From contig NZ_BOMQ01000026.1 of NCBI RefSeq assembly GCF_016862275.1, positions 62,001-126,000 of the forward strand: 64,000 nucleotides of DNA, read 5' to 3'. Made by a program: the position numbers and the translations under genes. Below, one piece after another: positions 1 through 64,000 of the stretch. Within the stretch, counting starts at the first letter, position 1; each line of letters begins with the position of its first letter. The notes below the pieces were generated by a model. That model ran no database searches and was not told where the DNA came from. It saw nothing but the letters and a program-made list of their open reading frames with translations. The stretch comes from Actinoplanes nipponensis. Its GTDB lineage: Bacteria > Actinomycetota > Actinomycetes > Mycobacteriales > Micromonosporaceae.

Positions 1-66
1 GCTCAGCATGCGGCCACCGCCCCGGTCGGTCGGTCCGGGGCGGCGCACGCGCGGTCCGATCGCCAC
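1..66 (-). CDS. Start of an unidentified gene, cut by the left edge
   Basis: A GTG at 66 is followed by 22 open codons running off the left edge. A GGAGGAAG-like ribosome binding site lies about 7 bases upstream on the minus strand. The visible residues (VAIGPRVRRPG...) match nothing I recognise. It follows the three glycosyltransferase genes in the same direction, 71 bases after the last of them, so it may be the next gene of that polysaccharide operon. The overlapping ATG at 68 gives only a 21-codon frame and is the poorer choice. Confidence 0.4.
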   Translation of the reverse strand, partial: MAIGPRVRRPGPTDRGGGRMLS

Positions 67-137
67 ATCTGCTTCCTCCTGACCGAGAATGCCCGGTGAC
101 GGGGGAAGTTTCCGGTGAACGGCTGAGTCGGCACGAT

Positions 138-1526
138 TCAGCGGCCGCTCCGGGTCCGGGCCCGGGCCGCCCGGCGGCCCCTGAGGTAGGCGCGCGGACC
201 CGCCAGCATGCCCTTGCGGTTGGCCGTGAGCAGTTCCCGCGGGAAGTCGTCGCGCAGGGTCGACACCCGCAGGCTGTCCTTGCTGGTCAGGTCGCGCAGC
301 GCGCCCGGGGCCAGCTTGAGCAGCGGCCACAGCAGGCCGGGCCGGCGCAGCAGCAGGCTGGTGTAGGCGGCGGTCAGCCCGGCGCCGTAGCCCACCATCT
401 GCTTGTGCAGGCCCTCGAGGTCCCGCCGGTGGTAGTGGTGGGTGACCGCGGTGGGCTGGTAGACGATGGTGCCGCCGCCCAGCAGCACCTGGGTGAAGGC
501 CAGCGTGTCCTCGGAGCCCATCGCCGGGGTGCCGGCGCCCAGCGCGGTGTCCCAGCCGCCGATGCGCTCGATGACGCCGGGCCGGAAGGTCATGTTCGCG
601 CCGGTGCCGAACGGCGGCAGCGGGTACAGCGGGCTCTGCCGGTGCGCGGTCGCCGGGCCGAACAGGTCCGGGGTGAAGCCGCGGCCCTTGCTGTGCCCGC
701 CGAACTGCTCGAACCACAGCTGCGCCCGCGTCTCCAGCTCGGCCGGCACGATCACGCCGGAGACCACGTCGGCCTCCGGGTGGTCGGCCAGCGCCCGGGC
801 CACCTCGGCCAGCCAGTGCACGTCGGCGTACTCGTCGTCGTCGATCCAGGCCAGGATCTCGCCGGGCGCCGCCGCCACCGCCGCGTTGCGGGCGAAGGAC
901 AGGCCGGCGCGGGGCTCGAGCAGGTACTCGACCGGGCCGCGGCGGGCCGCCGAGCGGACCACCTCGGCGGTGGCGTCGGTGACCGGGGCGTTGTCGACGA
1001 CCAGGATCCGGAAGTCGGGGTAGGCCTGGGCGAGCAGGCTGTCCAGGCAGCGGGCCAGCGCGCCGGGCCGCTCCCGGGTGCAGACCACCACGGTGACCGG
1101 CGGGGCGGCGGCCAGCACCGCGCGGCGCCGGGCCAGGAAGGCCGGCTCGGCCGCCGGCGTGATGCCGTCGATCGGCAGCGTGCTCAGCGCCAGCTCGGCG
1201 AGCCGGGGCGCCAGCGCCGGGCCGAGCTCGGCGGTGATCGCGGCGGCCAGCTCGGCGGGCCGCAACCCCTGCTCCGGTACGGCGGTCAGCACGGCCCCGA
1301 GCGGCTCGGTGAACAGCCGCACCAGCACCCATGCCTGGAGCACGCGGCGCCCGTCCGCGCCCACCCCGGCGACCGTCGGCAGCGGGTCGGACAGCTCCAG
1401 GTCGAGCAACGTGGCGGGCAGCGCCTCCCCGCGGGGCTCGAACGCGGGCGCGGTGATCATCTCGTCGGTGCGCTGGGCCGGCACCCACACCTTGCCGTTC
1501 ACGCCGGCCTGGTTCGCGGCGGTCAT
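138..1526 (-). CDS. Family 2 glycosyltransferase
   Basis: A 462-aa cytoplasmic or membrane-associated enzyme expected to transfer a sugar from a nucleotide donor, probably in surface polysaccharide assembly. About 155 N-terminal residues of unknown role precede a GT-A domain opening with VTVVVCTRERP. The metal-binding motif is WIDDDEY, and GTGANMTFR with a later GSEDT forms the acceptor/catalytic region typical of GT2. A hydrophobic stretch (SLLLRRPGLLWPLLKL) near the C-terminus may contact the membrane. ATG at 1526 overlaps the stop of the upstream glycosyltransferase by 4 bases, so the two are translationally coupled. The frame stays open further upstream, but that is a shadow of the neighbouring gene. 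Substrate unknown. Confidence 0.88.
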   Translation of the reverse strand: MTAANQAGVNGKVWVPAQRTDEMITAPAFEPRGEALPATLLDLELSDPLPTVAGVGADGRRVLQAWVLVRLFTEPLGAVLTAVPEQGLRPAELAAAITAELGPALAPRLAELALSTLPIDGITPAAEPAFLARRRAVLAAAPPVTVVVCTRERPGALARCLDSLLAQAYPDFRILVVDNAPVTDATAEVVRSAARRGPVEYLLEPRAGLSFARNAAVAAAPGEILAWIDDDEYADVHWLAEVARALADHPEADVVSGVIVPAELETRAQLWFEQFGGHSKGRGFTPDLFGPATAHRQSPLYPLPPFGTGANMTFRPGVIERIGGWDTALGAGTPAMGSEDTLAFTQVLLGGGTIVYQPTAVTHHYHRRDLEGLHKQMVGYGAGLTAAYTSLLLRRPGLLWPLLKLAPGALRDLTSKDSLRVSTLRDDFPRELLTANRKGMLAGPRAYLRGRRAARARTRSGR

Positions 1527-2479
1527 CGGGTCGCCCCGGCGACGACGGTGCGGCGGCCGGCCACGGTCTCGACGACGCCGCCGACCCCGGCCGCGGCGAC
1601 GCCGGCCAGCACCCCGCCGGCCTTGAGGGCGTGGTGCGCGCCCCGGCCGCGGGTGGCGGCGACCAGGTTGCGGAGCACCGCGCGCGGCAGCGACCGCAGG
1701 TAGTCCCGTTCCGAGCCGAGGCTCTCCGAGCCGTCCAGCAGGCCGGCCATCGCGACCTTGCCGCGCCCCTCGGCGTAGCAGCGGCGCAGGAAGAAGCCGA
1801 ACGTGGACCGGCTCGCGGGCACCTCGTGGCGGATGACCGCGTCGGGGACGTACATCCAGTGGCCGCCGGCCAGCGCGCTCATCCGCAGGCACAGCTCGGT
1901 GTCCTCGGGGCGGTTCTGGTTGCCCAGCTTGCCGAAGCCGGTGCGGAAGCCGCCGACGGCCAGGAAGGTGTCGCGGCGCACGACCATGCTGGCCGACCAC
2001 ACGTTGCGGATCGGCGCGGTGGTGGTCGGCATGCCGGCGTACGAGCCGCCGACCGCCCAGAGGAACTCCTCGGGCATCCAGGCGGGCTTGGCGCCCTCCC
2101 AGTCCGGGTCGATGCCGCCGCCCGCGCCGACCACGGCCGGGTCCGCCGCCAGCGGCTTGACCAGGTTCTCCAGCCACTGCGGGCAGGCCACCGTGTCGTC
2201 GTCGAGGAACGCGATGAGCGACGTGCTGGTGTGGAACGCGCCCGTGTTGCGGTTGCCGGACACGCCCCGGGTGTAGAGGTTCTCCAGGACGGTCACGCCG
2301 CCCAGGTCGCGTCGGGTCCGGCGGAACAGCACCGGGTTGTGGTCGACCACGACGACGATCTCGGCGGGGGCGTACGTCTGCGACCGGGCCGAGGCGACGG
2401 TCCGCACCAGGGCGTTCCAGCGCTGCTCGCTGTGGGTCGGGATGACGATGCTGACGGCGGGGCGGGGGGTGGGTTCCAC
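1523..2479 (-). CDS. Family 2 glycosyltransferase
   Basis: A 318-aa GT-A glycosyltransferase. The N-terminal fold is seen at AVSIVIPTHSEQRW, the donor/metal motif at AFLDDDT, and later parts at SMVVRRDTF, GGFRTGFGKLG and the acidic NRPEDTELCLR typical of GT2 catalytic ends. I chose GTG at 2479 because a GAGGAG ribosome binding site sits 7 bases upstream and the GT2 fold begins a few residues later. It is the middle gene of three: the upstream gene ends 50 bases away and the downstream gene overlaps by 4 bases. The likely role is adding one sugar to a lipid-linked or surface glycan. Donor and acceptor cannot be read from the sequence. Confidence 0.88.
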   Translation of the reverse strand: MEPTPRPAVSIVIPTHSEQRWNALVRTVASARSQTYAPAEIVVVVDHNPVLFRRTRRDLGGVTVLENLYTRGVSGNRNTGAFHTSTSLIAFLDDDTVACPQWLENLVKPLAADPAVVGAGGGIDPDWEGAKPAWMPEEFLWAVGGSYAGMPTTTAPIRNVWSASMVVRRDTFLAVGGFRTGFGKLGNQNRPEDTELCLRMSALAGGHWMYVPDAVIRHEVPASRSTFGFFLRRCYAEGRGKVAMAGLLDGSESLGSERDYLRSLPRAVLRNLVAATRGRGAHHALKAGGVLAGVAAAGVGGVVETVAGRRTVVAGATR

Positions 2480-2529
2480 GCGGGTGCTCCTCGGGGACGG
2501 TGGGGGACCGGGCGGGCGAGCGGGAGAGC

Positions 2530-3546
2530 TCAGTCCTCGCGGGTGGCGCGGGCCTGCAGCGCCTTGATGTCGTCGGTGCGGCGGGTGCCGACGTCGTCGC
2601 GGCGCAGCCCGCGGTTGAGGTGCGCGACGTGCTGGCGGGGGTCGCCGGCCGGGGTGACCCCGGCGACGGGCGGCCGGTTGACGACCTTGTTGAGCGCGCG
2701 TACGGGCGGGGCGGCGGCGGGCGTGGCGGTCGGGTGCTGGTGCACGATGACCCCGCCGGCCCGGCTGCCGCCGCGGCGCTGGCGGCGCATCCGGCCGTAC
2801 TCGCTGAAGATCGTGCGCAGCACCCGGAAGCCGTCGCGGAAGGTGTTCAGGTTGCTCTGGCCGTGGATGCGGGCGTGCTCGATGCTGCCGACCTCGCCGA
2901 CCCGCATCCCGTCGGCCGCCGCCCGGATGTTGATCATCGTCTCGATCTCGAACCCGTCGCCCCACAGCTTGCTGCCGTCGGTGGGCCGGGGCAGGGTCGG
3001 GTCGGGCAGGGCCAGCGTCGGCACGACGCGGCGCCAGAAGGCGTTGTAGCCGTAGCAGAGGTCGGTGAAGCGGGTCCCGAACAGGACGTTCACCACCAGG
3101 TTGAGACCGTCGTTGCCGAGCTTGCGCAGCGGGGTGATGTCGTGGCTGTGCCCGCCCTTGTCGAAGCGCGAGCCCTTGACGAAGTCGGCGCCGGCGACGA
3201 GCTCGGCGACGAAGCCGGGGATCTCGGCCGGGTCGGTCGAGCCGTCCGCATCGATCATCACGATGATGTCGCTCGTGCAGGCGGCGAAGCCGCAGGCCAG
3301 CGCGTTGCCCTTGCCGGTACGGGTCTGCTGCACGATCACCACGTCGGGGCGCAGCTCGCGGGCCACGGCCACCGTCCGGTCCAGCGACCCGCCGTCGACC
3401 ACGATCACCTCGTCGATGCCGTCGGGGAGCTTGGCGAACACGTGCGGGAGGTTCCGCTCTTCGTTCAGGGTCGGAATCACGACGCTTACGGTCGGTGACG
3501 ACTGCCCATTACTCGGTGTGTTGCCCGAGGTCGTGGAAAGCTGCAT
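2530..3546 (-). CDS. Family 2 glycosyltransferase, dolichol-phosphate-mannose-synthase-like
   Basis: A 338-aa protein and the first gene of the leftward operon. Key parts are SVVIPTLNEERNL at the N-terminus, VDGGSLDRT, the DADGSTD metal motif and KGSRF, an order typical of polyprenyl-phosphate glycosyltransferases. The last 75 residues are basic and low in complexity, without the transmembrane pair of some relatives, so the enzyme is probably peripheral at the inner face of the membrane. It likely moves a sugar from a nucleotide donor to a lipid carrier or growing glycan. ATG at 3546 lies about 75 bases downstream of a good promoter (3629-3656), which should drive the whole glycosyltransferase operon. 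Confidence 0.88.
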   Translation of the reverse strand: MQLSTTSGNTPSNGQSSPTVSVVIPTLNEERNLPHVFAKLPDGIDEVIVVDGGSLDRTVAVARELRPDVVIVQQTRTGKGNALACGFAACTSDIIVMIDADGSTDPAEIPGFVAELVAGADFVKGSRFDKGGHSHDITPLRKLGNDGLNLVVNVLFGTRFTDLCYGYNAFWRRVVPTLALPDPTLPRPTDGSKLWGDGFEIETMINIRAAADGMRVGEVGSIEHARIHGQSNLNTFRDGFRVLRTIFSEYGRMRRQRRGGSRAGGVIVHQHPTATPAAAPPVRALNKVVNRPPVAGVTPAGDPRQHVAHLNRGLRRDDVGTRRTDDIKALQARATRED

Positions 3547-3628
3547 GTCGGTCCCTTCGGGGGCGGCAGATGCGACGTAATCGGCGTTTTCCGGGGGCAG
3601 GAACGCAGGTCGCCCGCTTCTGCCGCCA

Positions 3629-3656
3629 AATCTAGCAACACGCTACGTAGCGTCAA
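3629..3656 (-). promoter_or_regulatory. Promoter of the glycosyltransferase operon with internal palindrome
   Basis: Read on the minus strand, TTGACG (3656-3651) and TAGATT (3634-3629) are separated by 16 bases, close to the housekeeping-sigma consensus. A perfect 12-base palindrome, cgctacgtagcg (3641-3652), fills much of the spacer and touches the -35 box, an ideal place for a repressor. Predicted transcription starts near 3622, leaving an untranslated leader of about 75 bases before ATG at 3546. Confidence 0.65.
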
Positions 3657-3881
3657 CTAACCAAAGGGCCAGGGTGACGATGCCCGTGCGGTGAACCCTG
3701 ACCAATCGAATGACCTGGGGTTATTCACATGGGCAACAAGATCACCCGTAGGCCCCAGTCGTCACACGCAGTAACGGACACGCGGGTACGGCAACGCCGT
3801 GACGGCTCTTGCCGGCCCATTCGGGCGAAGTGCCGCCGGGAGGGCCGAGAAGTAGACATAGTCAATATGTCGGATAACACC

Positions 3882-3914
3882 GAGTGATCCGAATCACTCA
3901 CAGTGACGTCACTG
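3882..3914. promoter_or_regulatory. Two adjacent palindromes, candidate operators
   Basis: GAGTGAT-4-ATCACTC (3882-3899) lies one base from the perfect 14-base palindrome CAGTGACGTCACTG (3901-3914). They sit in the 490-base gap between the glycosyltransferase operon and a small rightward gene at 4040. Two stacked palindromes of this quality suggest binding sites for one or two dimeric regulators, or a small hairpin. The rest of the gap (3657-3881 and 3915-4039) shows no convincing gene. Confidence 0.4.
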
Positions 3915-4039
3915 CGTGTAGTTTCCAAGTTGCAAACGGGTGAGATTTTGCCCGGGTCCCCCGCCGGGAGCGTCGATGGCTAAGTTGTCACCGTGGAGTT
4001 CTCGCCGGCGGTGGGCCGGGACGCGGGGTGTACAGCACT

Positions 4040-4195
4040 GTGGGTGATCCGGTGAAAACGACCGACGCGCTGTGTGTCTGCGGCCATCAGCGGGCCGCCC
4101 ACGAGCACCACCGGGCCGGCACGGAGTGCGCCTTCTGCGGGCCGCAGGTGTGCCCGCGGTACCGGCGGCAGCGGTGGTGGCATCGGCGGGGCTGA
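4040..4195 (+). CDS. Very small Cys/His-rich protein, putative zinc-binding
   Basis: A 51-aa reading frame (47 aa if the GTG at 4052 is used). After an acidic start it carries CVCGH, an H-E-H-H stretch, then CAFC and a further Cys, followed by a very basic tail. The spacing CxCGHxxxxH...CxxC resembles tiny zinc-binding proteins common in actinomycetes with no assigned function. In-frame GTG codons at 4028, 4040 and 4052 make the start uncertain; I use 4040 because GGGG lies upstream of it at 4025-4028. It is too short for most gene callers and stands alone, directly before the repeat region. Confidence 0.5.
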   Translation: MGDPVKTTDALCVCGHQRAAHEHHRAGTECAFCGPQVCPRYRRQRWWHRRG

Positions 4196-4334
4196 GCTGC
4201 TTCAGCTGGGCCGAGCTGGCTCCGCCTTTCGCCTCCTCGCCTTTCGCTTCTTCGCCTCCCGCCTCTTGGCCTCCCGCCTCTTCGCAGCTCGGTCGAGCTG
4301 CCTTCCTCGCCTCTCCGTCTCTCCGCCGCGCCGG

Positions 4335-4569
4335 CCGAGCCGGGCCGATCCGGGCCGAGCCGAGCCGATCCGGGCCGAGCCGAGCCGATCCGGGCCGAGC
4401 CGAGCCGATCCGGGCCGAGTCGGGCCGAGTCGAGCCGATCCGGGCCGAGCCGAGTCGAGTCGAGCCGAGCCGAGCCGGGCCGAGCTGGGTCGAGCCGAGC
4501 CGAGCGGAACCGGGCCGAGCGGAACCGGGCCGGGCGAAGCCGGACCGAGCCGGGCCGAGCGGAGCCGGG
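4335..4569. repeat. Array of 47 pentamers in perfect register
   Basis: From 4335 to 4569 the sequence divides into 47 consecutive 5-base units, mainly CCGAG, CCGGG, CCGAT and TCGAG, without one insertion or deletion. Inside it, three exact 20-base copies (CGGGCCGAGCCGAGCCGATC) lie at 4351-4410. The units grow more diverse toward the right (CGGAA, CGAAG, CCGGA). Five is not a multiple of three, so all frames look open and give 5-residue repeats such as RAEPS; I do not regard it as coding. Confidence 0.9.
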
Positions 4570-4820
4570 CCGCTGCGGGGCCACCGCTGGTCGTGCCGGG
4601 CGCTGCGGGGCCGCGCTTTGGCCGTGCCCGGTCGACTCAGGCCGCCGCCTGCCGTGCATGGCCGTGCCGGACGGTTTCGGACTCGCCCTCGCGGTGGGGG
4701 TCGTGCCGGCCGTCTCGGGACACCCCTGGCGCGCCGGGCCGCCCCTGGCCGTGCCGGGCGCTGCCGACCCGCGCTCCGGCCGCGGGGGTCGCTAGGGCGG
4801 CCCCCTCGCGGTGCTGGGCT

Positions 4821-5018
4821 TGTCGGGTGGTTTCGCGCCGACCGCGCCGGATCGCGTCGGGCCGGCGTCCTTGCGGTACCGGGGCGTGCCGGGTGGCTTC
4901 GCGCCGGCCGCGCCGGATCGCTTCGGGCCGGCGTCCTCGCGGTGCCGGGCCGTGCCGGGTGGCCTCGCGCCGGCCGCGCCGGTCGTCTCAGCCCGGCCCC
5001 TCGCAGCGCCGGACCGCC
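4821..5018. repeat. Three tandem 66-base units
   Basis: Copies begin at 4821, 4887 and 4953 with TGYCGGGTGGYYTCGCGCCG. The first two are close matches over their full length and the third decays after about 40 bases. Sixty-six bases is 22 codons, so one plus-strand frame reads as a 22-residue repeat (GGFAP-AAPDR-GPAS). There is no upstream ribosome binding site or recognisable protein, so coding is unlikely. Confidence 0.75.
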
Positions 5019-5176
5019 GTCACAGGAAAGCGACCCCTCGAAGCGGCCGCGTCAGCCGCTCAAGCTGTGGACACCGACTCGCCAAAACATACCGCGCCTG
5101 TAGGCTAACTCCGACTTCGCGGGACGCCGCCCATCCCACGGTCGTGCCGCCGCACCGTACGAGGAGGTAGCTCCCC

Positions 5177-6124
5177 ATGCCGCTCCCGGACTTCCTGATC
5201 GCCGGCGTCCCCAAGGCGGGCACCACGGCGCTGCACGCGGCCCTGGTCCGGCACCCGCAGCTGTACCTCGCCAAGGTCAAGGAGCCGAAGTTCTTCCTCT
5301 CCGACGGCCGCCCGCCCACCTCGGGCGGCCCCGGCGACGTGCAGACCTACCAGGAGCACGTCTGGCGCCGCGCCGACTACGAGGCGTTGTTCGCCCCCGC
5401 GCCGCCGGGCGCGGTGCGGGGCGAGGCCACCCCGTTCTACCTGTACGACCTGGCCGCCCACGAACGCATCCGCGCGCTGGTCCCGGACGCGAAGCTGATC
5501 CTGCTGCTGCGCGACCCGGTGGACCGCGCGCACTCCAACTGGACCCACCTGTGGAATGCCGGCCTGGAGCCCGAGGCCGACTTCCTCACCGCCTGCCGGG
5601 CCGAGGAGCAGCGCCGGGCGCGGGGCTGGGCGCCCTTCTGGCACTACGTCGGTCTCGGTCTCTACGGCCGGCAGGTGCAGCACCTGTTCACGGTGTTCCC
5701 CCGCGAGCAGGTGCTGCTGCTGCGCTACCGGGAGCTCAAGGACGCGCCCGCCGCCACCCTGGAGCGGGTGTGCGACTTCCTCGGGGTGCCGGCCGGCGGG
5801 CTGCGCGAGATCCCCCGGGAGAACGTGAACCGGCACGTCGTCGAGGACACCGGCGTCAACCGGGTGCTGCGGGCCCTGCTGCGCGCCGGCGGGCACTTCG
5901 GCCACCGGTTCCCCGTACCGGTGCGGCTGGCCGCCCGCGGCCCGATCCTGACCGTGCTGCACCGCAAGCGGGGCTCCCGGCCGGTGACCACCCCGCGGGA
6001 GCGGGCGGCGCTGCTGCCGTCGTTCGCCGAGGACATAGCGTTGCTGCAGGACGTCACGGGGGAGCGCTACGACGACTGGCTCTCGGTGGACCGACACGCC
6101 GACGTCCGGCGGCTTTCCCGCTGA
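5177..6124 (+). CDS. PAPS-dependent sulfotransferase
   Basis: A 315-aa cytoplasmic enzyme expected to transfer sulfate from 3'-phosphoadenosine-5'-phosphosulfate to a hydroxyl of a carbohydrate or lipid. The 5'-phosphosulfate loop is visible at once ([10 protein letters not shown], residues 9-18). The 3'-phosphate site is seen at [14 protein letters not shown] (around residue 110), as in the heparan/NodH-type sulfotransferase domain. ATG at 5177 has a textbook GAGGAGG ribosome binding site. It is followed in the same direction, 37 bases on, by a beta-propeller protein gene, probably in one transcript. Proximity to glycosyltransferases suggests sulfation of a glycan, but that link is inference. 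Confidence 0.88.
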
Positions 6125-6161
6125 ACGCCCGTCCCGACACCCGCCACGAAACGGAGCCACC

Positions 6162-7076
6162 TTGTCCCTCGGAACGCATGCTCTGCCGTTGCCCCGCTGG
6201 GAGGACGCCACGGTGGTGGTCGAGCCGCCCGGCGACGAGCCGGGGGCGTGGGCGGGGGCGCCGTCCTCCGTCGTCGCGGACGGCGAGGTCTACCTGGCGT
6301 ACCGGCTGCGCCTGCCGGTCGGTGCGGGCCGGGGCATCGCCAACGTCGTCGCCCGCTCCGCCGACGGCCTGCACTTCACGGTCGTGGTCGAGCTGGGCAA
6401 GGACGCGTTCGGGGCCGAGTCGCTGGAGCGCCCGGCCCTGGTCCGTACGCCGCAGGGCCGCTGGCGCCTCTACGTCAGCGCCGCCACCCCGGGCACCAAG
6501 CACTGGCGCGTCGACCTGCTCGAGGCCGCCACCCCGCGGGGCCTGGCCACCGCCACGCCGCGGACGGTGCTGGCCGGCGACGAGACCGTGGGCGTCAAGG
6601 ACCCGGTGCTGCACCACGACGAGCACGGCTGGCACCTGTGGGCGTCGGTGCACCCGCTGGAGTCGTGGGACGACGCCGACCGGATGACCACCGAGTACGC
6701 CACCAGCCCGGACGGCGTGCGCTGGACCTGGCGCGGCACCGCGCTCGCGGGCCGGCCCGGGCAGTGGGACGCCCGCGGGGTGCGCGTCTCCTCGGTGTCG
6801 GTCACCGGCGACGCCGTCGTGGTCGCGTACGACGGCCGGGCCACGGCGGGGGAGAACTGGGAGGAGCGCACCGGCACGGCCCGGGGGTTCCGCCGGCCCG
6901 ACGGCAGCTTCGGCGAGCTCACCGCGGAGGACGGCGAACCGGTCGGCAGCCCGCACGCCCCGCACGGGCTGCGCTACCTGAGCCTGGTGACTCTGCCGGA
7001 CGGCCGGCGGCGCCTCTACTACGAGGCCACCCGCGCGGACGGCGCCCACGAGCTGCGGACCGAGCTGGCCTCCTGA
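6162..7076 (+). CDS. Glycoside-hydrolase-like beta-propeller protein
   Basis: A 304-aa protein without a signal peptide. Repeated W/Y-rich blades of the kind found in five-bladed propellers (GH43/GH32/GH130-like) are seen, for example [55 protein letters not shown] and GRRRLYYEA. The acidic residues in VKDPV and in SLERPALVR are candidates for the active site, but I cannot assign a family with confidence. The start is TTG at 6162 with GGAG six bases before it. It lies 37 bases after the sulfotransferase gene, so both may process the same glycan. Hydrolase, phosphorylase or pure sugar-binding roles all remain possible. Confidence 0.65.
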
Positions 7077-7217
7077 GCCGGCCGCCGGCCGGTGAGAGCG
7101 GGGTCACCAAGATCGGGCCCGGCTCACCGACCGTGACCGGCCTGCCCTAGCGTCGGTTGCTGAACGCCCGGTCTCCGGGGCCCGCCACCATCACCGGCGG
7201 AGCGCCGGAGGCCGTTC

Positions 7218-7256
7218 CATGGCGGAGCCCGTCCCACGAGGACGGGCTCCGCCATG
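7218..7256. terminator. Strong hairpin, 17-bp perfect stem
   Basis: catggcggagcccgtcc (7218-7234) pairs perfectly with 7240-7256 across a CACGA loop. It lies 140 bases after the propeller gene and 150 bases before the SGNH hydrolase gene, in a 331-base gap without a gene. No T-run follows, as is usual in actinomycetes. It may be a terminator, or part of a leader or small RNA of the next gene. Confidence 0.55.
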
Positions 7257-7407
7257 TCTGTCTCCGGGCGGCCGCGCAACCCCCACCGGACCGATCTTTC
7301 CCGGTACGGGGAAACGGGTCGGCGCCGTTGACACCCCCGGGGCGGCATGGTCGGCTCGGCCGGACCGGAGTTTCTCTCGCGTTCCGCCGACCCCCTCGGA
7401 GGCCGAC

Positions 7408-8658
7408 GTGTCCCTGGTCCGCCGTCTCGTCGTCCGCGCCGCCGCAGCCGTCCTGCTGGTCGCCGCCGTCGCCGGGGTCCCGTCACCGGCTGTGGCCGCG
7501 CTGCCCACCGCCGCGGTGGCCGTGGGCGACAGTTTCATCAGCGGCGAGGGCGCCGGCGCGTACGTCCCGGTCGTGGACGTCGACGGCGCGGCACGCGCCT
7601 TCCCCGGCTGGTCCGCGCCGAACACCGACGCCTTCTTCTGCCACCGCTCGGCCAACGCGTCGCTGCTGCGCGCCACGCTCCCCGGCATCCAGGCCCGGTT
7701 CAACCTGGCCTGCTCGGGGGCCCAGCCGCAGGACCTGACCCGGCCGGCGCAGGAGCGGCCGCGGGGCCGCGCGGTCGCGGCCCAGCTCGACCAGCTGCGG
7801 GCGGTCGCGGCCACCCACGACATCGACCTGGTCCTGGTCGGGCTTGGCTCCAACAACACCCAGTTCACCTTCGGCGACGTGGCCTCGGAGTGCGCCAACC
7901 GGTTCATCGCCGACGCGTGGACGGGCTGGTGGGAGTTCTGGGCCTACGTCAACGGGCCGGTCGAGCAGGAGCCGTGCACCGCCGACGACCTGGCCACCGC
8001 GGCGGAGGTGGCGGCGGCGACGCAGGAGACCCGGGCAGCCGTGCGGGCCCTGCTGACCACGCTGGACGCCGTCGACGCCGACGGGCAGCACCGGGTGGTG
8101 CTGCAGGACTACACGAACCCGCTGGCCCTCGACGTGGTGCCGAGCCTGTGGACCGAGGACGACCGGGCCGACGACCGGGACAAGTTCCGGGCGCTGGGCG
8201 CGGAGCGCTACCGGGCCGGCTGCCCGGTGCACCGCGCCAGCCTGCCGGCCGGGCACGCCTTCTCCGCGGCGCTGGGCAGCCTGGTCTCGGCCGTGCACGC
8301 CGGCCTGTCCGCCGAGTTTCCCGGGGCCGACCTGGTGTACCTGAACGTCCAGCAGGCGTTCGACGGCGCCCGGCTGTGCGAGGCCGGAGCCGATCCGGCG
8401 GCCGCGCTGGCCACCCCGATCCGGTTGCAGGACGGCCCGACCGGCGTGTTCCTGACCGACCTGGCCGGCTACGACAAGATCGCGGTGCAGCGCATCGCCA
8501 GCGCCTGCGTCACCTACTTCCAGACGTGTCAGGAGTCCTGGCACCCGGACGCCGACGGCCACGCCGTGCTCGGCCGCTGCCTGACCGGCGCGGCCACCGC
8601 GACCGCCCGTTCGGTGGCGTGCGTCCGCTCGCCCGACGGGGCCGTGACGGTGCGCTGA
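7408..8658 (+). CDS. Secreted SGNH/GDSL-family hydrolase
   Basis: A 416-aa exported esterase or lipase-like enzyme. The N-terminus is a signal peptide: basic start (VSLVRRLVVR), hydrophobic core, and cleavage likely after PAVA. The nucleophile block is AVGDSFISGEGAG (block I). An N-containing block III is seen as GLGSNNTQF, and the terminal block with catalytic Asp/His as WHPDADGHAVLG. Several cysteines suggest disulfides outside the cell. GTG at 7408 is chosen because GGAGG lies just upstream and the signal peptide begins there; an upstream extension would be non-coding in character. A terminator hairpin follows at 8665. The natural substrate (lipid, acylated glycan) is unknown. Confidence 0.85.
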   Translation: MSLVRRLVVRAAAAVLLVAAVAGVPSPAVAALPTAAVAVGDSFISGEGAGAYVPVVDVDGAARAFPGWSAPNTDAFFCHRSANASLLRATLPGIQARFNLACSGAQPQDLTRPAQERPRGRAVAAQLDQLRAVAATHDIDLVLVGLGSNNTQFTFGDVASECANRFIADAWTGWWEFWAYVNGPVEQEPCTADDLATAAEVAAATQETRAAVRALLTTLDAVDADGQHRVVLQDYTNPLALDVVPSLWTEDDRADDRDKFRALGAERYRAGCPVHRASLPAGHAFSAALGSLVSAVHAGLSAEFPGADLVYLNVQQAFDGARLCEAGADPAAALATPIRLQDGPTGVFLTDLAGYDKIAVQRIASACVTYFQTCQESWHPDADGHAVLGRCLTGAATATARSVACVRSPDGAVTVR

Positions 8659-8664
8659 CCTGCG

Positions 8665-8693
8665 CCACCCGTCCGGGAGACCGGATCGGGTGG
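8665..8693 (+). terminator. Terminator hairpin after the SGNH hydrolase gene
   Basis: ccacccgtccgg (8665-8676) pairs with ccggatcgggtgg (8681-8693) around a GAGA tetraloop, with a single bulged base. It begins 6 bases after the stop codon at 8658. Confidence 0.6.
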
Positions 8694-8822
8694 AGATCGC
8701 GGCCCCGGCGTTTACGACGCGTACGCCCGGGCAGGTTCCCGGACCCGTGGTGCCTCACCCCGGCCGCGTGACCCTCCGGGAACGCGTCGGGGTGCGATAC
8801 CCCGACGGCACCTGGAGGCAGA

Positions 8823-9353
8823 GTGGACACCACTGATTTCGACACGATGAGCGAGGAACAGCTCCGGCAGCGGGCCCTCGCGGCCGGCCTGCTCGGGGCG
8901 GCGGACATGCGACGCGACGACTTGGTCGCCACCCTGCGCGACGGCGCGATGACGCGGTCGGAGGAACGGCTGGTGGTCGGCAACGACGTGGTGGCGATCG
9001 GCCGCGCCCGGCTGCGCAAACACGTGGTGAGCGAGGACGTGCAGATCACGGTCACCGTGCGCCGCGAGGAGCTGCGGCTGGAGCGGGCGGCCGTCCCCGC
9101 TCATGAGCAGTCCCTGGTCGGGGATCCCGACGTGTTCGGGCCCGCCGAGGAGTTCGCGACCGCCGACGGGGGCGTCATCTTCGCGGTCACCCTGCACGAG
9201 GAGCGCCCGGTCGTCACCACCGAGATCGTGCCGGTGGAGCGGGTGCGGCTGGTCAAGGTGGTGCACACCGACCAGCGCACGGTCTCCGGCGAGGTCCGCA
9301 AGGAACGCATCGAGGTCACGCTCCCCGGCGAGGCGCCGGCGACGGTGGAGTGA
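8823..9353 (+). CDS. YsnF/AvaK-type (DUF2382) stress protein
   Basis: A 176-aa cytoplasmic protein. Residues 1-50 form a helical segment (SEEQLRQRALAAGLLG...) resembling the small DNA-binding-like helix repeats before some DUF2382 domains. The rest is the DUF2382 domain: EERLVVGNDVVAIGRARLRKHVVSEDVQITVTV and later ERPVVTTEIVPVERVRLVK, with the alternating acidic/basic beta-strand pattern of the family. Such proteins are linked to general stress but have no proven activity. GTG at 8823 has GGAGGCAGA upstream. It appears to be transcribed alone. Confidence 0.82.
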   Translation: MDTTDFDTMSEEQLRQRALAAGLLGAADMRRDDLVATLRDGAMTRSEERLVVGNDVVAIGRARLRKHVVSEDVQITVTVRREELRLERAAVPAHEQSLVGDPDVFGPAEEFATADGGVIFAVTLHEERPVVTTEIVPVERVRLVKVVHTDQRTVSGEVRKERIEVTLPGEAPATVE

Positions 9354-9808
9354 CGCGACCGGCTGTCATGGACGCCACCGAGTGACCACGCAGAGTCAGA
9401 TAGTCGGCGTGCGAGGCCAGATATAACCGCGTTGCACCCCAGGCCGTACGGACAGTGACGACTTTGCGGGTGATCCGTACCACTGCGACGAGTCGGACAT
9501 CGGTGCTCCGTGCCCGTCCGCCCTGGTCACGGCCGGGCCGGGCGGGTCTCGCCGGGTTCGTCGGGTCCATGCCGCAGTTGGTCGGCCTGGGCGAAACCCG
9601 CGGGGTGGGATATGCCTGAGGTGGTGGATGTGGCGCGGCCCTGATCGTTCGGTCGGATCGGGGTGGCCGCTCGGCCGGCGTCACGCTGGCTCGGCGGTCA
9701 GTTGACCCTGGGTAGCGGTGCGGTAGATTTGGTGACAGAAGCGAGCGAGCCAGGCTTCTCCCCCAAAAGCCCCATACGCTCCGCATCTGCCACCCCGAAG
9801 GAACCGCC
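9354..9808. other. 455-base intergenic region carrying a promoter
   Basis: No gene is seen. It is somewhat richer in A+T near 9400-9440. It contains the promoter at 9702-9729 and the leader of the peptide-SpeD-GNAT unit downstream. Confidence 0.5.
9702..9729 (+). promoter_or_regulatory. Promoter of the peptide-SpeD-GNAT unit
   Basis: TTGACC (9702-9707) and TAGATT (9724-9729) are 16 bases apart, nearly the same boxes and spacing as the glycosyltransferase promoter. Transcription would start near 9736 and give a leader of about 70 bases before the 39-codon gene at 9809. Confidence 0.6.
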
Positions 9809-9928
9809 ATGCCGACCACCGCTCCCCCCGAAACCACGAAGCGTGACGACACGCGGTCACCCTCGGTGAGAAGCCGGGATCCCAAGCCGCCCGTCCGGCC
9901 CCGGCCCAGCACCGCGCCCTCGTGGTGA
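9809..9928 (+). CDS. 39-residue Pro/Arg/Thr-rich peptide
   Basis: The ATG at 9809 is preceded by GAAGGA about 6 bases upstream. The frame encodes MPTTAPPETTKRDD... and ends ...RPSTAPSW. It is rich in Pro (10 of 39), Ser/Thr and Arg/Lys, and has no hydrophobic segment, so it is not a secretion signal. It is the first reading frame after a good promoter and lies 44 bases before the SpeD-like gene. It could be a precursor peptide for modification, a leader peptide that controls the genes behind it, or a chance frame. I favour a real short gene because promoter, ribosome binding site and order agree. Confidence 0.5.
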   Translation: MPTTAPPETTKRDDTRSPSVRSRDPKPPVRPRPSTAPSW

Positions 9929-9972
9929 CCTCGCACCGCTCCCGATCCCCGCACCCGGAAGGCCCCACCGAC

Positions 9973-10323
9973 ATGCTGGATTTCAAGGACCTCGCCCCGG
10001 CCATCCACCGCCAGCGCATGGTGGTCGAGGGATACCCGACGTTCGTGATCACGGACGAGCACATCAAGGACTACCTGCAGAAGCTCTCCGACGTGACCGA
10101 GATGATCACGATCATCGAGCCGGTCACCCACGTCAGCGACCTCTACGGCTGGGCCGGCTGGATCCACTGGGAGACCTCCGGCGCGCACTTCTACTCGTGG
10201 GAGCGCCCGATCTCGTTCTTCAGCGTCGACATCTACACCTGCAAGGCCTTCGACCCGCAGACGGTCATGGACTTCACCAGGGACTACTTCCGGACCACCG
10301 AGATCGTCGCCAAGGAGTTCTGA
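9973..10323 (+). CDS. Divergent SpeD-like protein (AdoMet decarboxylase fold)
   Basis: A 116-aa protein with the size and C-terminal signature of the short bacterial S-adenosylmethionine decarboxylase family (SpeD/SpeH), pyruvoyl enzymes that cut themselves before a Ser. SVDIYTC (Cys90) matches the conserved DVYTC active-site Cys. Ser69 in ETSGAHFY aligns with the Ser that becomes the pyruvoyl group, but the usual Glu-Ser is Thr-Ser and the His five residues on is Tyr; a His sits at 72 instead. It may therefore use another substrate or not self-process. ATG at 9973 has GGAAGG upstream; a GTG at 9922 is possible but lies in the peptide gene. No spermidine synthase is nearby. The stop is 2 bases before the next start, so the two are coupled. 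Confidence 0.68.
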   Translation: MLDFKDLAPAIHRQRMVVEGYPTFVITDEHIKDYLQKLSDVTEMITIIEPVTHVSDLYGWAGWIHWETSGAHFYSWERPISFFSVDIYTCKAFDPQTVMDFTRDYFRTTEIVAKEF

Positions 10324-10325
10324 GC

Positions 10326-11195
10326 ATGGCCCCCACGACGACCGCGCGGTACGACCTCGACCCCGCCACCGTGCGGCGGGTCACCGCGGCGTTCCTGGCC
10401 GCGCACCCCGGCCGCGGCCGTTTCGTCACGGCGGTCGTCGGGCCGGACAGCGACCTGGCCGCGGTCGGCCGGTCCCTGGAGCGCCAGGTCTTCACCGAGG
10501 CGTTCGGCAACGACGCCGCGGTCATGGCCGCCGAGTACGGCCCGTACGAGGCGGCCAGCCTGTTCTTCCTGGTGATCGACCGGCGGCGCGGCGTCCCGGC
10601 CGGCGTCGCCCGGATGATCGAGAGCCGCGGCGCGGGCGTCAAGACCGTCGACGACGCCCCGCAGCACATCGGCGCCGACGTCGCCACCATCCTCGCCGCG
10701 CACGGCATGACCGGCGAGAAGGTCTGGGACTGCGCCACCCTCGCGGTGCTGCCGCAGTACCGCGGCGGCCGATCGTCGCTGCTGGTCAGCACGATGATCT
10801 ACCGCACCTTCCTGGTCCTGGGCCGGCGCCACGGCGTGCGGCACGCGGTGTCGATGCTCGACCGGGGCGCCTACCGCAACCTGCGGATGATCGGCGTGCC
10901 GATGCGCACGCTGGCCGGCTCCGGTCCGTTCGAGTACCTCGGCTCGGCCGAGAACCGGGCCGTCCACATGGACTTCCCGGCCATCGAGCAGGCCGTGCGT
11001 GAGCAGGCCGCCCGGATGCGCCGGGCGGCGCGGCCCGGGCTCACCGCGCTGCGCCGCGACGGCCTGGGCAAGCTGCTCAAGCGCCGGGTCGCGGCCGGGG
11101 TGTCACGCCGCATCGGTACGGGCCGCGACGTCGACGACCACATCGTCGTCGTGCCCGGCGAGCAGGGCGTTTTCCGCCTCGACCCGATCGGCTGA
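10326..11195 (+). CDS. GNAT acyltransferase of the LuxI/FeeM (N-acyl amino acid synthase) type
   Basis: A 289-aa protein. The N-terminal half has the look of autoinducer or N-acyl-amino-acid synthases (VFTEAFGND, EYGPYEAASLFFLVID, GVPAGVARMI). The second half carries a GNAT acyl-carrier-binding segment (LAVLPQYRGGRSS), then GVRHAVSMLDRGAYRNL and MIGVPM. Family members join an acyl chain from acyl-ACP or acyl-CoA to the amine of an amino acid or, in LuxI, of AdoMet. ATG at 10326 follows the SpeD-like stop by 2 bases, with AGGAG inside the preceding gene. Pairing with an AdoMet-decarboxylase homologue suggests the latter makes the amine that is acylated; this is inference. The C-terminal 70 residues are basic and unassigned. 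Confidence 0.65.
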   Translation: MAPTTTARYDLDPATVRRVTAAFLAAHPGRGRFVTAVVGPDSDLAAVGRSLERQVFTEAFGNDAAVMAAEYGPYEAASLFFLVIDRRRGVPAGVARMIESRGAGVKTVDDAPQHIGADVATILAAHGMTGEKVWDCATLAVLPQYRGGRSSLLVSTMIYRTFLVLGRRHGVRHAVSMLDRGAYRNLRMIGVPMRTLAGSGPFEYLGSAENRAVHMDFPAIEQAVREQAARMRRAARPGLTALRRDGLGKLLKRRVAAGVSRRIGTGRDVDDHIVVVPGEQGVFRLDPIG

Positions 11196-11290
11196 TGCTC
11201 GACCCGGGCGTTTGTCCGGCCGGGGCCGAGGGTACGTCGCCCTGCAACCGTGCCGGGGGCGAGCGCGCGGTGACGGAACAGGGGGCGGCA

Positions 11291-12280
11291 ATGCGGACGC
11301 TGGGCGGGCGGTACCAGCTCGAGCAGCGCATCGGCATCGGGGGAATGTCCGAAGTGTGGCGTGGGCACGACCGGGTGCTCGACCGGCCCGTGGCGGTCAA
11401 GATCATGGCGCCCGCGGTCGAGGGCACCCTGGGCGAGGTCAACGGCGTCGACCTGGTGCGCACCGAGGCGCGCTCGGCCGCCCGGCTGGCCCACCCGAAC
11501 GTCGCCGGGGTGCACGACTTCGGCACCTCGTCGGCGCCCGGCCGGGAGGTCCCGTACATCGTCATGGAGCTCGTGGACGGCCAGACGCTCAGTGAGCACC
11601 TGGTCGCCGGGCTGTTCGACTGGCGCATCGCCGTCCGGGTCTGCGCCGAGGTCGCGGCCGCGCTGGCCGCCGCGCACGCCGAGCACGTCGTGCACCGCGA
11701 CATCAAGCCGGCCAACATCATGCTCACCCCGGCCGGCGCCAAGGTCCTCGACTTCGGCATCGCCGCGGCGGTCGGCAGCCACGACCCCGACCCCGACGGC
11801 CCGGTCATGGGCACCCCGGCGTACGTCGCCCCGGAACGCTTCGAGGGCCTGCCGGCCACCCCGGCGTCCGACATGTACTCCCTCGGTGTGCTGCTCTACC
11901 ACTGCCTCTCCGGCCGGCTGCCCTGGCAGGCGGCCAGCCACACCGAGTTGGTGAACGCCCAGCGCCACCGCGACCCCGACCCGCTGCCGGTCATCGAGGG
12001 CATGGCGCCCGAGGTGCTCGACCTGTGCTCACGCTGCCTGCACCGCGACCCGGCCGAGCGGCCCACCGCCCTGGTGGCCGCGCTGCTGCTGGCCGAGGCG
12101 GTGGACGCCCGGGTGTACGTGCCGCTGATGGACGTCAGCGCGATGATGCCGCGCCCGTCGCGGGTGTCGCCGTGGGACGAGCGCGCCGCCGAGGCGCCGA
12201 CCGACATGGCGCTGCCGGTCGACCCCGACCAGGACACCAGCTACCTGGCCGACCGCCCGGGCCGGCACCGCGCCGGCTGA
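11291..12280 (+). CDS. Soluble Ser/Thr protein kinase (Hanks type)
   Basis: A 329-aa protein that is almost entirely kinase domain. The Gly-rich loop is IGIGGMSEVWRG, the ATP-anchoring Lys is in PVAVKIM, the catalytic loop is VVHRDIKPANIM, the metal motif is DFGIAA, and the activation segment ends in YVAPE. All catalytic residues are present. Unlike PknA/PknB types it has no transmembrane helix or PASTA domains; after about residue 265 only a short acidic, Pro-rich tail remains. It therefore acts in the cytoplasm. ATG at 11291 with a GGGGGC site is used; GTG at 11270 in the same frame is possible. The gap from the acyltransferase gene is 95 bases. Targets unknown. Confidence 0.85.
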   Translation: MRTLGGRYQLEQRIGIGGMSEVWRGHDRVLDRPVAVKIMAPAVEGTLGEVNGVDLVRTEARSAARLAHPNVAGVHDFGTSSAPGREVPYIVMELVDGQTLSEHLVAGLFDWRIAVRVCAEVAAALAAAHAEHVVHRDIKPANIMLTPAGAKVLDFGIAAAVGSHDPDPDGPVMGTPAYVAPERFEGLPATPASDMYSLGVLLYHCLSGRLPWQAASHTELVNAQRHRDPDPLPVIEGMAPEVLDLCSRCLHRDPAERPTALVAALLLAEAVDARVYVPLMDVSAMMPRPSRVSPWDERAAEAPTDMALPVDPDQDTSYLADRPGRHRAG

Positions 12281-12317
12281 GCCCGTCCGGGCGGGGGACG
12301 AGCCGGCCGGCGCCGGG

Positions 12318-12950
12318 TCAGCCGGCCGCGGGCCGGGCCGCCTGCGCCGCCAGCCAGCGCGGATAGCTGAAGCGGCTGATGGTCAGCTCGGGGTGGGCCA
12401 GCACGTGCCGGGCGAAACGGGCCCGGTCGTCGTCGAGCCCGGCGATCGCCTCGGCCGGCGCGAGGTGGCGCAGCAGGCCGGCGTACCGCCAGTCCTTGCA
12501 CCGGTACGGCCGCCGCAGCGCCACCACGAGCAGCTCGGCGAGCTCGGGCTCCTGCTCCGCCGGCACCCCGCCGCGGGTGAAGTCGCGCAGCACCCGCTCC
12601 TTGGTGGTCCACGGCGAGCACGGCCAGGACGTCCGCAGGTCCGCCGGGAACCGCTCCTCCCAGCGCAGGAAGAGCACCGCGTACGGGGCGTAGTGCGACC
12701 GCACCGCCGGGTCCTCGGCCCGGCAGAAGGCGGTGACCAGGCCGTCCAGGGTCAGGTCGAGCCGCCGCCGGTAGGTGTTCTCGGCGGCCCGGTTCCAGCC
12801 CTGCCGCGCCTGGATGTCGTCGGCGCGCTGCCGCGACCGGGTGGCGTCGGCGAGCAGGGCGCGGTGGCGTACCAGGGCCGCCGACCGCCGGGCGTCGTCG
12901 GGGGAGACCAGGTCGAGGACCCAGGTCTGGTCGTCCGGCAGCGCGCGCAC
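12318..12950 (-). CDS. Conserved-looking protein of unknown function
   Basis: About 210 residues from GTG at 12950, or 234 from a CTG at 13022 whose CTGA overlaps the upstream Usp stop. The longer start would mirror the GTGA coupling seen one gene earlier and keeps coding-like sequence (RQAFRWAARARTWH), so it deserves thought. No domain is recognised. Notable segments are QTWVLDLVSPDDARRS, NTYRRRLDLTLDGLVTAFCRAED, YAPYAVLFLRWEERFP and ISRFSYPRWL. It is rich in Arg, Asp and Trp, mostly helical in appearance, without signal or membrane segment. It is the last gene of a permease-Usp operon and faces the kinase gene, with stops 37 bases apart. Confidence 0.6.
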   Translation of the reverse strand: MRALPDDQTWVLDLVSPDDARRSAALVRHRALLADATRSRQRADDIQARQGWNRAAENTYRRRLDLTLDGLVTAFCRAEDPAVRSHYAPYAVLFLRWEERFPADLRTSWPCSPWTTKERVLRDFTRGGVPAEQEPELAELLVVALRRPYRCKDWRYAGLLRHLAPAEAIAGLDDDRARFARHVLAHPELTISRFSYPRWLAAQAARPAAG

Positions 12951-13018
12951 CGCCGCAGCATGCCAGGTGCGCGCCCGCGCCGCCCAGCGGAACGCCTGGC
13001 GGGCGGCCCGGGCCCGGC

Positions 13019-13900
13019 TCAGCCGCTGCGCGGGACCACCACGACCGGCCGCCGGGCCCGGCGGACCAGCCGCGCCGACACCCCGCCGAGCAGCACCCGC
13101 CGGGCCGGGCCGTAGCCGCGGGACCCGCAGAACAGCACGTCGACGTCGTCCAGGTCGGCGAGGGTGTCCACGACGTCGCCGGTCCGGATCTCCCAGTCCG
13201 ACGCCACCGCGCCGACCGAGGCGGCCGCCCGGCTCAGCGCCGACTCGTAGGTCTCCCGGGCGGTCTCCAGGAACGCCTGCTCGGCATCCTGGCCGACCAG
13301 GAACGGCATGGTCGCGTCCGGGTCGGCGACGACCGTGTAGAGCCGCAGCGGGCTGCCCGTGCGCGCCGCCAGCCGGGCGGCGGCGGTGAGCGCGGCCCGG
13401 CCGTCGGGCGTGTCCACGTACGCCACGCCGATGCGGCCCAGCGCGCCCGGGGGCGTCTCCATCGCGGCCGGGGCGACCACCACCGGGCAGAGGCTGCCGG
13501 CCAGCAGCCGGTCCGCGGTGCTGCCGGCGAACAGCCGGTGCTTGGGCCCGGCCCGCCCGGAGCCGACCACGATCGCCTCCGCCGCCAGTTCCTCGGCGAG
13601 GTCGTGCAGCCCGTGCGCGGCCGAGCTGGAGGCCACCACCCGGTACGAGATGTCGCCGTCGGCGCCGCCCAGTGTCGCCCGGGCCTGGTCCAGCACCGCC
13701 TCCGCGGCCCGGTGCCGGTCGGCGACCCACTCGGCGTCCACCCGGCCCGACCCGATGGCCGACGGCGCGGGGTGCACCACCGCCACCACCAGGGGCGCGC
13801 CCAGCGTCATCGCCGCCCACCGGCCGAACAGCAGCGCGTCCTCGGCGGAGGGGCCGCCGTCCACCCCGACGATCACCGGCGCGGGCGCGGCGGCGGTCAC
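13019..13900 (-). CDS. Tandem universal stress protein (two Usp domains)
   Basis: A 293-aa cytoplasmic protein with two Usp domains. The first runs from PVIVGVDGGPSAEDAL to about residue 145 and ends in the nucleotide-binding pattern VVGSGRAGPKHRLFAGSTADRLL. The second starts at RIGVAYVDTPDGRAAL and ends with CGSRGYGPARRVLLGGVSARLV...RPVVVV. Both keep the GxG-x(9)-G-S/V ATP-binding signature, suggesting an ATP-binding type. GTG at 13900 overlaps the amino-acid permease stop by 4 bases (GTGA), so the two are translationally coupled. Usp proteins next to permeases often modulate transport or stress response; the role here is inferred. Confidence 0.87.
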   Translation of the reverse strand: MTAAAPAPVIVGVDGGPSAEDALLFGRWAAMTLGAPLVVAVVHPAPSAIGSGRVDAEWVADRHRAAEAVLDQARATLGGADGDISYRVVASSSAAHGLHDLAEELAAEAIVVGSGRAGPKHRLFAGSTADRLLAGSLCPVVVAPAAMETPPGALGRIGVAYVDTPDGRAALTAAARLAARTGSPLRLYTVVADPDATMPFLVGQDAEQAFLETARETYESALSRAAASVGAVASDWEIRTGDVVDTLADLDDVDVLFCGSRGYGPARRVLLGGVSARLVRRARRPVVVVPRSG

Positions 13901-15384
13901 CGCGGGCCCCCGGGCGGCGTGTCCGGGGTGGTGTCCCGGGCCCAGCTCGGGGTGCCGTCCCCGCCCGCGCCGGGGCTGCGCAGCCGGGAGTGCCGGTAGC
14001 CGTACAGGAAGTAGATGGCCAGGCCCAGGACCAGCCAGACCACGAACCGGATCCAGGTGCTCAGCGGCAGGTCCGACATCAGGTACACGGCGAACAGCAC
14101 GCCGATGGCCGGCAGCACCGGCGACCACGGCACCCGGTACGGCCGGGGCATCTCCGGCCGGGTCCGGCGCAGGATGACCACGCCGATGTTGACCAGCACG
14201 AACGCGAACAGCGTGCCGATGTTGACCAGCTTGACGATCTCCGACAACGGCACCAGGGCGGCCAGCACCGAGATCAGCAGGCCGAGGCCGATGGTCAGCC
14301 GGGCCGGGGTCCCGTACCGCTCGTTGACCTTGGCGAAGCGCTGCGGCAGCAGGCCGTCGCGGCACATCGCGAAGAAGATGCGGGTCTGGCCGTACAGGAT
14401 CACCAGCACGACGCTGGTGATCGCCACGACCGCGCCCAGCGCCAGGATCGAGGCCGCCCAGCTGATCCCGGCGCCCTCCTCCAGGGCCGCGGCCAGCGGC
14501 GCGTCGCTGCCCTTCAGCTGGTCCGGGCTGGCGATGCCGATCGCGCCGACCGCGGTCAGCACGTAGAAGACGGTGCAGATGATCAGCGAGCCGATGATGG
14601 CCAGCGGCAGGTCCCGCGACGGGTTGCGGGCCTCCTCGCTGCCGGTGGAGACGGCGTCGAAGCCGATGTACGCGAAGAAGATGATCGCGGCGGCCGAGGT
14701 GACCCCGTCGACCCCGCTCGGGGCGAACGGCTGGAAGTTGCCGGTGCCGAAGTTGACGATCGCCACCACGATGAAGAACAGCAGCACGGTCAGCTTGACG
14801 CCGACCATCACCAGGTTCACCCGGGCGCTCTCGGTCACGCCGCGCACCAGCAGCGCGGTGATGGCCAGCACGATGAAGACCGCCGGCAGGTTGAAGATGC
14901 CGCCGTCCTCGGGCGACTTGGCGATCGCGTCCGGCAGCGCGACGCCGAACGCCGAGTCGAGGAAGGCGTTGAGGTTGCCGCCCCAGCCGACCGCGATCGC
15001 GGCGACCGACACCCCGTACTCCAGGATCAGGTCCCAGCCGATGATCCACGCCACGATCTCGCCCAGCGTGGCGTACGTGTAGGTGTAGGCGCTGCCGGAG
15101 ACCGGGATGGACGAGGCCAGCTCGGCGTAGGACAGGGCGGAGAACGCGCACGCCACCGCGGCGAGCACGAAGGAGAGGATCACCGCGGGCCCGGCCACGC
15201 CGGCGCCCTCGCCGATCACCACGAAGATGCCGGTGCCGATGATGGCCCCGACGCCCATGGCGGTCAGCTGGGTCGCGCCGACGGCCTTCTTGAGCCCGTG
15301 GCCCTCCTCGGTCGTCTCGGAGATCAGCGACCGGACATCACGGATCGCGAAGATTCCGGGCCTTCGGTTCGAGCCTGTGACCAT
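13897..15384 (-). CDS. APC-family amino-acid permease
   Basis: A 495-aa integral membrane protein of the amino acid-polyamine-organocation superfamily, closest in appearance to the cationic amino-acid (CAT/YfnA) branch. After about 40 cytoplasmic residues, TM1 carries the unwound substrate motif GVGAIIGTGIFVVIGEGAG. About twelve hydrophobic segments follow, with the loop AYIGFDAVSTGSEEARNPSRDLP characteristic of this family. The C-terminal 40 residues are hydrophilic. ATG at 15384 precedes MVTGSNRRPG. The gene begins a leftward operon with the tandem Usp gene (4-base overlap) and an unknown protein. Substrate specificity cannot be assigned. Confidence 0.88.
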   Translation of the reverse strand: MVTGSNRRPGIFAIRDVRSLISETTEEGHGLKKAVGATQLTAMGVGAIIGTGIFVVIGEGAGVAGPAVILSFVLAAVACAFSALSYAELASSIPVSGSAYTYTYATLGEIVAWIIGWDLILEYGVSVAAIAVGWGGNLNAFLDSAFGVALPDAIAKSPEDGGIFNLPAVFIVLAITALLVRGVTESARVNLVMVGVKLTVLLFFIVVAIVNFGTGNFQPFAPSGVDGVTSAAAIIFFAYIGFDAVSTGSEEARNPSRDLPLAIIGSLIICTVFYVLTAVGAIGIASPDQLKGSDAPLAAALEEGAGISWAASILALGAVVAITSVVLVILYGQTRIFFAMCRDGLLPQRFAKVNERYGTPARLTIGLGLLISVLAALVPLSEIVKLVNIGTLFAFVLVNIGVVILRRTRPEMPRPYRVPWSPVLPAIGVLFAVYLMSDLPLSTWIRFVVWLVLGLAIYFLYGYRHSRLRSPGAGGDGTPSWARDTTPDTPPGGPR

Positions 15385-15573
15385 GCCTGACACCGTGGCC
15401 GCCCGGCTGCGCGAACCGCAAGATGATCTGCAGGATGTGGCGAACTTGCCCGCTGCGCTTGCCGATTGCGCCTCGCGATGGGTGACGTCACGGTCACCCT
15501 GGGAGCGCACCCGCTGTCCGCCCCGATCCCGGAAACGGCGGGCAACCTGCGAGGTGAACGGCGGGCGTTGTAG

Positions 15574-15585
15574 CGTGGGCCCACG
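15574..15585. promoter_or_regulatory. Perfect 12-base palindrome upstream of the STAS gene
   Basis: cgtgggcccacg lies between a possible -10 box (TAGCGT, 15571-15576, overlapping it) and the STAS gene start at 15613. Its position in the divergent gap between permease and STAS genes fits an operator. There is no direct proof. Confidence 0.35.
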
Positions 15586-15612
15586 GGTGAACCGGGTGCG
15601 GAGGTCGGAACC

Positions 15613-15963
15613 ATGGGCGAGGCCGTGATGACCACACGGCGTCAGGCGGACGGCGCGATCGTGGTCGACGTGCGCGGCTCGCTCGACGCGGCCACCGTCG
15701 ACGCCCTGCGGCACGCGCTCGTGGGCACCCTGCACGGCGAGCGCCCGGTGACGATGATCGTCGACCTCACCTTCGTGACCTTCATGGATTCGATGGGCGT
15801 CGGCGCGCTCGTCTCCGGCTTCAACGCCGCCCGCGAGACCGGAACCCGGTTCGTGCTGCGCAACCCCAGCGAGTTCGTGCACCGCCAGCTGCGGATCACC
15901 GGCCTGGCCGAGATGTTCGGCCTGCCGTCGGCCTCGCCGGGCCCGCAGACATACACCCCCTGA
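15613..15963 (+). CDS. STAS-domain anti-sigma-factor antagonist
   Basis: A 116-aa single STAS domain. The phosphorylatable Ser is in FMDSMGVGALVSG, the classic DSxGxxxL motif of SpoIIAA/RsbV proteins, preceded by MTMIVDLT-like beta strand sequence. In its dephosphorylated form such a protein binds an anti-sigma kinase and releases the sigma factor. No cognate anti-sigma kinase or sigma gene is adjacent, so the partner is elsewhere. ATG at 15613 with GGAGG 8 bases upstream is chosen over ATG at 15628. A second STAS gene lies at 46653. It is transcribed rightward just before the esterase gene, which has its own promoter. Confidence 0.85.
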   Translation: MGEAVMTTRRQADGAIVVDVRGSLDAATVDALRHALVGTLHGERPVTMIVDLTFVTFMDSMGVGALVSGFNAARETGTRFVLRNPSEFVHRQLRITGLAEMFGLPSASPGPQTYTP

Positions 15964-16004
15964 GACGGCTGCCGGCCGGGCCGTCCGCCGGTTATGGTGC
16001 CGTC

Positions 16005-17030
16005 ATGGAACCGGCGGTCGGGTCGTGGTGCGGCGCCACCGAGGTCTGCTTCCGGCTCCGCGACCACGACCACCGGCTGGCCGGCGTCCGGCTGCGCTCC
16101 GGCGTGGCGGCCGGCGACCTCACCTACGACCGCGGCGCCCGCACCTGGGAGCTGCGCGTGCCCCGGCCCCCGGCGGACCGGATCGAGTACCAGCTCGAAC
16201 TGCGGCACCGCGACGGCGGCAGCGAGACGGTCGCCGACCCCGACAACCCGCGCCGCGCCGGCGACAGCTCGGTGCTGTGGTCCCCCGGCTACCGCGAGCC
16301 CGACTGGCTGCAGCTGCCGCCCGCGCCCGGCCAGTGGCGCGACGTCTACCTGCCGCTGCCCGCCGTGCACGGCGAGATGGTCGCGCGGATCTGGTCGCCC
16401 GACACCGGCACCGACCGGGTGCTGGTCGCCCACGACGGGCCCGACTTCGACCGGCACGGCGGACTGGGCCGCTACACCGCGGCCCTGATCGGGGCGGGGC
16501 GGGTGCCGCCATACCACCTGGTGCTGCTGCCGCCGGGGGAACGCTTCGAGTGGTATTCGGCCAGCCCGGCGTACGCCCGCGCGCTGGCCCGCAACGTGCT
16601 GCCCAAGATCGCCGCCGAGCTCGGCACCGACCGGCCGGTGGTCGGCGCCGGCGCCAGCCTCGGCGCCCTGGCCATGCTGCACGCCCAGCGCCGGCACCCG
16701 GAGCGCTTCGCCGGGCTGCTGCTGCAGTCCGGCAGCTTCTTCCAGCCCCGCTACGACCGGCAGGAGTCCGGCTTCCGGCGCTACCTGCGCATCGTGCGGT
16801 TCACCGGCCGGGTGCTGCGCGCGCCGTCCGGCGCCGCTGGCGTGCCCACGGTGATCACCTGTGGTGCGGTGGAGGAGAACCTGGCCAACAATCGGGACAT
16901 GGCGCGGGCGCTGGCGGCCCAGGGCTATGCCGTCAGCTTCACCGAGGTGCCCGACGCGCACAACTGGACCGGCTGGCGCGACGCCCTCGACCCGCACCTG
17001 ACCACGTTGCTGCAGACAGTGTTCCATTAA
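16005..17030 (+). CDS. Enterochelin-esterase-like alpha/beta hydrolase, leaderless
   Basis: A 341-aa cytoplasmic hydrolase with an N-terminal beta-sandwich part (residues 1-110) and a C-terminal esterase-D/Fes-like domain. The nucleophile elbow is GAGASLGALAML, with Ser in GxSxG context; the acid is probably in CGAVEEN, and the His in DAHNW completes the triad. The start has TATGGT at 15993-15998 exactly 6 bases before ATG and no ribosome binding site, so the mRNA is probably leaderless. It is the first gene of a tight unit with ATP-grasp (11-base gap) and P450 genes. It may release or hydrolyse an ester or peptide intermediate made by those enzymes. Confidence 0.82.
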   Translation: MEPAVGSWCGATEVCFRLRDHDHRLAGVRLRSGVAAGDLTYDRGARTWELRVPRPPADRIEYQLELRHRDGGSETVADPDNPRRAGDSSVLWSPGYREPDWLQLPPAPGQWRDVYLPLPAVHGEMVARIWSPDTGTDRVLVAHDGPDFDRHGGLGRYTAALIGAGRVPPYHLVLLPPGERFEWYSASPAYARALARNVLPKIAAELGTDRPVVGAGASLGALAMLHAQRRHPERFAGLLLQSGSFFQPRYDRQESGFRRYLRIVRFTGRVLRAPSGAAGVPTVITCGAVEENLANNRDMARALAAQGYAVSFTEVPDAHNWTGWRDALDPHLTTLLQTVFH

Positions 17031-17041
17031 CGGGAGGCGCC

Positions 17042-18277
17042 ATGGCCGACGTCGAGCACACCATCGGACTGCTGCTGGGCACCGAGGACGACTGGCCGCG
17101 GGCGTACGAGGCGCTGCTGCGCCGCGTCGGGGTGGTCACCGACGCGCAGGGCCGCACCCACCGCACCCGCAGCGTCCGGGTCACCATCGAGCCGTTCAAC
17201 CTGCGCGACTCGCCGAGGCACGACCTGGTCATCGACCGGCTGGCCTACTGGTACTACCACCCGCGCGAGTGGCTCAAGAAGATCGCGCTGATGGACGACG
17301 TGTACCTGCTGAACAGCCCGTTCACCTTCCAGTCGATGGAGAAGCACGCGGCCTACTGCGCGATGCTGCGGCTCGGGCTCAAGGTGCCCGAGACCGTGCT
17401 GGTGCCGTTCAAGAACCCGCTGGACAACTCCCGGTACGCCTACACCTCGGCGCGTTACAACCAGCCGTTCGACCTGGAGGCGCTGGCCGCGTCCGTCGGC
17501 TACCCGATGTACATGAAGCCCTACGACGGCGGGGCCTGGGTCGGCGTCTCCAAGATCCGCAACGTGGCGGAGCTGCACGCCGCGTACGACGCCTCCGGCG
17601 AGCGGCTCATGCACCTGCAGGCGGCGGTCGAGGACTACGACGTCTTCGCCCGCTCGCTGACCATCGGGCCGGAGACGATGGTGATGAAGTTCCGGCCCGA
17701 GCTGCCCATGCACGAGCGCTACGCCGTCGACCACAACTTCCTCACCCCCACGGTGGGCGACGAGGTGGTCACCATCTCCCGGCTGGTCAACGCGTTCTTC
17801 CGGTGGGAGTTCAACAGCTGCGAGTCGCTGGTCAAGGGCACCGAGGTGCACCCCATCGACTACGCGAACGCCTGCCCGGACGTCGCGGTGACCTCGCTGC
17901 ACTACTACTTCCCGTGGGCGATGTCGGCGCTGCTGCGCTGGACGATCTACTGCGTCGTCACCGGGCGCCGGCCCCGGCTGGACACCGACACCGCCGAGTA
18001 CTTCGCCGTGGCCGACGACCCGTCACTGGACTACCGGCAGAAGCTGGCCCGCTACCGCCGGCTGGCCGACGACTACTTCGAGACCGAGCGGTACGAGGAG
18101 TTCTGCGCCAAGCACCTCGGCCACATCGACGAGATGGTCGCCGGGTGGGTCGGCTCGGAGGAGTTCCGCGCGCTGCTGCGCGAGACGGTCCGGGCGATGT
18201 ACCCGCCGCACGAGCACGAACGGTTCCTCGGCCACTTCACCGGCCTCATCGACGCCTGGCTGCGCGACCATGGCTGA
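17042..18277 (+). CDS. ATP-grasp family ligase
   Basis: A 411-aa protein with ATP-grasp features. The ATP-binding strand and loop are in YPMYMKPYDGGAWVGVSKI (about residue 155), and the metal site is in KGTEVHPIDYANACPD. Surrounding conserved-looking parts are FQSMEKHAAYCAML and MVMKFRPELPMHERY. Such enzymes activate a carboxylate as an acyl phosphate and join it to an amine or thiol. I do not recognise the subfamily. ATG at 17042 has GGGAGG directly upstream. Its last 8 bases overlap the start of the P450 gene, so the pair is coupled. The context (esterase, ATP-grasp, P450) looks biosynthetic, perhaps amide or peptide formation followed by oxidation. Confidence 0.78.
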   Translation: MADVEHTIGLLLGTEDDWPRAYEALLRRVGVVTDAQGRTHRTRSVRVTIEPFNLRDSPRHDLVIDRLAYWYYHPREWLKKIALMDDVYLLNSPFTFQSMEKHAAYCAMLRLGLKVPETVLVPFKNPLDNSRYAYTSARYNQPFDLEALAASVGYPMYMKPYDGGAWVGVSKIRNVAELHAAYDASGERLMHLQAAVEDYDVFARSLTIGPETMVMKFRPELPMHERYAVDHNFLTPTVGDEVVTISRLVNAFFRWEFNSCESLVKGTEVHPIDYANACPDVAVTSLHYYFPWAMSALLRWTIYCVVTGRRPRLDTDTAEYFAVADDPSLDYRQKLARYRRLADDYFETERYEEFCAKHLGHIDEMVAGWVGSEEFRALLRETVRAMYPPHEHERFLGHFTGLIDAWLRDHG

Positions 18278-19541
18278 GCTGCGCCGCGCCGCCGCCTTCG
18301 CCGCCGGTCTCTACCGCAGCCGGCTCGACTTCGCCTGGCACGGCTACGTCCGGCGCGACCCGATGGCGCTGCTGCACCTGCGGCCCGGGCGCGACGACCC
18401 GTACGCCGTCTACCGCGGCATGCCCCCGTTCGGGCCCACCCGGCTCGGCAACTGGGTCACCACCAGCCACGCCATCTGCGACGCGGTGCTGCGCGACCGC
18501 CGCTTCGGGGTCCGCTCGGCCGACCTGACGGCCGCGCCGGCGATGGCCGACGAGTTCGACATGTCCTTCCTCGACAAGGACCCGCCGGACCACACCCGGC
18601 TGCGGCGCCTGGCCCAGCCCTCGTTCAGCCCGAAGCAGATCGCCGGCTACCGCCCCCGGGTCGAGCGCACCGTCGACGAGCTGCTCGACCGGGTCGAGGT
18701 GGGGGAGACGTTCGACCTGGTGTCGGCGTACGCGGCGCCGCTGCCCATCCGGGTGATCACCGACCTGCTCGGCGTGCCGGACGCGGACGCGGAGCGTTTC
18801 GCCGCGTACGGGACCGTCATCGCCAGCGCCCTGGACGGCATCCACTCGCTGTCGCACGCGGCCCGGCTCAAGGCGGCCAACCGCGACCTGCGCGCGCTCT
18901 TCGAGGACCTGTTCGCGCTGCGCCGCCGCGAACCGGCCGACGATGTGGTGAGCCGGCTGGTCGCGGCCGAGGGCCACAGGATCCAGCCGCACGAGCTGGT
19001 CCCGATGTGCAACCTGCTGCTGGTGGCCGGCTTCGAGACCACGGTCAACCTGGTCGGCAACGCGGTCAACGCGCTGCTGGACCATCCCGCGCAGTGGGAG
19101 GCGCTGTGCGCGGACCCGGCCGGGCTGGCCCCGGCGGCGGTCGAGGAGACCCTGCGCTACGACCCGCCGGTGCAGCGCACCGCCCGGTGCGCCCGCGAGG
19201 ACCTGGAGCTGGCCGGTCACCTGGTGCGCCGCGGCCAGTACGTGATCACCCTCATCGGGGCGGCCAACCGCGACCCGCGGGCCTTCCCGGACCCGGACAC
19301 GTTCGACATCCACCGCGCGCCGACCGCCGATCACCTGGCCTTCTCCAGCGGGATCCACTACTGCGTGGGCCAGCCGCTGGCCCGGATGGAGGGCGAGATC
19401 GCGCTGCGCCGCCTCGCGGAACGCCTGCCGGACCTGCGCCGGGCCGGCCCGTTGCGCCGCCGGGTGTCCGGCATCGTGCGCGGGCCGATCCACCTGCCGG
19501 TCCGCGCCGGCGCCCGCCGATTGTCGCGCTCGGCCCCTTGA
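18270..19541 (+). CDS. Cytochrome P450
   Basis: A 423-aa soluble bacterial P450. Key motifs are present: DPPDHTRLRRLAQPSFSP (helix C region), the oxygen-activating I helix LVAGFETTVNL (AGFETT), ExxR in EETLRYDPPVQ, and the heme loop FSSGIHYCVGQPLARME with the Cys ligand. It needs a ferredoxin and reductase, neither of which is encoded nearby. ATG at 18270 lies inside the end of the ATP-grasp gene (8-base overlap). Its stop codon overlaps the -35 box of the next gene, so the operon probably ends here. The substrate is unknown and may be the product of the adjacent ATP-grasp enzyme. Confidence 0.92.
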   Translation: MAELRRAAAFAAGLYRSRLDFAWHGYVRRDPMALLHLRPGRDDPYAVYRGMPPFGPTRLGNWVTTSHAICDAVLRDRRFGVRSADLTAAPAMADEFDMSFLDKDPPDHTRLRRLAQPSFSPKQIAGYRPRVERTVDELLDRVEVGETFDLVSAYAAPLPIRVITDLLGVPDADAERFAAYGTVIASALDGIHSLSHAARLKAANRDLRALFEDLFALRRREPADDVVSRLVAAEGHRIQPHELVPMCNLLLVAGFETTVNLVGNAVNALLDHPAQWEALCADPAGLAPAAVEETLRYDPPVQRTARCAREDLELAGHLVRRGQYVITLIGAANRDPRAFPDPDTFDIHRAPTADHLAFSSGIHYCVGQPLARMEGEIALRRLAERLPDLRRAGPLRRRVSGIVRGPIHLPVRAGARRLSRSAP

Positions 19542-19587
19542 CGGACCCCGTCGGTAAGTCGTAGCTTTCCGTTCGTGGCTACTTACC
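19538..19587 (+). promoter_or_regulatory. Promoter and likely operator of the ArsR-SRPBCC genes
   Basis: TTGACG (19538-19543) and TAGCTT (19562-19567) are 18 bases apart, and transcription should begin at or next to the GTG at 19575. The inverted repeat GGTAAGT (19553-19559) / ACTTACC (19581-19587) brackets the -10 box and start codon. This is where an autoregulating ArsR repressor would bind. Confidence 0.6.
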
Positions 19588-19898
19588 AAGCGGAGGACGG
19601 CTGGGACGCCCTGGGCGACCCGAGCCGGCGCGCCATCCTCGAGTGCTTGGCCGAGCGCCCCCGGGCCGTCGGCGAGCTGGCCGACGTGCTGCCGATCAGC
19701 CGGCCCGCGGTCTCCCAGCACCTCAAGGTGCTCAAGGAGGCCGGGCTGGTCAGCGACCGCGCGGCCGGCACCCGCCGGGTCTACCGGCTCAACCCCGCCG
19801 GCGTGGGCGCGCTGCGCGATCAGCTCGAGACGTTCTGGACCCGCGCGCTGGAGGGCTACCGGGACGTCGCCGACCCACCCAGCGAGGAGACGTCATGA
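19575..19898 (+). CDS. ArsR-family transcriptional regulator, leaderless
   Basis: A 107-aa winged-helix protein. The recognition region is ADVLPISRPAVSQHLKVLKEAGLV and the wing RAAGTRRVYRLNP. The metal-binding ELCVCDL motif of arsenic or cadmium sensors is absent, so it belongs to the non-metal ArsR branch usually paired with an SRPBCC protein. GTG at 19575 begins 7 bases after a -10 box, without a ribosome binding site. The stop overlaps the SRPBCC start by 4 bases (ATGA). It probably represses its own operon through the inverted repeat over its start. The inducing signal is unknown. Confidence 0.87.
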   Translation: MATYQAEDGWDALGDPSRRAILECLAERPRAVGELADVLPISRPAVSQHLKVLKEAGLVSDRAAGTRRVYRLNPAGVGALRDQLETFWTRALEGYRDVADPPSEETS

Positions 19899-20377
19899 CC
19901 GAGACAACCGTGGTCCGCCGGCAGATCGTCGTCCAGGCGCCCATCGAACGCGCCTTCACCCTGTTCACCGAGCGGTTCGGCGACTTCAAGCCGCCGGAGC
20001 ACAACCTGCTGCAGACGCCCATCGCCGAGACCGTGTTCGAGGCCAAGCCCGGCGGCCACATCTACGACCGGGGCGTCGACGGCAGCGAATGCCACTGGGC
20101 GCGCGTGCTGGCCTGCGACCCGCCCGACCGCGTCGTGTTCAGCTGGGACATCAGCCCGCAGTGGCAGCTCGAGACCGACCCGGGGAACGCCAGCGAGGTC
20201 GAGGTCCGGTTCGTCGCCGAGACCCCGCAGCGCACCCGGGTCGAGCTGGAGCACCGCCACCTCGACCGGCACGGCCCCGGCTGGGAGTCCGTCCGCGACG
20301 GCGTCGCCCACGACGAGGGCTGGCCGCTGTACCTGAGCCGCTACGCCGCCATGGTCGAGAAGGCCAACGCCGGCTAG
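19895..20377 (+). CDS. SRPBCC/AHSA1-family protein
   Basis: A 160-aa START-like fold protein: VVRRQIVVQAPIERAFTLFTERFGDF at the N-terminus, GGHIYDRGVDGSECHWARVLACDPPDRVVFSW in the middle, and a closing helix GWPLYLSRYAAMVEKA. These proteins hold small hydrophobic ligands. With a leading ArsR gene they form a very common two-gene unit of unknown signal. The start overlaps the regulator gene by 4 bases. The stop overlaps that of the convergent MFS gene (20374-20377), leaving no room for a separate terminator. Confidence 0.87.
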   Translation: MTETTVVRRQIVVQAPIERAFTLFTERFGDFKPPEHNLLQTPIAETVFEAKPGGHIYDRGVDGSECHWARVLACDPPDRVVFSWDISPQWQLETDPGNASEVEVRFVAETPQRTRVELEHRHLDRHGPGWESVRDGVAHDEGWPLYLSRYAAMVEKANAG

Positions 20378-21633
20378 GCGCCCGGCGAGCGGCGGCGCCG
20401 GGTGGTCGTGTACAGCCCGAGCAGCACCACCGACAGCACGATCAGGGCCGGGCCGTACACCTGCTCGCCCACCCGGTCGATGAGCACACCGACCCCGGCC
20501 GGGATGAGCGCGCCGCCCAGCCCCGACGCGCCGATCTGCACGCCGATCGTCCGGTCGGCGTGCGCCGCGCCGACGCGGTCCGCGGTCGTCAGCGTGAGCA
20601 ACGGGAACACCGGCGCCGCCGCGAAGCCGACCACCATCAGCCCGGCCACCGCCAGCCAGCCCGGGCCGGGCACCGTCACCAGCACCGCGCCGAGCACCAG
20701 GCCGAGCAGGCTGCCGAGGAGAATGCGGGCGGTGCCGACCCGCTCGACGACGAAACCCTGCACCACCCGGCCGGCGAACAGGCTCGCCCAGTACGCCGAC
20801 ACGCACACGCCCGCGACGCCCGCGCCGACCCCGCGCTCGGTGGTGAGGAACAGGAACGCCCACAGCCCGGCGGTGATCTCCAGGGCCACGTAGACGGCGA
20901 AGGCGGCGGCGCTGAGCCACACCGCGGGCAGCGCCAGGGTGGCGGCGGGCCCGGCCGGCCGCGCCCCGGCCCGCACCTCCGCGGCGGCGGCCGCGGACCC
21001 GGCGCGGTGCTGGGCCCACGACCGGCGGGTCAGGGCGAACGCCCCGGCCAGCAGCGCCTGGCCGGAAGCGACGATCCCGTAACCCCAGTGCCAGGAGAGC
21101 CCGGCGCTGAGCACGGCGGTCATGATCAGCGGCCCGATGGCGACGCCCAGGCCGAAGAACGCGTGCATCCAGTTCATGTGCCGGGGACCGAACGCGCCGG
21201 CGGCGTACGCGTTGAGCCCGGCGTCGATGGCCCCGCCCCCGAAGCCGGCGATCAGGGCGCACGGGACGAGGAACGCGAAGCCCGGCGAGACGGCGTAGCC
21301 GGCCAGCGCGATGCTGGCCAGCGCCGTACTGGCGGCCAGCAGCCGGCCGACGCCGAGCCGGGCGATGCTGAAGCCGGCCGCGACGCTGGACACCAGGTAT
21401 CCGGCCGTACCGGCGAACAGCAGCAGGCCGACCGTGTCGGTGCCGACCCGGAACTCCGTGGCGATCGACGGCCAGCCCACGCCGAGCAGGCCGTCGGGCA
21501 GCCCGAGGCTGATGAAGGCGAAGTAGGCCAGCAGCAGCACCGAGGTCCGGACCACCGCGGCCGCGCCGGACGCCGGCGGTCGGGCATCGGCGGCGGGGGC
21601 CGCGGCGTCCGCGTCGGGCGGCAGCGAAGTCAC
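20374..21633 (-). CDS. MFS transporter
   Basis: A 419-aa membrane protein with about 12 hydrophobic segments and a 30-residue Ala/Pro-rich cytoplasmic N-terminus. The organisation (FISLGLPDGLLGVGWPSI in TM1, GGGAIDAGLNAYAA in TM4) resembles the FucP/YbjJ-like MFS branch, which moves sugars or exports unknown small molecules. GTG at 21633 is used. It is divergent from the DUF5990 gene, 131 bases away, and converges with the SRPBCC gene, sharing 4 bases at the stop codons. The substrate is not predictable. Confidence 0.85.
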   Translation of the reverse strand: MTSLPPDADAAAPAADARPPASGAAAVVRTSVLLLAYFAFISLGLPDGLLGVGWPSIATEFRVGTDTVGLLLFAGTAGYLVSSVAAGFSIARLGVGRLLAASTALASIALAGYAVSPGFAFLVPCALIAGFGGGAIDAGLNAYAAGAFGPRHMNWMHAFFGLGVAIGPLIMTAVLSAGLSWHWGYGIVASGQALLAGAFALTRRSWAQHRAGSAAAAAEVRAGARPAGPAATLALPAVWLSAAAFAVYVALEITAGLWAFLFLTTERGVGAGVAGVCVSAYWASLFAGRVVQGFVVERVGTARILLGSLLGLVLGAVLVTVPGPGWLAVAGLMVVGFAAAPVFPLLTLTTADRVGAAHADRTIGVQIGASGLGGALIPAGVGVLIDRVGEQVYGPALIVLSVVLLGLYTTTRRRRSPGA

Positions 21634-21764
21634 CCGGTCATCGTGGCATGCGCGAGATCCCGGGGCGCGGGGCTTCCGCCCGCCGGCCGGGTGCCTGTCC
21701 GGTCTGCGGTCGCCCGGCGTCGCCGCGGGCGGAATTGTCGGGGGGTCGGCCTAGAGTGCAGAGC

Positions 21765-22204
21765 GTGCAGATCCGGATCGAGGGCAGCGAGCTGCCGGGA
21801 CGCCCCGGCGCCGCGCAGGCCGACCCGCTGCGGCTCGGCAACGTGCACGTCGGGGTGCAGCGCAAGAGCGAGGTCGTCGACCGGTTCCGCGCCGACGCCG
21901 CGGGCGCGGTGTGGGAGTTCGAGGTCACCAGCCGGGAGGTCGACGGGCTGCTCGACGTCGGCGGTCCGTACGTGCACGGCCGGCCGGGCGCCCGCTTCCT
22001 CTACCTGAGCTGGGGCGCGGTCGACGGCGACACGTTCGGCGGGTTCCGCCGGGCCAAGCTCATGTTCGGCGACATCCCGACGGAGCTGCTGCGCGCGGCG
22101 CACGAGGGCGGCGGGGTGCTGGTGGCCCGGCTCGGCCTCACCGGCGCCGACGGCGGTCCGGTCTGCGCCCGGGTACGACCGCCGGCCGTCAGCTGGCAGC
22201 TCGC

Positions 22205-22208
<4 letters not shown>
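21765..22208 (+). CDS. DUF5990 protein, leaderless
   Basis: A 147-aa protein beginning VQIRIEGSELPGRPG and containing HVGVQRKSEVVD, GRPGARFLYLSWG and FRRAKLMF, the pattern of DUF5990. The family has no known activity. GTG at 21765 lies 7 bases after TAGAGT (21752-21757) and has no ribosome binding site, so it is probably leaderless; GTG at 21756 is inside that -10 box. The stop overlaps the start of the large SNF2 helicase gene (ATGA), so the protein is made with it. This may mean a shared role in nucleic-acid metabolism, but the link is only by position. Confidence 0.78.
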
Positions 22209-26111
<3,903 letters not shown>

Positions 26112-26119
<8 letters not shown>

Positions 26120-26858
26120 GCGGTTCTCGGCGGCTTTCGTCGCCATGTTCGAGTCGTTGCGGATGGCGCCGACGTTCGCCCGCGGGCGCCGCGACGCCCG
26201 GGCCGGGCACGTCCGGCACCTGGCCATCTCGGGCAGCCTGGTCGCCGCCCAGGTGCGCGGGCCGGACGACCCGGCGGCGTTCCGGTCGCGGATCGCCGTG
26301 CGGGCCTTCGGCGCCGCGGAGTGGGCCCGGGTCGAGGACGACCTGGCGGCCCAGGCCCGGTACGTGGCCGAGCTGCTGGCCGGCCGGATGCCCGCGGACA
26401 TCGACGCCGTGTTCGCCCGCGCCGGGCTGACGCTGCTGCCGTTGTCGCTGGACGAGGTGGCGATGGACTGCTCCTGCGAGCGCTGGCCGATGCCGTGCGT
26501 GCACCTGGCCGCCACCTGTTACGCGCTGGCCGAGTCGTTCGAGACGGATCCGTTCGGGGTCTTCACCTGGCGCGGGCGTGGCCGCGACGAGCTGCTGACC
26601 CGGCTCAGCCAGCTGCGGGGCACGACGGCACACCTGCCGCCGCCGGAGCCCGCGGCCGAGCCGGCCGGGCTGGGTGACATCGCGGACTTCTGGGGCGGCG
26701 CGCCGGCCCCAGCGGCGCTGCCGGTGCCGGACGGCGGCCGGCCCGACCTTTTGCTGGACCAGCTCGACCCGCCACCGCTGCGCCCGGGCGGCGTGCCTTT
26801 GATCGAGGTGCTGCGGCCGGCCTACCGAGCGCTGCCGCCGGACACCGGGGCGGGCTAG
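26112..26858 (+). CDS. SWIM zinc-finger protein
   Basis: A 248-aa protein with a SWIM zinc finger at about residues 119-131, read as CSC-ERWPMP-CVH (CxC...CxH). The N-terminal 115 residues match the region found before SWIM domains in bacterial partners of SNF2 enzymes (GRRDARAGHVRHLAISGSLVAAQVRG). The C-terminus is Pro-rich with a short ordered-looking end. GTG at 26112 overlaps the SNF2 stop by 8 bases. In many actinomycetes a SWIM protein and a SNF2 helicase are encoded together, and the finger probably helps target DNA or protein. The stop overlaps that of the convergent TetR gene by 4 bases. Confidence 0.88.
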
Positions 26859-27448
26859 GCGGCGGGACCGTCGTGGCTGAGGAGGAAGGGGGCCAGGAGC
26901 TCCCGGACCCGGGCGTCGACCGCGGTCGTGTCCGCGCCCTCCTCGATCATGCGGCTGGCGGTGTAGACCACCGAGCTGATCAGGCGCGCGGTGGCGGCGG
27001 GGTCGGGCACGCCCAGTTGTTCGACAGCGGCGCAGAGGGGCCGGCTCATCCGGTCGTGCATGAGCCGGGTGCTGGCGTCGACCTGCTCACCCGGTACGGA
27101 CTGGATCAGCGCGGTGGCCAGAGCGTGCTCGCCCTCGGCGACCAGGCGCAGGTTCGTGGTGGCGTACGCCAGCACCTTCTCACCCGGGGAGCCGACGGCG
27201 TCCATCGCGGCGTTGACGCGGTGTGACCAGTTCGGCAGGACTTCCCCGACCAGCTCGAGCAGCAGCTCCTTGCCGGAAGGGAAGTACTCGTACACCGTGG
27301 AACGGGGCAGCCCGGCCCGGGTCGCCACGGCGGTGAGGCTCGGCGCCTCGTGCGGGTTGTCCACCAGCAGGGCGCGGGCGGCGTCGAGGAGGACCCGGCG
27401 GCGTCGGGCGCGGTGCTCCGCAACCGTCGGTGCGTCGATGCGCGGCAC
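26855..27448 (-). CDS. TetR-family regulator
   Basis: A 197-aa regulator with an N-terminal helix-turn-helix (LTAVATRAGLPRSTVYEYFPSGKELL) and a ligand-binding C-terminal part ending FLLSHDGPAA. GTG at 27448 has GGGAGGAC upstream. It lies 22 bases after the ABC ATPase gene in the same direction, so it is the third gene of a permease-ATPase-regulator operon and likely represses it. A candidate operator with repeated GTCGGAAA/TTTTTTCGAC elements lies before the permease gene (29281-29333). The inducer may be the compound the transporter handles. Confidence 0.88.
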   Translation of the reverse strand: MPRIDAPTVAEHRARRRRVLLDAARALLVDNPHEAPSLTAVATRAGLPRSTVYEYFPSGKELLLELVGEVLPNWSHRVNAAMDAVGSPGEKVLAYATTNLRLVAEGEHALATALIQSVPGEQVDASTRLMHDRMSRPLCAAVEQLGVPDPAATARLISSVVYTASRMIEEGADTTAVDARVRELLAPFLLSHDGPAA

Positions 27449-27470
27449 GGGTCCTCCCCTTTCGCGTCGC

Positions 27471-28148
27471 TCAGCCGGCGGACAACCGGCCGTCGATCAT
27501 CTCGGTCACCCGGTCGCAGTGCTCCAGCACGTCGTGGTCGTGGGTCACCATAACGGTAGCGACGCCCGCCTCCTTCGTCTCCCGGGCCAGCAACTGCACC
27601 ACCTCGTGGCTGCGCGCCCGGTCCAGCGCGGCGGTCGGTTCGTCCACCAGCAGCAGCTTCGGTCGCCCCATCAGCGCGCGGGCGATGCCGACCCGCTGGC
27701 GTTCGCCGCCGGAGAGCTGGTGGGGCCGGCGGCCGGCCCGGTGGGTCATGCCGACGTCCGCGAGCAGCTCGGCGGGGTTGCGGCCACCGGCCCGGTGAGG
27801 GCTGAGCTCGGCGACCAGCCGCAGCTGCTCCAGGGCGGTGAGAGCGGGAATCAGGTTGCCGCTCTGGAACACGAATCCGATGTGGTCACGCCGGTACGCC
27901 GCGCGCTGCCTGACCGTCATGCCGGCGAGGTCGTGGCCGTCGACGGTGGCCGTGCCCTGGTCCGGGACGGTCAACGCGCCGGACACCGCGAGCAGGGTCG
28001 ACTTGCCCGCGCCGGAGGGTCCGACGACGGCCACCAGCTCGCCCGGGGCGACTGTCAGATCCACCTCGTCCAGCGCGGTGACCATCGTGTCGCCGTCGCC
28101 GAGACGGACGGTCACGCCGGACAGCGTCAGGCCGGTACGGTCGTTCAT
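27471..28148 (-). CDS. ABC transporter ATP-binding protein (LolD/MacB/FtsE type)
   Basis: A 225-aa ATPase with all motifs: Walker A VGPSGAGKST, Q-loop FVFQSGNLIPALT, signature LSGGERQRVGIARAL, Walker B LLLVDEPTAALD and the H-loop VTHDHD. The QSGNL Q-loop is typical of the MacB/LolD class, which works with FtsX-like permeases to drive extracytoplasmic events or export rather than uptake. ATG at 28148 overlaps the permease stop by 4 bases. With the TetR gene behind it, it looks like an inducible efflux or lipoprotein/peptide transport system. Confidence 0.92.
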   Translation of the reverse strand: MNDRTGLTLSGVTVRLGDGDTMVTALDEVDLTVAPGELVAVVGPSGAGKSTLLAVSGALTVPDQGTATVDGHDLAGMTVRQRAAYRRDHIGFVFQSGNLIPALTALEQLRLVAELSPHRAGGRNPAELLADVGMTHRAGRRPHQLSGGERQRVGIARALMGRPKLLLVDEPTAALDRARSHEVVQLLARETKEAGVATVMVTHDHDVLEHCDRVTEMIDGRLSAG

Positions 28149-29269
28149 CGCTGTGCTCCCAGTGCGGTGAGGGGATCGACGGCCGCGATGCGGACGATGG
28201 CGACGGCCGCGCCGGCCAGGCCGAGCACGACCAGCAGGACGCCGGCGGTCAGGACCGCGGGTGCCTCGATGGCGAACGGCACCGCGCTGCCGCGGATCAG
28301 CCCGCCGAGCCCGACGCCGACGACGATCCCCGCGCCGATCGAGGCGCCGAGCACGACCAGCGCCTGCACCAGCCCGTCCCGCAGCAGGTACGACCGCGCC
28401 GCGCCCATGGCCCGCAGCACCGCCAGCTCGGCTCTGCGGTTGATGGTCCAGACGGTGAAGAACGCGCCGACGACCAGCGCCGAGATGGCGTACAGGAAGG
28501 CCTGGATGAGTTGCAGCGTCGACGTCTCGGCGGTGTAGCCGGGCGAGGCGCCGTACGCCTCGATCCTGTCGAAGCTGGTCGTGCCGGCCGCGGCGTCACC
28601 GGCGGCGAGGTCGAGGTCGCCGTCCGCCTGGATGGCGACCGCGGTGGCCTCGGCGGACGCCGAGCCGCGCAGTGCCTCGCCGGGGCCGGCGCCCTGGTGC
28701 AGGCGCTGCCACGCGGCCAGCGGCACGTAGGCGACGTCGACGTGACCGTAGGTGCGCTGGTCCGCGGTGGCGCCGATCACGGTGAACCGGGCGCCGATCC
28801 GGTCGATGACGACGGTGTCGCCGACCCGCAGGCCGGCGTCGAGGGCGGTGCGGGACACCACGATGCCGTCCGGGCGGCCCAGCGCCGCGCCCTCGGCGAC
28901 CGGGGGTGACAGGAACGAGCCCGGCTCGACCCCGAACATGGCCAGGTCGATGGGCACGTCCCGGCTGCTGCGGGCGTTGACCAGCAGGTTGCCGAAGAGG
29001 GTGGCGTCCCGTACGCCGGGCTGCCGGCGCCATTGATCGAGCTGCTCCCGGTCCACCACGCTGCGGGAGAACGCCGCGTCCAGCTTGGTGCCGTCATCGA
29101 AGGCGAAGGCGGTCACGGGTAGCCGCTGGAGCCCGGAGACGCCGTCGTTGACCAGGCCCGAGGAGAGCCCGGACAGCAACACCACCAGGACCGCTATGAG
29201 GGCGACGACGCTACCCATGAGCGTGAACCGCCAGCGCGCGAAGCGAAGTTCGCGCAGAGCCAGGAACAT
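28145..29269 (-). CDS. FtsX-like ABC permease
   Basis: A 374-aa permease of the MacB/FtsX class. The N-terminal membrane segment is FTLMGSVVALIAVLVVLLSGLSSG. A large extracellular domain of about 200 residues follows, then three C-terminal helices (AFLYAISALVVGAFFTVW, LVQALVVLGASIGAGIVVG, AVLTAGVLLVVLGLAGA). It has one FtsX domain only, so it should act as a homodimer with the ATPase gene that overlaps it. ATG at 29269 has GGAGGA upstream. The promoter region 29281-29333 carries a TATAGT -10 box inside repeated elements likely bound by the TetR protein of the same operon. Confidence 0.88.
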   Translation of the reverse strand: MFLALRELRFARWRFTLMGSVVALIAVLVVLLSGLSSGLVNDGVSGLQRLPVTAFAFDDGTKLDAAFSRSVVDREQLDQWRRQPGVRDATLFGNLLVNARSSRDVPIDLAMFGVEPGSFLSPPVAEGAALGRPDGIVVSRTALDAGLRVGDTVVIDRIGARFTVIGATADQRTYGHVDVAYVPLAAWQRLHQGAGPGEALRGSASAEATAVAIQADGDLDLAAGDAAAGTTSFDRIEAYGASPGYTAETSTLQLIQAFLYAISALVVGAFFTVWTINRRAELAVLRAMGAARSYLLRDGLVQALVVLGASIGAGIVVGVGLGGLIRGSAVPFAIEAPAVLTAGVLLVVLGLAGAAVAIVRIAAVDPLTALGAQR

Positions 29270-29280
29270 CGGTCCTCCAG

Positions 29281-29333
29281 AATTTTTTCGACGGGGCGTC
29301 GGAAACTATACCGGCGTCGTGTCGGAAAAAATT
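29281..29333 (-). promoter_or_regulatory. Promoter and candidate TetR operator of the ABC transporter operon
   Basis: On the minus strand a -10 box TATAGT lies at 29310-29305. Around it are aattttttcgac (29281-29292), gtcggaaa (29298-29305) and gtcggaaaaaatt (29321-29333). The outer two form an inverted repeat with one bulge, and the inner copy is a direct repeat of the right one. The A/T runs stand out sharply against the G/C-rich surroundings. Confidence 0.55.
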
Positions 29334-29346
29334 CGGGAGGCCGGCG

Positions 29347-30717
29347 TCACGGCGTGAGCGTCACCGTCACGGTCCGCGTGTAGAAGTCGCGGGCCGCCGT
29401 GCCCTGCTCCCGCGGGCCGTAGCTCGACTCCTTCGCGCCGCCGAACGGGGCGTGGAAGTCCACGCCCGTCGTCGGGGCGTTGACCTTCACCATGCCCACG
29501 TCCAGCCGGTCCGTGAGGGTCAGGGCCGCCCCGAGGTCCCGGGTGTGGACGCCCGCGACCAGCCCGTGCCGCACGTTGTTGGCCGTGCGCGCCGCGGCCT
29601 CGGCCGATTCCGCGCCCAGCACCACGCACATCGGCCCGAAGTACTCCTCGGTCAGCAGGTCGTCGCCGGCCGGCACGCCGGCCAGCACCGTCGGCGCCTG
29701 GAACCAGCCGTCGCCGCCGGGTTGCCGGGCACCCGTCAGGAGCCGGGCGCCGTTCGCCCCGGCTCGCTGCACCGCCGCCCGGATGGCGTCCCGGGGCCGC
29801 GACTCGATCAGCGGGCCCACCACCGTCGCCGGGTCCGCCGGGTCGCCGACGGGCAGCGCTTCCACGGCTGCGGCCAGCCGCCCGGCGAACGGCGCCGGAT
29901 CGCCGACCACGATCACCCGGCTGGTGGCGGTGCACTTCTGCCCGGCGTACCCCATCGCCGCCGCGGCGATCGCCGTCGCCGCCGCGTCCTGGTCCGCGTC
30001 GGGCAGCACGATGGCGGCGTTCTGCCCGCCCATCTCGCACTGCACCGGGATGCCGCGGGTGACCGCGCGCCGGGCGACCGCCTGCCCGGCTGCCACCGAG
30101 CCCGTGAACGAGACGGCGTCGGTGGTGTCGACGACCGCCTCGCCCGTGCCGCCGAGACCGGTCAGCACGGTCAGCACGCCGTCGGGGAGCACCCCGGTGA
30201 ACAGCTCGGCCAGTCGCAGCGCGACCGCGGACGCCTGCGGTGCGGGCTTGAGCAGCACGGTGTTGCCGAAGGCCAGCGCCGGCGCCGCCTTCCAGAGTGG
30301 GATCGCCACGGGGAAGTTCCACGGGGTGATCAGGCCGACGACGCCGTGCGGGCGGCGCCGGGTGTGCAGCAACGACACGCCGTCCGCCGGCGGGTACACC
30401 TCGCCCTCGGGGTGCAGGGCCTGCTGAGCGAAGTAGCGCAGGATCGCCACGCCGCGGCCGAGCTCGGCGCCCGCCTCGCCGCGCGGCTTGCCGACCTCGC
30501 GGACCACGAGGTCGGTCAGCTCGCCGGCCGCGGCCGTGACCGCCTCGGCGCAGGCGTGCAGGGCGGCGGCCCGCGCGTGCGCCGGCCCGCGCGCCCAGTC
30601 GGCGGCCGCTTTCCGGGCGCGGCCGGCCGCGGCAGCCACCTGCTGCGGGGCGGTGTCGGGAACGCGGACGACGACGTCCGACGGCGCTTGCGGGGAGAGG
30701 CTCTCGATCGTGGTCAT
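29347..30717 (-). CDS. Aldehyde dehydrogenase, probably 2-oxoglutarate semialdehyde dehydrogenase
   Basis: A 456-aa NAD(P)-dependent ALDH. Visible motifs are TPWNFPVAIPLWKAAPALAFGN (coenzyme site), SFTGSVAAG, the catalytic Glu in CEMGGQNA, and the nucleophilic Cys in GYAGQKCTATSR. It is a little shorter than the usual 475-480 aa. The start overlaps the stop of the 2-keto-3-deoxy-sugar-acid dehydratase gene by 4 bases. That enzyme produces 2-oxoglutarate semialdehyde (2,5-dioxopentanoate), which this one would oxidise to 2-oxoglutarate. The reaction is assigned from context; the fold assignment is firm. Confidence 0.85.
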   Translation of the reverse strand: MTTIESLSPQAPSDVVVRVPDTAPQQVAAAAGRARKAAADWARGPAHARAAALHACAEAVTAAAGELTDLVVREVGKPRGEAGAELGRGVAILRYFAQQALHPEGEVYPPADGVSLLHTRRRPHGVVGLITPWNFPVAIPLWKAAPALAFGNTVLLKPAPQASAVALRLAELFTGVLPDGVLTVLTGLGGTGEAVVDTTDAVSFTGSVAAGQAVARRAVTRGIPVQCEMGGQNAAIVLPDADQDAAATAIAAAAMGYAGQKCTATSRVIVVGDPAPFAGRLAAAVEALPVGDPADPATVVGPLIESRPRDAIRAAVQRAGANGARLLTGARQPGGDGWFQAPTVLAGVPAGDDLLTEEYFGPMCVVLGAESAEAAARTANNVRHGLVAGVHTRDLGAALTLTDRLDVGMVKVNAPTTGVDFHAPFGGAKESSYGPREQGTAARDFYTRTVTVTLTP

Positions 30718-31583
30718 GCTCGTCCCTTTCCGGAGGTGGCCGCGCCGACGGCGACGACGGGGTTGGTCAGCGTCCCGAGCTCGGCCGACGTTATCTCGAC
30801 CGTGTCCCCGGGCCGGGTGGTGAAATCGGCGTCCGGCACCACCCCGGTGCCGGTCAGCAGCACCACGCCCGACGGGAAGCTCAGTGCGCGGAACAGCCAG
30901 CCGGCCAGGTCCGTGAAGCCGCGGGCCATCTCCGCCGTCGACGTCGTACCGGTGAAAACCTCGCGGCCGTCACGCAGCACCCGCAGCCCGATCCGGAACG
31001 GACCCGGACCGGCCGCCCAGCTCGGCACGATCGCCGGTCCCAGGGCACAGCAGCGGTCGTAGATCTTCGCCTGCGGCAGGTAGAGCGGGTTCTCACCCTC
31101 GATCGACCGGCTGCTCATGTCGTTGCCCAGGGTGTAGCCGAACACCTCACCGGCCGCGTTGAGCACCAGGCCGACCTCGGCCTCGGGGACGTCCCAGCCG
31201 GAGTCGGCGCGGATCCCGACGGCGTCGCCGTCGCCGACGACCCGCCACGGGCTGGACTTGAGGAAGAGCTCGGGGCGGTCGCTGTCGTAGACCTGGTCAT
31301 AGAGCGAGCCGTGCCCGGACTCCTGCTTGCGGCCGTCGCGGCTGCGCAGGTACGTGACCCCGGCCGCCCACACCTCCTGCTCGTCCACGGGTGGCAGCAC
31401 CTGCCGGCCGGGCCTGTCGCCGCGGGCGTCGCGGGCGGCGGCCTCGACCACGGCCCGGGCCTGCTCGAGCGGTACGGCGAGCAGGCCGGCGAGCGTACCG
31501 TCGAGCTCGCCCCACCCGCCGTCCTGACACACCGCCCAGCGCGGGGTGTCGCCGTCGCGTAGGTGGTGAAGGGAGATCGGCAT
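30714..31583 (-). CDS. FAH-family 2-keto-3-deoxy sugar-acid dehydratase
   Basis: A 289-aa cytoplasmic enzyme of the fumarylacetoacetate hydrolase fold. The signature parts EVWAAGVTYLRSRDGR, YDSDRPELFLKS, SGWDVPEAEVGLVLN (metal-binding acids) and GYTLGNDMSSRSIEGENP match the 2-keto-3-deoxy-D-arabinonate/KDP dehydratase branch. This branch turns a 2-keto-3-deoxy pentonate or hexarate into 2-oxoglutarate semialdehyde. ATG at 31583 begins a leftward operon with the ALDH gene (4-base overlap). It is divergent from an IclR regulator, 87 bases away. The exact sugar acid (arabinonate, xylonate or galactarate route) is not fixed by sequence; no sugar-acid dehydratase for the first step is in the window. 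Confidence 0.8.
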   Translation of the reverse strand: MPISLHHLRDGDTPRWAVCQDGGWGELDGTLAGLLAVPLEQARAVVEAAARDARGDRPGRQVLPPVDEQEVWAAGVTYLRSRDGRKQESGHGSLYDQVYDSDRPELFLKSSPWRVVGDGDAVGIRADSGWDVPEAEVGLVLNAAGEVFGYTLGNDMSSRSIEGENPLYLPQAKIYDRCCALGPAIVPSWAAGPGPFRIGLRVLRDGREVFTGTTSTAEMARGFTDLAGWLFRALSFPSGVVLLTGTGVVPDADFTTRPGDTVEITSAELGTLTNPVVAVGAATSGKGRA

Positions 31584-31670
31584 TGGCTATCCTCGGTGGG
31601 TAGTGATGCGGGAAATGTGTGCGGTCACCCTCTGCAGGTGCCGGTCCGGCATTTCGAAGGGACTATCGAC

Positions 31671-32441
31671 ATGCCCCGTGTGGTACCGGCGGTCAACCGC
31701 GCACTCGACGTCCTCGAACTCTTCCTGGACCGCCCCCAGCTGTCGGCGCGCGAGGTGATGGAGCGGCTCGACCTGCCCCGCACCACCGTCCACGAGCTGC
31801 TGGTCACGCTCGAGGCCCGTGCGTACCTGATCTCCGTACCCGGGCAGCCGGTCCAGTACCGGCTCGGCATGCCGCTGTTCCAGCTCGGCGCGGCGTTCGC
31901 CGGCCGGCTCGACCTGGTCCGCGAGGCCCAGAGCGTCGCCCGGGACGTGGGCGCCGCCTGCAACGAGGCGGTCCACGTGGCCGTGCTCGACGGCCCCGAC
32001 GTCATCTATCTCGTCAAGGTCGACAGCACGCACCCGGTCCGGATGGTCTCCGCGGTCGGGCGGCGGTTGCCGGCCCACTGCACGGCGGTCGGCAAGATCC
32101 TGCTGGCGGACCTCGATCCGGCCGCCCTGGACGCCGTGCTGGCGAAGGGCACCCTGCCCGGCATGACGCCGGACAGCATCACCGACCCGGAGCGCCTGCG
32201 GGCCCACCTCGAATGCGTACGGGCGGAGGGCATCGCGGTCGACATCGGCGAGTCCGACAGCGCCATGCGCTGCGTCGGCGCGGCGATCCGCGACCACTCC
32301 GGCGCCGTCGTCGCCGGGATGAGCGTCTCCGCGCCGATCATCCGCTGGACCCCGCAGGCGCAGGTGGAGTGGACCGAGCTGGTGCGCGAGGGCGCGGCCA
32401 CGCTGTCCACCCGGATGGGTCACCGGGCCCGCTCCCACTGA
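31671..32441 (+). CDS. IclR-family transcriptional regulator
   Basis: A 256-aa regulator. The N-terminal winged helix is VNRALDVLELFLDRPQLSAREVMERLDLPRTTVHELL. The C-terminal effector domain includes VDSTHPVRMVSAVGRRLPAHCTAVGKILLA, VDIGESDSAMRCVGAAIRD and AGMSVSAPIIRW. ATG at 31671 with AAGGGA upstream is used; an earlier GTG is inside the divergent promoter region. It sits between the sugar-acid catabolic genes and the uptake genes and likely controls both. TTCGAA words occur just before its start (31653-31658) and, as repeated elements, before the transporter genes. Confidence 0.88.
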   Translation: MPRVVPAVNRALDVLELFLDRPQLSAREVMERLDLPRTTVHELLVTLEARAYLISVPGQPVQYRLGMPLFQLGAAFAGRLDLVREAQSVARDVGAACNEAVHVAVLDGPDVIYLVKVDSTHPVRMVSAVGRRLPAHCTAVGKILLADLDPAALDAVLAKGTLPGMTPDSITDPERLRAHLECVRAEGIAVDIGESDSAMRCVGAAIRDHSGAVVAGMSVSAPIIRWTPQAQVEWTELVREGAATLSTRMGHRARSH

Positions 32442-32478
32442 CCGGCCTGCCCGTTCCGGCCGTCATCGCATCGAAACA

Positions 32479-32508
32479 TTGACACCTCTCGCGGTGGTCC
32501 TCTAGCGT
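32479..32508 (+). promoter_or_regulatory. Promoter of the sugar ABC transporter genes
   Basis: TTGACA (32479-32484) and TAGCGT (32503-32508) are 18 bases apart; the -35 box is a perfect consensus. Transcription should start near 32515, just before the IclR-type repeats. Confidence 0.7.
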
Positions 32509-32527
32509 CGCGTCCACTCGACACGAT

Positions 32528-32555
32528 ATCTCGAACTCGGTTCGAAATCTCGAAC
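32528..32555. promoter_or_regulatory. Candidate IclR operator
   Basis: ATCTCGAAC occurs twice (32528-32536 and 32547-32555), 19 bases apart. Between and across the copies are the palindromes CGAAC-TCG-GTTCG (32532-32544) and TTCGA-AATC-TCGAA (32541-32554). It lies right behind the predicted transcription start, so a bound repressor would block transcription. The neighbouring IclR protein is the obvious candidate. Confidence 0.55.
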
Positions 32556-32593
32556 GGCGCGGCGGTGCGAGGACACGGAGGAGGCGAATATCC

Positions 32594-34021
32594 ATGGACA
32601 ACCCGGCTTGGTCGCGGCGCGGCTTTCTGGGACTCGGGGTGGGGGTGCTCGGTGCGGCCGGCCTGGCGGCGTGCGGGGACACCTCCGCATCGCCCACCAA
32701 GGTGCAACCGAAGGTGCCGCAGGAGCTCATCGACGCCGCGGCGTCGATGAAGGGCTCCTCGATGGGGGTGCTGTCGCAGAAGCTGTACTCCACGGCGGCC
32801 AACGAAGCGCTCGACAGCTCGATCGCCACGTTCGCCGCCGCCACCGGCACGAAGATCGAGAACAGCCTGGTCCAGGCCGACGCCGGTGACGTGGTGGCCA
32901 AGATCGACGCCGAGGTCAAGGGCGGCGTGGCGCGCGACCTGGCGTTCATGACCGACTCGCGGTTCGTCGCCCAGTTCCAGGCGCTGGGCGACCTGGAGGA
33001 CGTGACGGACGTCGTCAAGGCGCTCACCGCCAAGTACGGCGAACCCTGCGCCGAGGCGAAGAACTACTGCGTGTTCGACGGCAAGTGGTTCGCGATCCCG
33101 TACCACTTCATCGGGATCGGGTCGTTCCTGCGCAAGGACTGGATGCGGGACAAGGGCATCACGCCCAAGGACGGCTACAGCTGGGAGGAGCTGCGGGACC
33201 TCTGCCTGGCGATCTCCGATCCCGGCAAGCGCCGGTACGGCTGGGGCATGACGGTCAACCGGTCCGGCGACGCCAACGGCATGATCGAGGCACTGATCAA
33301 CTCGTACGGCGGGGCGATCGCCTCCAACGACGGCCGGAAGGTCACCTTCGACTCGCCGGAGACGGTGCAGGCGGTGTCGTTCCTGGGCGACATCTACACC
33401 AATCCGAAGTTCAAGCCGATGCTGCCGCCGGGCGTGGCCAGCTGGACCGACACCAGCAACAACGAGAACTGGCTCGCCGGGATCCTCGGCTACACCCGCA
33501 ACCAGTTCAGCGTCTACGCCGACTCCCGGACCAAGAAGAACCCCGTCCACGAGAACACCCACGTCTTCTCCGACTGCACCGGGCCGGCGACCGACACGCC
33601 GCTGCTGCTCGGCCAGTCCCAGGGCTTCGTCGTCTTCAAGGGCGCCAAGAACCCCGGGCTGGCCAAGCTCCTGGCGCAGTACCTGGTCAGCGCGCCCGCC
33701 CTGGCCGGGGTGGCCAAGGAGGCGCCCGGCCTGGTCATGCCCGCCTGGCAGAAGGTGTGGGACGCCGACCCGTTCTTCACCAGCGGTGACCCGGCGTTCC
33801 CCATGCTGCGCAAGATCACCGAGCTGTCGCTGCCGCTGAAGACCAAGAACGGGCTGACCTTCCCGCAGAAGGCCAGCGCGGGCCAGCAGGCCGTCGGCGG
33901 GGCGTATGTCCTGACCGACATGATGCAGCAGGTCGTGCAGGGGACGGCGCCCGCGCAGGCCGTGCAGGCCGCGCACGCCAAGATGGCGCAGATCTTCACC
34001 CAGCAGGGGCTGCCGCAGTGA
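32594..34021 (+). CDS. Carbohydrate ABC transporter substrate-binding lipoprotein (Tat-exported)
   Basis: A 475-aa extracellular solute-binding protein, family 1 type. The N-terminus has a twin-arginine motif (SRRGFLG, residues 7-13) and a lipobox LAAC with Cys27, so it is exported folded and anchored by lipid. The body shows the fold seen in sugar-binding proteins (IATFAAATGTKIENSLVQAD, AIPYHFIGIGSFLRKDWM, GYSWEELRDLC, WLAGILGYTRNQFSVYAD). ATG at 32594 has GGAGGCGA upstream. The stop overlaps the start of the fused permease gene (GTGA). Its ligand is probably a sugar or sugar acid handled by the divergent catabolic genes. Confidence 0.9.
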   Translation: MDNPAWSRRGFLGLGVGVLGAAGLAACGDTSASPTKVQPKVPQELIDAAASMKGSSMGVLSQKLYSTAANEALDSSIATFAAATGTKIENSLVQADAGDVVAKIDAEVKGGVARDLAFMTDSRFVAQFQALGDLEDVTDVVKALTAKYGEPCAEAKNYCVFDGKWFAIPYHFIGIGSFLRKDWMRDKGITPKDGYSWEELRDLCLAISDPGKRRYGWGMTVNRSGDANGMIEALINSYGGAIASNDGRKVTFDSPETVQAVSFLGDIYTNPKFKPMLPPGVASWTDTSNNENWLAGILGYTRNQFSVYADSRTKKNPVHENTHVFSDCTGPATDTPLLLGQSQGFVVFKGAKNPGLAKLLAQYLVSAPALAGVAKEAPGLVMPAWQKVWDADPFFTSGDPAFPMLRKITELSLPLKTKNGLTFPQKASAGQQAVGGAYVLTDMMQQVVQGTAPAQAVQAAHAKMAQIFTQQGLPQ

Positions 34022-36054
34022 GCTCGGTCCGTTCCGCGCCGGCCCCGGCGAAGCGGGCACCCGCGCCGCCGGGGCCCGGCTCGCTGACCACGACCCAGCG
34101 GCGGCTGGGCCGGGACTGGCGGCTGGCGGCGCTGTTCCTGGCGCCCACGGCCCTGCTCGTCGGCGGTCTCGTGCTCGTGCCGATCGCCCGGTCGGTCATC
34201 ACGAGCACCACGGAACGGCACGGGCAGGACAGCGTCTTCGTCGGGCTGGGCAACTACACCGCCCTCGTCGGTGACCAGCAGTTCCACACCGGCGTGGTGA
34301 ACTCGTTCGTCTTCACCGCGTACGCCGAGATCTTCAAGGTGGTGCTCGGGCTGGCCGCGGCCCTGCTGCTGCACCAGCGCCGGCGCGGCCGGGCCGTGCT
34401 GGCCGGGCTGCTCCTGGTGCCGTGGGTGGTGCCGACCGTGGTGACGGCGTTCAGCTGGCGCGCGCTGCTCGACCCCATCTTCGGCAGCGTCAACACCCTG
34501 CTGACGTCATCCGGGATCGGGCCGCTGCTGGCCGATCTGCACCTGGTCGACAGCTGGCCCGCGGGCTGGCTGTCCGACCCGTCGCTGGCCATGCCGTCGG
34601 TCATCCTCGTCAACGTGTGGAAGGGCGTGCCGTTCTTCACCGTCTGCTTCCTGGCCGGGCTGAAGGCCATCCCGGCGGAGCTGTACGAGGCGGCGACCAT
34701 CGACGGCGCCTCGTCGTGGCAGCGGTTCGTCAACGTGACGCTGCCCGGGCTGCGTCACGTGATCACCGTGACGGTGACCCTGTCGTCGATCTGGACGTTC
34801 AACAACTTCGACCTCATCTGGTTGCTGACCCAGGGCGGCCCGGGGGACGTGACCGCGCCGTACGTGCTCGTCGCGTACTCCAAGGCGATCCTGCAGCTGC
34901 AGTACGGCGCCGGGGCGGCGGTCACGCTCGTCATGCTGCCGATCATCGGCGCGCTGGTGTTCATCCTGGTCCGGCTCCTGCGCCAGGACACCGGCAGCCC
35001 GCTGCCGCCCCGCACCCGCGCGGCCCGGTGGATCGGCACGGCGCCGTGGGCCGGCACCGCACGCCGGGCGCTGCCGTGGGTCATCGCGGCGCTGTTCACC
35101 GGGCTGCTGGCCTGGGCGTCACCCCACATCTTCTGGCGAGCGGCGGTGATACTCGGGCTGTTCCTGCTGGTCGCGGCGGCCGTCGGCCGGGTGGTGACAA
35201 CCCTGCGGTCCCGAGGCGGCCGCCGGTCGTCGTCGCTGGTGTCCGGGGTGGGCTCCGCCGTCGCGATCGCGGGCCTGCTCGCCTTCGTGCTCGGACCGCT
35301 GTACTGGATCGCCGTCACGGCTTTCAAGTCCGAGGGCCAGGTCGTCACGCGCGAGCACGACCTGTGGCCGACGCCGTGGACCCTCGAGCAGTTCGGTGCC
35401 CTGTTCACCAACCAGCCGTTCGGCCGCTGGTATCTCAACACCCTGCTGGTGTCGGCGGCGTCCACCACCGTCGCGCTGATCTGCGCCGCCCTGGCCGGCT
35501 ACGCCCTGGCCCGGCTGCGGTTCCGCGGGGCGCAGGGCTTCACGGTCACGGTGCTGCTCACGTACGTGATGCCGGGCGCCCTGCTGTTCATCCCGCTGTA
35601 CCAGATGCTCATCGGCGTGCGGCTCACCGACTCGTTGTGGTCGCTGGTGGTGACGTACCCGACGTTCACGCTGCCGTTCGCCACCTGGCTGCTGGTCGGG
35701 TACTTCTCGTCGATCCCGGTGGAGCTGGAGGAGGCCGCGCTGGTCGACGGGTGCACGCGGCTGCAGGCGTTCGGCAAGGTGGTGCTGCCCCTGGCCAAGC
35801 CCGGCCTGCTCGCGGTCGCGCTGTTCACGCTGACCAACGCCTGGAACGAGTTCCTGTTCGCCTTCGTGTTCATCACCAAGGACGAGTACAAGACCCTCCC
35901 GGTGGGGATGCAGTCGATGATCGCCGGCGACGTGGTGCCGCAGGGCCAGCTCGCCGCGGCGTCGCTGCTGGTCAGCATCCCGGTGGTGATCATGTACGCG
36001 TTCGGGCAGCGCTTCCTGACCGAGGGACTCACCGCGGGCGCGGTGAAGGGCTGA
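34018..36054 (+). CDS. Fused carbohydrate ABC permease (MalF-like plus MalG-like in one chain)
   Basis: A 678-aa protein that contains both permease subunits normally made as two proteins of about 300 aa. The first half (residues 30-325) ends its cytoplasmic loop with the EAA motif EAATIDGASSWQRFVNVTLPG. The second half (about 420-678) has its own EAA motif EEAALVDGCTRLQAFGKVVLP. The linker (about 335-420) adds hydrophobic segments (ALPWVIAALFTGLLAW, AVILGLFLLVAAAVG) and basic stretches. The reading frame is continuous, with no sign of frameshift. No ATP-binding gene follows, so it probably uses a shared MsiK-type ATPase from elsewhere. GTG at 34018 overlaps the binding-protein stop by 4 bases; its 3' end overlaps the convergent M23 gene by 26 bases. 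Confidence 0.88.
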   Translation: MSSVRSAPAPAKRAPAPPGPGSLTTTQRRLGRDWRLAALFLAPTALLVGGLVLVPIARSVITSTTERHGQDSVFVGLGNYTALVGDQQFHTGVVNSFVFTAYAEIFKVVLGLAAALLLHQRRRGRAVLAGLLLVPWVVPTVVTAFSWRALLDPIFGSVNTLLTSSGIGPLLADLHLVDSWPAGWLSDPSLAMPSVILVNVWKGVPFFTVCFLAGLKAIPAELYEAATIDGASSWQRFVNVTLPGLRHVITVTVTLSSIWTFNNFDLIWLLTQGGPGDVTAPYVLVAYSKAILQLQYGAGAAVTLVMLPIIGALVFILVRLLRQDTGSPLPPRTRAARWIGTAPWAGTARRALPWVIAALFTGLLAWASPHIFWRAAVILGLFLLVAAAVGRVVTTLRSRGGRRSSSLVSGVGSAVAIAGLLAFVLGPLYWIAVTAFKSEGQVVTREHDLWPTPWTLEQFGALFTNQPFGRWYLNTLLVSAASTTVALICAALAGYALARLRFRGAQGFTVTVLLTYVMPGALLFIPLYQMLIGVRLTDSLWSLVVTYPTFTLPFATWLLVGYFSSIPVELEEAALVDGCTRLQAFGKVVLPLAKPGLLAVALFTLTNAWNEFLFAFVFITKDEYKTLPVGMQSMIAGDVVPQGQLAAASLLVSIPVVIMYAFGQRFLTEGLTAGAVKG

Positions 36055-36706
36055 CCACCTCCGACTCTCCCGGCACGCCGCGCGGGATGTCCACGGTGGG
36101 GCCGCCGCCGCGCGGGTGCACCCGGTAGTCGCGGAACTCCATCGGCAGGCCGCGGGCCGTGTACGGGTCGCGGTCGTCCATCGCCTGGATGTGCACGTGC
36201 GGCTGGAGCGAGTTCCCCGAGTTCCCGCACTCGCCCAGCTCGTGGCCCGCCGGGACCCGCTCACCCTGCTCGACCCGCACCGTCCCGAGGCGCAGGTGGG
36301 CGAGGACGACGAACGCCCGCTGGTCGTCGAGCTCGAGGATCACGTGGTTGCCGGCCAGCGCCCCGGCGCCCGCGCGGGCCCGGGCTGCCTGCGTGACGGC
36401 GTACGAGGCGCGGGTCAGCTGGGAGCGGCGGGCCTCGTGGTCCGGCTCGCCGTCGTGGGTGGCGATCACGGTGCCCGGAGCGGGGGCGTGCAGGGGCAGG
36501 CCGAAGGCGTGGAAGCGCTCCGGCGGTTCGGTGCCCAGCACCGTGCGCCAGTCCCGGATGCCCGCGGTCCGGCGGCCCCGGACCGCGATGAAGTCCATGG
36601 CGTACGTGGTCGCGAACAGGTCCGTACCGTGGCTCGGTACGCGGCGGGCGGGGCTGTTGCGGGCGAGCCACGTTCCCCGGAACGGCAGCTGGAGCACGAC
36701 AGGCAT
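36029..36706 (-). CDS. M23-type peptidase-like protein, cytoplasmic, leaderless
   Basis: A 225-aa protein with an M23/LytM-like domain. The first metal-ligand region is around FATTYAMDF, followed by DWRTVLG; the last part is VVLAHLRLGTVRVEQGERVPAGHELGECGNSGNSLQPHVHIQ, with the family's HxH as PHVHI. It has no signal peptide or membrane helix, unusual for a cell-wall peptidase. It may be a cytoplasmic relative with altered activity. ATG at 36706 lies 6 bases after TATGGT (36718-36713) and has no ribosome binding site, so it should be leaderless. Its 3' end overlaps the fused permease gene tail to tail by 26 bases. Confidence 0.75.
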   Translation of the reverse strand: MPVVLQLPFRGTWLARNSPARRVPSHGTDLFATTYAMDFIAVRGRRTAGIRDWRTVLGTEPPERFHAFGLPLHAPAPGTVIATHDGEPDHEARRSQLTRASYAVTQAARARAGAGALAGNHVILELDDQRAFVVLAHLRLGTVRVEQGERVPAGHELGECGNSGNSLQPHVHIQAMDDRDPYTARGLPMEFRDYRVHPRGGGPTVDIPRGVPGESEVVSPSPRPR

Positions 36707-36722
36707 GCGGCGACCATAGCCG

Positions 36723-36757
36723 GGACCGCCCAACCCCCGTGCGGGGTCGGGCGGTCC
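36723..36757 (-). terminator. Terminator hairpin of the CocE-type gene
   Basis: ggaccgcccaacccc (36723-36737) pairs with 36743-36757 around a CGTGC loop, with one mismatch. It lies 20 bases past the stop of the leftward peptidase gene and just ahead of the M23-type gene's -10 box, separating the two. Confidence 0.6.
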
Positions 36758-36776
36758 GGGCCGCGGAGCGCAGGGG

Positions 36777-38561
36777 TCAGTGGCGGTTGTGGAGGGTCAG
36801 GGGGAAGGTGCCCTCGCCGACGGTGGTGAGGGTCCGGGTGTACTGGGCCAGGTAGGTGTCGAGGAAGGGGGAGCGGCCGCCCTGGGTCGGCACGTCGAAG
36901 CGCGGGTTCTGCAGGTCCAGGTGCAGGCGCGTCCGGGTGAGCCGGATCGTGTTGCCGCTCGGGGTGTCGAGCCAGCTGCCGCTGCCGATCGTGCCGATCT
37001 GGACGCCCAGCTGGTGGCCCACCTCGAAGGTCCAGTCGGTCGACTTGAGGTCGAAGGCCACGCGGCCGGGGCGTTCGATCAGGGACACGTTCTCGTCGAA
37101 CATCACCGCTGAGCCGCCCGGGGCGACGTCCCACAGGCGGACCATGACGTTGCCGGGGGCGTCGGCCCGCAACGAGATCCGTGGCGTCGCGGTGATGCGC
37201 AGGCGGGTCCTGGTGGGGGTGGACCAGCCGAAGAAGGTGTTCGCCTCGGCCGCGAGGCCGCTGATCGTGGCGGGCGGGGCCGGGTCCGTGTAGTGCTCCA
37301 TGTCCCATTGCCGGTCGGCGGGCGCGGCCAGGGTGGCCGGGGCGCCGTCGTCGATGTAGGCGCCGTCCGGCAGGTCCGCCACGGTGGAGGTCGTCGGGGT
37401 CGGCCAGGTCGGCTGGGCGCGCCAGGCGCCGGTGTTGTCCTCGATGGCGTACGCGGGGTCGTGGACCGCCGGCCTGATGCCCTTCAGGTAGCGGTCGTAG
37501 AAGCGCATGACCTCGTCGAAGAAGCCCGCGCGACCCTGCAGGAGCTGCCCCTGCTCGTTGGTGTCGTTGCCGCGGACGTGCTCCCACTGGCCCAGCCAGC
37601 CGCGCTCCGTGCCGCGGTGGTTGTCGAGGAACTCCTGCATGTCCTCGGGCTTGGTGTTGTTCTCGATGAAGCCCTGGGTGACGAAGAGCGGGGTGTCGGT
37701 GCCCTTCGCCTGCGCCGCCAGGTTGCGGGCGCGCCAGTACGGCGAGCTCAGGTCCGGGTTGTTGTTGTTCGTGAGGTTGTCGGACAGGCACTCGGGGTGG
37801 CTCTGCTCGTACGCCGCGTTGGCCTGGTAGCGGGCGGTGTCGTCCGGCAGCGGCTCGAGCGTGGCGATGCTGTTGTACGCGTTCGGCGTGCCGGTCACGT
37901 TCGGCCGGGGCACGCCGTTGCTGAACAGGTAGTTGTACATGTTCCACACCGGTTCCTGGGCGACGACCGCCTTGAGCGCCGGCAGGCGCAGGTTGTTGCC
38001 CACCAGGCCGGTCACGGCGTCGTACGACTTGCCGTACATGCCCACCCGGCCGGTCGACCACCGCCGCGTCGCCGCCCACTGGACGGCGGCCCGGACGTCC
38101 GCCTGCTCGCCGGGCCCCACCCAGTCGAGGCAGCCGGTGCTGCCGCCGAAGCCGCGCAGGTCGACCATGACGTAGGTGTAGCCGCGGGCGAACAGGCCGG
38201 TGCCGCTGGTGAAGTCGGCGAACCGGCTGGACGGTCCGGTCCGGCTCCACCCCTCCGGCCCGACCTGGCCCGCGTGGGCGAAGTAGGGTCCGACGGCGAG
38301 GATCACCGGCGTCCTGGCCTGGGCCGGCAGGTTCGCCGGGCGGAGCACGTCGGCGTGCAGTTCGGTGCCGCTGCGGTCCGCGGACGGGAAGTAGGCCTCC
38401 GTCCACACCGCACCCTCCGGGACCCGCGGGTTCTCCTCGTGGGTGACGCCGTCCGGCGCCGGTGCGGGTGGGGCGGCGGTCGCCGTGCCACTCACCGCGA
38501 GAGTCGTGATCGCGATCAGTGCGCCGGCCGCGGCGGCTGTCGTCCGCCTGCGAATGTTCAT
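36777..38561 (-). CDS. Secreted CocE/NonD-family hydrolase (X-Pro dipeptidyl-peptidase-like)
   Basis: A 594-aa exported serine hydrolase. The signal peptide is MNIRRRTTAAAAGALIAITT with cleavage near TATA-APP. The catalytic domain carries the nucleophile in GMYGKSYDAVTG (Ser of the X-Pro peptidase type), TYVMVDLRGFGGSTG, and a likely acid and His later (GQWEHVRG). The C-terminal 220 residues form the jelly-roll (FFGWSTPTRTRLRI, MVRLWDVAPGG) of the family. It would cut peptides after Pro or hydrolyse an ester outside the cell. ATG at 38561 has GGGAGG upstream. A terminator hairpin follows at 36723-36757. It stands alone, with no obvious regulator nearby. Confidence 0.88.
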   Translation of the reverse strand: MNIRRRTTAAAAGALIAITTLAVSGTATAAPPAPAPDGVTHEENPRVPEGAVWTEAYFPSADRSGTELHADVLRPANLPAQARTPVILAVGPYFAHAGQVGPEGWSRTGPSSRFADFTSGTGLFARGYTYVMVDLRGFGGSTGCLDWVGPGEQADVRAAVQWAATRRWSTGRVGMYGKSYDAVTGLVGNNLRLPALKAVVAQEPVWNMYNYLFSNGVPRPNVTGTPNAYNSIATLEPLPDDTARYQANAAYEQSHPECLSDNLTNNNNPDLSSPYWRARNLAAQAKGTDTPLFVTQGFIENNTKPEDMQEFLDNHRGTERGWLGQWEHVRGNDTNEQGQLLQGRAGFFDEVMRFYDRYLKGIRPAVHDPAYAIEDNTGAWRAQPTWPTPTTSTVADLPDGAYIDDGAPATLAAPADRQWDMEHYTDPAPPATISGLAAEANTFFGWSTPTRTRLRITATPRISLRADAPGNVMVRLWDVAPGGSAVMFDENVSLIERPGRVAFDLKSTDWTFEVGHQLGVQIGTIGSGSWLDTPSGNTIRLTRTRLHLDLQNPRFDVPTQGGRSPFLDTYLAQYTRTLTTVGEGTFPLTLHNRH

Positions 38562-38711
38562 CTGACCTCCCCGAGCGATAGAGCAGTGTCTCTGCGAACG
38601 TCGACGCTAGCGCGTCGGCATCCTCTTCGGACGGTCGCGGGTGAGCTTTCCGATGATCGGCGCTCCGGAGGGTCTGGGCCGGGCGGGCCGTCGGCCGTTA
38701 GGGTGAGCGGC

Positions 38712-39356
38712 GTGGACTGGGCGGCCTGGCACGACGACTACGACAACCCCGGATCCGTTCTCGCCGGCCGGCTCGCCGCCGTGCAGGCGATCATCCGAGG
38801 CGTCCTCGACGACCTGCCCGCCGGCCCGGTGACCGCGCTCAGCATGTGCGCCGGCCAGGGCCGCGACCTGATCGGGGCGCTCGCCGGGCACCCCCGCCGC
38901 GACGACGTCCGGGCCCGGCTGGTCGAGTTGGACCCGCGCAACGTGGCGGCGGCCGAGGCGGCCGTGCGGCGGGCCGGCCTCGCCGGCATCGAGGTGGTCC
39001 GCGGCGACGCCGGCCTGATGCGCCACTACCGCGACGTCGCGCCGGCCGACCTCGTGCTGGCCTGCGGGGTGTTCGGCAACCTGACCGACGCGGACGTGCT
39101 GCGCACGGTCGAGGCCTGCGCCCAACTGTGCCGCGAGGGCGGCACGGTGGTGTGGACCCGGCACCGGCGCCCGCCGGACCTGGTGCCGGTGATCGGCGAC
39201 TGGTTCGCGGCGCGCGGCTTCGAGCAGGTGTACCTCAGCGACCCGGCGGCGGGCTTCGGGGTGGGAGCGCACCGGCTGTGCCACCCGCCGAAGCGGCTGG
39301 ACGGCGGCGAGCGCATCTTCACCTTCGTGCCGGAGAAGCAGGCCTGCCTGCCCTGA
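38712..39356 (+). CDS. Class I SAM-dependent methyltransferase, leaderless
   Basis: A 214-aa protein. The AdoMet-binding motif I is VTALSMCAGQGRDLIGAL, the acidic residue after beta-2 is in LVELDPRN, and ACGVFGNLTDADVLRTVEAC is the motif IV area. It starts VDWAAWHDDYDNPGS, a pattern seen in actinomycete methyltransferases of unknown target. GTG at 38712 lies 7 bases after TAGGGT (38699-38704) and has no ribosome binding site, so it is probably leaderless; GTG at 38703 is within the -10 box. It converges with the SDR gene, stops 5 bases apart. Substrate unknown. Confidence 0.8.
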   Translation: MDWAAWHDDYDNPGSVLAGRLAAVQAIIRGVLDDLPAGPVTALSMCAGQGRDLIGALAGHPRRDDVRARLVELDPRNVAAAEAAVRRAGLAGIEVVRGDAGLMRHYRDVAPADLVLACGVFGNLTDADVLRTVEACAQLCREGGTVVWTRHRRPPDLVPVIGDWFAARGFEQVYLSDPAAGFGVGAHRLCHPPKRLDGGERIFTFVPEKQACLP

Positions 39357-39361
39357 CCCGC

Positions 39362-40870
39362 CTACCAGGCGATCGGGGCGTAGTCCTTCAGGAAGACGCC
39401 GTACAGGTCCTCGCCGCGCTCGCCGCGCACGACCGGGTCGTACACCCGGGCCGCGCCGTCGACCAGGTCCAGCGGGGCGTGGAAGCCCTCGTCGGCCAGC
39501 CGCATCTTGGTCGGGTGCGGGCGCTCGTCGGTGATCCAGCCGGTGTCCACGCTGGTCATCAGGATGCCGTCGGTGAACATCTCCGCGGCGCTGGTGCGGG
39601 TCAGCATGTTCAGCGCCGCCTTGGCCATGTTCGTGTGCGGGTGCCCGGCGCCTTTGTAGCCGCGGGCGAAGACGCCCTCCATGGCCGAGACGTTGACCAC
39701 GTAGCGGCGCGGGAACGGCGACCTCGTCATCGCCGCGCGCAGCCGGCTGACCAGCACGAACGGCGCGGTCACGTTGCACAGCTGGACCTCCAGCAGCTCG
39801 AGCGCGTCCACCTCGTGGACCTTGTCGCTCCAGCTGTTGGTCGGGGCCAGGTCGGGCACCAGCCCGCCCGCGTCGATCGCGGTCAGCGCGGCGATCCGGT
39901 CCGGGGTGGCCGAGCCGCCGGTCAGCGCCAGCGCGGTCAGCGCGTGCGGGCTGAAGGACGAGCCGTCGGTCAGCGACGCCGGGTGCGCCGCCATCGCGTG
40001 CCCGCCGAGGTACTCCAGCTCCGGCAGCGGACCGTCGGGCAGCGGCGCCGACTCCGCCGCCACCAGCGCCGCGTACGAGCCGGGCGAGCGCCGTACCGTC
40101 TGGGCCGCGTTGTTGATCAGGATGTCCAGCGGGCCGCGGGCCGCGACGGAGTCGGCCAGCGCGACCACCTGCCCGGGGTCGCGCAGGTCGATGCCGACCA
40201 CCCGCAGCCGGTGCAGCCAGTCCGCGCTGTCCGGCATGGCGGCGAAGCGCCGCACGGCGTCGTTCGGGAAGCGCGTGGTGATGGTGGTGTGCGCGCCGTC
40301 GCGCAGCAGCCGCAGCGCGATGTACATCCCGATCTTGGCGCGGCCGCCGGTGAGCAGCGCCCGGCGCCCGGTCAGGTCGGTGCGGGCGTCGCGGTGGCTG
40401 TGGTTCTTCGCCGCGCAGTCCGGGCAGAGCTGGTGGTAGAACGCGTCGACCCGCACGTACCGCTGCTTGCAGATGTAGCAGCCGCGCGGCTGGCGCAGGA
40501 TGCCCGCGCTGCGCGTGGTGGTCGCGGTGGCCAGCGGGATGCCGGCGGTCTCGTCGTCGATGCGGCTGGGCGCGCCGGTCGCCGTGGCGGCGGTCACCGC
40601 GCGGTCGTTGGCCAGGATCGCGTCGCGGCGGTCCCGGCGGCGGCGCAGCTTCACCGTCTTGAACAGCCCGGCGGTGGCCCGCCGGACGGCCACGGCGTCG
40701 GGGTGCTCCGGGTCGAGCTGCTCGGCCTCGGCGATGACGTCGAGGCAGAGGGCCAGGCGGTCGGCATCGATGCCCGCGGCCGGCCCGTCGGCGGCGCCGG
40801 CCGGGCCGGGCGTGACGCCGGTGGGACCGCCCGGCGCGGCGGACTCGTCCATGGTCGCGGTCATGCTCAT
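39362..40870 (-). CDS. Zinc-ribbon SDR-family protein lacking the usual catalytic Tyr
   Basis: A 502-aa protein. Residues 35-125 are helical with a basic part (VKLRRRRDRRDAI). A zinc ribbon follows (CYICK...YHQLCPDCAAK, about 130-155), then a Rossmann domain with the SDR cofactor motif LLTGGRAKIGMYIALRLL and DILINNAAQTV (NNA motif intact). The active-site region reads VSAMEGVFARGYKGAG then HPHTNMAKAALNML: where SDRs have YxxxK, this has TNMAK, so the Tyr is replaced by Thr. It may bind NAD(P) without classic oxidoreductase chemistry. ATG at 40870 is chosen; upstream open sequence is a shadow of the MmpL gene. It lies 110 bases after that gene in the same direction. Confidence 0.8.
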   Translation of the reverse strand: MSMTATMDESAAPGGPTGVTPGPAGAADGPAAGIDADRLALCLDVIAEAEQLDPEHPDAVAVRRATAGLFKTVKLRRRRDRRDAILANDRAVTAATATGAPSRIDDETAGIPLATATTTRSAGILRQPRGCYICKQRYVRVDAFYHQLCPDCAAKNHSHRDARTDLTGRRALLTGGRAKIGMYIALRLLRDGAHTTITTRFPNDAVRRFAAMPDSADWLHRLRVVGIDLRDPGQVVALADSVAARGPLDILINNAAQTVRRSPGSYAALVAAESAPLPDGPLPELEYLGGHAMAAHPASLTDGSSFSPHALTALALTGGSATPDRIAALTAIDAGGLVPDLAPTNSWSDKVHEVDALELLEVQLCNVTAPFVLVSRLRAAMTRSPFPRRYVVNVSAMEGVFARGYKGAGHPHTNMAKAALNMLTRTSAAEMFTDGILMTSVDTGWITDERPHPTKMRLADEGFHAPLDLVDGAARVYDPVVRGERGEDLYGVFLKDYAPIAW

Positions 40871-40980
40871 CCCGTCCCGGTAGAACCCCAACTCTCCCGG
40901 GGCATGGTACTGACTGCGCCGGGCGCCCGGCTGTGCGTGCCGCCCGGCGGGCCACAATAGCGGCAAGAACGCCATATCGG

Positions 40981-43857
40981 CTACTCGGGCGGGGGCAGCT
41001 CCAGGATCGCCGTGGTGTCCAGGCCGGGTTCCCGGCGCTCGCCGCCCTCTTCCCGCCGGGCGTCGTCGTCGCGGTCCTGATCCGCCGGGCGTGGGACGTC
41101 CTCGCCCGCGGGAGCCCGCTCGTCCGCGGCCGGATCGGTCCACGGCGCCGCACCGGCGGGCGCGGCGACCCGGTCGCCCAGGTCGACGGTGACCGGGTGA
41201 AGCTCCCCGGCGGCCGGGGCCGGGGAGGGCCCGGCGGAGGCCCCGGCCGGGGCCGACCCGTCGGACGCCTCGGGGGCGGGCCCGGCCGCCCGGGACGCGG
41301 TTGCGGCCTCCGGCTGGTCCAGGGTGATCCGCGACGACGCCGCGAGCGGCGCCGACCCGGCGATCGGATACCCGGCCGACGGATACCCGGCGGCCGGATA
41401 ACCGGCGGCGGAATACCCGCCGGCCGCCTCGCCGGAGACCGGCGCACCGGCCACGACGGGCCCGTCGCTTCGCTCGGCCCCCGGGCCCGCCGGGGACACC
41501 GGACCGTCGGGAGCGGAGGTGACCGAGACCTCCCGAGCGGGAGGGACCGGCGCGGCGGGGGAGACCGACGCGCTGCCGGCGACCGCCCCCGGGCCCGCCG
41601 GCCGGAACCACGAGGACGCCGGCTCCGGTGACGGCGGGTCGCCGCCGGCGCGCCCGGCCGGCGCGGGACGGGCGCCGCCCCCGTCGGGAGCCGCGTGCCG
41701 GCCCACCGACACCGTCGGGAACAGCTCCTCGTCCTCGTACTCCTGGAGCCCGGCCCGTTGCTGCAGCCGCCGCAGCGGCCCCGGCGCCCACCAGGCCGCG
41801 TCGCCCATCAGCTTCAGCACCGCCGGCACCAGCAGCATCCGGACCACGGTCGCGTCCAGCAGCAGCGCCACGATCATGCCGACGCCGATGAACCGCATGG
41901 TCGTCACCGACGACAGCGCGAACGCGCCGGTCACGACGATGAGCAGCAGCGCCGCCGCGCTGATCACCCGGCCGGTGCGGGCCAGGCCCGTGGTCACCGC
42001 CTCGGCCGTGGTCGCCCCGCGGGTGCGGGCCTCCACCATCCGCGACAGCAGGAACACCTCGTAGTCGGTGGACAGGCCGAAGACCACCGCGGCCATCAGC
42101 ACCACGATGCCCACCTCGGGCGGCGCCGGGGTGACCCGCAGCAGGCCCGCGCCGTGGCCGTCCTGGAAGATCCAGACCAGGATGCCGAACGTGGCGCTCA
42201 GGCTCAGCGCGCTCAGCACCACCGCCTTGACCGGCAGCAGCAGCGAGCCGAAGGCCAGGAACATCAGCACCAGGGTCGCGCCGACCAGCAGGCCCACCAT
42301 CAGCGGCAGCTGCTCCGCGGTCGCCGCCAGGCTGTCGACGTTGCGGGCGGTCGTGCCGCCGACCAGCACCTCCGTGCCGGCCGGGGCGGGCTGGGCGCGG
42401 ATGGCCCGGACCGCCTCGCGCGCCGCCGGGCTGAACGGGTCGGTGCCGGACAGGGTGGCCGTGTAGAGCAGGACGTCGCCGCCGCTGCCGGCCGGGGTGA
42501 TCGCGGCGACGCCCGGGACCTGCTTCAGCGCGGCCGCGAACGCCGTACCGGCCGGGGCTGCCGGCGCCGCGCCCTGCGTGCCGCGCAGCACCACCTGGAC
42601 GCCCGCGCTGCTCAGCGCCGGGAAGTCGGCCTTGAGGGTCTCGACGGCCTGCCGCGCCGGGTCGCCCGCCGGCAGGATCCGCTCGTCGTTCTCGCCGAAG
42701 CGCACCCCGGCGACGGGCGCGGCCAGCACCAGCAGCCCGACGAGGATCGGCAGCGCGACCAGCACCGGGCGGCGCAGCACCGCGCCGGCCAGCCGGGCCC
42801 AGCCGGTGCCGGCCGGGCGGTTCGTGCGCCGGCGCGGCAGCCGCACCGGCAGCTTGTCGACGCGGGGGCCGAGGACCGCCAGCAGGGCCGGCAGCAGGGT
42901 GAGCGACAGCAGCGCGGCCAGGGCGACGGCGGCCAGGCCGCCGTACGCCAGCGACTTGAGGAAGCCCTGCGGGAACAACATCAGGCCGGCCAGGGCGATC
43001 ATCAGCAGGGTGGCCGAGAAGATCACGGTACGCCCGGCGGTCGCCACGGTACGGGCCACCGCCTCCGCCGGCGTACGCCCGAAGCCCTGCTCCTCGCGGA
43101 ACCGCCCGACCATGAACAGCCCGTAGTCGATGGCCATGCCCAGCCCGAGCAGGCTGGCCACGTTGACGGCGAACGAGTTGACGTCGTGGCCGTACGCGAT
43201 CGCGTGCAGCACCCCCAGCGAGCCCAGCACCGCGCACCCGCCGACCAGCACCGGCAGCGACGCGGCGACCAGCGAGCCGAAGATGAGCAGCAGCAGGACC
43301 AGCACGATGGGCAGCGACACGGCCTCGGCGAAGGCCAGGTCACGGGTCGACAGGGCGGACGAGGCGTCGCTGAGCGGGGCGCCGCCGGCGAGCTGCGCCG
43401 TGGCCCCCTCGACCGCCAGCTGGTCGTCGATCTCCCGGTACGCCGTCAGCTTCTCGCCCTCGTCGTCGCCGGTCAGGGTCAGCACGGCCACGGCCCGCGA
43501 CCCGTCGGCGGACGCGTACTGCTCGGCCTTGTCCGGCCAGTACGACGCCACGGCCGTGACCGCCGTCCGCGGCAGCGCGGCGAGCCGGGCCTGCACCCGC
43601 CGGCCCAGCCCGGTGTCGTCGATGCCGCCGGCGACCGGCGTGTAGATGACCACCACGTCGCCGCCCTGCGCGCCCAGCTCGGCGCGGACGACCTCGGCCG
43701 CCCTCGTCGACTCGCTGCCCGGGTCGTTGTAGCCGCCCTCGGTCAGCTGGCCGAAGACGCCCAGTCCCCACATCCCGGCCGCGGCGACCGCCACGACCGT
43801 GCCCACCAGCACCGGCCATCGGAACCGGGCCACCCATGATCCCCAGGCGGCAAACAC
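40981..43857 (-). CDS. MmpL-family RND transporter
   Basis: A 958-aa inner-membrane protein with the twelve-helix MmpL layout in two repeats, each with a large extracellular loop. The conserved Asp-Tyr pairs are GLGMAIDYGLFMVGRFREEQGFGRT in the first repeat and FGLSTDYEVFLLSRMVEA in the second. It is expected to export a lipid or lipid-like metabolite using proton force. The last 230 residues (from about SVGRHAAPDGG) are a Pro/Ala/Gly/Ser-rich, probably unstructured cytoplasmic tail with short YPAAGYPSAGYP repeats, far longer than usual. GTG at 43857 is chosen because GGAGGGG lies 7 bases upstream and TM1 follows; in-frame GTGs at 43872 and 43887 lack this. Next upstream, 75 bases away, is a membrane-anchored protein gene. 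Confidence 0.88.
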   Translation of the reverse strand: MFAAWGSWVARFRWPVLVGTVVAVAAAGMWGLGVFGQLTEGGYNDPGSESTRAAEVVRAELGAQGGDVVVIYTPVAGGIDDTGLGRRVQARLAALPRTAVTAVASYWPDKAEQYASADGSRAVAVLTLTGDDEGEKLTAYREIDDQLAVEGATAQLAGGAPLSDASSALSTRDLAFAEAVSLPIVLVLLLLIFGSLVAASLPVLVGGCAVLGSLGVLHAIAYGHDVNSFAVNVASLLGLGMAIDYGLFMVGRFREEQGFGRTPAEAVARTVATAGRTVIFSATLLMIALAGLMLFPQGFLKSLAYGGLAAVALAALLSLTLLPALLAVLGPRVDKLPVRLPRRRTNRPAGTGWARLAGAVLRRPVLVALPILVGLLVLAAPVAGVRFGENDERILPAGDPARQAVETLKADFPALSSAGVQVVLRGTQGAAPAAPAGTAFAAALKQVPGVAAITPAGSGGDVLLYTATLSGTDPFSPAAREAVRAIRAQPAPAGTEVLVGGTTARNVDSLAATAEQLPLMVGLLVGATLVLMFLAFGSLLLPVKAVVLSALSLSATFGILVWIFQDGHGAGLLRVTPAPPEVGIVVLMAAVVFGLSTDYEVFLLSRMVEARTRGATTAEAVTTGLARTGRVISAAALLLIVVTGAFALSSVTTMRFIGVGMIVALLLDATVVRMLLVPAVLKLMGDAAWWAPGPLRRLQQRAGLQEYEDEELFPTVSVGRHAAPDGGGARPAPAGRAGGDPPSPEPASSWFRPAGPGAVAGSASVSPAAPVPPAREVSVTSAPDGPVSPAGPGAERSDGPVVAGAPVSGEAAGGYSAAGYPAAGYPSAGYPIAGSAPLAASSRITLDQPEAATASRAAGPAPEASDGSAPAGASAGPSPAPAAGELHPVTVDLGDRVAAPAGAAPWTDPAADERAPAGEDVPRPADQDRDDDARREEGGERREPGLDTTAILELPPPE

Positions 43858-43932
43858 GACGATCCCCTCCACACCCGCGTCCCGCACCCCACGGAACGCC
43901 CGGTCCTCCCACCCCGGAAGGACCGGCTCACC

Positions 43933-44931
43933 TCAGCGCAGCGTCGCCGCCTCGAGCGCGACGCCCCCGCAATCCTGGCTGAACGCCTCCTCGGTGATCC
44001 AGCTCAGGCTGATCTTGCCGTTCTTCGGCGCCCGGTACGTGATGACGAAGACCGCCGTGTCCAGGTTGTTGCCGCGTTCCTCGAACGTCGCGCTCGCTGC
44101 GGCGGAGCCGGTGGTCAGCTTCGCGGTGAGCTTGCCGCGCCCGGCCAGCGCCCCCACGTAGAGCCGCAGGGTGCGCGTCGCCGGGCCGGCCGGGGCCGAG
44201 ATGCTGAAGCCGTTGCCCTTGCCGCAGGTGCGGATGCCGGTCGGGGTGCCGTCGCTGGTGGCCACGGGGGAGCCACCGGACCAGCTGAACAGCTGCGGGC
44301 TGAAGCCGTGCCGGAAGCGCGGCGCGGTCGGCGCGCCCTCGAGGATCTGGAAGTCGCCGTCCTCGCGTCGTTCCAGGGAGAAGGTGCTCTGCTGGCCCCA
44401 GTGCACCCAGTCGCGGGTGCCCTCGGCGGACAGGTCGACCCGGCCGGGCAGGTCGCCGCGGGCCACCTTGACCGAGCCCCGGTCCGGCGGGGCGGGCGGT
44501 TTGCTGGTCGCCGGGGGCGGCGTGGTGCGGGCCTTCGACGGCGTGGGCGAGGGCGACGGCTCGTCCGAGGCGCTGGGCAGCGGGATGGGGAACTGGTCGG
44601 CCGGGCTGACCGGCAGGTTGCCGAGGGCCGGCGGCTGCGCCGGCGGGATCGCCTGCGGATCGTCGTCGCGGACCGCGCGGCTGAGGATGAACCCGAACGC
44701 CACCACGATCAGCACCCCGGCCAGGATCACCGCGGCGGGCATGAGGAACTCGCTCAGCCGGCGCGGCCGGTCCTCGAGCAGGTGCGGCGGCACGACCGCG
44801 CCCCGGCGGCCGGTCGTGCGGTAGCCGTAGCTGGTGCGCGGGGTGGCCGGGTAGGGCCGGCGGCGCCCGGCGTCGGACGGCCGTCCCTCGGACTCAGGCT
44901 GGCGACCAGTCGTGCGGTCGTCGTCCGGCAA
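43933..44931 (-). CDS. Membrane-anchored protein with an extracellular beta-sandwich-like domain
   Basis: A 332-aa protein. About 60 basic/Pro-rich cytoplasmic residues are followed by one transmembrane helix (FLMPAAVILAGVLIVVAFGFIL). Then comes a Pro/Ser/Thr-rich linker (SPSPTPSKARTTPPPATSKPP) and a C-terminal domain of about 170 residues. The latter (DWVHWGQQSTFSLERR, FSWSGGSPVATSDGT, GNGFSISAPAGPATRTLRLYVG) has the W-H-W-G and LRLYVG pattern of carbohydrate-binding-like or NEW2-type domains in secreted actinomycete proteins; I cannot name the family. TTG at 44931 has GGGAGGG upstream. It is transcribed ahead of the MmpL gene and may act with it at the cell surface. Confidence 0.65.
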   Translation of the reverse strand: MPDDDRTTGRQPESEGRPSDAGRRRPYPATPRTSYGYRTTGRRGAVVPPHLLEDRPRRLSEFLMPAAVILAGVLIVVAFGFILSRAVRDDDPQAIPPAQPPALGNLPVSPADQFPIPLPSASDEPSPSPTPSKARTTPPPATSKPPAPPDRGSVKVARGDLPGRVDLSAEGTRDWVHWGQQSTFSLERREDGDFQILEGAPTAPRFRHGFSPQLFSWSGGSPVATSDGTPTGIRTCGKGNGFSISAPAGPATRTLRLYVGALAGRGKLTAKLTTGSAAASATFEERGNNLDTAVFVITYRAPKNGKISLSWITEEAFSQDCGGVALEAATLR

Positions 44932-45229
44932 CCGACCCTCCCCGGTCGTTCGCGGGCGCGCGCCGACCGCCGGTGGCGGCCGGGCGGGTTGTCCCGAGTG
45001 CTGTGCAAGCAGTGAGTCGGTGCCGTGATGAGCGGCCGCCGTGGTGCTGTGGGGAGGTACACCGTCTCACCTTGCGTGAGTGACGGAGAAGAGCGAAATG
45101 AGTAACCGGCCGTCCGGATGATCACCGGGGTCGGGGGTTCGGCGGAGGTTCGCCCCGGGCCGGCCGGCGGCGGCGAGTACGGTGTCCGGAGTCTTCCCGC
45201 ATGTCCGCTGACAGGAGAGTCCGTAACCG

Positions 45230-45835
45230 ATGAGCGTCCAGGACAAGACCGGTACCAGTCGCCGGGGCCAGGCCCTGAGCGGCGCCTTCGCGGGTGTCGC
45301 CGTGATCGCCGTACTGGTCGCCGTCTATATCGGCATCCAGGTTTCCGACGACGACGACAAGCCCGTGCCCGCCGCCGCGGCCTCGGCGCCCGCCGACCCG
45401 GCCGCCGGGGCGCCCACCGAGCCCGCCCCGGCGCCCAGCCAGCCGGCCGCGCAGACGCCGCTGGACCCCGCGCTGCAGCAGCCGCCGGTGGTCAAGGCCG
45501 GCACCGGCAAGGTCACCGAGCTGAAGGTCACCGAGATCATCGCCGGCAAGGGCCCCAAGCTCCAGGCCGGCCAGACGATCCAGGCCAACTACGTGGGCGT
45601 GACCTACAAGGACGGCAAGGAGTTCGACTCGTCCTGGAAGACCGGCCAGCCGGCCCAGTTCCCGGTCGGCGCCGGCCAGCTCATCGAGGGCTGGGACAAG
45701 GGCCTGGTCGGCGTGGCCGTCGGCAGCCGGGTGCAGCTCGACATCCCCGCCGCGATGGCCTACGGCGACCCGGCCCCGCAGGGCCGCCCCGGCGGCGACC
45801 TGCGCTTCGTGGTCGACGTGCTGGCCGCCCAGTAG
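45230..45835 (+). CDS. Membrane-anchored FKBP-type peptidyl-prolyl isomerase
   Basis: A 201-aa protein. A short cytoplasmic N-terminus and one helix (AGVAVIAVLVAVYIGIQV) are followed by an Ala/Pro-rich linker. The FKBP domain runs from about residue 95 (KGPKLQAGQTIQANYVGVTYKDGKEFDSSW ... LIEGWDKGLVGVAVGSRVQLDIPAAMAYGD). The key residues of the FK506-binding pocket (Y, F/D of FDSSW, IEGWD, AYGD) are present, so it should be active outside the membrane, helping exported proteins fold. ATG at 45230 has GGAGAG 12 bases upstream. The 298-base gap on its left shows no gene. Confidence 0.9.
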   Translation: MSVQDKTGTSRRGQALSGAFAGVAVIAVLVAVYIGIQVSDDDDKPVPAAAASAPADPAAGAPTEPAPAPSQPAAQTPLDPALQQPPVVKAGTGKVTELKVTEIIAGKGPKLQAGQTIQANYVGVTYKDGKEFDSSWKTGQPAQFPVGAGQLIEGWDKGLVGVAVGSRVQLDIPAAMAYGDPAPQGRPGGDLRFVVDVLAAQ

Positions 45836-45836
45836 C

Positions 45837-46643
45837 TCAGAGCTCGCGCACGACGACGTCCACCTGACGGGGGCGGCCCGCCGCGACGGGCCGCTCCTCG
45901 ACGGTGTACTTCAGCTCCCGCAGCGCCGCCAGCAGCTCGTCCACCGAGGCCGGGCGCGCGCCGGCCTCGGCGAGCGAGCGCACCAGCCGGCCCTTGGTGG
46001 CCTTGTTGAAATGGCTCACCACCGAGCGCCGCGGCTCGCCGCCGACCATCCGCTCGTGCAGCACCCGCACGGTCGCGGTGCGCCCGGCGAGCGCGCCCGA
46101 GGGCGTCCACATCGCCGCGTACGCGCCCGAGCGCAGGTCCAGCACCGGGCCGTCGGCGGCCGCCCGGTCGAGCGCGGGGCCGAGCGCCTTCTTCCAGTAC
46201 GGCGTGAGCCCGCCCAGCACCGGCAGCGACACCCCCACCGAGCACCGGTACGCCGGGATGCGGTCGGTCAACCGCAGCACCCCCCACAGCCCCGAGAAGA
46301 CCACCGCCCGCTCGTCCAGCCACGCCCGCGCCCCCGGGGCCAGCCCGGCGGCGTCGAGCGCCTCGTAGAGCACGCCGGTGTAGACCTCCGCGGCCGGCGC
46401 GGCCGGCGCCGTGGCCAGCGCGGCGTTGCGGGCGACCTCGCCCTGCTGAGCCGGGCTGAGCCCGAGCACGGCCAGCGAGTCCGCGACGCCCCGGGCGCTG
46501 GTCCGCCGGCAGAGCGCGACGAGCCGGGACAGCACCCGGCGGCGGGCGGGCGCGAGCCGGGGGAGCCACAGCTGCGCGGGATCGGCCGGCTCGCCGGCGG
46601 CCGGCGCGGACTTGCCCTCGGACGGGGGCAGCAGGATGAGCAC
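45837..46643 (-). CDS. yaaA: YaaA-family peroxide-stress protein
   Basis: A 268-aa cytoplasmic protein of the YaaA/DUF328 family. It shows the family's hallmark motifs: LLPPSEGKSAP at the N-terminus, YTGVLYEAL, VFSGLWGVLRLTDRIPAYR and SHFNKATKGRLVR near the end. In E. coli the homologue lowers free iron under hydrogen peroxide stress and binds DNA. Start ATG at 46643. It converges with the FKBP gene, the stop codons being 1 base apart, so neither leaves space for a terminator. It precedes nothing obvious in its own direction. Confidence 0.9.
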   Translation of the reverse strand: MLILLPPSEGKSAPAAGEPADPAQLWLPRLAPARRRVLSRLVALCRRTSARGVADSLAVLGLSPAQQGEVARNAALATAPAAPAAEVYTGVLYEALDAAGLAPGARAWLDERAVVFSGLWGVLRLTDRIPAYRCSVGVSLPVLGGLTPYWKKALGPALDRAAADGPVLDLRSGAYAAMWTPSGALAGRTATVRVLHERMVGGEPRRSVVSHFNKATKGRLVRSLAEAGARPASVDELLAALRELKYTVEERPVAAGRPRQVDVVVREL

Positions 46644-46652
46644 GCCGCGAGG

Positions 46653-46997
46653 TTACAAGTCCGTCCCGGTGGCCAGCGCGTCGGCCACGCTGGGCCGCAC
46701 GTCGAGCACCTCGTCCAGCCCGGCCACCCGCAGCAGGCCGGACAGCTGGTCACCGGGCGCGGCCAGGCGCAGCCAGCCACCGGCGTCGCGGGCCCGTTCG
46801 TGCCCGGCGACGAACGAGCGCAGCCCGGTGGAGTCGCAGAAGCCGATGCCGGACACGTCGACCACCACCCGCGGCGCCGGGCGGTCGAGCACCTGTTCCA
46901 GGGTGGTGCCGAGCACGGTGTCCGAGCCGTCGTCGAGGTCGCCGCGGACGGTCACGACCACGGTGTCGTCGGGGTTGCCGATCACGGACACTTGCAC
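46653..46997 (-). CDS. STAS-domain protein (anti-sigma-factor antagonist type)
   Basis: A 114-aa single STAS domain. VVVDVSGIGFCDSTGLRSFV holds the phosphorylatable Ser in the DSTGL motif, as in SpoIIAA-like regulators of anti-sigma kinases. GTG at 46997 has GGAGG 7 bases upstream. It lies 44 bases after the CopC-CopD gene in the same direction and 9 bases before the YaaA gene start, so it may be co-transcribed with either. No anti-sigma kinase is adjacent. It differs clearly from the other STAS protein (15613). Confidence 0.85.
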   Translation of the reverse strand: MQVSVIGNPDDTVVVTVRGDLDDGSDTVLGTTLEQVLDRPAPRVVVDVSGIGFCDSTGLRSFVAGHERARDAGGWLRLAAPGDQLSGLLRVAGLDEVLDVRPSVADALATGTDL

Positions 46998-47041
46998 GGG
47001 AGGGCCTCCAGGGAGCGCGACGGAGACCTCTGCTTGCCCCG

Positions 47042-48721
47042 TCAGGAGGCCGGCGGAACCTGCGGCACGGTGATCGTCGTGCGCACGGTGGCCTGGTCGA
47101 TGTCGCTGACCCGGACGGTGAAGCTCAGCTCGTACGTGCCGGGCAGCGGGAACGTCAGCGCGCCGACGGCGTCGTTGCGGGGGTGCAGCGGCAGCATGGG
47201 CGCGGACACCGGCTCCAGGTCGCGGCCCTGCAGGCGGGCCGTGACGGTCCACTCGGCGGCCGGCAGCGGCTTGCCCTCGGGCGTGTAGGCGAAGCCGTGC
47301 ACGGTGTTGTTCTCGCCCAGCTCCACGGGATAGACGTAGTACTGCAGCGTGTAGAGCGGCGAGGTCAGGGTCTGGGAGACGCCCTTGCCGGTGCCGGCGG
47401 CCTGCTCGACCGTGGCGCTGCGGCCGGGGGTGGCCTGCACCAGCACGGCGCTGAGCCCGAGCACGACGACGGTCGCGGCCACCTCGATTCCGACCGTGCG
47501 CCGCAGCCGGGCGGCCGATGCCCCGCTCACCGGGACGCGCAGCGCGAGCCGCCGGGCGAGGAACGCCGCCACCAGCACCCCGGCCAGGATCGCCGCCTTG
47601 GCCAGCACCAGGCGGCCGTAGCCGGTGCCCCACAGCGCGCCGGGCGACCCGACCTGGACCACCGCCTGCACCGTGCCCGCGCCGGCCAGCCACACCACCG
47701 CCAGCATCGCCCAGCGCGACCAGGCCGGCAGGATCACCCCCAGCACCCGGGGGTGCGCCCGGCGCAGCAGGAACACCGCGAGCGTGACCAGCCCGCCGAG
47801 CCACACCGCCATCGCGGCGAGGTGCACCACGTCGGCCGCCACCACCGCCGCGGCCAGCGGCGACTCGGCGGCGTGCCCGGTCAGGGGCCAGGTGGTCAGC
47901 CCGGCGGCGGCCAGCCCGAGCAGGGCCGCGCCGTGCCGGCGGCGGCCGGCGCCGCGCAGCACCGGGGGCAGCAGCGCCGCGGCGGCGCCGAGCACGGCCA
48001 GCCGGGCCAGCAGGATGACGCCGAACGGGCTGGCCAGCACGTCGGCGAGCTCGGTGACCGAGACGTCCCACAGCGGGGCGCCGCTGCTGTTCGGCGCCTG
48101 CGTCCAGAGCGCCGCCAGCGTCGAGGCGGCGGTGCCGAGCAGCCCGGCGCGGACCAGCAGGACGGCGCCGCGCCGGGGCACGCGGCGGGGCCACAGCAGG
48201 GCCAGCAGCAGCGCCGGGCCGACGATCAGGGTCAGGCCGGCGTACCCGACGACCTTGATCGCGGGGACCGCGGCCGCGACCGACGGGTGCACGCCGGCCG
48301 GGTCGCTCTCCGGCGGCCGCGCCGACGGCGCGCCGACCGAGAAGGTCAGCGCGCCGCCGACCGGGTGGCTGTCGGCCGAGATGATCCGGTAGCTGACCAG
48401 GTACGTGCCCAGCGGCTGGTCCGCCCGCCGCACCTGGATCCGCAGCGTCGGGCCGCTCGCGGTGACCGCGCCGGTGATCCGCTTGCCGTCCGGCGCCAGC
48501 ACCTGGGTGCGGCCGGGCACCGCGGTGAAGCCCTCGGTGAAGGTCAGCGTGATCTCGCCCGGCGCGCTCGCCACCACGCTGCCCGGCTCGGGCGTCGCCG
48601 TGGTCAGCGCGGCGTGCGCGCTCGCCGGCGCGGCCGGCAGCAGCAGCGCGCCCAGCCCGATCATGGCCGCGACGAGCACACGTACGATCCGCGGCCCCCC
48701 AGCCGCTGCAGCCCCTGTCAC
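47042..48721 (-). CDS. Fused CopC-CopD copper-handling protein
   Basis: A 559-aa protein. The signal sequence ends at PASA, so the mature chain starts HAALTTATPEPGS, the N-terminal His that binds copper in CopC. The CopC domain (FTEGFTAVPGRTQVLAPDG, SYRIISADSHPVGGALTF) is followed by about eight membrane helices of the CopD type (VVHLAAMAVWLGGLVTLAVFLLRR). A further extracellular domain of about 130 residues ends the chain (YVYPVELGENNTVHGFAYTPEGKPLP), resembling YtkA-like domains. Together they probably take copper from outside to the membrane or cytoplasm. GTG at 48721 is used. The gene is divergent from phosphoglucomutase, 126 bases away. Confidence 0.88.
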   Translation of the reverse strand: MTGAAAAGGPRIVRVLVAAMIGLGALLLPAAPASAHAALTTATPEPGSVVASAPGEITLTFTEGFTAVPGRTQVLAPDGKRITGAVTASGPTLRIQVRRADQPLGTYLVSYRIISADSHPVGGALTFSVGAPSARPPESDPAGVHPSVAAAVPAIKVVGYAGLTLIVGPALLLALLWPRRVPRRGAVLLVRAGLLGTAASTLAALWTQAPNSSGAPLWDVSVTELADVLASPFGVILLARLAVLGAAAALLPPVLRGAGRRRHGAALLGLAAAGLTTWPLTGHAAESPLAAAVVAADVVHLAAMAVWLGGLVTLAVFLLRRAHPRVLGVILPAWSRWAMLAVVWLAGAGTVQAVVQVGSPGALWGTGYGRLVLAKAAILAGVLVAAFLARRLALRVPVSGASAARLRRTVGIEVAATVVVLGLSAVLVQATPGRSATVEQAAGTGKGVSQTLTSPLYTLQYYVYPVELGENNTVHGFAYTPEGKPLPAAEWTVTARLQGRDLEPVSAPMLPLHPRNDAVGALTFPLPGTYELSFTVRVSDIDQATVRTTITVPQVPPAS

Positions 48722-48847
48722 GGTAGGTAGTTCGGATCACCGGGGGCAAAGGTTCAATGCGCGCACGGCGGCTTACCGATCCGCTGTGCCGGGTACCAGC
48801 CGGCGATACGATCCCGGGCAGGTCCACGCCCTCAAGGAGGCTCCCCG

Positions 48848-50491
48848 ATGTCCGTGCATCCCCGCGCCGGCACCCCCGCCGCAGCCGGCGACAAGATCGA
48901 CGTGCCCCGGGTGGTCCTCAGCTACTACACCGGCCACCCGGATCCGCAGGTGGCCGAGCAGCGCGTCGCGTTCGGCACGTCGGGGCACCGCGGCTCGAGC
49001 CTGCGCACCGCGTTCAACGAGGACCACATCGTCGCCACCAGCCAGGCCATCGTCGAGTACCGCCGGGAGCAGGGCACCGACGGCCCGCTCCACCTGGTCC
49101 GCGACACCCACGCGCTGAGCGAGCCGGCAATGATCTCCGCGCTGGAGGTGTTCGCGGCCAACGACGTCCGGGTGCTGATCGACAGCCGCGACGGCTACAC
49201 GCCGACCCCCGCGCTGTCGCACGCGATCCTGTCGTACAACCGGGGCCGGACCGGCGGGCTGGCCGACGGCGTGGTGGTCACCCCGTCGCACAACCCGCCG
49301 GACGACGGCGGCTTCAAGTACAACCCGCCGCACGGCGGGCCGGCCGACACCGACGCCACCAAGTGGATCCAGGACCGGGCGAACGCGCTGATCGCCGACG
49401 GGCTGCGGGAGGTACGCCGGGTGCCGGCCGCCCGGGCGCGCGCCTCCGAGCTGGTCTCCGGCTACGACTACCTGGCCACCTACGTCGACGACCTGGGCTC
49501 GGTCATCGACATGGAGGCGATCCGCTCGGCCGGCGTCCGGATCGGCGCGGACCCGCTCGGCGGGGCCAGCGTCGCGTACTGGGGCGAGATCGGCTCCCGG
49601 TACGGCCTCGACCTGACCGTGGTGAACCCGGACGTCGACCCGACGTTCGGCTTCATGACGCTGGACTGGGACGGCAAGATCCGGATGGACTGCTCGTCGC
49701 CGTACGCGATGGCCTCGCTGATCGCGCAGAAGGACCGGTTCCAGCTGGCCACGGGCAACGACGCGGACGCCGACCGGCACGGCATCGTCACCCCCGACGG
49801 CGGCCTGATGAACCCGAACCACTACCTGGCGGTGGCGATCTCGTACCTCTACCAGGTCCGCACCGACTGGCCCGCCGCGGCGGCGATCGGCAAGACCCTG
49901 GTCTCGTCGTCGATGATCGACCGGGTGGCGGCCGACCTGGGCCGCAAGCTCGACGAGGTGCCGGTCGGCTTCAAGTGGTTCGTGCCGGGCCTGCTGGACG
50001 GCTCGATCGGCTTCGGCGGCGAGGAGAGCGCGGGCGCGTCGTTCCTGCGCCGCGACGGCAGCCCGTGGAGCACCGACAAGGACGGCATCCTGCTGGACCT
50101 GCTGGCCTCGGAGATCGTGGCGACGACGGGCCGGACCCCGAGCGAGCACTACCGCGACCTGACGGCGAAGTTCGGCGACCCGGCGTACGCCCGGATCGAC
50201 GCCCCGGCGACCCGCGACGAGAAGGCGATCCTGGCCAAGCTGTCGCCGTCGCAGGTGTCGGCCAAGGAACTGGACGGCGAGCCGATCACGGCGGTGCTGA
50301 CCACGGCGCCGGGCAACAACGCGCCGATCGGCGGGCTGAAGGTGACCACGGAGTCGGGCTGGTTCGCGGCCCGGCCGTCCGGCACGGAGGACGTGTACAA
50401 GATCTACGCGGAGTCGTTCCGGGGGCCGGAGCACCTGGCCCGGATCCAGGAGGAGGCCCGCGCGGTCGTCTCGGCGGCGTTGCAGGGCTGA
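48848..50491 (+). CDS. pgm: Phosphoglucomutase, alpha-D-glucose specific
   Basis: A 547-aa enzyme that interconverts glucose 1-phosphate and glucose 6-phosphate, feeding glycogen, trehalose and cell-wall sugars. The catalytic phospho-Ser is in [17 protein letters not shown], the metal-binding loop is [11 protein letters not shown], the sugar-binding loop is GFGGEESAG, and the phosphate loop is [10 protein letters not shown]. The length and [10 protein letters not shown] start match the bacterial Pgm subfamily rather than phosphomannomutases. ATG at 48848 has AAGGAGG upstream. A strong hairpin at 50501-50543 ends transcription. Confidence 0.95.
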
Positions 50492-50500
50492 CCCGCCGTT

Positions 50501-50543
50501 GCCGGGCGGCCCCGACCGCGGTGTGCGGTCCGGGCCGCCCGGC
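50501..50543. terminator. Bidirectional terminator between pgm and the response regulator gene
   Basis: A 19-bp stem (50501-50519 with 50525-50543) with one mismatch and a GGTGT loop, starting 10 bases after the pgm stop and ending 20 bases before the end of the converging regulator gene. It can serve both genes. Confidence 0.7.
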
Positions 50544-50563
50544 GCTTTCCGGTGACCACCGGG

Positions 50564-51214
50564 TCAGGGGCGCGGCCGGACCAGGCCGAGGTCGTAGGCG
50601 GCGATCGTCGCCTGCACCCGGTCGCGCACCCCGAGCTTGGCCAGCAGCGCGTTGACGTGCGTCTTCACCGTGCCGGTGGTGATGCCCAGGGCCGCGCCGA
50701 TCTCCGCGTTGGACAGGCCCGTGGCCATGCTGACCAGGACCTCGCGTTCGCGCGGGGTGAGGCCGTCCAGCCGCGACCCGGCCTCCACCGGGACGGCCGG
50801 CGCGCCGCCGGCGAAGGCGTCGATGAGGCGGCGGGTGACCGCGGGGCTGAGCATCGCCTCGCCGTCCGCGACGACCCGGACGGCGGCCAGCAGGTCGGCC
50901 GGCTGGGTGTCCTTGAGCACGAACCCGGCGGCGCCCGCCCGCAGCGCCTCGTAGACGTAGCGGTCCTGATGGAACGTGGTCAGGACGAGCACCCGGGTGG
51001 CCGGCGCGGCGGCGGTCAGCCGCGCGGTGGCGGTCAGGCCGTCCATGCCGGGCATCCGGATGTCCATGAGCACCACGTCCGGTCGCAGCCGGGCGGCCAG
51101 GTCGAGGGCGGACTGCCCGTCGGCCGCCTCGCCGACGACCTCGAGGTCCGGCTCGGCGTCCACGATCGCGGCGATCCCGGCGCGCACCATCAGCTGGTCG
51201 TCGACGACCATCAC
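50564..51214 (-). CDS. NarL/LuxR-type response regulator
   Basis: A 216-aa regulator. The receiver domain has the acidic pocket VVDD, phospho-acceptor Asp in DVVLMDIRMPGMDG, Thr in VLVLTTF and Lys in GFVLKDTQPADLL. The DNA-binding domain is LTPREREVLVSMATGLSNAEIGAALGITTGTVKTHVNALLAKLGVRDR. GTG at 51214 overlaps the kinase stop in GTGATG, so it is coupled to the kinase. A GGAGGT site lies about 18 bases upstream, further than usual, which leaves the start slightly unsure. It should be phosphorylated by the fused kinase encoded before it; target genes are unknown. Confidence 0.9.
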   Translation of the reverse strand: MMVVDDQLMVRAGIAAIVDAEPDLEVVGEAADGQSALDLAARLRPDVVLMDIRMPGMDGLTATARLTAAAPATRVLVLTTFHQDRYVYEALRAGAAGFVLKDTQPADLLAAVRVVADGEAMLSPAVTRRLIDAFAGGAPAVPVEAGSRLDGLTPREREVLVSMATGLSNAEIGAALGITTGTVKTHVNALLAKLGVRDRVQATIAAYDLGLVRPRP

Positions 51215-53670
51215 GCGGACGGCGATGACGCCACCTCCTCGTTCCGCCCGGCCGGCCGGCCCGGATCGCTCCCGGCCGCCCGACCCTGCTCCCCGGCCGG
51301 GCGCCCCCGGCCGGACTCCCGCGCCGCATCCGGACGGATCCCGTCCGGATGCGGCGGCACCGTCCCCGGCAGCAGGATCTCCGGCAGCCCGTCCGCCGCG
51401 GTCGTCGTGCTGCCGCCCACGGCCGCCAGCCGGGCCCGCAGACCCGCGGCGATCTCGCCGCCCGCGTCCGCCGGCATCGGCCGCACGCCGATCCGCACCG
51501 GGTCGTCGTCCAGGTCCACCCGGACCGCCACCGGTCCCGTGTCCCCGGCCAGCAGCAGCTCCACCACCCGGAAGGCCGACAGGTCCACGTCCGCGGGCAG
51601 CACCCGGCCGGCCCCGCGGACCTCCAGCGCCACCGCGCGCCCACCGGCCCGCCAGCGCTCCGCCAGCGCGGGCAGCGCCGCCGCGGTCGGCTGGGGTTCG
51701 TGGTCGCCGCGGGCCGGGCCCGATGCCTCCTCGCGCAGGCCGTTGAGCAGGCCCCGCATCGCGTCCAGGGCGGCGCGGGCCGAGGTCAGCACCTGGTCGA
51801 GGTCGCCGGCGTCCGCCGCCGTGGCCACCCGGGCCGTGTCGCGCAGGACCGCCGCGCGCAGGCCGGCGGCCACCCGGGCCCGTTCCAGCCCGGCCACCCA
51901 CAGCGCCTGGGCGGTGGAGGCGGCCACCGCGTCGTGCTCGCGGGACTCGATGCCGGCGCGGCGCCGGCGCACCAGCCAGCCGGTCAGCCAGGCGAGCAGG
52001 ATCGGCAGGCCGAGCGGGCAGGCGACCACCGCGGCCATGACGCCCGCGCCGAACACGAGCGGGATGTCCTGCTCGGACGGCGTGTCCAGGGCCAGCGTCA
52101 CGCCCGCCGCCAGGACCGCCGAGGCCGACGCCACCGCGGCGGCCAGCGCGCTCAGGTCGTGGCGGCGGGCGTAGCGGGCCACCGCGTACACGGCGATGAG
52201 CTCGGCGCCCAGGCCGGCCGGCAGCACCCAGCCGTGCGCCGGGGCGATGACGCCGGTGGCGATCAGCACCGGCAGGATCCAGGCGGTCGCCGCGACCGCG
52301 CCGAGCACCGTCCAGGGGCGGCGGCGCCGCCAGCCCACCGGCACCGCGTGGGCGGCGGCCACCAGCAGAAGCAGGGGGACGGGGGCGCCGGCCGGCCCCG
52401 CGTCGCCGGGTGCGGCCAGCAGGCCGCCGGCCGGGGCGAACAGCGCCAGCAGCACCAGGGCGGCGTCGATCACCTGGGCGGACCCGGGCCGCCGGCGCGA
52501 CCGGCCGGCCGCGACGGCGACACCCGCCGCCGGCGGGAGGACGGCGGGGGAGGGGGACGGGAGGACGGCGCGGACGCGCCAGCCGCCCCCGGGGCGGGGA
52601 CCCGCCGTCAGCGTGCCGCCGAGCGTCGTCGCCCGCTCCCGCATGCCCGCGACGCCCCGCCCCGAGCCCAGGCCCCCGGGTCCGTCGGCCCGGGCGCCGT
52701 CGTCGTCGATCGTCAGCTCCAGGCCGGCGGGCGCCGTCGCCAGCCGGATCCGGACGCCCGCCCCCGGGGCGTACCGCAGGATGTTGGTCAGCGCCTCGCG
52801 GGTGATCCCGCACACCGCCTCCGTGGCCGCGGGCGGCGGCTCCTGCGCCTCCCCGGCCTGCACGCCGACCCGCTGTCCGAGCAGCCGGAAGCCCTCGGCC
52901 AGCGCGTCCAGCCGGGCGGCGACCGGGTCGGGCCGCTCGTCCGGCCGCTGCAGCAGCGCGACCAGCCGGTGCAGGGCCGCCAGGGTGTCGCGGCCGGTGC
53001 GCGAGGCGAACGCGCGCGCCTCGGCGGCCAGGTCGGGTCGGGCCGCGCCGAGGCGCTGGGCGGCCGAGACGATGACCACGATCGAGGTCAGGTGGTGGGC
53101 GGTCACGTCGTGCAGCTCACGGGCCAGGCGGCGCCGTTCGGTGTCGGCCGCCCGGTTCCGGCGGTCCTCGGCCTCGGCCAGCCGGGCCGCCGCGGTGGCT
53201 CTGTCGGCGTGCCAGCGGTGCCGGGCCCGGCCGAACGCCACCACCGCCGGATAGACGATCACGACGGACGCCACCTCGGCCGGGTACTCGCCCGTCACGC
53301 CCGAGGTGGCGGCGATCAGCGCGCACTGCCACAGCGCCACCCCGGCCGTGCCGCCCAGCGCCAGCCGCCCGGAGCGCCACACCGCCACGCCGTAGAGCGC
53401 CACCAGGTCGGCGACCGAGATCACCAGGAGGGCGTCGGCGGACACGCCGACCGTGCCCACGGTCAGCGCCGCGACCACCACGGCGAGGGTCGCCGGGGGC
53501 GCCGTGCGCCGCCAGAGCAACGCTGCCGCGACGACGACCGTGACCGCGACCCCGGTCGCGACCGCCGCGGCCGGCAGCGGCTCGCCGGTGGCCAGCGGGC
53601 GGCCCGGCCAGGCGGCCAGCTGGGCGACGGCGAGACCGCAGGGCAGCAACCACCTCGGCAAGTGCTTCAT
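51211..53670 (-). CDS. Sensor kinase with two fused HisKA_3-type modules, the second degenerate
   Basis: An 819-aa membrane protein. Module 1 has a membrane domain (to about residue 150), a dimerisation helix with the phospho-His in ERRRLARELHDVTAHHL (His187), and an ATPase domain with ITREALTNILRYAPG and DDDGA...GSGRGVAGMRERA. Module 2 (from about residue 395) repeats the plan: a second membrane domain, then a helix aligning with the first but reading ERARVAAGLRAAVLRDTARV, where the His-Asp pair is Ala-Val/Arg, and a C-terminal part without N- or G-box motifs. It thus looks like a once-separate kinase that decayed after fusion and may now sense signals or bind the dimer partner. It overlaps the regulator gene by 4 bases. 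Confidence 0.87.
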   Translation of the reverse strand: MKHLPRWLLPCGLAVAQLAAWPGRPLATGEPLPAAAVATGVAVTVVVAAALLWRRTAPPATLAVVVAALTVGTVGVSADALLVISVADLVALYGVAVWRSGRLALGGTAGVALWQCALIAATSGVTGEYPAEVASVVIVYPAVVAFGRARHRWHADRATAAARLAEAEDRRNRAADTERRRLARELHDVTAHHLTSIVVIVSAAQRLGAARPDLAAEARAFASRTGRDTLAALHRLVALLQRPDERPDPVAARLDALAEGFRLLGQRVGVQAGEAQEPPPAATEAVCGITREALTNILRYAPGAGVRIRLATAPAGLELTIDDDGARADGPGGLGSGRGVAGMRERATTLGGTLTAGPRPGGGWRVRAVLPSPSPAVLPPAAGVAVAAGRSRRRPGSAQVIDAALVLLALFAPAGGLLAAPGDAGPAGAPVPLLLLVAAAHAVPVGWRRRRPWTVLGAVAATAWILPVLIATGVIAPAHGWVLPAGLGAELIAVYAVARYARRHDLSALAAAVASASAVLAAGVTLALDTPSEQDIPLVFGAGVMAAVVACPLGLPILLAWLTGWLVRRRRAGIESREHDAVAASTAQALWVAGLERARVAAGLRAAVLRDTARVATAADAGDLDQVLTSARAALDAMRGLLNGLREEASGPARGDHEPQPTAAALPALAERWRAGGRAVALEVRGAGRVLPADVDLSAFRVVELLLAGDTGPVAVRVDLDDDPVRIGVRPMPADAGGEIAAGLRARLAAVGGSTTTAADGLPEILLPGTVPPHPDGIRPDAARESGRGRPAGEQGRAAGSDPGRPAGRNEEVASSPSA

Positions 53671-53844
53671 GACGCACCGACCCTAGGCGGGCGCCGCCAC
53701 GGCCCGCATCCGCCCGCGGTCCCACCGGCGCCTCTATCCAAGGGAGGAGGAGGCCGGCTCGGCCCGGGAAATCTCAGCTTCCGCCGGCCGTCGCCGACTG
53801 GTACTGCGCCAGACCCCGCACAGTGACAGGAGCCGAGCGCAGCC

Positions 53845-56169
53845 ATGAGTGCAGCCGACACGCGGGTGGGTCGCCGGCGCGCGGTCCCGCCCGCCCGGCC
53901 CGGCGCGCTCCCGCTGGCCGGGGCGGCGCTGGCGGTGGCCCTGGTGCTCGGGTGGCTGGTGGTGCACGACGGCGGCACGGTGATGCCCGGGTTCGCCGCC
54001 GGACCGGTGGCCATGGCCGCCGCGTTCGCCGCCTGCCGGCGGATCGGCTCGATGATCGTCGTGCCGCGCCCGGTGCGCGGCTTCTGGCGGCTCGTCTCGC
54101 ACGCCGCGATCTGCCTCGGCATCGGCTCGGTCGGCGCGTTCGCCTTCGCCAACAACGACCCCGGGCTGTCGCCGTACATGGCCGTGCCGACGCTGCTCGG
54201 CGTGGTGATCCTGATGCTCGCGTTCCTGCGACTGCCGGTGGAGCGCCGCTCCGCGCTGCGCTGGGCGCAGCTGGTCCTCGACGGGGCGACGGTCGCCGTG
54301 GCGGGCGCGCTGATCTACTGGTACGTGGTGCTGGACCTGGCCACCGCGGCGACCTCGACGCTGACCCAGGACGGCGCCGCCGTGACCGGGGTCGGGGCGC
54401 TGATCTCGCTGGTCGTGATCGGCCGGGCGGCGATGAGCCCGGCCAGCGCCGTCGACCCGGTGTCGTTGCGCGTGCTGACCGTCGCGCCGCTGATCGCGGT
54501 GGCCACCACGGTGCTGCTGATAGCCGGTGGGGACACCGGCCGGCTGGTCATCTCGGTGCTGGGCGTGCCGGTGGTCGGCGCGGCGATGGCGCTGGCCGCG
54601 TACCGGCAGGAGCTGGTCCTGCGCCGCCCGGCCCGGCCCCGCGCCGCGGCCCGGCCGGGCCGGCTCGCCAACGTGCTGCCGCTGCTGTCGGTGGTCGCGA
54701 CCGCCGCCCTGGTGATCACCGTCTCGGCCCGCCAGCTGGGCTGGCACCAGCGCGTGGTGATCATCGGCGCCGTGCTCATCGCCGCCTTCGTGGTGGCCCG
54801 CCAGCTGCTCGGGCTGCGCGCCAACGACCGGATGCTGGCCGGCATCCGCCGCCAGCAGGCCCAGCTGGAGCACGAGGCGATGCACGACCCGCTGACCGGG
54901 CTGGCCAACCGGGCCCGCTTCGGCACGGTGCTGGCCGAGCGGCTGGCCGCGCACCGGTGCGCCAGCGTGCTGCTGGTGGACATCGACGACTTCAAGATGG
55001 TCAACGACACCATGGGGCACGCGGTCGGCGACCAGCTGCTCGTCGAGGTGGCCCAGCGGCTGCGCCACCACAGCGCGGTCACCCACCTGCCGGCGCGGCT
55101 GGGCGGCGACGAGTTCGCCGTGCTGCTCGACGCCGACGAGCCGGGCGCGGCCGAGGAGGCCGCGGCGCGCATCCTGGCCGCGCTGGCGGTGCCGTTCCGG
55201 GTCGGCGAGCACCAGCTGCTGGCGCACGCCAGCATCGGCGTCGCGCTCGCCGGCGCCGGCGACAGCGCCGACGAGGTCCTGCGCAACGCCGACATCGCCA
55301 TGTACGCGGCCAAGGCCGCCGGCAAGGCCACCTGGGCCCGCTTCGAGCCGCGGATGCGCAGCGAGGTCGTCAACCACGCCCGGCTCGGCAGCGAGCTGCA
55401 CAACGCGATCATCCGGCACGAGCTGTACCTGGCCTACCAGCCGGTGTTCGACCTGGTGACCGGCCGGATGTCCGGGGCCGAGGCGCTGGTCCGCTGGCGC
55501 CACCCGGTCCGCGGCGCGGTCCCGCCGGCCGAGTTCATCCCGGTGGCCGAGCGGTCCGGCCTGATCGTCCCGCTCGGCTCGTGGGTGCTGCGCGAGGCGT
55601 GCGAGCAGCTCGCCCGGTGGCAGGCCGAGCACGGCGCCGCCGCCATCCGGTCGATCAACGTCAACGTGGCGGCCCGCCAGCTGCGCGAGGCCGGCTTCGT
55701 GGACGAGGTCGCCGCGGTGCTCAGCGACACCGGGCTGATCCCGGCGAACCTGGTGCTGGAGGTCACCGAGTCCTCGGTGCTGGACGGCCGGCAGGTCCGC
55801 GACACCCTGCAGGCGCTGCACGAGCTGGGCGTGCGCCTGGCCCTGGACGACTTCGGCACCGGCCAGTCCAGCCTGAGCCTGCTGCGCGCGTTCCCGGTGG
55901 ACGTGCTGAAGCTGGACAAGTCCTTCGTGGACGGCATCTGCGACGGCGAGGACCGCGGCCGGCTGGCCGTGGCCGCGGCGGTCGCCCAGCTCGCCGAGTA
56001 CCTGGACCTGTACGCGGTCGCGGAGGGCATCGAGACGGCGGCGCAGCTGGAGCGGCTGCGGGAGATGGGCTACCGGCTGGGGCAGGGCTACTTCATGGCC
56101 AAGCCGCTGGCGCCGGCCGAGCTGGCCGAGCTGATGGTGCGGACGGGCCGGCCGGTCACCGCAGCGTGA
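53845..56169 (+). CDS. Membrane-bound GGDEF-EAL protein (cyclic-di-GMP turnover)
   Basis: A 774-aa protein. About ten hydrophobic segments (residues 20-330) form an N-terminal membrane sensor. The GGDEF domain (about 345-505) has HDPLTGLANRARF and an intact active site RLGGDEFAVLL, so cyclic-di-GMP synthesis is possible. The EAL domain (about 520-770) has GAEALVRWRHP, NVAARQL, LALDDFGTGQSSL and AVAEGIET, all residues needed for cyclic-di-GMP hydrolysis. ATG at 53845 has GGAG upstream. It is divergent from the sensor kinase gene, 174 bases away, and is not followed closely by a gene in the same transcript. Confidence 0.92.
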   Translation: MSAADTRVGRRRAVPPARPGALPLAGAALAVALVLGWLVVHDGGTVMPGFAAGPVAMAAAFAACRRIGSMIVVPRPVRGFWRLVSHAAICLGIGSVGAFAFANNDPGLSPYMAVPTLLGVVILMLAFLRLPVERRSALRWAQLVLDGATVAVAGALIYWYVVLDLATAATSTLTQDGAAVTGVGALISLVVIGRAAMSPASAVDPVSLRVLTVAPLIAVATTVLLIAGGDTGRLVISVLGVPVVGAAMALAAYRQELVLRRPARPRAAARPGRLANVLPLLSVVATAALVITVSARQLGWHQRVVIIGAVLIAAFVVARQLLGLRANDRMLAGIRRQQAQLEHEAMHDPLTGLANRARFGTVLAERLAAHRCASVLLVDIDDFKMVNDTMGHAVGDQLLVEVAQRLRHHSAVTHLPARLGGDEFAVLLDADEPGAAEEAAARILAALAVPFRVGEHQLLAHASIGVALAGAGDSADEVLRNADIAMYAAKAAGKATWARFEPRMRSEVVNHARLGSELHNAIIRHELYLAYQPVFDLVTGRMSGAEALVRWRHPVRGAVPPAEFIPVAERSGLIVPLGSWVLREACEQLARWQAEHGAAAIRSINVNVAARQLREAGFVDEVAAVLSDTGLIPANLVLEVTESSVLDGRQVRDTLQALHELGVRLALDDFGTGQSSLSLLRAFPVDVLKLDKSFVDGICDGEDRGRLAVAAAVAQLAEYLDLYAVAEGIETAAQLERLREMGYRLGQGYFMAKPLAPAELAELMVRTGRPVTAA

Positions 56170-56261
56170 AAAAGTTTCGCACAAGGATGGTGTGAGCGCC
56201 CTCACTTTTCTATGCTGTGCCCACTTGGTGGATCAGACGATCGACCATAGGAAGGTGCCGC

Positions 56262-58259
56262 ATGGTTCTCGCCGGCAGTCTCGCCGTTCTCCTCGCCGTC
56301 GTCTCCCCCGCCGCCGCCCTCGCGGCCGACGCCTGGACCCCCGCCCACGACCTCGACGACGCCTGCGTGACGCTGCACGCGTACGCCGGCTCCACCGACC
56401 TCGGCCACCTCCGGCGCAGCTCCGGCGGCTACGGCTTCACCTCCAGCGCCGCGGCCGCCGAGCCGTTCCGCTTCGAGGCCACCCAGCTCGGCCGGTACAC
56501 CATGCGCGACACCGCGGGCGCGCTGGCGTACCAGAGCGTCATCGGCTTCGTGCTCGCCGGCAGCTCCTACGGCGACCGTGCCGACTGGACGGTCAGCTCC
56601 GCCAACGGCCGCTACCGCCTCGTCTCCACCGCCACCGGCCAGCAGCTCGGCTCGTTCCTGGGCCGGGTCGGCGCCGGCTCGGCCACCCTCGCGGCCACCC
56701 CGGCCACCGGCTGCGCCGCCGAGCCCGACGTCGCCACCGGCGTCACCGGCACGGCCGCGCCGGGCGTCGACACCGCCGGGCGGCTCGACGGCTGGATCGA
56801 CGCGCACGCCCACATCACCGCCGGCGCGGCCTTCGGCGGCGACCTGCACTGCGGCGACGCGTACGCGCCGGGCGGGGTCACCGTCGCGCTGGCCGGCTGC
56901 CCCTCGCACGCCACGCTGGGCGTCGGCGCGCTGCTCGAGGCGCTGATCGGCGGCACCGACCCGGTCAACTCGGCCGAGGACGGCTGGCCCACCTTCGGCG
57001 ACTGGCCCCAGCACAACACCCTGCTGCACGAGCAGTCGTACTTCCGCGGCATCGAACGCTCGTGGCGCGCCGGACAGCGGGTGCTCAACGCCCTGCTGGT
57101 CGCCAACCGGGTGATCTGCGAGCTCTACCCCTCCCGCGACACCGGCTGCGACGAGATGACCCAGCTGCGCGCCCAGGCCGCCTACCTGACGTCCATGCAG
57201 GACTATGTGGACGCGCAGAGCGGCGGGCCCGGCAAGGGCTGGTTCCGGCTGGCCCGCACCCCGGCCGAGGTACGGCAGATCGCCGCCCAGGGCAAGCTCG
57301 CGGTCACCATCGGGGTGGAGAACTCGGAGCTGTTCGGCTGCCGCGAGGTCAACGACGTGCCCCGGTGCACCACCGCGGACATCGACGCCGGCCTGGACGA
57401 GCTGCAGGCCATCGGGGTCAGCGGGCTCTACCCGGTGCACAAGTTCGACAACGCCTTCGGCGGCACCCGCTTCGACGAGGGCACCACCGGCGCGGCGCTG
57501 AACATCGGCAACCTCATCTCCACCGGCCACTGGTGGACCGCCACCTCCTGCACCGGCCCCGCCGACAACACCCAGCCGCTGGTCAGCGACGACATCGCCA
57601 AGCTGCTGGGGCTGGGCGGACTGAACCTGCCGGCGGGCACGATCGCCCCGGTCTACCCGAGCGGGCCGATCTGCAACACCCGGGGGCTGACGGCGCTGGG
57701 CGCGTACCTCATCAACCGGATGATGGAGCGCGGCATGATCATCCACATCGACCACATGGGCGTGCGCACCGCGAACGCGGTGCTGGACCTGGCCGAGCGG
57801 GCCGGCTACCCGGGCGTGACCTCGGTGCACAGCTGGGCCGACCCGGCGATCGTGGACCGGGTGCTGAGCCTCGGCGGCTTCGTCGCCACCTACGCCTTCG
57901 GCGCCGACGCGTTCCTCGGCGAGTGGCGGACCAACCGGGCCCTGCCGCACGGCGACCGGATCACCGGGTACGGCGTGGGCAGCGACGTCAACGGCCTCGG
58001 CCCGCAGGCGCCGCCCGGCCCCGCCGCGACCCCGCTGAGCTACCCGTTCACCGCGCCCAACGGCACCACGGTCACCCGCCAGGTGATGGGCCAGCGCACC
58101 TTCGACCTCAACACCGACGGCGTCGCCCAGTACGGCCTGTACGCCGACTGGGTCACCGACCTGATCCGGCGGGCCGGCCCGGACGCGCCCCTGCTCCGGC
58201 GGCAGCTGATGGGCGGCGCCGAGGCGTACACGGTGATGTGGGAGAGGGCCCGCGCGTGA
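56262..58259 (+). CDS. Secreted M19-like metal-dependent hydrolase with N-terminal fascin-like domain
   Basis: A 665-aa exported protein. The signal peptide is MVLAGSLAVLLAVVSPAAALA. Residues 30-145 form a beta-trefoil-like domain (HAYAGSTDLGHLRRSSGG, YQSVIGFVLAG) resembling the fascin-like region seen in some secreted actinomycete proteins. The rest is an amidohydrolase-type barrel with metal ligands in WIDAHAHIT and IIHIDHMGVRTANAVLDLA, like renal-dipeptidase/M19 relatives, though divergent. ATG at 56262 has AGGAAGG upstream. A -10-like TATGCT lies near 56210. The stop overlaps the next gene (MFS carrier) by 4 bases (GTGA), forming an operon with the beta-glucosidase gene. Confidence 0.75.
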   Translation: MVLAGSLAVLLAVVSPAAALAADAWTPAHDLDDACVTLHAYAGSTDLGHLRRSSGGYGFTSSAAAAEPFRFEATQLGRYTMRDTAGALAYQSVIGFVLAGSSYGDRADWTVSSANGRYRLVSTATGQQLGSFLGRVGAGSATLAATPATGCAAEPDVATGVTGTAAPGVDTAGRLDGWIDAHAHITAGAAFGGDLHCGDAYAPGGVTVALAGCPSHATLGVGALLEALIGGTDPVNSAEDGWPTFGDWPQHNTLLHEQSYFRGIERSWRAGQRVLNALLVANRVICELYPSRDTGCDEMTQLRAQAAYLTSMQDYVDAQSGGPGKGWFRLARTPAEVRQIAAQGKLAVTIGVENSELFGCREVNDVPRCTTADIDAGLDELQAIGVSGLYPVHKFDNAFGGTRFDEGTTGAALNIGNLISTGHWWTATSCTGPADNTQPLVSDDIAKLLGLGGLNLPAGTIAPVYPSGPICNTRGLTALGAYLINRMMERGMIIHIDHMGVRTANAVLDLAERAGYPGVTSVHSWADPAIVDRVLSLGGFVATYAFGADAFLGEWRTNRALPHGDRITGYGVGSDVNGLGPQAPPGPAATPLSYPFTAPNGTTVTRQVMGQRTFDLNTDGVAQYGLYADWVTDLIRRAGPDAPLLRRQLMGGAEAYTVMWERARA

Positions 58260-59458
58260 CGGTGCTGGCCCCGGTCCAGCCCCGGGTCCGCCGGGGCTGG
58301 ATCGTGGCCTACGTGCTGGCCATGACCGGCGTGGCCGCGGGCTGGTTCGGGCCGATCCAGATCCTGCTGCCCGAGCAGGCCGCGCGGCTGGCCGCGCCCG
58401 GCGGCAAGGAGGCCCTGCTCGCGCTGGTCACCGCGTACGGCGCCGCGGCGGCGCTGCTGGCCACCCCGCTCTGGGGCGCGGTGTCGGACCGGCTGCGGTC
58501 GCGGTTCGGCCGGCGCCGCCCGGTCCTGGTGGCCGGCGCGCTGGTCGGCGTGGCCGGGCTGCTGGTGCTGTCCGGCGCCGGCTCGGCCCCGGCCATGACG
58601 GCCGGCTGGGTGCTGGTGCAGACCGGGCTCAGCGGCCCGCTGGCCGCGCTGGCCGCGGTGCTGGCCGACCGGGTCCCCCCGGAACAGCGCGGCACCGTCG
58701 GCGCGCTGTTCGGGGTGGCGCAGATCGCGGGCGTCGTGCTGGGCACCGCCGTCGCCGTCGCGGCCGGCGACGTCCGGATCGGCTACCTGGCCCTGGCGGT
58801 CGCGGTGCCGGCCCTGGTGGCGAGCCTGGTGGTGGTGCACCGGGAACCCCCGCCGGGGCCCGACCGGGCCGTCGCGGCGGCCACCCGGCCCCGGCTCACC
58901 GCGCCGTTCGCCTGGGTCTGGCTGATCCGGTTCCTGTTCAACCTGGTCAACGCGCTGCTGCTGGTCTACCTGTACTACTACCTGGGCGACCGGGTCGGCG
59001 TGGCCGAGCCGGGCGCCATGGTCCTGGTCGTCACGGTGATCAACGTGCTGGTCACGGCCGCGGCCGCGATCGCCGGCGGCGTGCTGTCCGACCGGTGGGG
59101 CCGGCGCCGCGGCTTCGCCGCCGCCGGGGCCGTGGTGCTGGCCGCCGGGTTCGCCGTGCTCGCCCTCGTGCCGTCCCTGCCGGCGGTGCTGGCCGCCGCC
59201 GTGCTGCTCGGCGCCGGATGGGGCCTGTTCGTCGCCGTGGACCTGGCGATCGTCACCGGCGTGCTCCCGGACGCCGGCTCCCAGGCGACCATGCTCGGGG
59301 TGGCCAACATCGCCGCCTCCCTGCCGCAGCTGGTGGCCCCCGCGCTGGCCGGCGTCATCGTCACCCGGCTCGGCGGCTATCCCACGCTGTACCTGTGCGC
59401 CGCCGCGGTGGCGCTGACGGCCCTGGCCTGCCTGCCGCGACTGCGCACTGTCGCCTGA
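58256..59458 (+). CDS. MFS transporter (sugar carrier-like)
   Basis: A 400-aa membrane protein with 12 predicted helices. The family loop between TM2 and TM3 reads GAVSDRLRSRFGRRRPVLV, close to GPH- and sucrose-type carriers, and FLFNLVNALLLVYLYYYLGDRVG sits in the second half. The second-half loop is GGVLSDRWGRRRGFAA. GTG at 58256 overlaps the M19-like gene (GTGA). The beta-glucosidase gene follows 25 bases on with its own ribosome binding site. A natural reading is that it imports a glucoside that the next enzyme cleaves, but the direction of transport is not proven. Confidence 0.87.
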   Translation: MTVLAPVQPRVRRGWIVAYVLAMTGVAAGWFGPIQILLPEQAARLAAPGGKEALLALVTAYGAAAALLATPLWGAVSDRLRSRFGRRRPVLVAGALVGVAGLLVLSGAGSAPAMTAGWVLVQTGLSGPLAALAAVLADRVPPEQRGTVGALFGVAQIAGVVLGTAVAVAAGDVRIGYLALAVAVPALVASLVVVHREPPPGPDRAVAAATRPRLTAPFAWVWLIRFLFNLVNALLLVYLYYYLGDRVGVAEPGAMVLVVTVINVLVTAAAAIAGGVLSDRWGRRRGFAAAGAVVLAAGFAVLALVPSLPAVLAAAVLLGAGWGLFVAVDLAIVTGVLPDAGSQATMLGVANIAASLPQLVAPALAGVIVTRLGGYPTLYLCAAAVALTALACLPRLRTVA

Positions 59459-59483
59459 CCACCCTCCTGGAGGATGCTGCACC

Positions 59484-60887
59484 ATGTCCGTCGACCTCCC
59501 GCTGCTGCCGCCGGGCTTCCGCTTCGGCCTGTCCACCGCCGCCTTCCAGATCGAGGGGGCGGCCGACCTCGACGGCAAGGGCCCGAGCATCTGGGACACC
59601 TTCACCGCCCGGCCCGGCGTGATCCGGCACGGCGAGGACGCCCGCACGGCCATCGACCACTACCACCGGTACGCCGAGGACGTGGCGCACATCGCCGAGT
59701 GCGGCGTGCACGACTACCGCTTCTCGTTCTCCTGGCCGCGTGTGCTGCCGGCCGGGACCGGCACCGTCAACAAGGCCGGCCTGGACTTCTACGACCGGCT
59801 GGTCGACCGGCTGCTGGCGGCCGGGGTGCGCCCGGTGCCCACGCTCTACCACTGGGACCTGCCCCAGGCGCTGGAGGATGCGGGCGGCTGGCTGCGCCGC
59901 GACACCGCGTACGCCCTGGCCGGGTACGCGGACGTGCTGGTCGCCCGGCTCGGCGACCGGGTCCGCGACTGGATCACGATGAACGAGATGAACGTGCAGA
60001 CCCTGTACGGCTACGCGCTCACCGATCACGCGCCGGCCCGCGGCCTGGGCCTGGCCGCGTTGCCCGTCGCGCACCACCAGCTGCTCGCCCACGGCCTGGC
60101 GGTCCAGGCCCTGCGGGCCGGCGGCGCCGCGACGGTCGGCGTGGCGGCGCAGCACTTCCCGGTCTCGCCGGCCGGCGACGACCCGGCCGACGTCGAGGCC
60201 GCCACGGTCTTCACGCACCTGACGAACTGGGCGTTCTCCGACCCGATCCTGCGCGGCGACTACCCGGACGAGGCGATCCGGGCCGGCGTCGGCGTCGCCG
60301 GGGCGGCCCTCGACCGCGACCTGAAGATCATCAGCGGCCCGCTCGACTTCTACGGCGTGAACTACTACGAGCCCACCGTCATCGAGGCGCCGAAGGCCGG
60401 CAAGGACTACCGCGGCGTGCTGGAGGTGGACCTGCCGGAGGGCCTGCCGTTCTCGCCGGTGCCGGTGACGGGCGTCGAGCGCACCGACTTCGGCTGGGCT
60501 ATCGTCCCCGCCGGACTCACCGAGATCCTGCGGACCCTGCGCGACCGCTACCCGCGGCTGCCCCCGGTGGTCATCACCGAGAACGGCGCCTCCTTCCACG
60601 ACGCCCCGCCCGGCCCGGACGGCCGCGTCCACGACCCCCGGCGCATCGCGTTCCTCGACGCCCACCTGCGGGCCGTGGCGGCGGCGATCGCGGCCGGGGT
60701 GGACGTCCGCGGCTACTACGCCTGGTCGGCCCTGGACAACTTCGAATGGGCGGCCGGCTACGACGAGCGGTTCGGCCTGGTCCACGTCGACCGGGACACG
60801 CTGACCCGGACCCGCAAGGACTCGTGGCACTGGTTCCGCGACGTGATCGCCGCGCAGCCGGGCGCGGGTCAGGGCGCCCGCAGCTGA
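59484..60887 (+). CDS. GH1 beta-glucosidase
   Basis: A 467-aa cytoplasmic glycoside hydrolase family 1 enzyme. The N-terminal signature is FRFGLSTAAFQIEGA. The acid/base Glu lies in WITMNEMNVQTLYGY, and the nucleophile Glu is in VVITENGASFHD, the family signature. The acid/base motif is usually TxNEP; here the Pro is Met (MNEMN), a small oddity. WSALDNFEWAAGYDERFGLVHVD is the typical C-terminal end. It should release glucose (or another sugar) from short beta-glucosides. ATG at 59484 has TGGAGGA upstream. It is the third gene of the M19-MFS-GH1 operon. Its end overlaps the convergent TetR gene by 19 bases. Confidence 0.93.
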   Translation: MSVDLPLLPPGFRFGLSTAAFQIEGAADLDGKGPSIWDTFTARPGVIRHGEDARTAIDHYHRYAEDVAHIAECGVHDYRFSFSWPRVLPAGTGTVNKAGLDFYDRLVDRLLAAGVRPVPTLYHWDLPQALEDAGGWLRRDTAYALAGYADVLVARLGDRVRDWITMNEMNVQTLYGYALTDHAPARGLGLAALPVAHHQLLAHGLAVQALRAGGAATVGVAAQHFPVSPAGDDPADVEAATVFTHLTNWAFSDPILRGDYPDEAIRAGVGVAGAALDRDLKIISGPLDFYGVNYYEPTVIEAPKAGKDYRGVLEVDLPEGLPFSPVPVTGVERTDFGWAIVPAGLTEILRTLRDRYPRLPPVVITENGASFHDAPPGPDGRVHDPRRIAFLDAHLRAVAAAIAAGVDVRGYYAWSALDNFEWAAGYDERFGLVHVDRDTLTRTRKDSWHWFRDVIAAQPGAGQGARS

Positions 60888-61468
60888 GCGACGAAGGTGG
60901 CGGCGAGCCGGATCAGCCGCTCGCCGCGACCCTCCTCGGCCCACCCGTCCACCAGGCTGAGCAACGTGCTGCCCTCGACCAGGATGATGAAGTCGTCGAT
61001 CACCTCGTCGTCGGCCACCCCGGGGCGCAGCTCGCCGGCCTCCCGCGCCTCCCGCAGGCAGACCCGCAGATGGTCGCGGATCCGCAGGTGCGAGCTGCGC
61101 CGCGACTCGGCCAGCCGGGGATGCGACAGGGCCGCGCCGGCGAACGCCACGTTCACGTGGGCGTCCGCGGTGCGCTCGGCGTCCACCGGCAGGACCGCCT
61201 CGAGCGCCGCGCGCAGCGCCGCCAGGCCGAACAGGTCGCCGCCGAGGCGGAAGGCCCGCGCCACGATCCGGTCGTACACGGCCGTCTGGGCCGCCACCAG
61301 GATGTCGTCCTTGCCGCCGAGGAAGTGCGCCAGGACGCTGAGCGAACACCCGGCCGCGTCGGCGATGGCCCGGGTGGTGGTGCCCTCCACCCCGCGGCTG
61401 CGCACCACGTCCCAGGTGGCGGCGAGCAGCTCCGCCCGGCGCAGCTCGTGGTCGACCAGCCTGGGCAC
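60869..61468 (-). CDS. TetR-family regulator, leaderless
   Basis: A 199-aa regulator with helix-turn-helix TRAIADAAGCSLSVLAHFLGGKDDIL and a C-terminal ligand domain. GTG at 61468 lies 6 bases after TAGGCT (61480-61475) and has no ribosome binding site, so it should be leaderless. Its 3' end overlaps the beta-glucosidase gene tail to tail (60869-60887), so antisense reading is possible. It may control the M19-MFS-GH1 operon, though it is at the far end of it and no shared operator is evident. Confidence 0.88.
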   Translation of the reverse strand: MPRLVDHELRRAELLAATWDVVRSRGVEGTTTRAIADAAGCSLSVLAHFLGGKDDILVAAQTAVYDRIVARAFRLGGDLFGLAALRAALEAVLPVDAERTADAHVNVAFAGAALSHPRLAESRRSSHLRIRDHLRVCLREAREAGELRPGVADDEVIDDFIILVEGSTLLSLVDGWAEEGRGERLIRLAATFVAQLRAP

Positions 61469-61505
61469 GCCGCCAGCCTATGCGGGCGGCGCCGGGCCCC
61501 GGTGC

Positions 61506-61529
61506 CCGGCCCGCCGCGCGGCGGGCCGG
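61506..61529 (-). terminator. Terminator of the 6-phosphogluconate dehydrogenase gene
   Basis: A perfect 24-base palindrome (ccggcccgccgc at 61506-61517 and its complement 61518-61529), extended by GGTG/CACC pairs outside one mismatch. It lies 11 bases after the gnd stop on the minus strand and just upstream of the TetR gene promoter. Confidence 0.65.
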
Positions 61530-61539
61530 ACACCACCGG

Positions 61540-62970
61540 TCAGGCCGGGACCTCGTTGCGGTCGGCGCCCCACATGGTGTGGAAGGTGCCTTCCCGGTCG
61601 GTGCGGCGGTACGTGTGCGCGCCGAAGAAGTCGCGCTGCCCCTGGATCAGGGCGGCCGGCAGGCGCTTGGCCCGCAGCCCGTCGTAGTACGCCAGCGCCG
61701 AGGCGAAGCCCGGCGCCGGGATGCCCTGCTGGGCGGCCGTGGCGACCACCCGGCGCCAGGCGTCCTGCGCGCCGCTGACCGCGTCCAGGAAGTACTCGTC
61801 CACCAGCAGCGACGGCAGGTCCGGGGACTTGTCGAAGGCCTGCTTGATGAAGTCGAGGAACTTGGCCCGGATGATGCAGCCGGCCCGCCAGATCTTGGCC
61901 ATCTGGCCGGGGTCGATGTCCCAGCCGTACTCCGCGCTGGCCGCCTGGATCTGCTGGAAGCCCTGCGCGTACGCGACGATCTTCGAGGCGAACAGCGCCT
62001 GCTCGACGTCGGCCTGCAGGTCGCCGCCGCCGGCGCCGGCCGCGGCCGTCGGGCCGGGCAGGTTCGCCGCCGCCGCGCGCACCTTCGGGTCGCCGGACAG
62101 CGCCCGGGCGAACACCGACTCGGCGATGCCGGAGACCGGCACGCCCAGGTCCAGGGCCGCCTGCACGGTCCAGCGGCCGGTGCCCTTCTGCTCGGCCTGG
62201 TCGACCACGATGTCGACGAACGGCTTGCCGGTCTCGGCGTCGACCTGCTTGAGCACCTCGGCGGTGATCTCGATCAGGTACGAGCCCAGCCGGCCCTCGT
62301 TCCAGCCCTTGAAGATCTCCGCGATCTCCGCCGGCGCGTGCCCGCCGACCGAGCGGAGCAGGTCGTACGCCTCCGCGATGAGCTGCATGTCGGCGTACTC
62401 GATGCCGTTGTGCACCATCTTCACGAAGTGCCCGGCGCCGTCGGGGCCGACGTGCACGCAGCACGGCTCGCCGTCGACCTTGGCCGAGATGTCCTCCAGC
62501 AGCGGGCCGAGCGACTCGTAGGACTCCTTGGAGCCGCCGGGCATGATGCTCGGGCCGTGCAGCGCGCCCTCCTCACCACCGGACACGCCGGTGCCGACGA
62601 AGTGCAGGCCCCGCTCCCGCAGCGCCGCCTCCCGCCGCCGGGTGTCGGCGAAGTGCGCGTTGCCCGCGTCGATGAGCATGTCGCCCTCCTCGAGCAGGGG
62701 CGCGAACTCGTCGATGACCGCGTCGGTGGCCTTGCCGGCCTTGACCATGATCACCACGCGGCGCGGGCGCTCCAGGCTCGCGACGAAGTCCTCGGCGGTC
62801 TCCGAGGGGATGAACGTGCCCTCGTGGCCGTACGACTCCACGAGTTCCTTGGTGCGCCCGTAGCTGCGATTGTGCAGCGCGACCGTGTGGCCGTGGCGGG
62901 CGAAGTTCCGGGCCAGGTTGCGACCCATCACCGCCAGCCCGGTTACCCCGATTTGGGCCTTTTCCGTCAT
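61540..62970 (-). CDS. gnd: 6-phosphogluconate dehydrogenase, decarboxylating
   Basis: A 476-aa enzyme of the oxidative pentose phosphate pathway that converts 6-phosphogluconate to ribulose 5-phosphate and CO2 with NADP. The N-terminal Rossmann motif is GVTGLAVMGRNLARN; NRSYGRT carries the NADP-preferring Arg. Catalytic elements GVSGGEEGALHGPSIMPGG, HFVKMVHNGIEYADMQLIAEAY and FKGWNEGRLGSYLIEIT are intact. The long form (about 475 aa) is the usual homodimer type. ATG at 62970 has GGAAGG upstream (gnd is the usual symbol). A terminator follows at 61506-61529. It is divergent from the MazF-type gene. Confidence 0.96.
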   Translation of the reverse strand: MTEKAQIGVTGLAVMGRNLARNFARHGHTVALHNRSYGRTKELVESYGHEGTFIPSETAEDFVASLERPRRVVIMVKAGKATDAVIDEFAPLLEEGDMLIDAGNAHFADTRRREAALRERGLHFVGTGVSGGEEGALHGPSIMPGGSKESYESLGPLLEDISAKVDGEPCCVHVGPDGAGHFVKMVHNGIEYADMQLIAEAYDLLRSVGGHAPAEIAEIFKGWNEGRLGSYLIEITAEVLKQVDAETGKPFVDIVVDQAEQKGTGRWTVQAALDLGVPVSGIAESVFARALSGDPKVRAAAANLPGPTAAAGAGGGDLQADVEQALFASKIVAYAQGFQQIQAASAEYGWDIDPGQMAKIWRAGCIIRAKFLDFIKQAFDKSPDLPSLLVDEYFLDAVSGAQDAWRRVVATAAQQGIPAPGFASALAYYDGLRAKRLPAALIQGQRDFFGAHTYRRTDREGTFHTMWGADRNEVPA

Positions 62971-63131
62971 GAACGTCCTTCCTCCACGCGACCGCCGGCA
63001 CTCCAGCCCGGCGCTCGCAAGCCGTCGCGCTCATTCTTACGTGTCGGCGCGGTCCAGGGTTCGACAGTCCCGAGCACCGGTTACGCCGGGCGGCACAAAA
63101 CCGAAGATCGGCCCGACGGTACGCTCCGTGC

Positions 63132-63446
63132 GTGAAGCGCGGCGAGATCTGGACCATCGGCAGCCGCACCGACCTGCGCTACCGGGTCCTCGTGCTCTCC
63201 TCCGACTCCTACAACGAACGACCGAACGCGTCACCCTTCTGCGCGCCCATCGTGCGCCAGCGCGGCGCCACCGAACTGCCGCCGTTCGCGGTGGCCCTCA
63301 CCGAACAGGACCCGATCACCGGGGTCGTGGTGGTCAACCGGATGCGTCGGCTGCCCGCATCGGTGGGCGCGGAGAAGATCGGGATGGTGACCGGGTCGAG
63401 CATGGCTCGCCTGGCTGAGGCGATGCGCGAGCTCTTCGAGGTGTGA
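63132..63446 (+). CDS. PemK/MazF-type protein without an adjacent antitoxin, leaderless
   Basis: A 104-aa protein of the PemK/MazF fold: MKRGEIWTIGSR, RYRVLVLSSDSYNE, FCAPIVRQ, VVVNRMRRLPASVGAEKIGMVT. Active members cut RNA. The usual second segment is followed by a loop with a conserved Thr/Ser in TGSS here. No antitoxin gene lies before it (gnd is divergent) or behind it, so it may be an orphan toxin, a domesticated protein, or depend on an antitoxin elsewhere. GTG at 63132 lies 6 bases after TACGCT (63120-63125) and has no ribosome binding site, hence leaderless. A small hairpin follows at 63473. Confidence 0.78.
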   Translation: MKRGEIWTIGSRTDLRYRVLVLSSDSYNERPNASPFCAPIVRQRGATELPPFAVALTEQDPITGVVVVNRMRRLPASVGAEKIGMVTGSSMARLAEAMRELFEV

Positions 63447-63472
63447 GGGGTGGGGTCGGATCGAGATCAGAC

Positions 63473-63497
63473 GCTGTCGTGCCTGATTGCCGACAGC
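63473..63497 (+). terminator. Small hairpin after the MazF-type gene
   Basis: gctgtcg (63473-63479) pairs with cgacagc (63491-63497) across an 11-base loop, 27 bases after the stop. It is weak but the only candidate. Confidence 0.35.
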
Positions 63498-63978
63498 TGA
63501 CCGGCGCTCCCGGCGGTTGCGTGCTCGGTCTGATCGGGGGCGGTCAGCGTTGATCCTTGCGGGACATTGCGCGTGTCCTTGCTGACCTCGGGTGGACACC
63601 TTGGTCCGGTGTGGGCGTCTGGTTGGCCTTGTTTGGACATCCGGCCGGCCTCGCGCGGGCAGCCGAGCTGGTCGACCTCGCGGGGCTGTCGGCCTGGGGG
63701 TCTCGGGCGGGCGCCTGGCTTGTCTCCCTGAGGCCGGGTCGCCTCCTTCGTTGACGCTGGTCAACGACACCGCGCTGTCTGCGCCGCTTCCGCCCGCGCG
63801 CAGCCGGTTGCCCCGCAGACCCCTTTCCGTCCGCGGGTTGCGGACCGCCAGCGGCCACATCCAGCTTGCGGTCCGGTAAGGAGTTGGCTGGCTTGGGCGC
63901 TGCTCTCTTGGCGTCCCTATCGGGTGAATCTTGATGATTCAGTGTCCCGGGATTGGTCTCTACTCCACAAGATCTGCG

Positions 63979-63999
63979 CCGGTGGCCGGTGGCCGGTGG
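63979..63999. repeat. Three tandem copies of ccggtgg at the window edge
   Basis: Perfect 7-base tandem copies up to the last base but one of the window. The full extent cannot be seen. Confidence 0.7.
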
Positions 64000-64000
64000 C

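Follow-up and report, generated by a model that had tools for sequence, protein, structure and literature searches.

A SpeD-like gene and a LuxI/FeeM-like acyltransferase gene form a conserved adjacent pair with a putative role in signal synthesis

A gene encoding a small protein of the AdoMet decarboxylase (SpeD) fold and a gene encoding a LuxI/FeeM-like GNAT acyltransferase form a real, conserved two-gene unit, the two genes adjoining in Actinomycetota, Saccharibacteria, and a small number of further lineages; in many lineages outside Micromonosporaceae and Cryobacterium, a sensor kinase gene or a gene for a multi-transmembrane GGDEF-EAL protein lies beside it. The unit was encountered in the window, by which we mean the whole 64,000-nucleotide stretch of Actinoplanes nipponensis DNA under analysis (Table 1). 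Since the two genes travel together across several phyla, often beside membrane sensor genes, they may serve to produce and perceive a chemical signal that has yet to be described. Its most likely, putative role is the synthesis of an acylated amine signal, and that the two genes constitute a two-enzyme signal-synthase module is a reading to which we give about an even chance.

Table 1. Positions of the features of the window referred to in the text
Feature	Position	Strand	Basis
Further glycosyltransferase genes of the operon	1523-2479 and 138-1526	-	
Family 2 glycosyltransferase gene that opens the operon and shares promoter and leader with the speD unit	2530..3546	-	Pfam
Second of the genome's two copies of the promoter motif, before the glycosyltransferase operon	3627..3656	-	Pattern scan, leader homology
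Promoter motif TTGACNCTNNGT(N8)GSTASATTTG of the speD-GNAT unit	9702..9731	+	Pattern scans
39-codon ORF; leader frame common only to the window and L001	9809..9928	+	tblastn, leader alignment
Ribosome-binding-like GGAAGG	9957..9962	+	Sequence; 10 bases 5' of the SpeD-like ATG
SpeD-like ORF, 116 aa, AdoMet decarboxylase fold	9973..10323	+	Pfam, AlphaFold2, Foldseek
Predicted pyruvoyl Ser, residue 69 of the SpeD-like protein	10177-10179	+	Sequence register
LuxI/FeeM-like GNAT acyltransferase, 289 aa	10326..11195	+	AlphaFold2, Foldseek, weak Pfam Acetyltransf_5
Ser/Thr protein kinase, downstream neighbour of the pair	11291..12280	+	Pfam Pkinase 5.1e-46

An earlier note on this DNA had described the first gene product as an AdoMet-decarboxylase-fold protein and the second as a LuxI/FeeM-like GNAT, and had proposed structure prediction of both enzymes; this was run, and both folds were recovered. 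For the SpeD-like protein, the ORF, the Pfam AdoMet_dc profile (38.5 bits, E 1.6e-9; cut-off 25), and the predicted structure agree, the top Foldseek match of its AlphaFold2 model (pLDDT 95.8) being the AdoMet decarboxylase of T. maritima (1tmi; E 4.2e-7, TM 0.75, 15% identity), with TM 0.75-0.76 over 1tmi/1tlu. All 40 members of alignment A1 match AdoMet_dc at E <=0.1, and against the NCBIfam equivalog for AdoMetDC, TIGR03330, the window protein scores 15.5 bits, far under the cut-off of 75.65. The GNAT ORF begins 2 bases past the SpeD-like stop, and this position and the predicted fold bear out the earlier description. Its AlphaFold2 model (pLDDT 92.2) retrieves FeeM (2g0b, E 6.9e-7), then LasI, BjaI, and RpaI, with MesI and EsaI also among the Foldseek matches, which places the protein in the LuxI/FeeM-type GNAT fold at 13-15% identity to FeeM, LasI, and BjaI. 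The GNAT stays under the Pfam and NCBIfam cut-offs of the families it touches, the Acetyltransf_5 match being weak; Pfam Autoind_synth gave no listed match to it and none at E 0.001 in its genome, and at E <=0.1 this profile matches 6 of 38 GNAT relatives (best 3.9e-5). PDB sequence searches with both proteins and both alignments returned no meaningful match, and fold searches alone gave matches. The note had also seen no polyamine gene nearby, and this holds for AdoMet_dc, the family to which the check was confined, of which the window's genome has no second protein at E 0.001. Among 10 genomes of the genus, this kind of AdoMet_dc protein occurs only in the window's, two others having different AdoMet_dc proteins. 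A phage origin of the SpeD-like gene was considered and rejected, viral_contigs and phage records holding no relative; plasmid relatives number only three, 30% identical, on Nostoc, Acaryochloris, and Halioglobus plasmids.

The evidence that the two genes belong together comes from gene order. A scan of one genome per species returned 116 SpeD-like relatives, and in 73 of the 80 analysed (the best 80 of the 116) tblastn finds a GNAT gene directly downstream on the same strand. The earlier note had reasoned that the unit would be a chance grouping if the two genes were rarely neighbours elsewhere and the 39-codon frame were not conserved; for the two enzyme genes, this adjacency, together with co-occurrence in a genome survey, rules such a grouping out. 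With the window, L110, and L111 added, there are 74 same-strand downstream pairs in 83 records, 3-221 bases separating the match ends. Seven loci have no tblastn GNAT match (L024, L033, L036, L050, L052, L060, and L066). In L024 and L033, the gene after speD is a diverged GNAT (21% identity, put in alignment A2 by position), and a GNAT profile built without these two rows still recovers both (E 1.3e-7 and 2.6e-12 among 9 proteins). The GNAT profile finds no relative among the genes beside speD in L036, where a different, convergent ORF adjoins, or in L052, L060, and L066. The survey covered 396 genomes of the window's phylum at a profile threshold of E 1e-10, at most 11 SpeD-like and 6 GNAT candidates being scored per genome among the matches listed. 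The SpeD-like profile was found in 4 genomes and the GNAT profile in 3, all within the four, the fourth (G363) carrying a divergent SpeD type; with the window's genome excluded, 2 of 2 fall within 3 of 395 (~4e-5, calculated by hand). The GNAT of G275 passes the threshold when the diverged rows are in the profile and scores 35 bits without them. The pair is thus rare (~1% of the 396 genomes surveyed) and patchy. SpeD and GNAT distances covary over 32 loci (Mantel r 0.50, 0 of 5000 permutations), for which shared species history alone could suffice.

Several loci show speD in other company. In the Bdellovibrionales and Micavibrio MAGs L052 (5354-7563) and L066 (5348-7626), the genes after speD encode an unassigned protein and an enzyme of the aminotransferase fold in place of a GNAT, the best NCBIfam match of this enzyme being GntC, far under cut-off. 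Within the same genus as the window, L106 (878-1848) carries a different SpeD-like gene (TTSNINVH motif) that overlaps by 4 bases an upstream 183-aa gene with no Pfam match, possibly a second decarboxylase-plus-partner unit. On the Acaryochloris plasmid (L118, 4905-6354), the 30%-identical SpeD-like gene comes after a gene for a 350-aa GNAT-family protein of a different type. Neither the L106 nor the L118 partner gene is matched by the GNAT profile.

The wider neighbourhood was surveyed by tblastn with domain queries at 80 loci and the window (81 in total), 13 sensor, regulator, and kinase proteins being Pfam-checked, and a histidine kinase or GGDEF/EAL neighbour was found at 47 of the 81. All 21 Geodermatophilaceae loci have an EAL-GGDEF gene upstream on the same strand, its EAL match ending <=340 bases before speD. 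Such genes accompany 12 of the 15 other actinobacterial, Acidimicrobiia-type, and similar MAG records, convergent downstream in 9 and upstream in L032, L068, and L080; the misses are L029 and, at contig ends, L039 and L064. Saccharibacteria-type loci, a grouping of our own that includes L041 and L062, have a histidine kinase in 12/13 cases (the miss, L041, is on a cut contig) and an upstream response regulator in 12/13 (the miss, L069, begins at speD). The Mycolicibacterium sphagni locus (L026) also carries a histidine kinase (Pfam HisKA_7TM, 43.1 bits; cut-off 28.6), whose 7TM region is homologous to the N-terminal region of 9 of the 12 Saccharibacteria-type kinases, the kinases of L024, L033, and L036 giving no match. 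Among the 24 Micromonosporaceae loci, window included, a Ser/Thr kinase lies on the same strand in 8 and on the opposite strand at ~2.3 kb in 4, a GGDEF-EAL gene is present in 1 (L005), and no neighbour was assigned in 11; the sole one assigned to L012 is a response regulator 3.7 kb off. In the window itself only a Ser/Thr kinase neighbours the pair, with no histidine kinase or GGDEF/EAL gene, and this downstream same-strand kinase recurs in 7 related loci. No kinase, GGDEF/EAL, or Ser/Thr kinase neighbour was assigned in Cryobacterium (0/3), L050, L052, L060, or L066. Two extra genomes add variants of the arrangement, with the order SpeD / GGDEF-EAL / GNAT in G275 and an EAL gene adjoining the pair in G372.

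GGDEF-EAL proteins and kinases are common genes, and in genomes chosen for carrying the arrangement there are 6-36 EAL matches (14 genomes) and 6-20 HisKA matches (12 genomes) per genome; examples such as 24 EAL in 4.6 Mb or 7 HisKA in 0.8 Mb correspond, by hand calculation, to ~0.5-1% per kb of flank. Lineages of the Geodermatophilaceae type may each represent one inherited event, and the differing orientations and sensor types argue for several such events. When the transmembrane parts of the GGDEF-EAL partners were compared, they separated into several groups that resemble one another little or not at all, and the comparison revealed no single receptor domain common to the sensor neighbours. 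The earlier note had spoken of a possible biosynthetic system; since sensor genes neighbour the pair elsewhere, its likely purpose moves toward that of a signal synthase. In the scheme that we favour, the SpeD-like proenzyme would cleave itself before Ser69 to generate a pyruvoyl group, the mature enzyme would decarboxylate an amino acid rather than AdoMet, the GNAT would acylate the resulting amine from acyl-CoA or acyl-ACP, and the N-acyl amine would exit the cell and be sensed by the neighbouring receptor.

The recurrence of sensor genes across lineages, as seen with sensor, regulator, and kinase domain queries, speaks against the alternative that the N-acyl amine is a structural lipid, surfactant, or antibiotic whose production the sensors only regulate. 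We consider this rather unlikely, although FeeM, the closest fold, is by its PDB title an N-acyl amino acid synthase, and although the unit shares its promoter motif with a glycosyltransferase operon and has a sulfotransferase gene near it in the window, as an envelope pathway would. The consensus-like promoter that had been placed ahead of the unit is borne out by TTGACC-N16-TAGATT at 9702-9729, there being 2 such sites on both strands of 9300-11400 and a mean of 0.1 in shuffles. At <=2 mismatches, the 30-base motif has two copies in the 8.95 Mb genome (reversed control pattern, 0), and the leader sequences that follow the two copies can be aligned up to and including the start codon. Since the unit and the glycosyltransferase operon share this two-copy motif, surface-glycan genes are likely to be co-regulated partners of the unit in the window's genome; the spacer of the 3627-3656 copy holds a palindrome, CGCTACGTAGCG, which is a possible operator, and the direction of leader copying between the glycosyltransferase and speD units is one that we infer.

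Among relatives, an exact-pattern scan of 24 loci (L001-L023, L043) found the motif ahead of speD in L001-L005 and L011, as in the window, and at speD in none of the remaining 18. The genomes of 20 relatives gave a motif match in 15 and two matches in five (controls, 0). The two-site arrangement of L001-L004 is like the window's by coordinates, the gene behind the distal site having been checked by its leader for L001, and L014, L021, and L023 have the distal site only. Six of the 20 genomes have only a two-mismatch match, on contigs other than speD's, to judge by their lengths. Across 61 genomes of the family, a search at <=1 mismatch found the motif in 2, the window's own genome and one taken as G062 again; G056 and G062 give identical coordinates and were counted as one genome seen twice. 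A recurrent two-mismatch variant ends GCTACGTTGG or GCTAGGTTGG in G066, G067, G069, G075, G076, and G077 (L088, L090, L095-L097, and L099). The window also encodes a DUF2382 protein (8823-9353), flanked by the speD unit and by a gene whose GDSL match is weak and under cut-off, and holds tandem repeats at 4325-4982, with ~50 degenerate copies of the 5-base GCCGA and 3.3 copies of a 66-base unit.

The catalytic step assigned to the SpeD-like protein depends on its active site. Residues S69, H72, Y74, and C90 are invariant in 81/81 SpeD-like sequences, Thr68 and Lys91 are each present in 78/81, and the consensus of the 81 sequences in this region reads GWAGWxHWETSGAHFYxWExPxxFFSVDxYTCKxF; the invariance of the four residues argues that the family is not decaying. 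In the T. maritima enzyme, S63 provides the pyruvoyl group, and His68 is named essential together with Cys83 in the available text of PMC10407285. The T. maritima sequence is ESHLTIHTWPE...C, with His68 at +5 from Ser63. By sequence register, Ser+5 is Tyr74 in 81/81 members of the window family, which have His at Ser+3 instead, and the S63/H68/C83 set of class 1b SpeD is therefore incomplete, with Ser and Cys kept and Tyr at the His68 position. The three 30%-identical plasmid relatives have Tyr at Ser+5 too, but Ser or Ala at +3; Phe stands at Ser+3 in the divergent SpeD of G363 and, together with Tyr at Ser+5, in that of L112. As alternate side chains of a beta strand face the same side, and residues 69-76 form one strand in the AlphaFold2 model, the His may have shifted two positions along this strand. 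A Pro is described as conserved in all bona fide AdoMetDCs, and a Gln, Thr, Phe, and Tyr as diagnostic of the SpeDC ornithine decarboxylase, in the accessible part of PMC10407285 (Fig. 8 for the latter). The Pro of T. maritima HTWP, which we would equate with the conserved AdoMetDC Pro, is replaced by Glu77 in the window protein, and a Gln seen in the SpeD-like protein of L106 corresponds, aligned by eye, to Ile64. The Tyr at the His68 position may alter processing or catalysis, or abolish either. The rebuilt active site, with Tyr at +5 and His at +3, makes a bona fide AdoMet decarboxylase unlikely, and our best guess is a putative amino-acid decarboxylase.

The same substitution could mean that the SpeD-like protein is a prozyme-like non-enzyme that binds or regulates the GNAT, or binds AdoMet for it, in which case the signal, perhaps an acyl-homoserine lactone, would be the product of the GNAT by itself. 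LuxI enzymes use AdoMet, and the SpeD-like genes of L052 and L066 have other genes, and no LuxI-like GNAT, as neighbours, both of which would suit such an arrangement. We nevertheless judge it unlikely because S69 and C90 are kept in 81/81 sequences, the predicted strand that bears the Tyr also has a His two positions earlier, and Autoind_synth is matched at E <=0.1 by only 6 of the 38 GNATs, the window protein not among them. The two-enzyme module remains our preferred reading.

The earlier note had further included a 39-codon gene with its own ribosome-binding site as a third member of the unit. The ORF and a ribosome-binding-like sequence, GAAGGAACCGCCATG, do exist, but the frame is not that of a conserved peptide: in a tblastn search of 83 records with its 39 residues, the window and one close relative, L001 (74% identity), are the only ones to carry it at the corresponding site, the other matches being scattered and of low complexity (best E 3e-4). 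Between these two loci, differences by codon position number 8/6/11 in the frame (8 synonymous and 10 non-synonymous codons) as against 4/2/12 in speD, giving no sign of selection on the peptide. The start region is homologous to the 5' end of the glycosyltransferase gene (start 3546), 6 kb away; since the two leaders align through the start codon, the ORF opens with a relative of the first codons of the glycosyltransferase, and this homology would explain the ribosome-binding site without a peptide function. On this evidence, the peptide is most likely spurious. That both enzymes act on it, as the note had offered as one option, is highly improbable despite the promoter and ribosome-binding-like site, and the peptide was rejected as a substrate because the frame is confined to the window and L001, begins like a glycosyltransferase, and lacks third-position bias.

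A tree suggests transfer between phyla. In this tree of 111 columns, with a short alignment, an arbitrary root, and many unsettled forks, M. sphagni and three Cryobacterium rows group with nine Saccharibacteria-type rows (97/82, starred), and Cryobacterium joins L038 (97/84, starred). The SpeD-like sequences so placed are those of L026 (M. sphagni) and of L044, L053, and L065 (Cryobacterium), and the presence of the 7TM kinase in M. sphagni as well gives the impression that the cassette moved between phyla as a whole. Actinobacteria are the phylum of known hosts of Saccharibacteria, which are ultrasmall and epibiont-type. One study (PMC6166536) reportedly concerns quorum sensing in a Saccharibacteria-host pair. 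We tentatively propose, with less than even confidence, a new signal class, namely an N-acyl amine made by a rebuilt pyruvoyl decarboxylase and a LuxI-like acyltransferase, read by 7TM histidine kinases or c-di-GMP enzymes, and horizontally shared between epibiont-type Saccharibacteria and actinobacteria. If true, this would be a signal chemistry without description in the literature searched, and would give orphan GGDEF-EAL proteins and 7TM kinases a ligand that can be tested. It would likewise supply a gene set for examining a possible chemical language common to Saccharibacteria and actinobacteria, and would extend the SpeD fold by one more activity, in this case with an altered catalytic residue.

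No description of the SpeD-GNAT pair was found in the open-licence PMC literature, and each half has known counterparts. Ornithine and arginine decarboxylases derived from SpeD have been described (PMC10407285, available text); in the main text of that paper, as far as available, the terms GNAT, acyltransferase, N-acyl, and Saccharibacteria are absent. The window protein resembles class 1b SpeD in its small fold, predicted pyruvoyl Ser, and catalytic Cys, and in being the sole AdoMet_dc protein of its genome, but its family has Tyr for His68 and an invariant His at Ser+3, and a GNAT and sensors adjoin it rather than polyamine genes. FeeM and the LuxI-type AHL synthases are the closest solved folds to the GNAT, which, on the other hand, is only 13-15% identical to FeeM, LasI, and BjaI and in our survey occurs only alongside the SpeD-like gene. 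Solitary luxI genes of Actinomycetota, without LuxR, have been reported, including a Salinispora luxI near the sensor kinase gene sasA and regulators, whereas elsewhere they neighbour sulfur, tRNA, redox, or secondary-metabolism genes (PMC13136126, in its available portion, where decarboxylase, Actinoplanes, and GGDEF have 0 occurrences). The nearest arrangement is that of 18 CPR LuxI homologues beside a sensory kinase, read as AHL synthases (PMC7567580, 2020; 'decarboxylase' has 0 occurrences in the main text as available), which share with our loci a LuxI-like gene adjoining a sensor kinase in CPR genomes and may overlap with the Saccharibacteria-type loci described here. The present unit differs from these pairs in that it includes a SpeD-like gene and also occurs in Actinomycetota, together with c-di-GMP enzymes.
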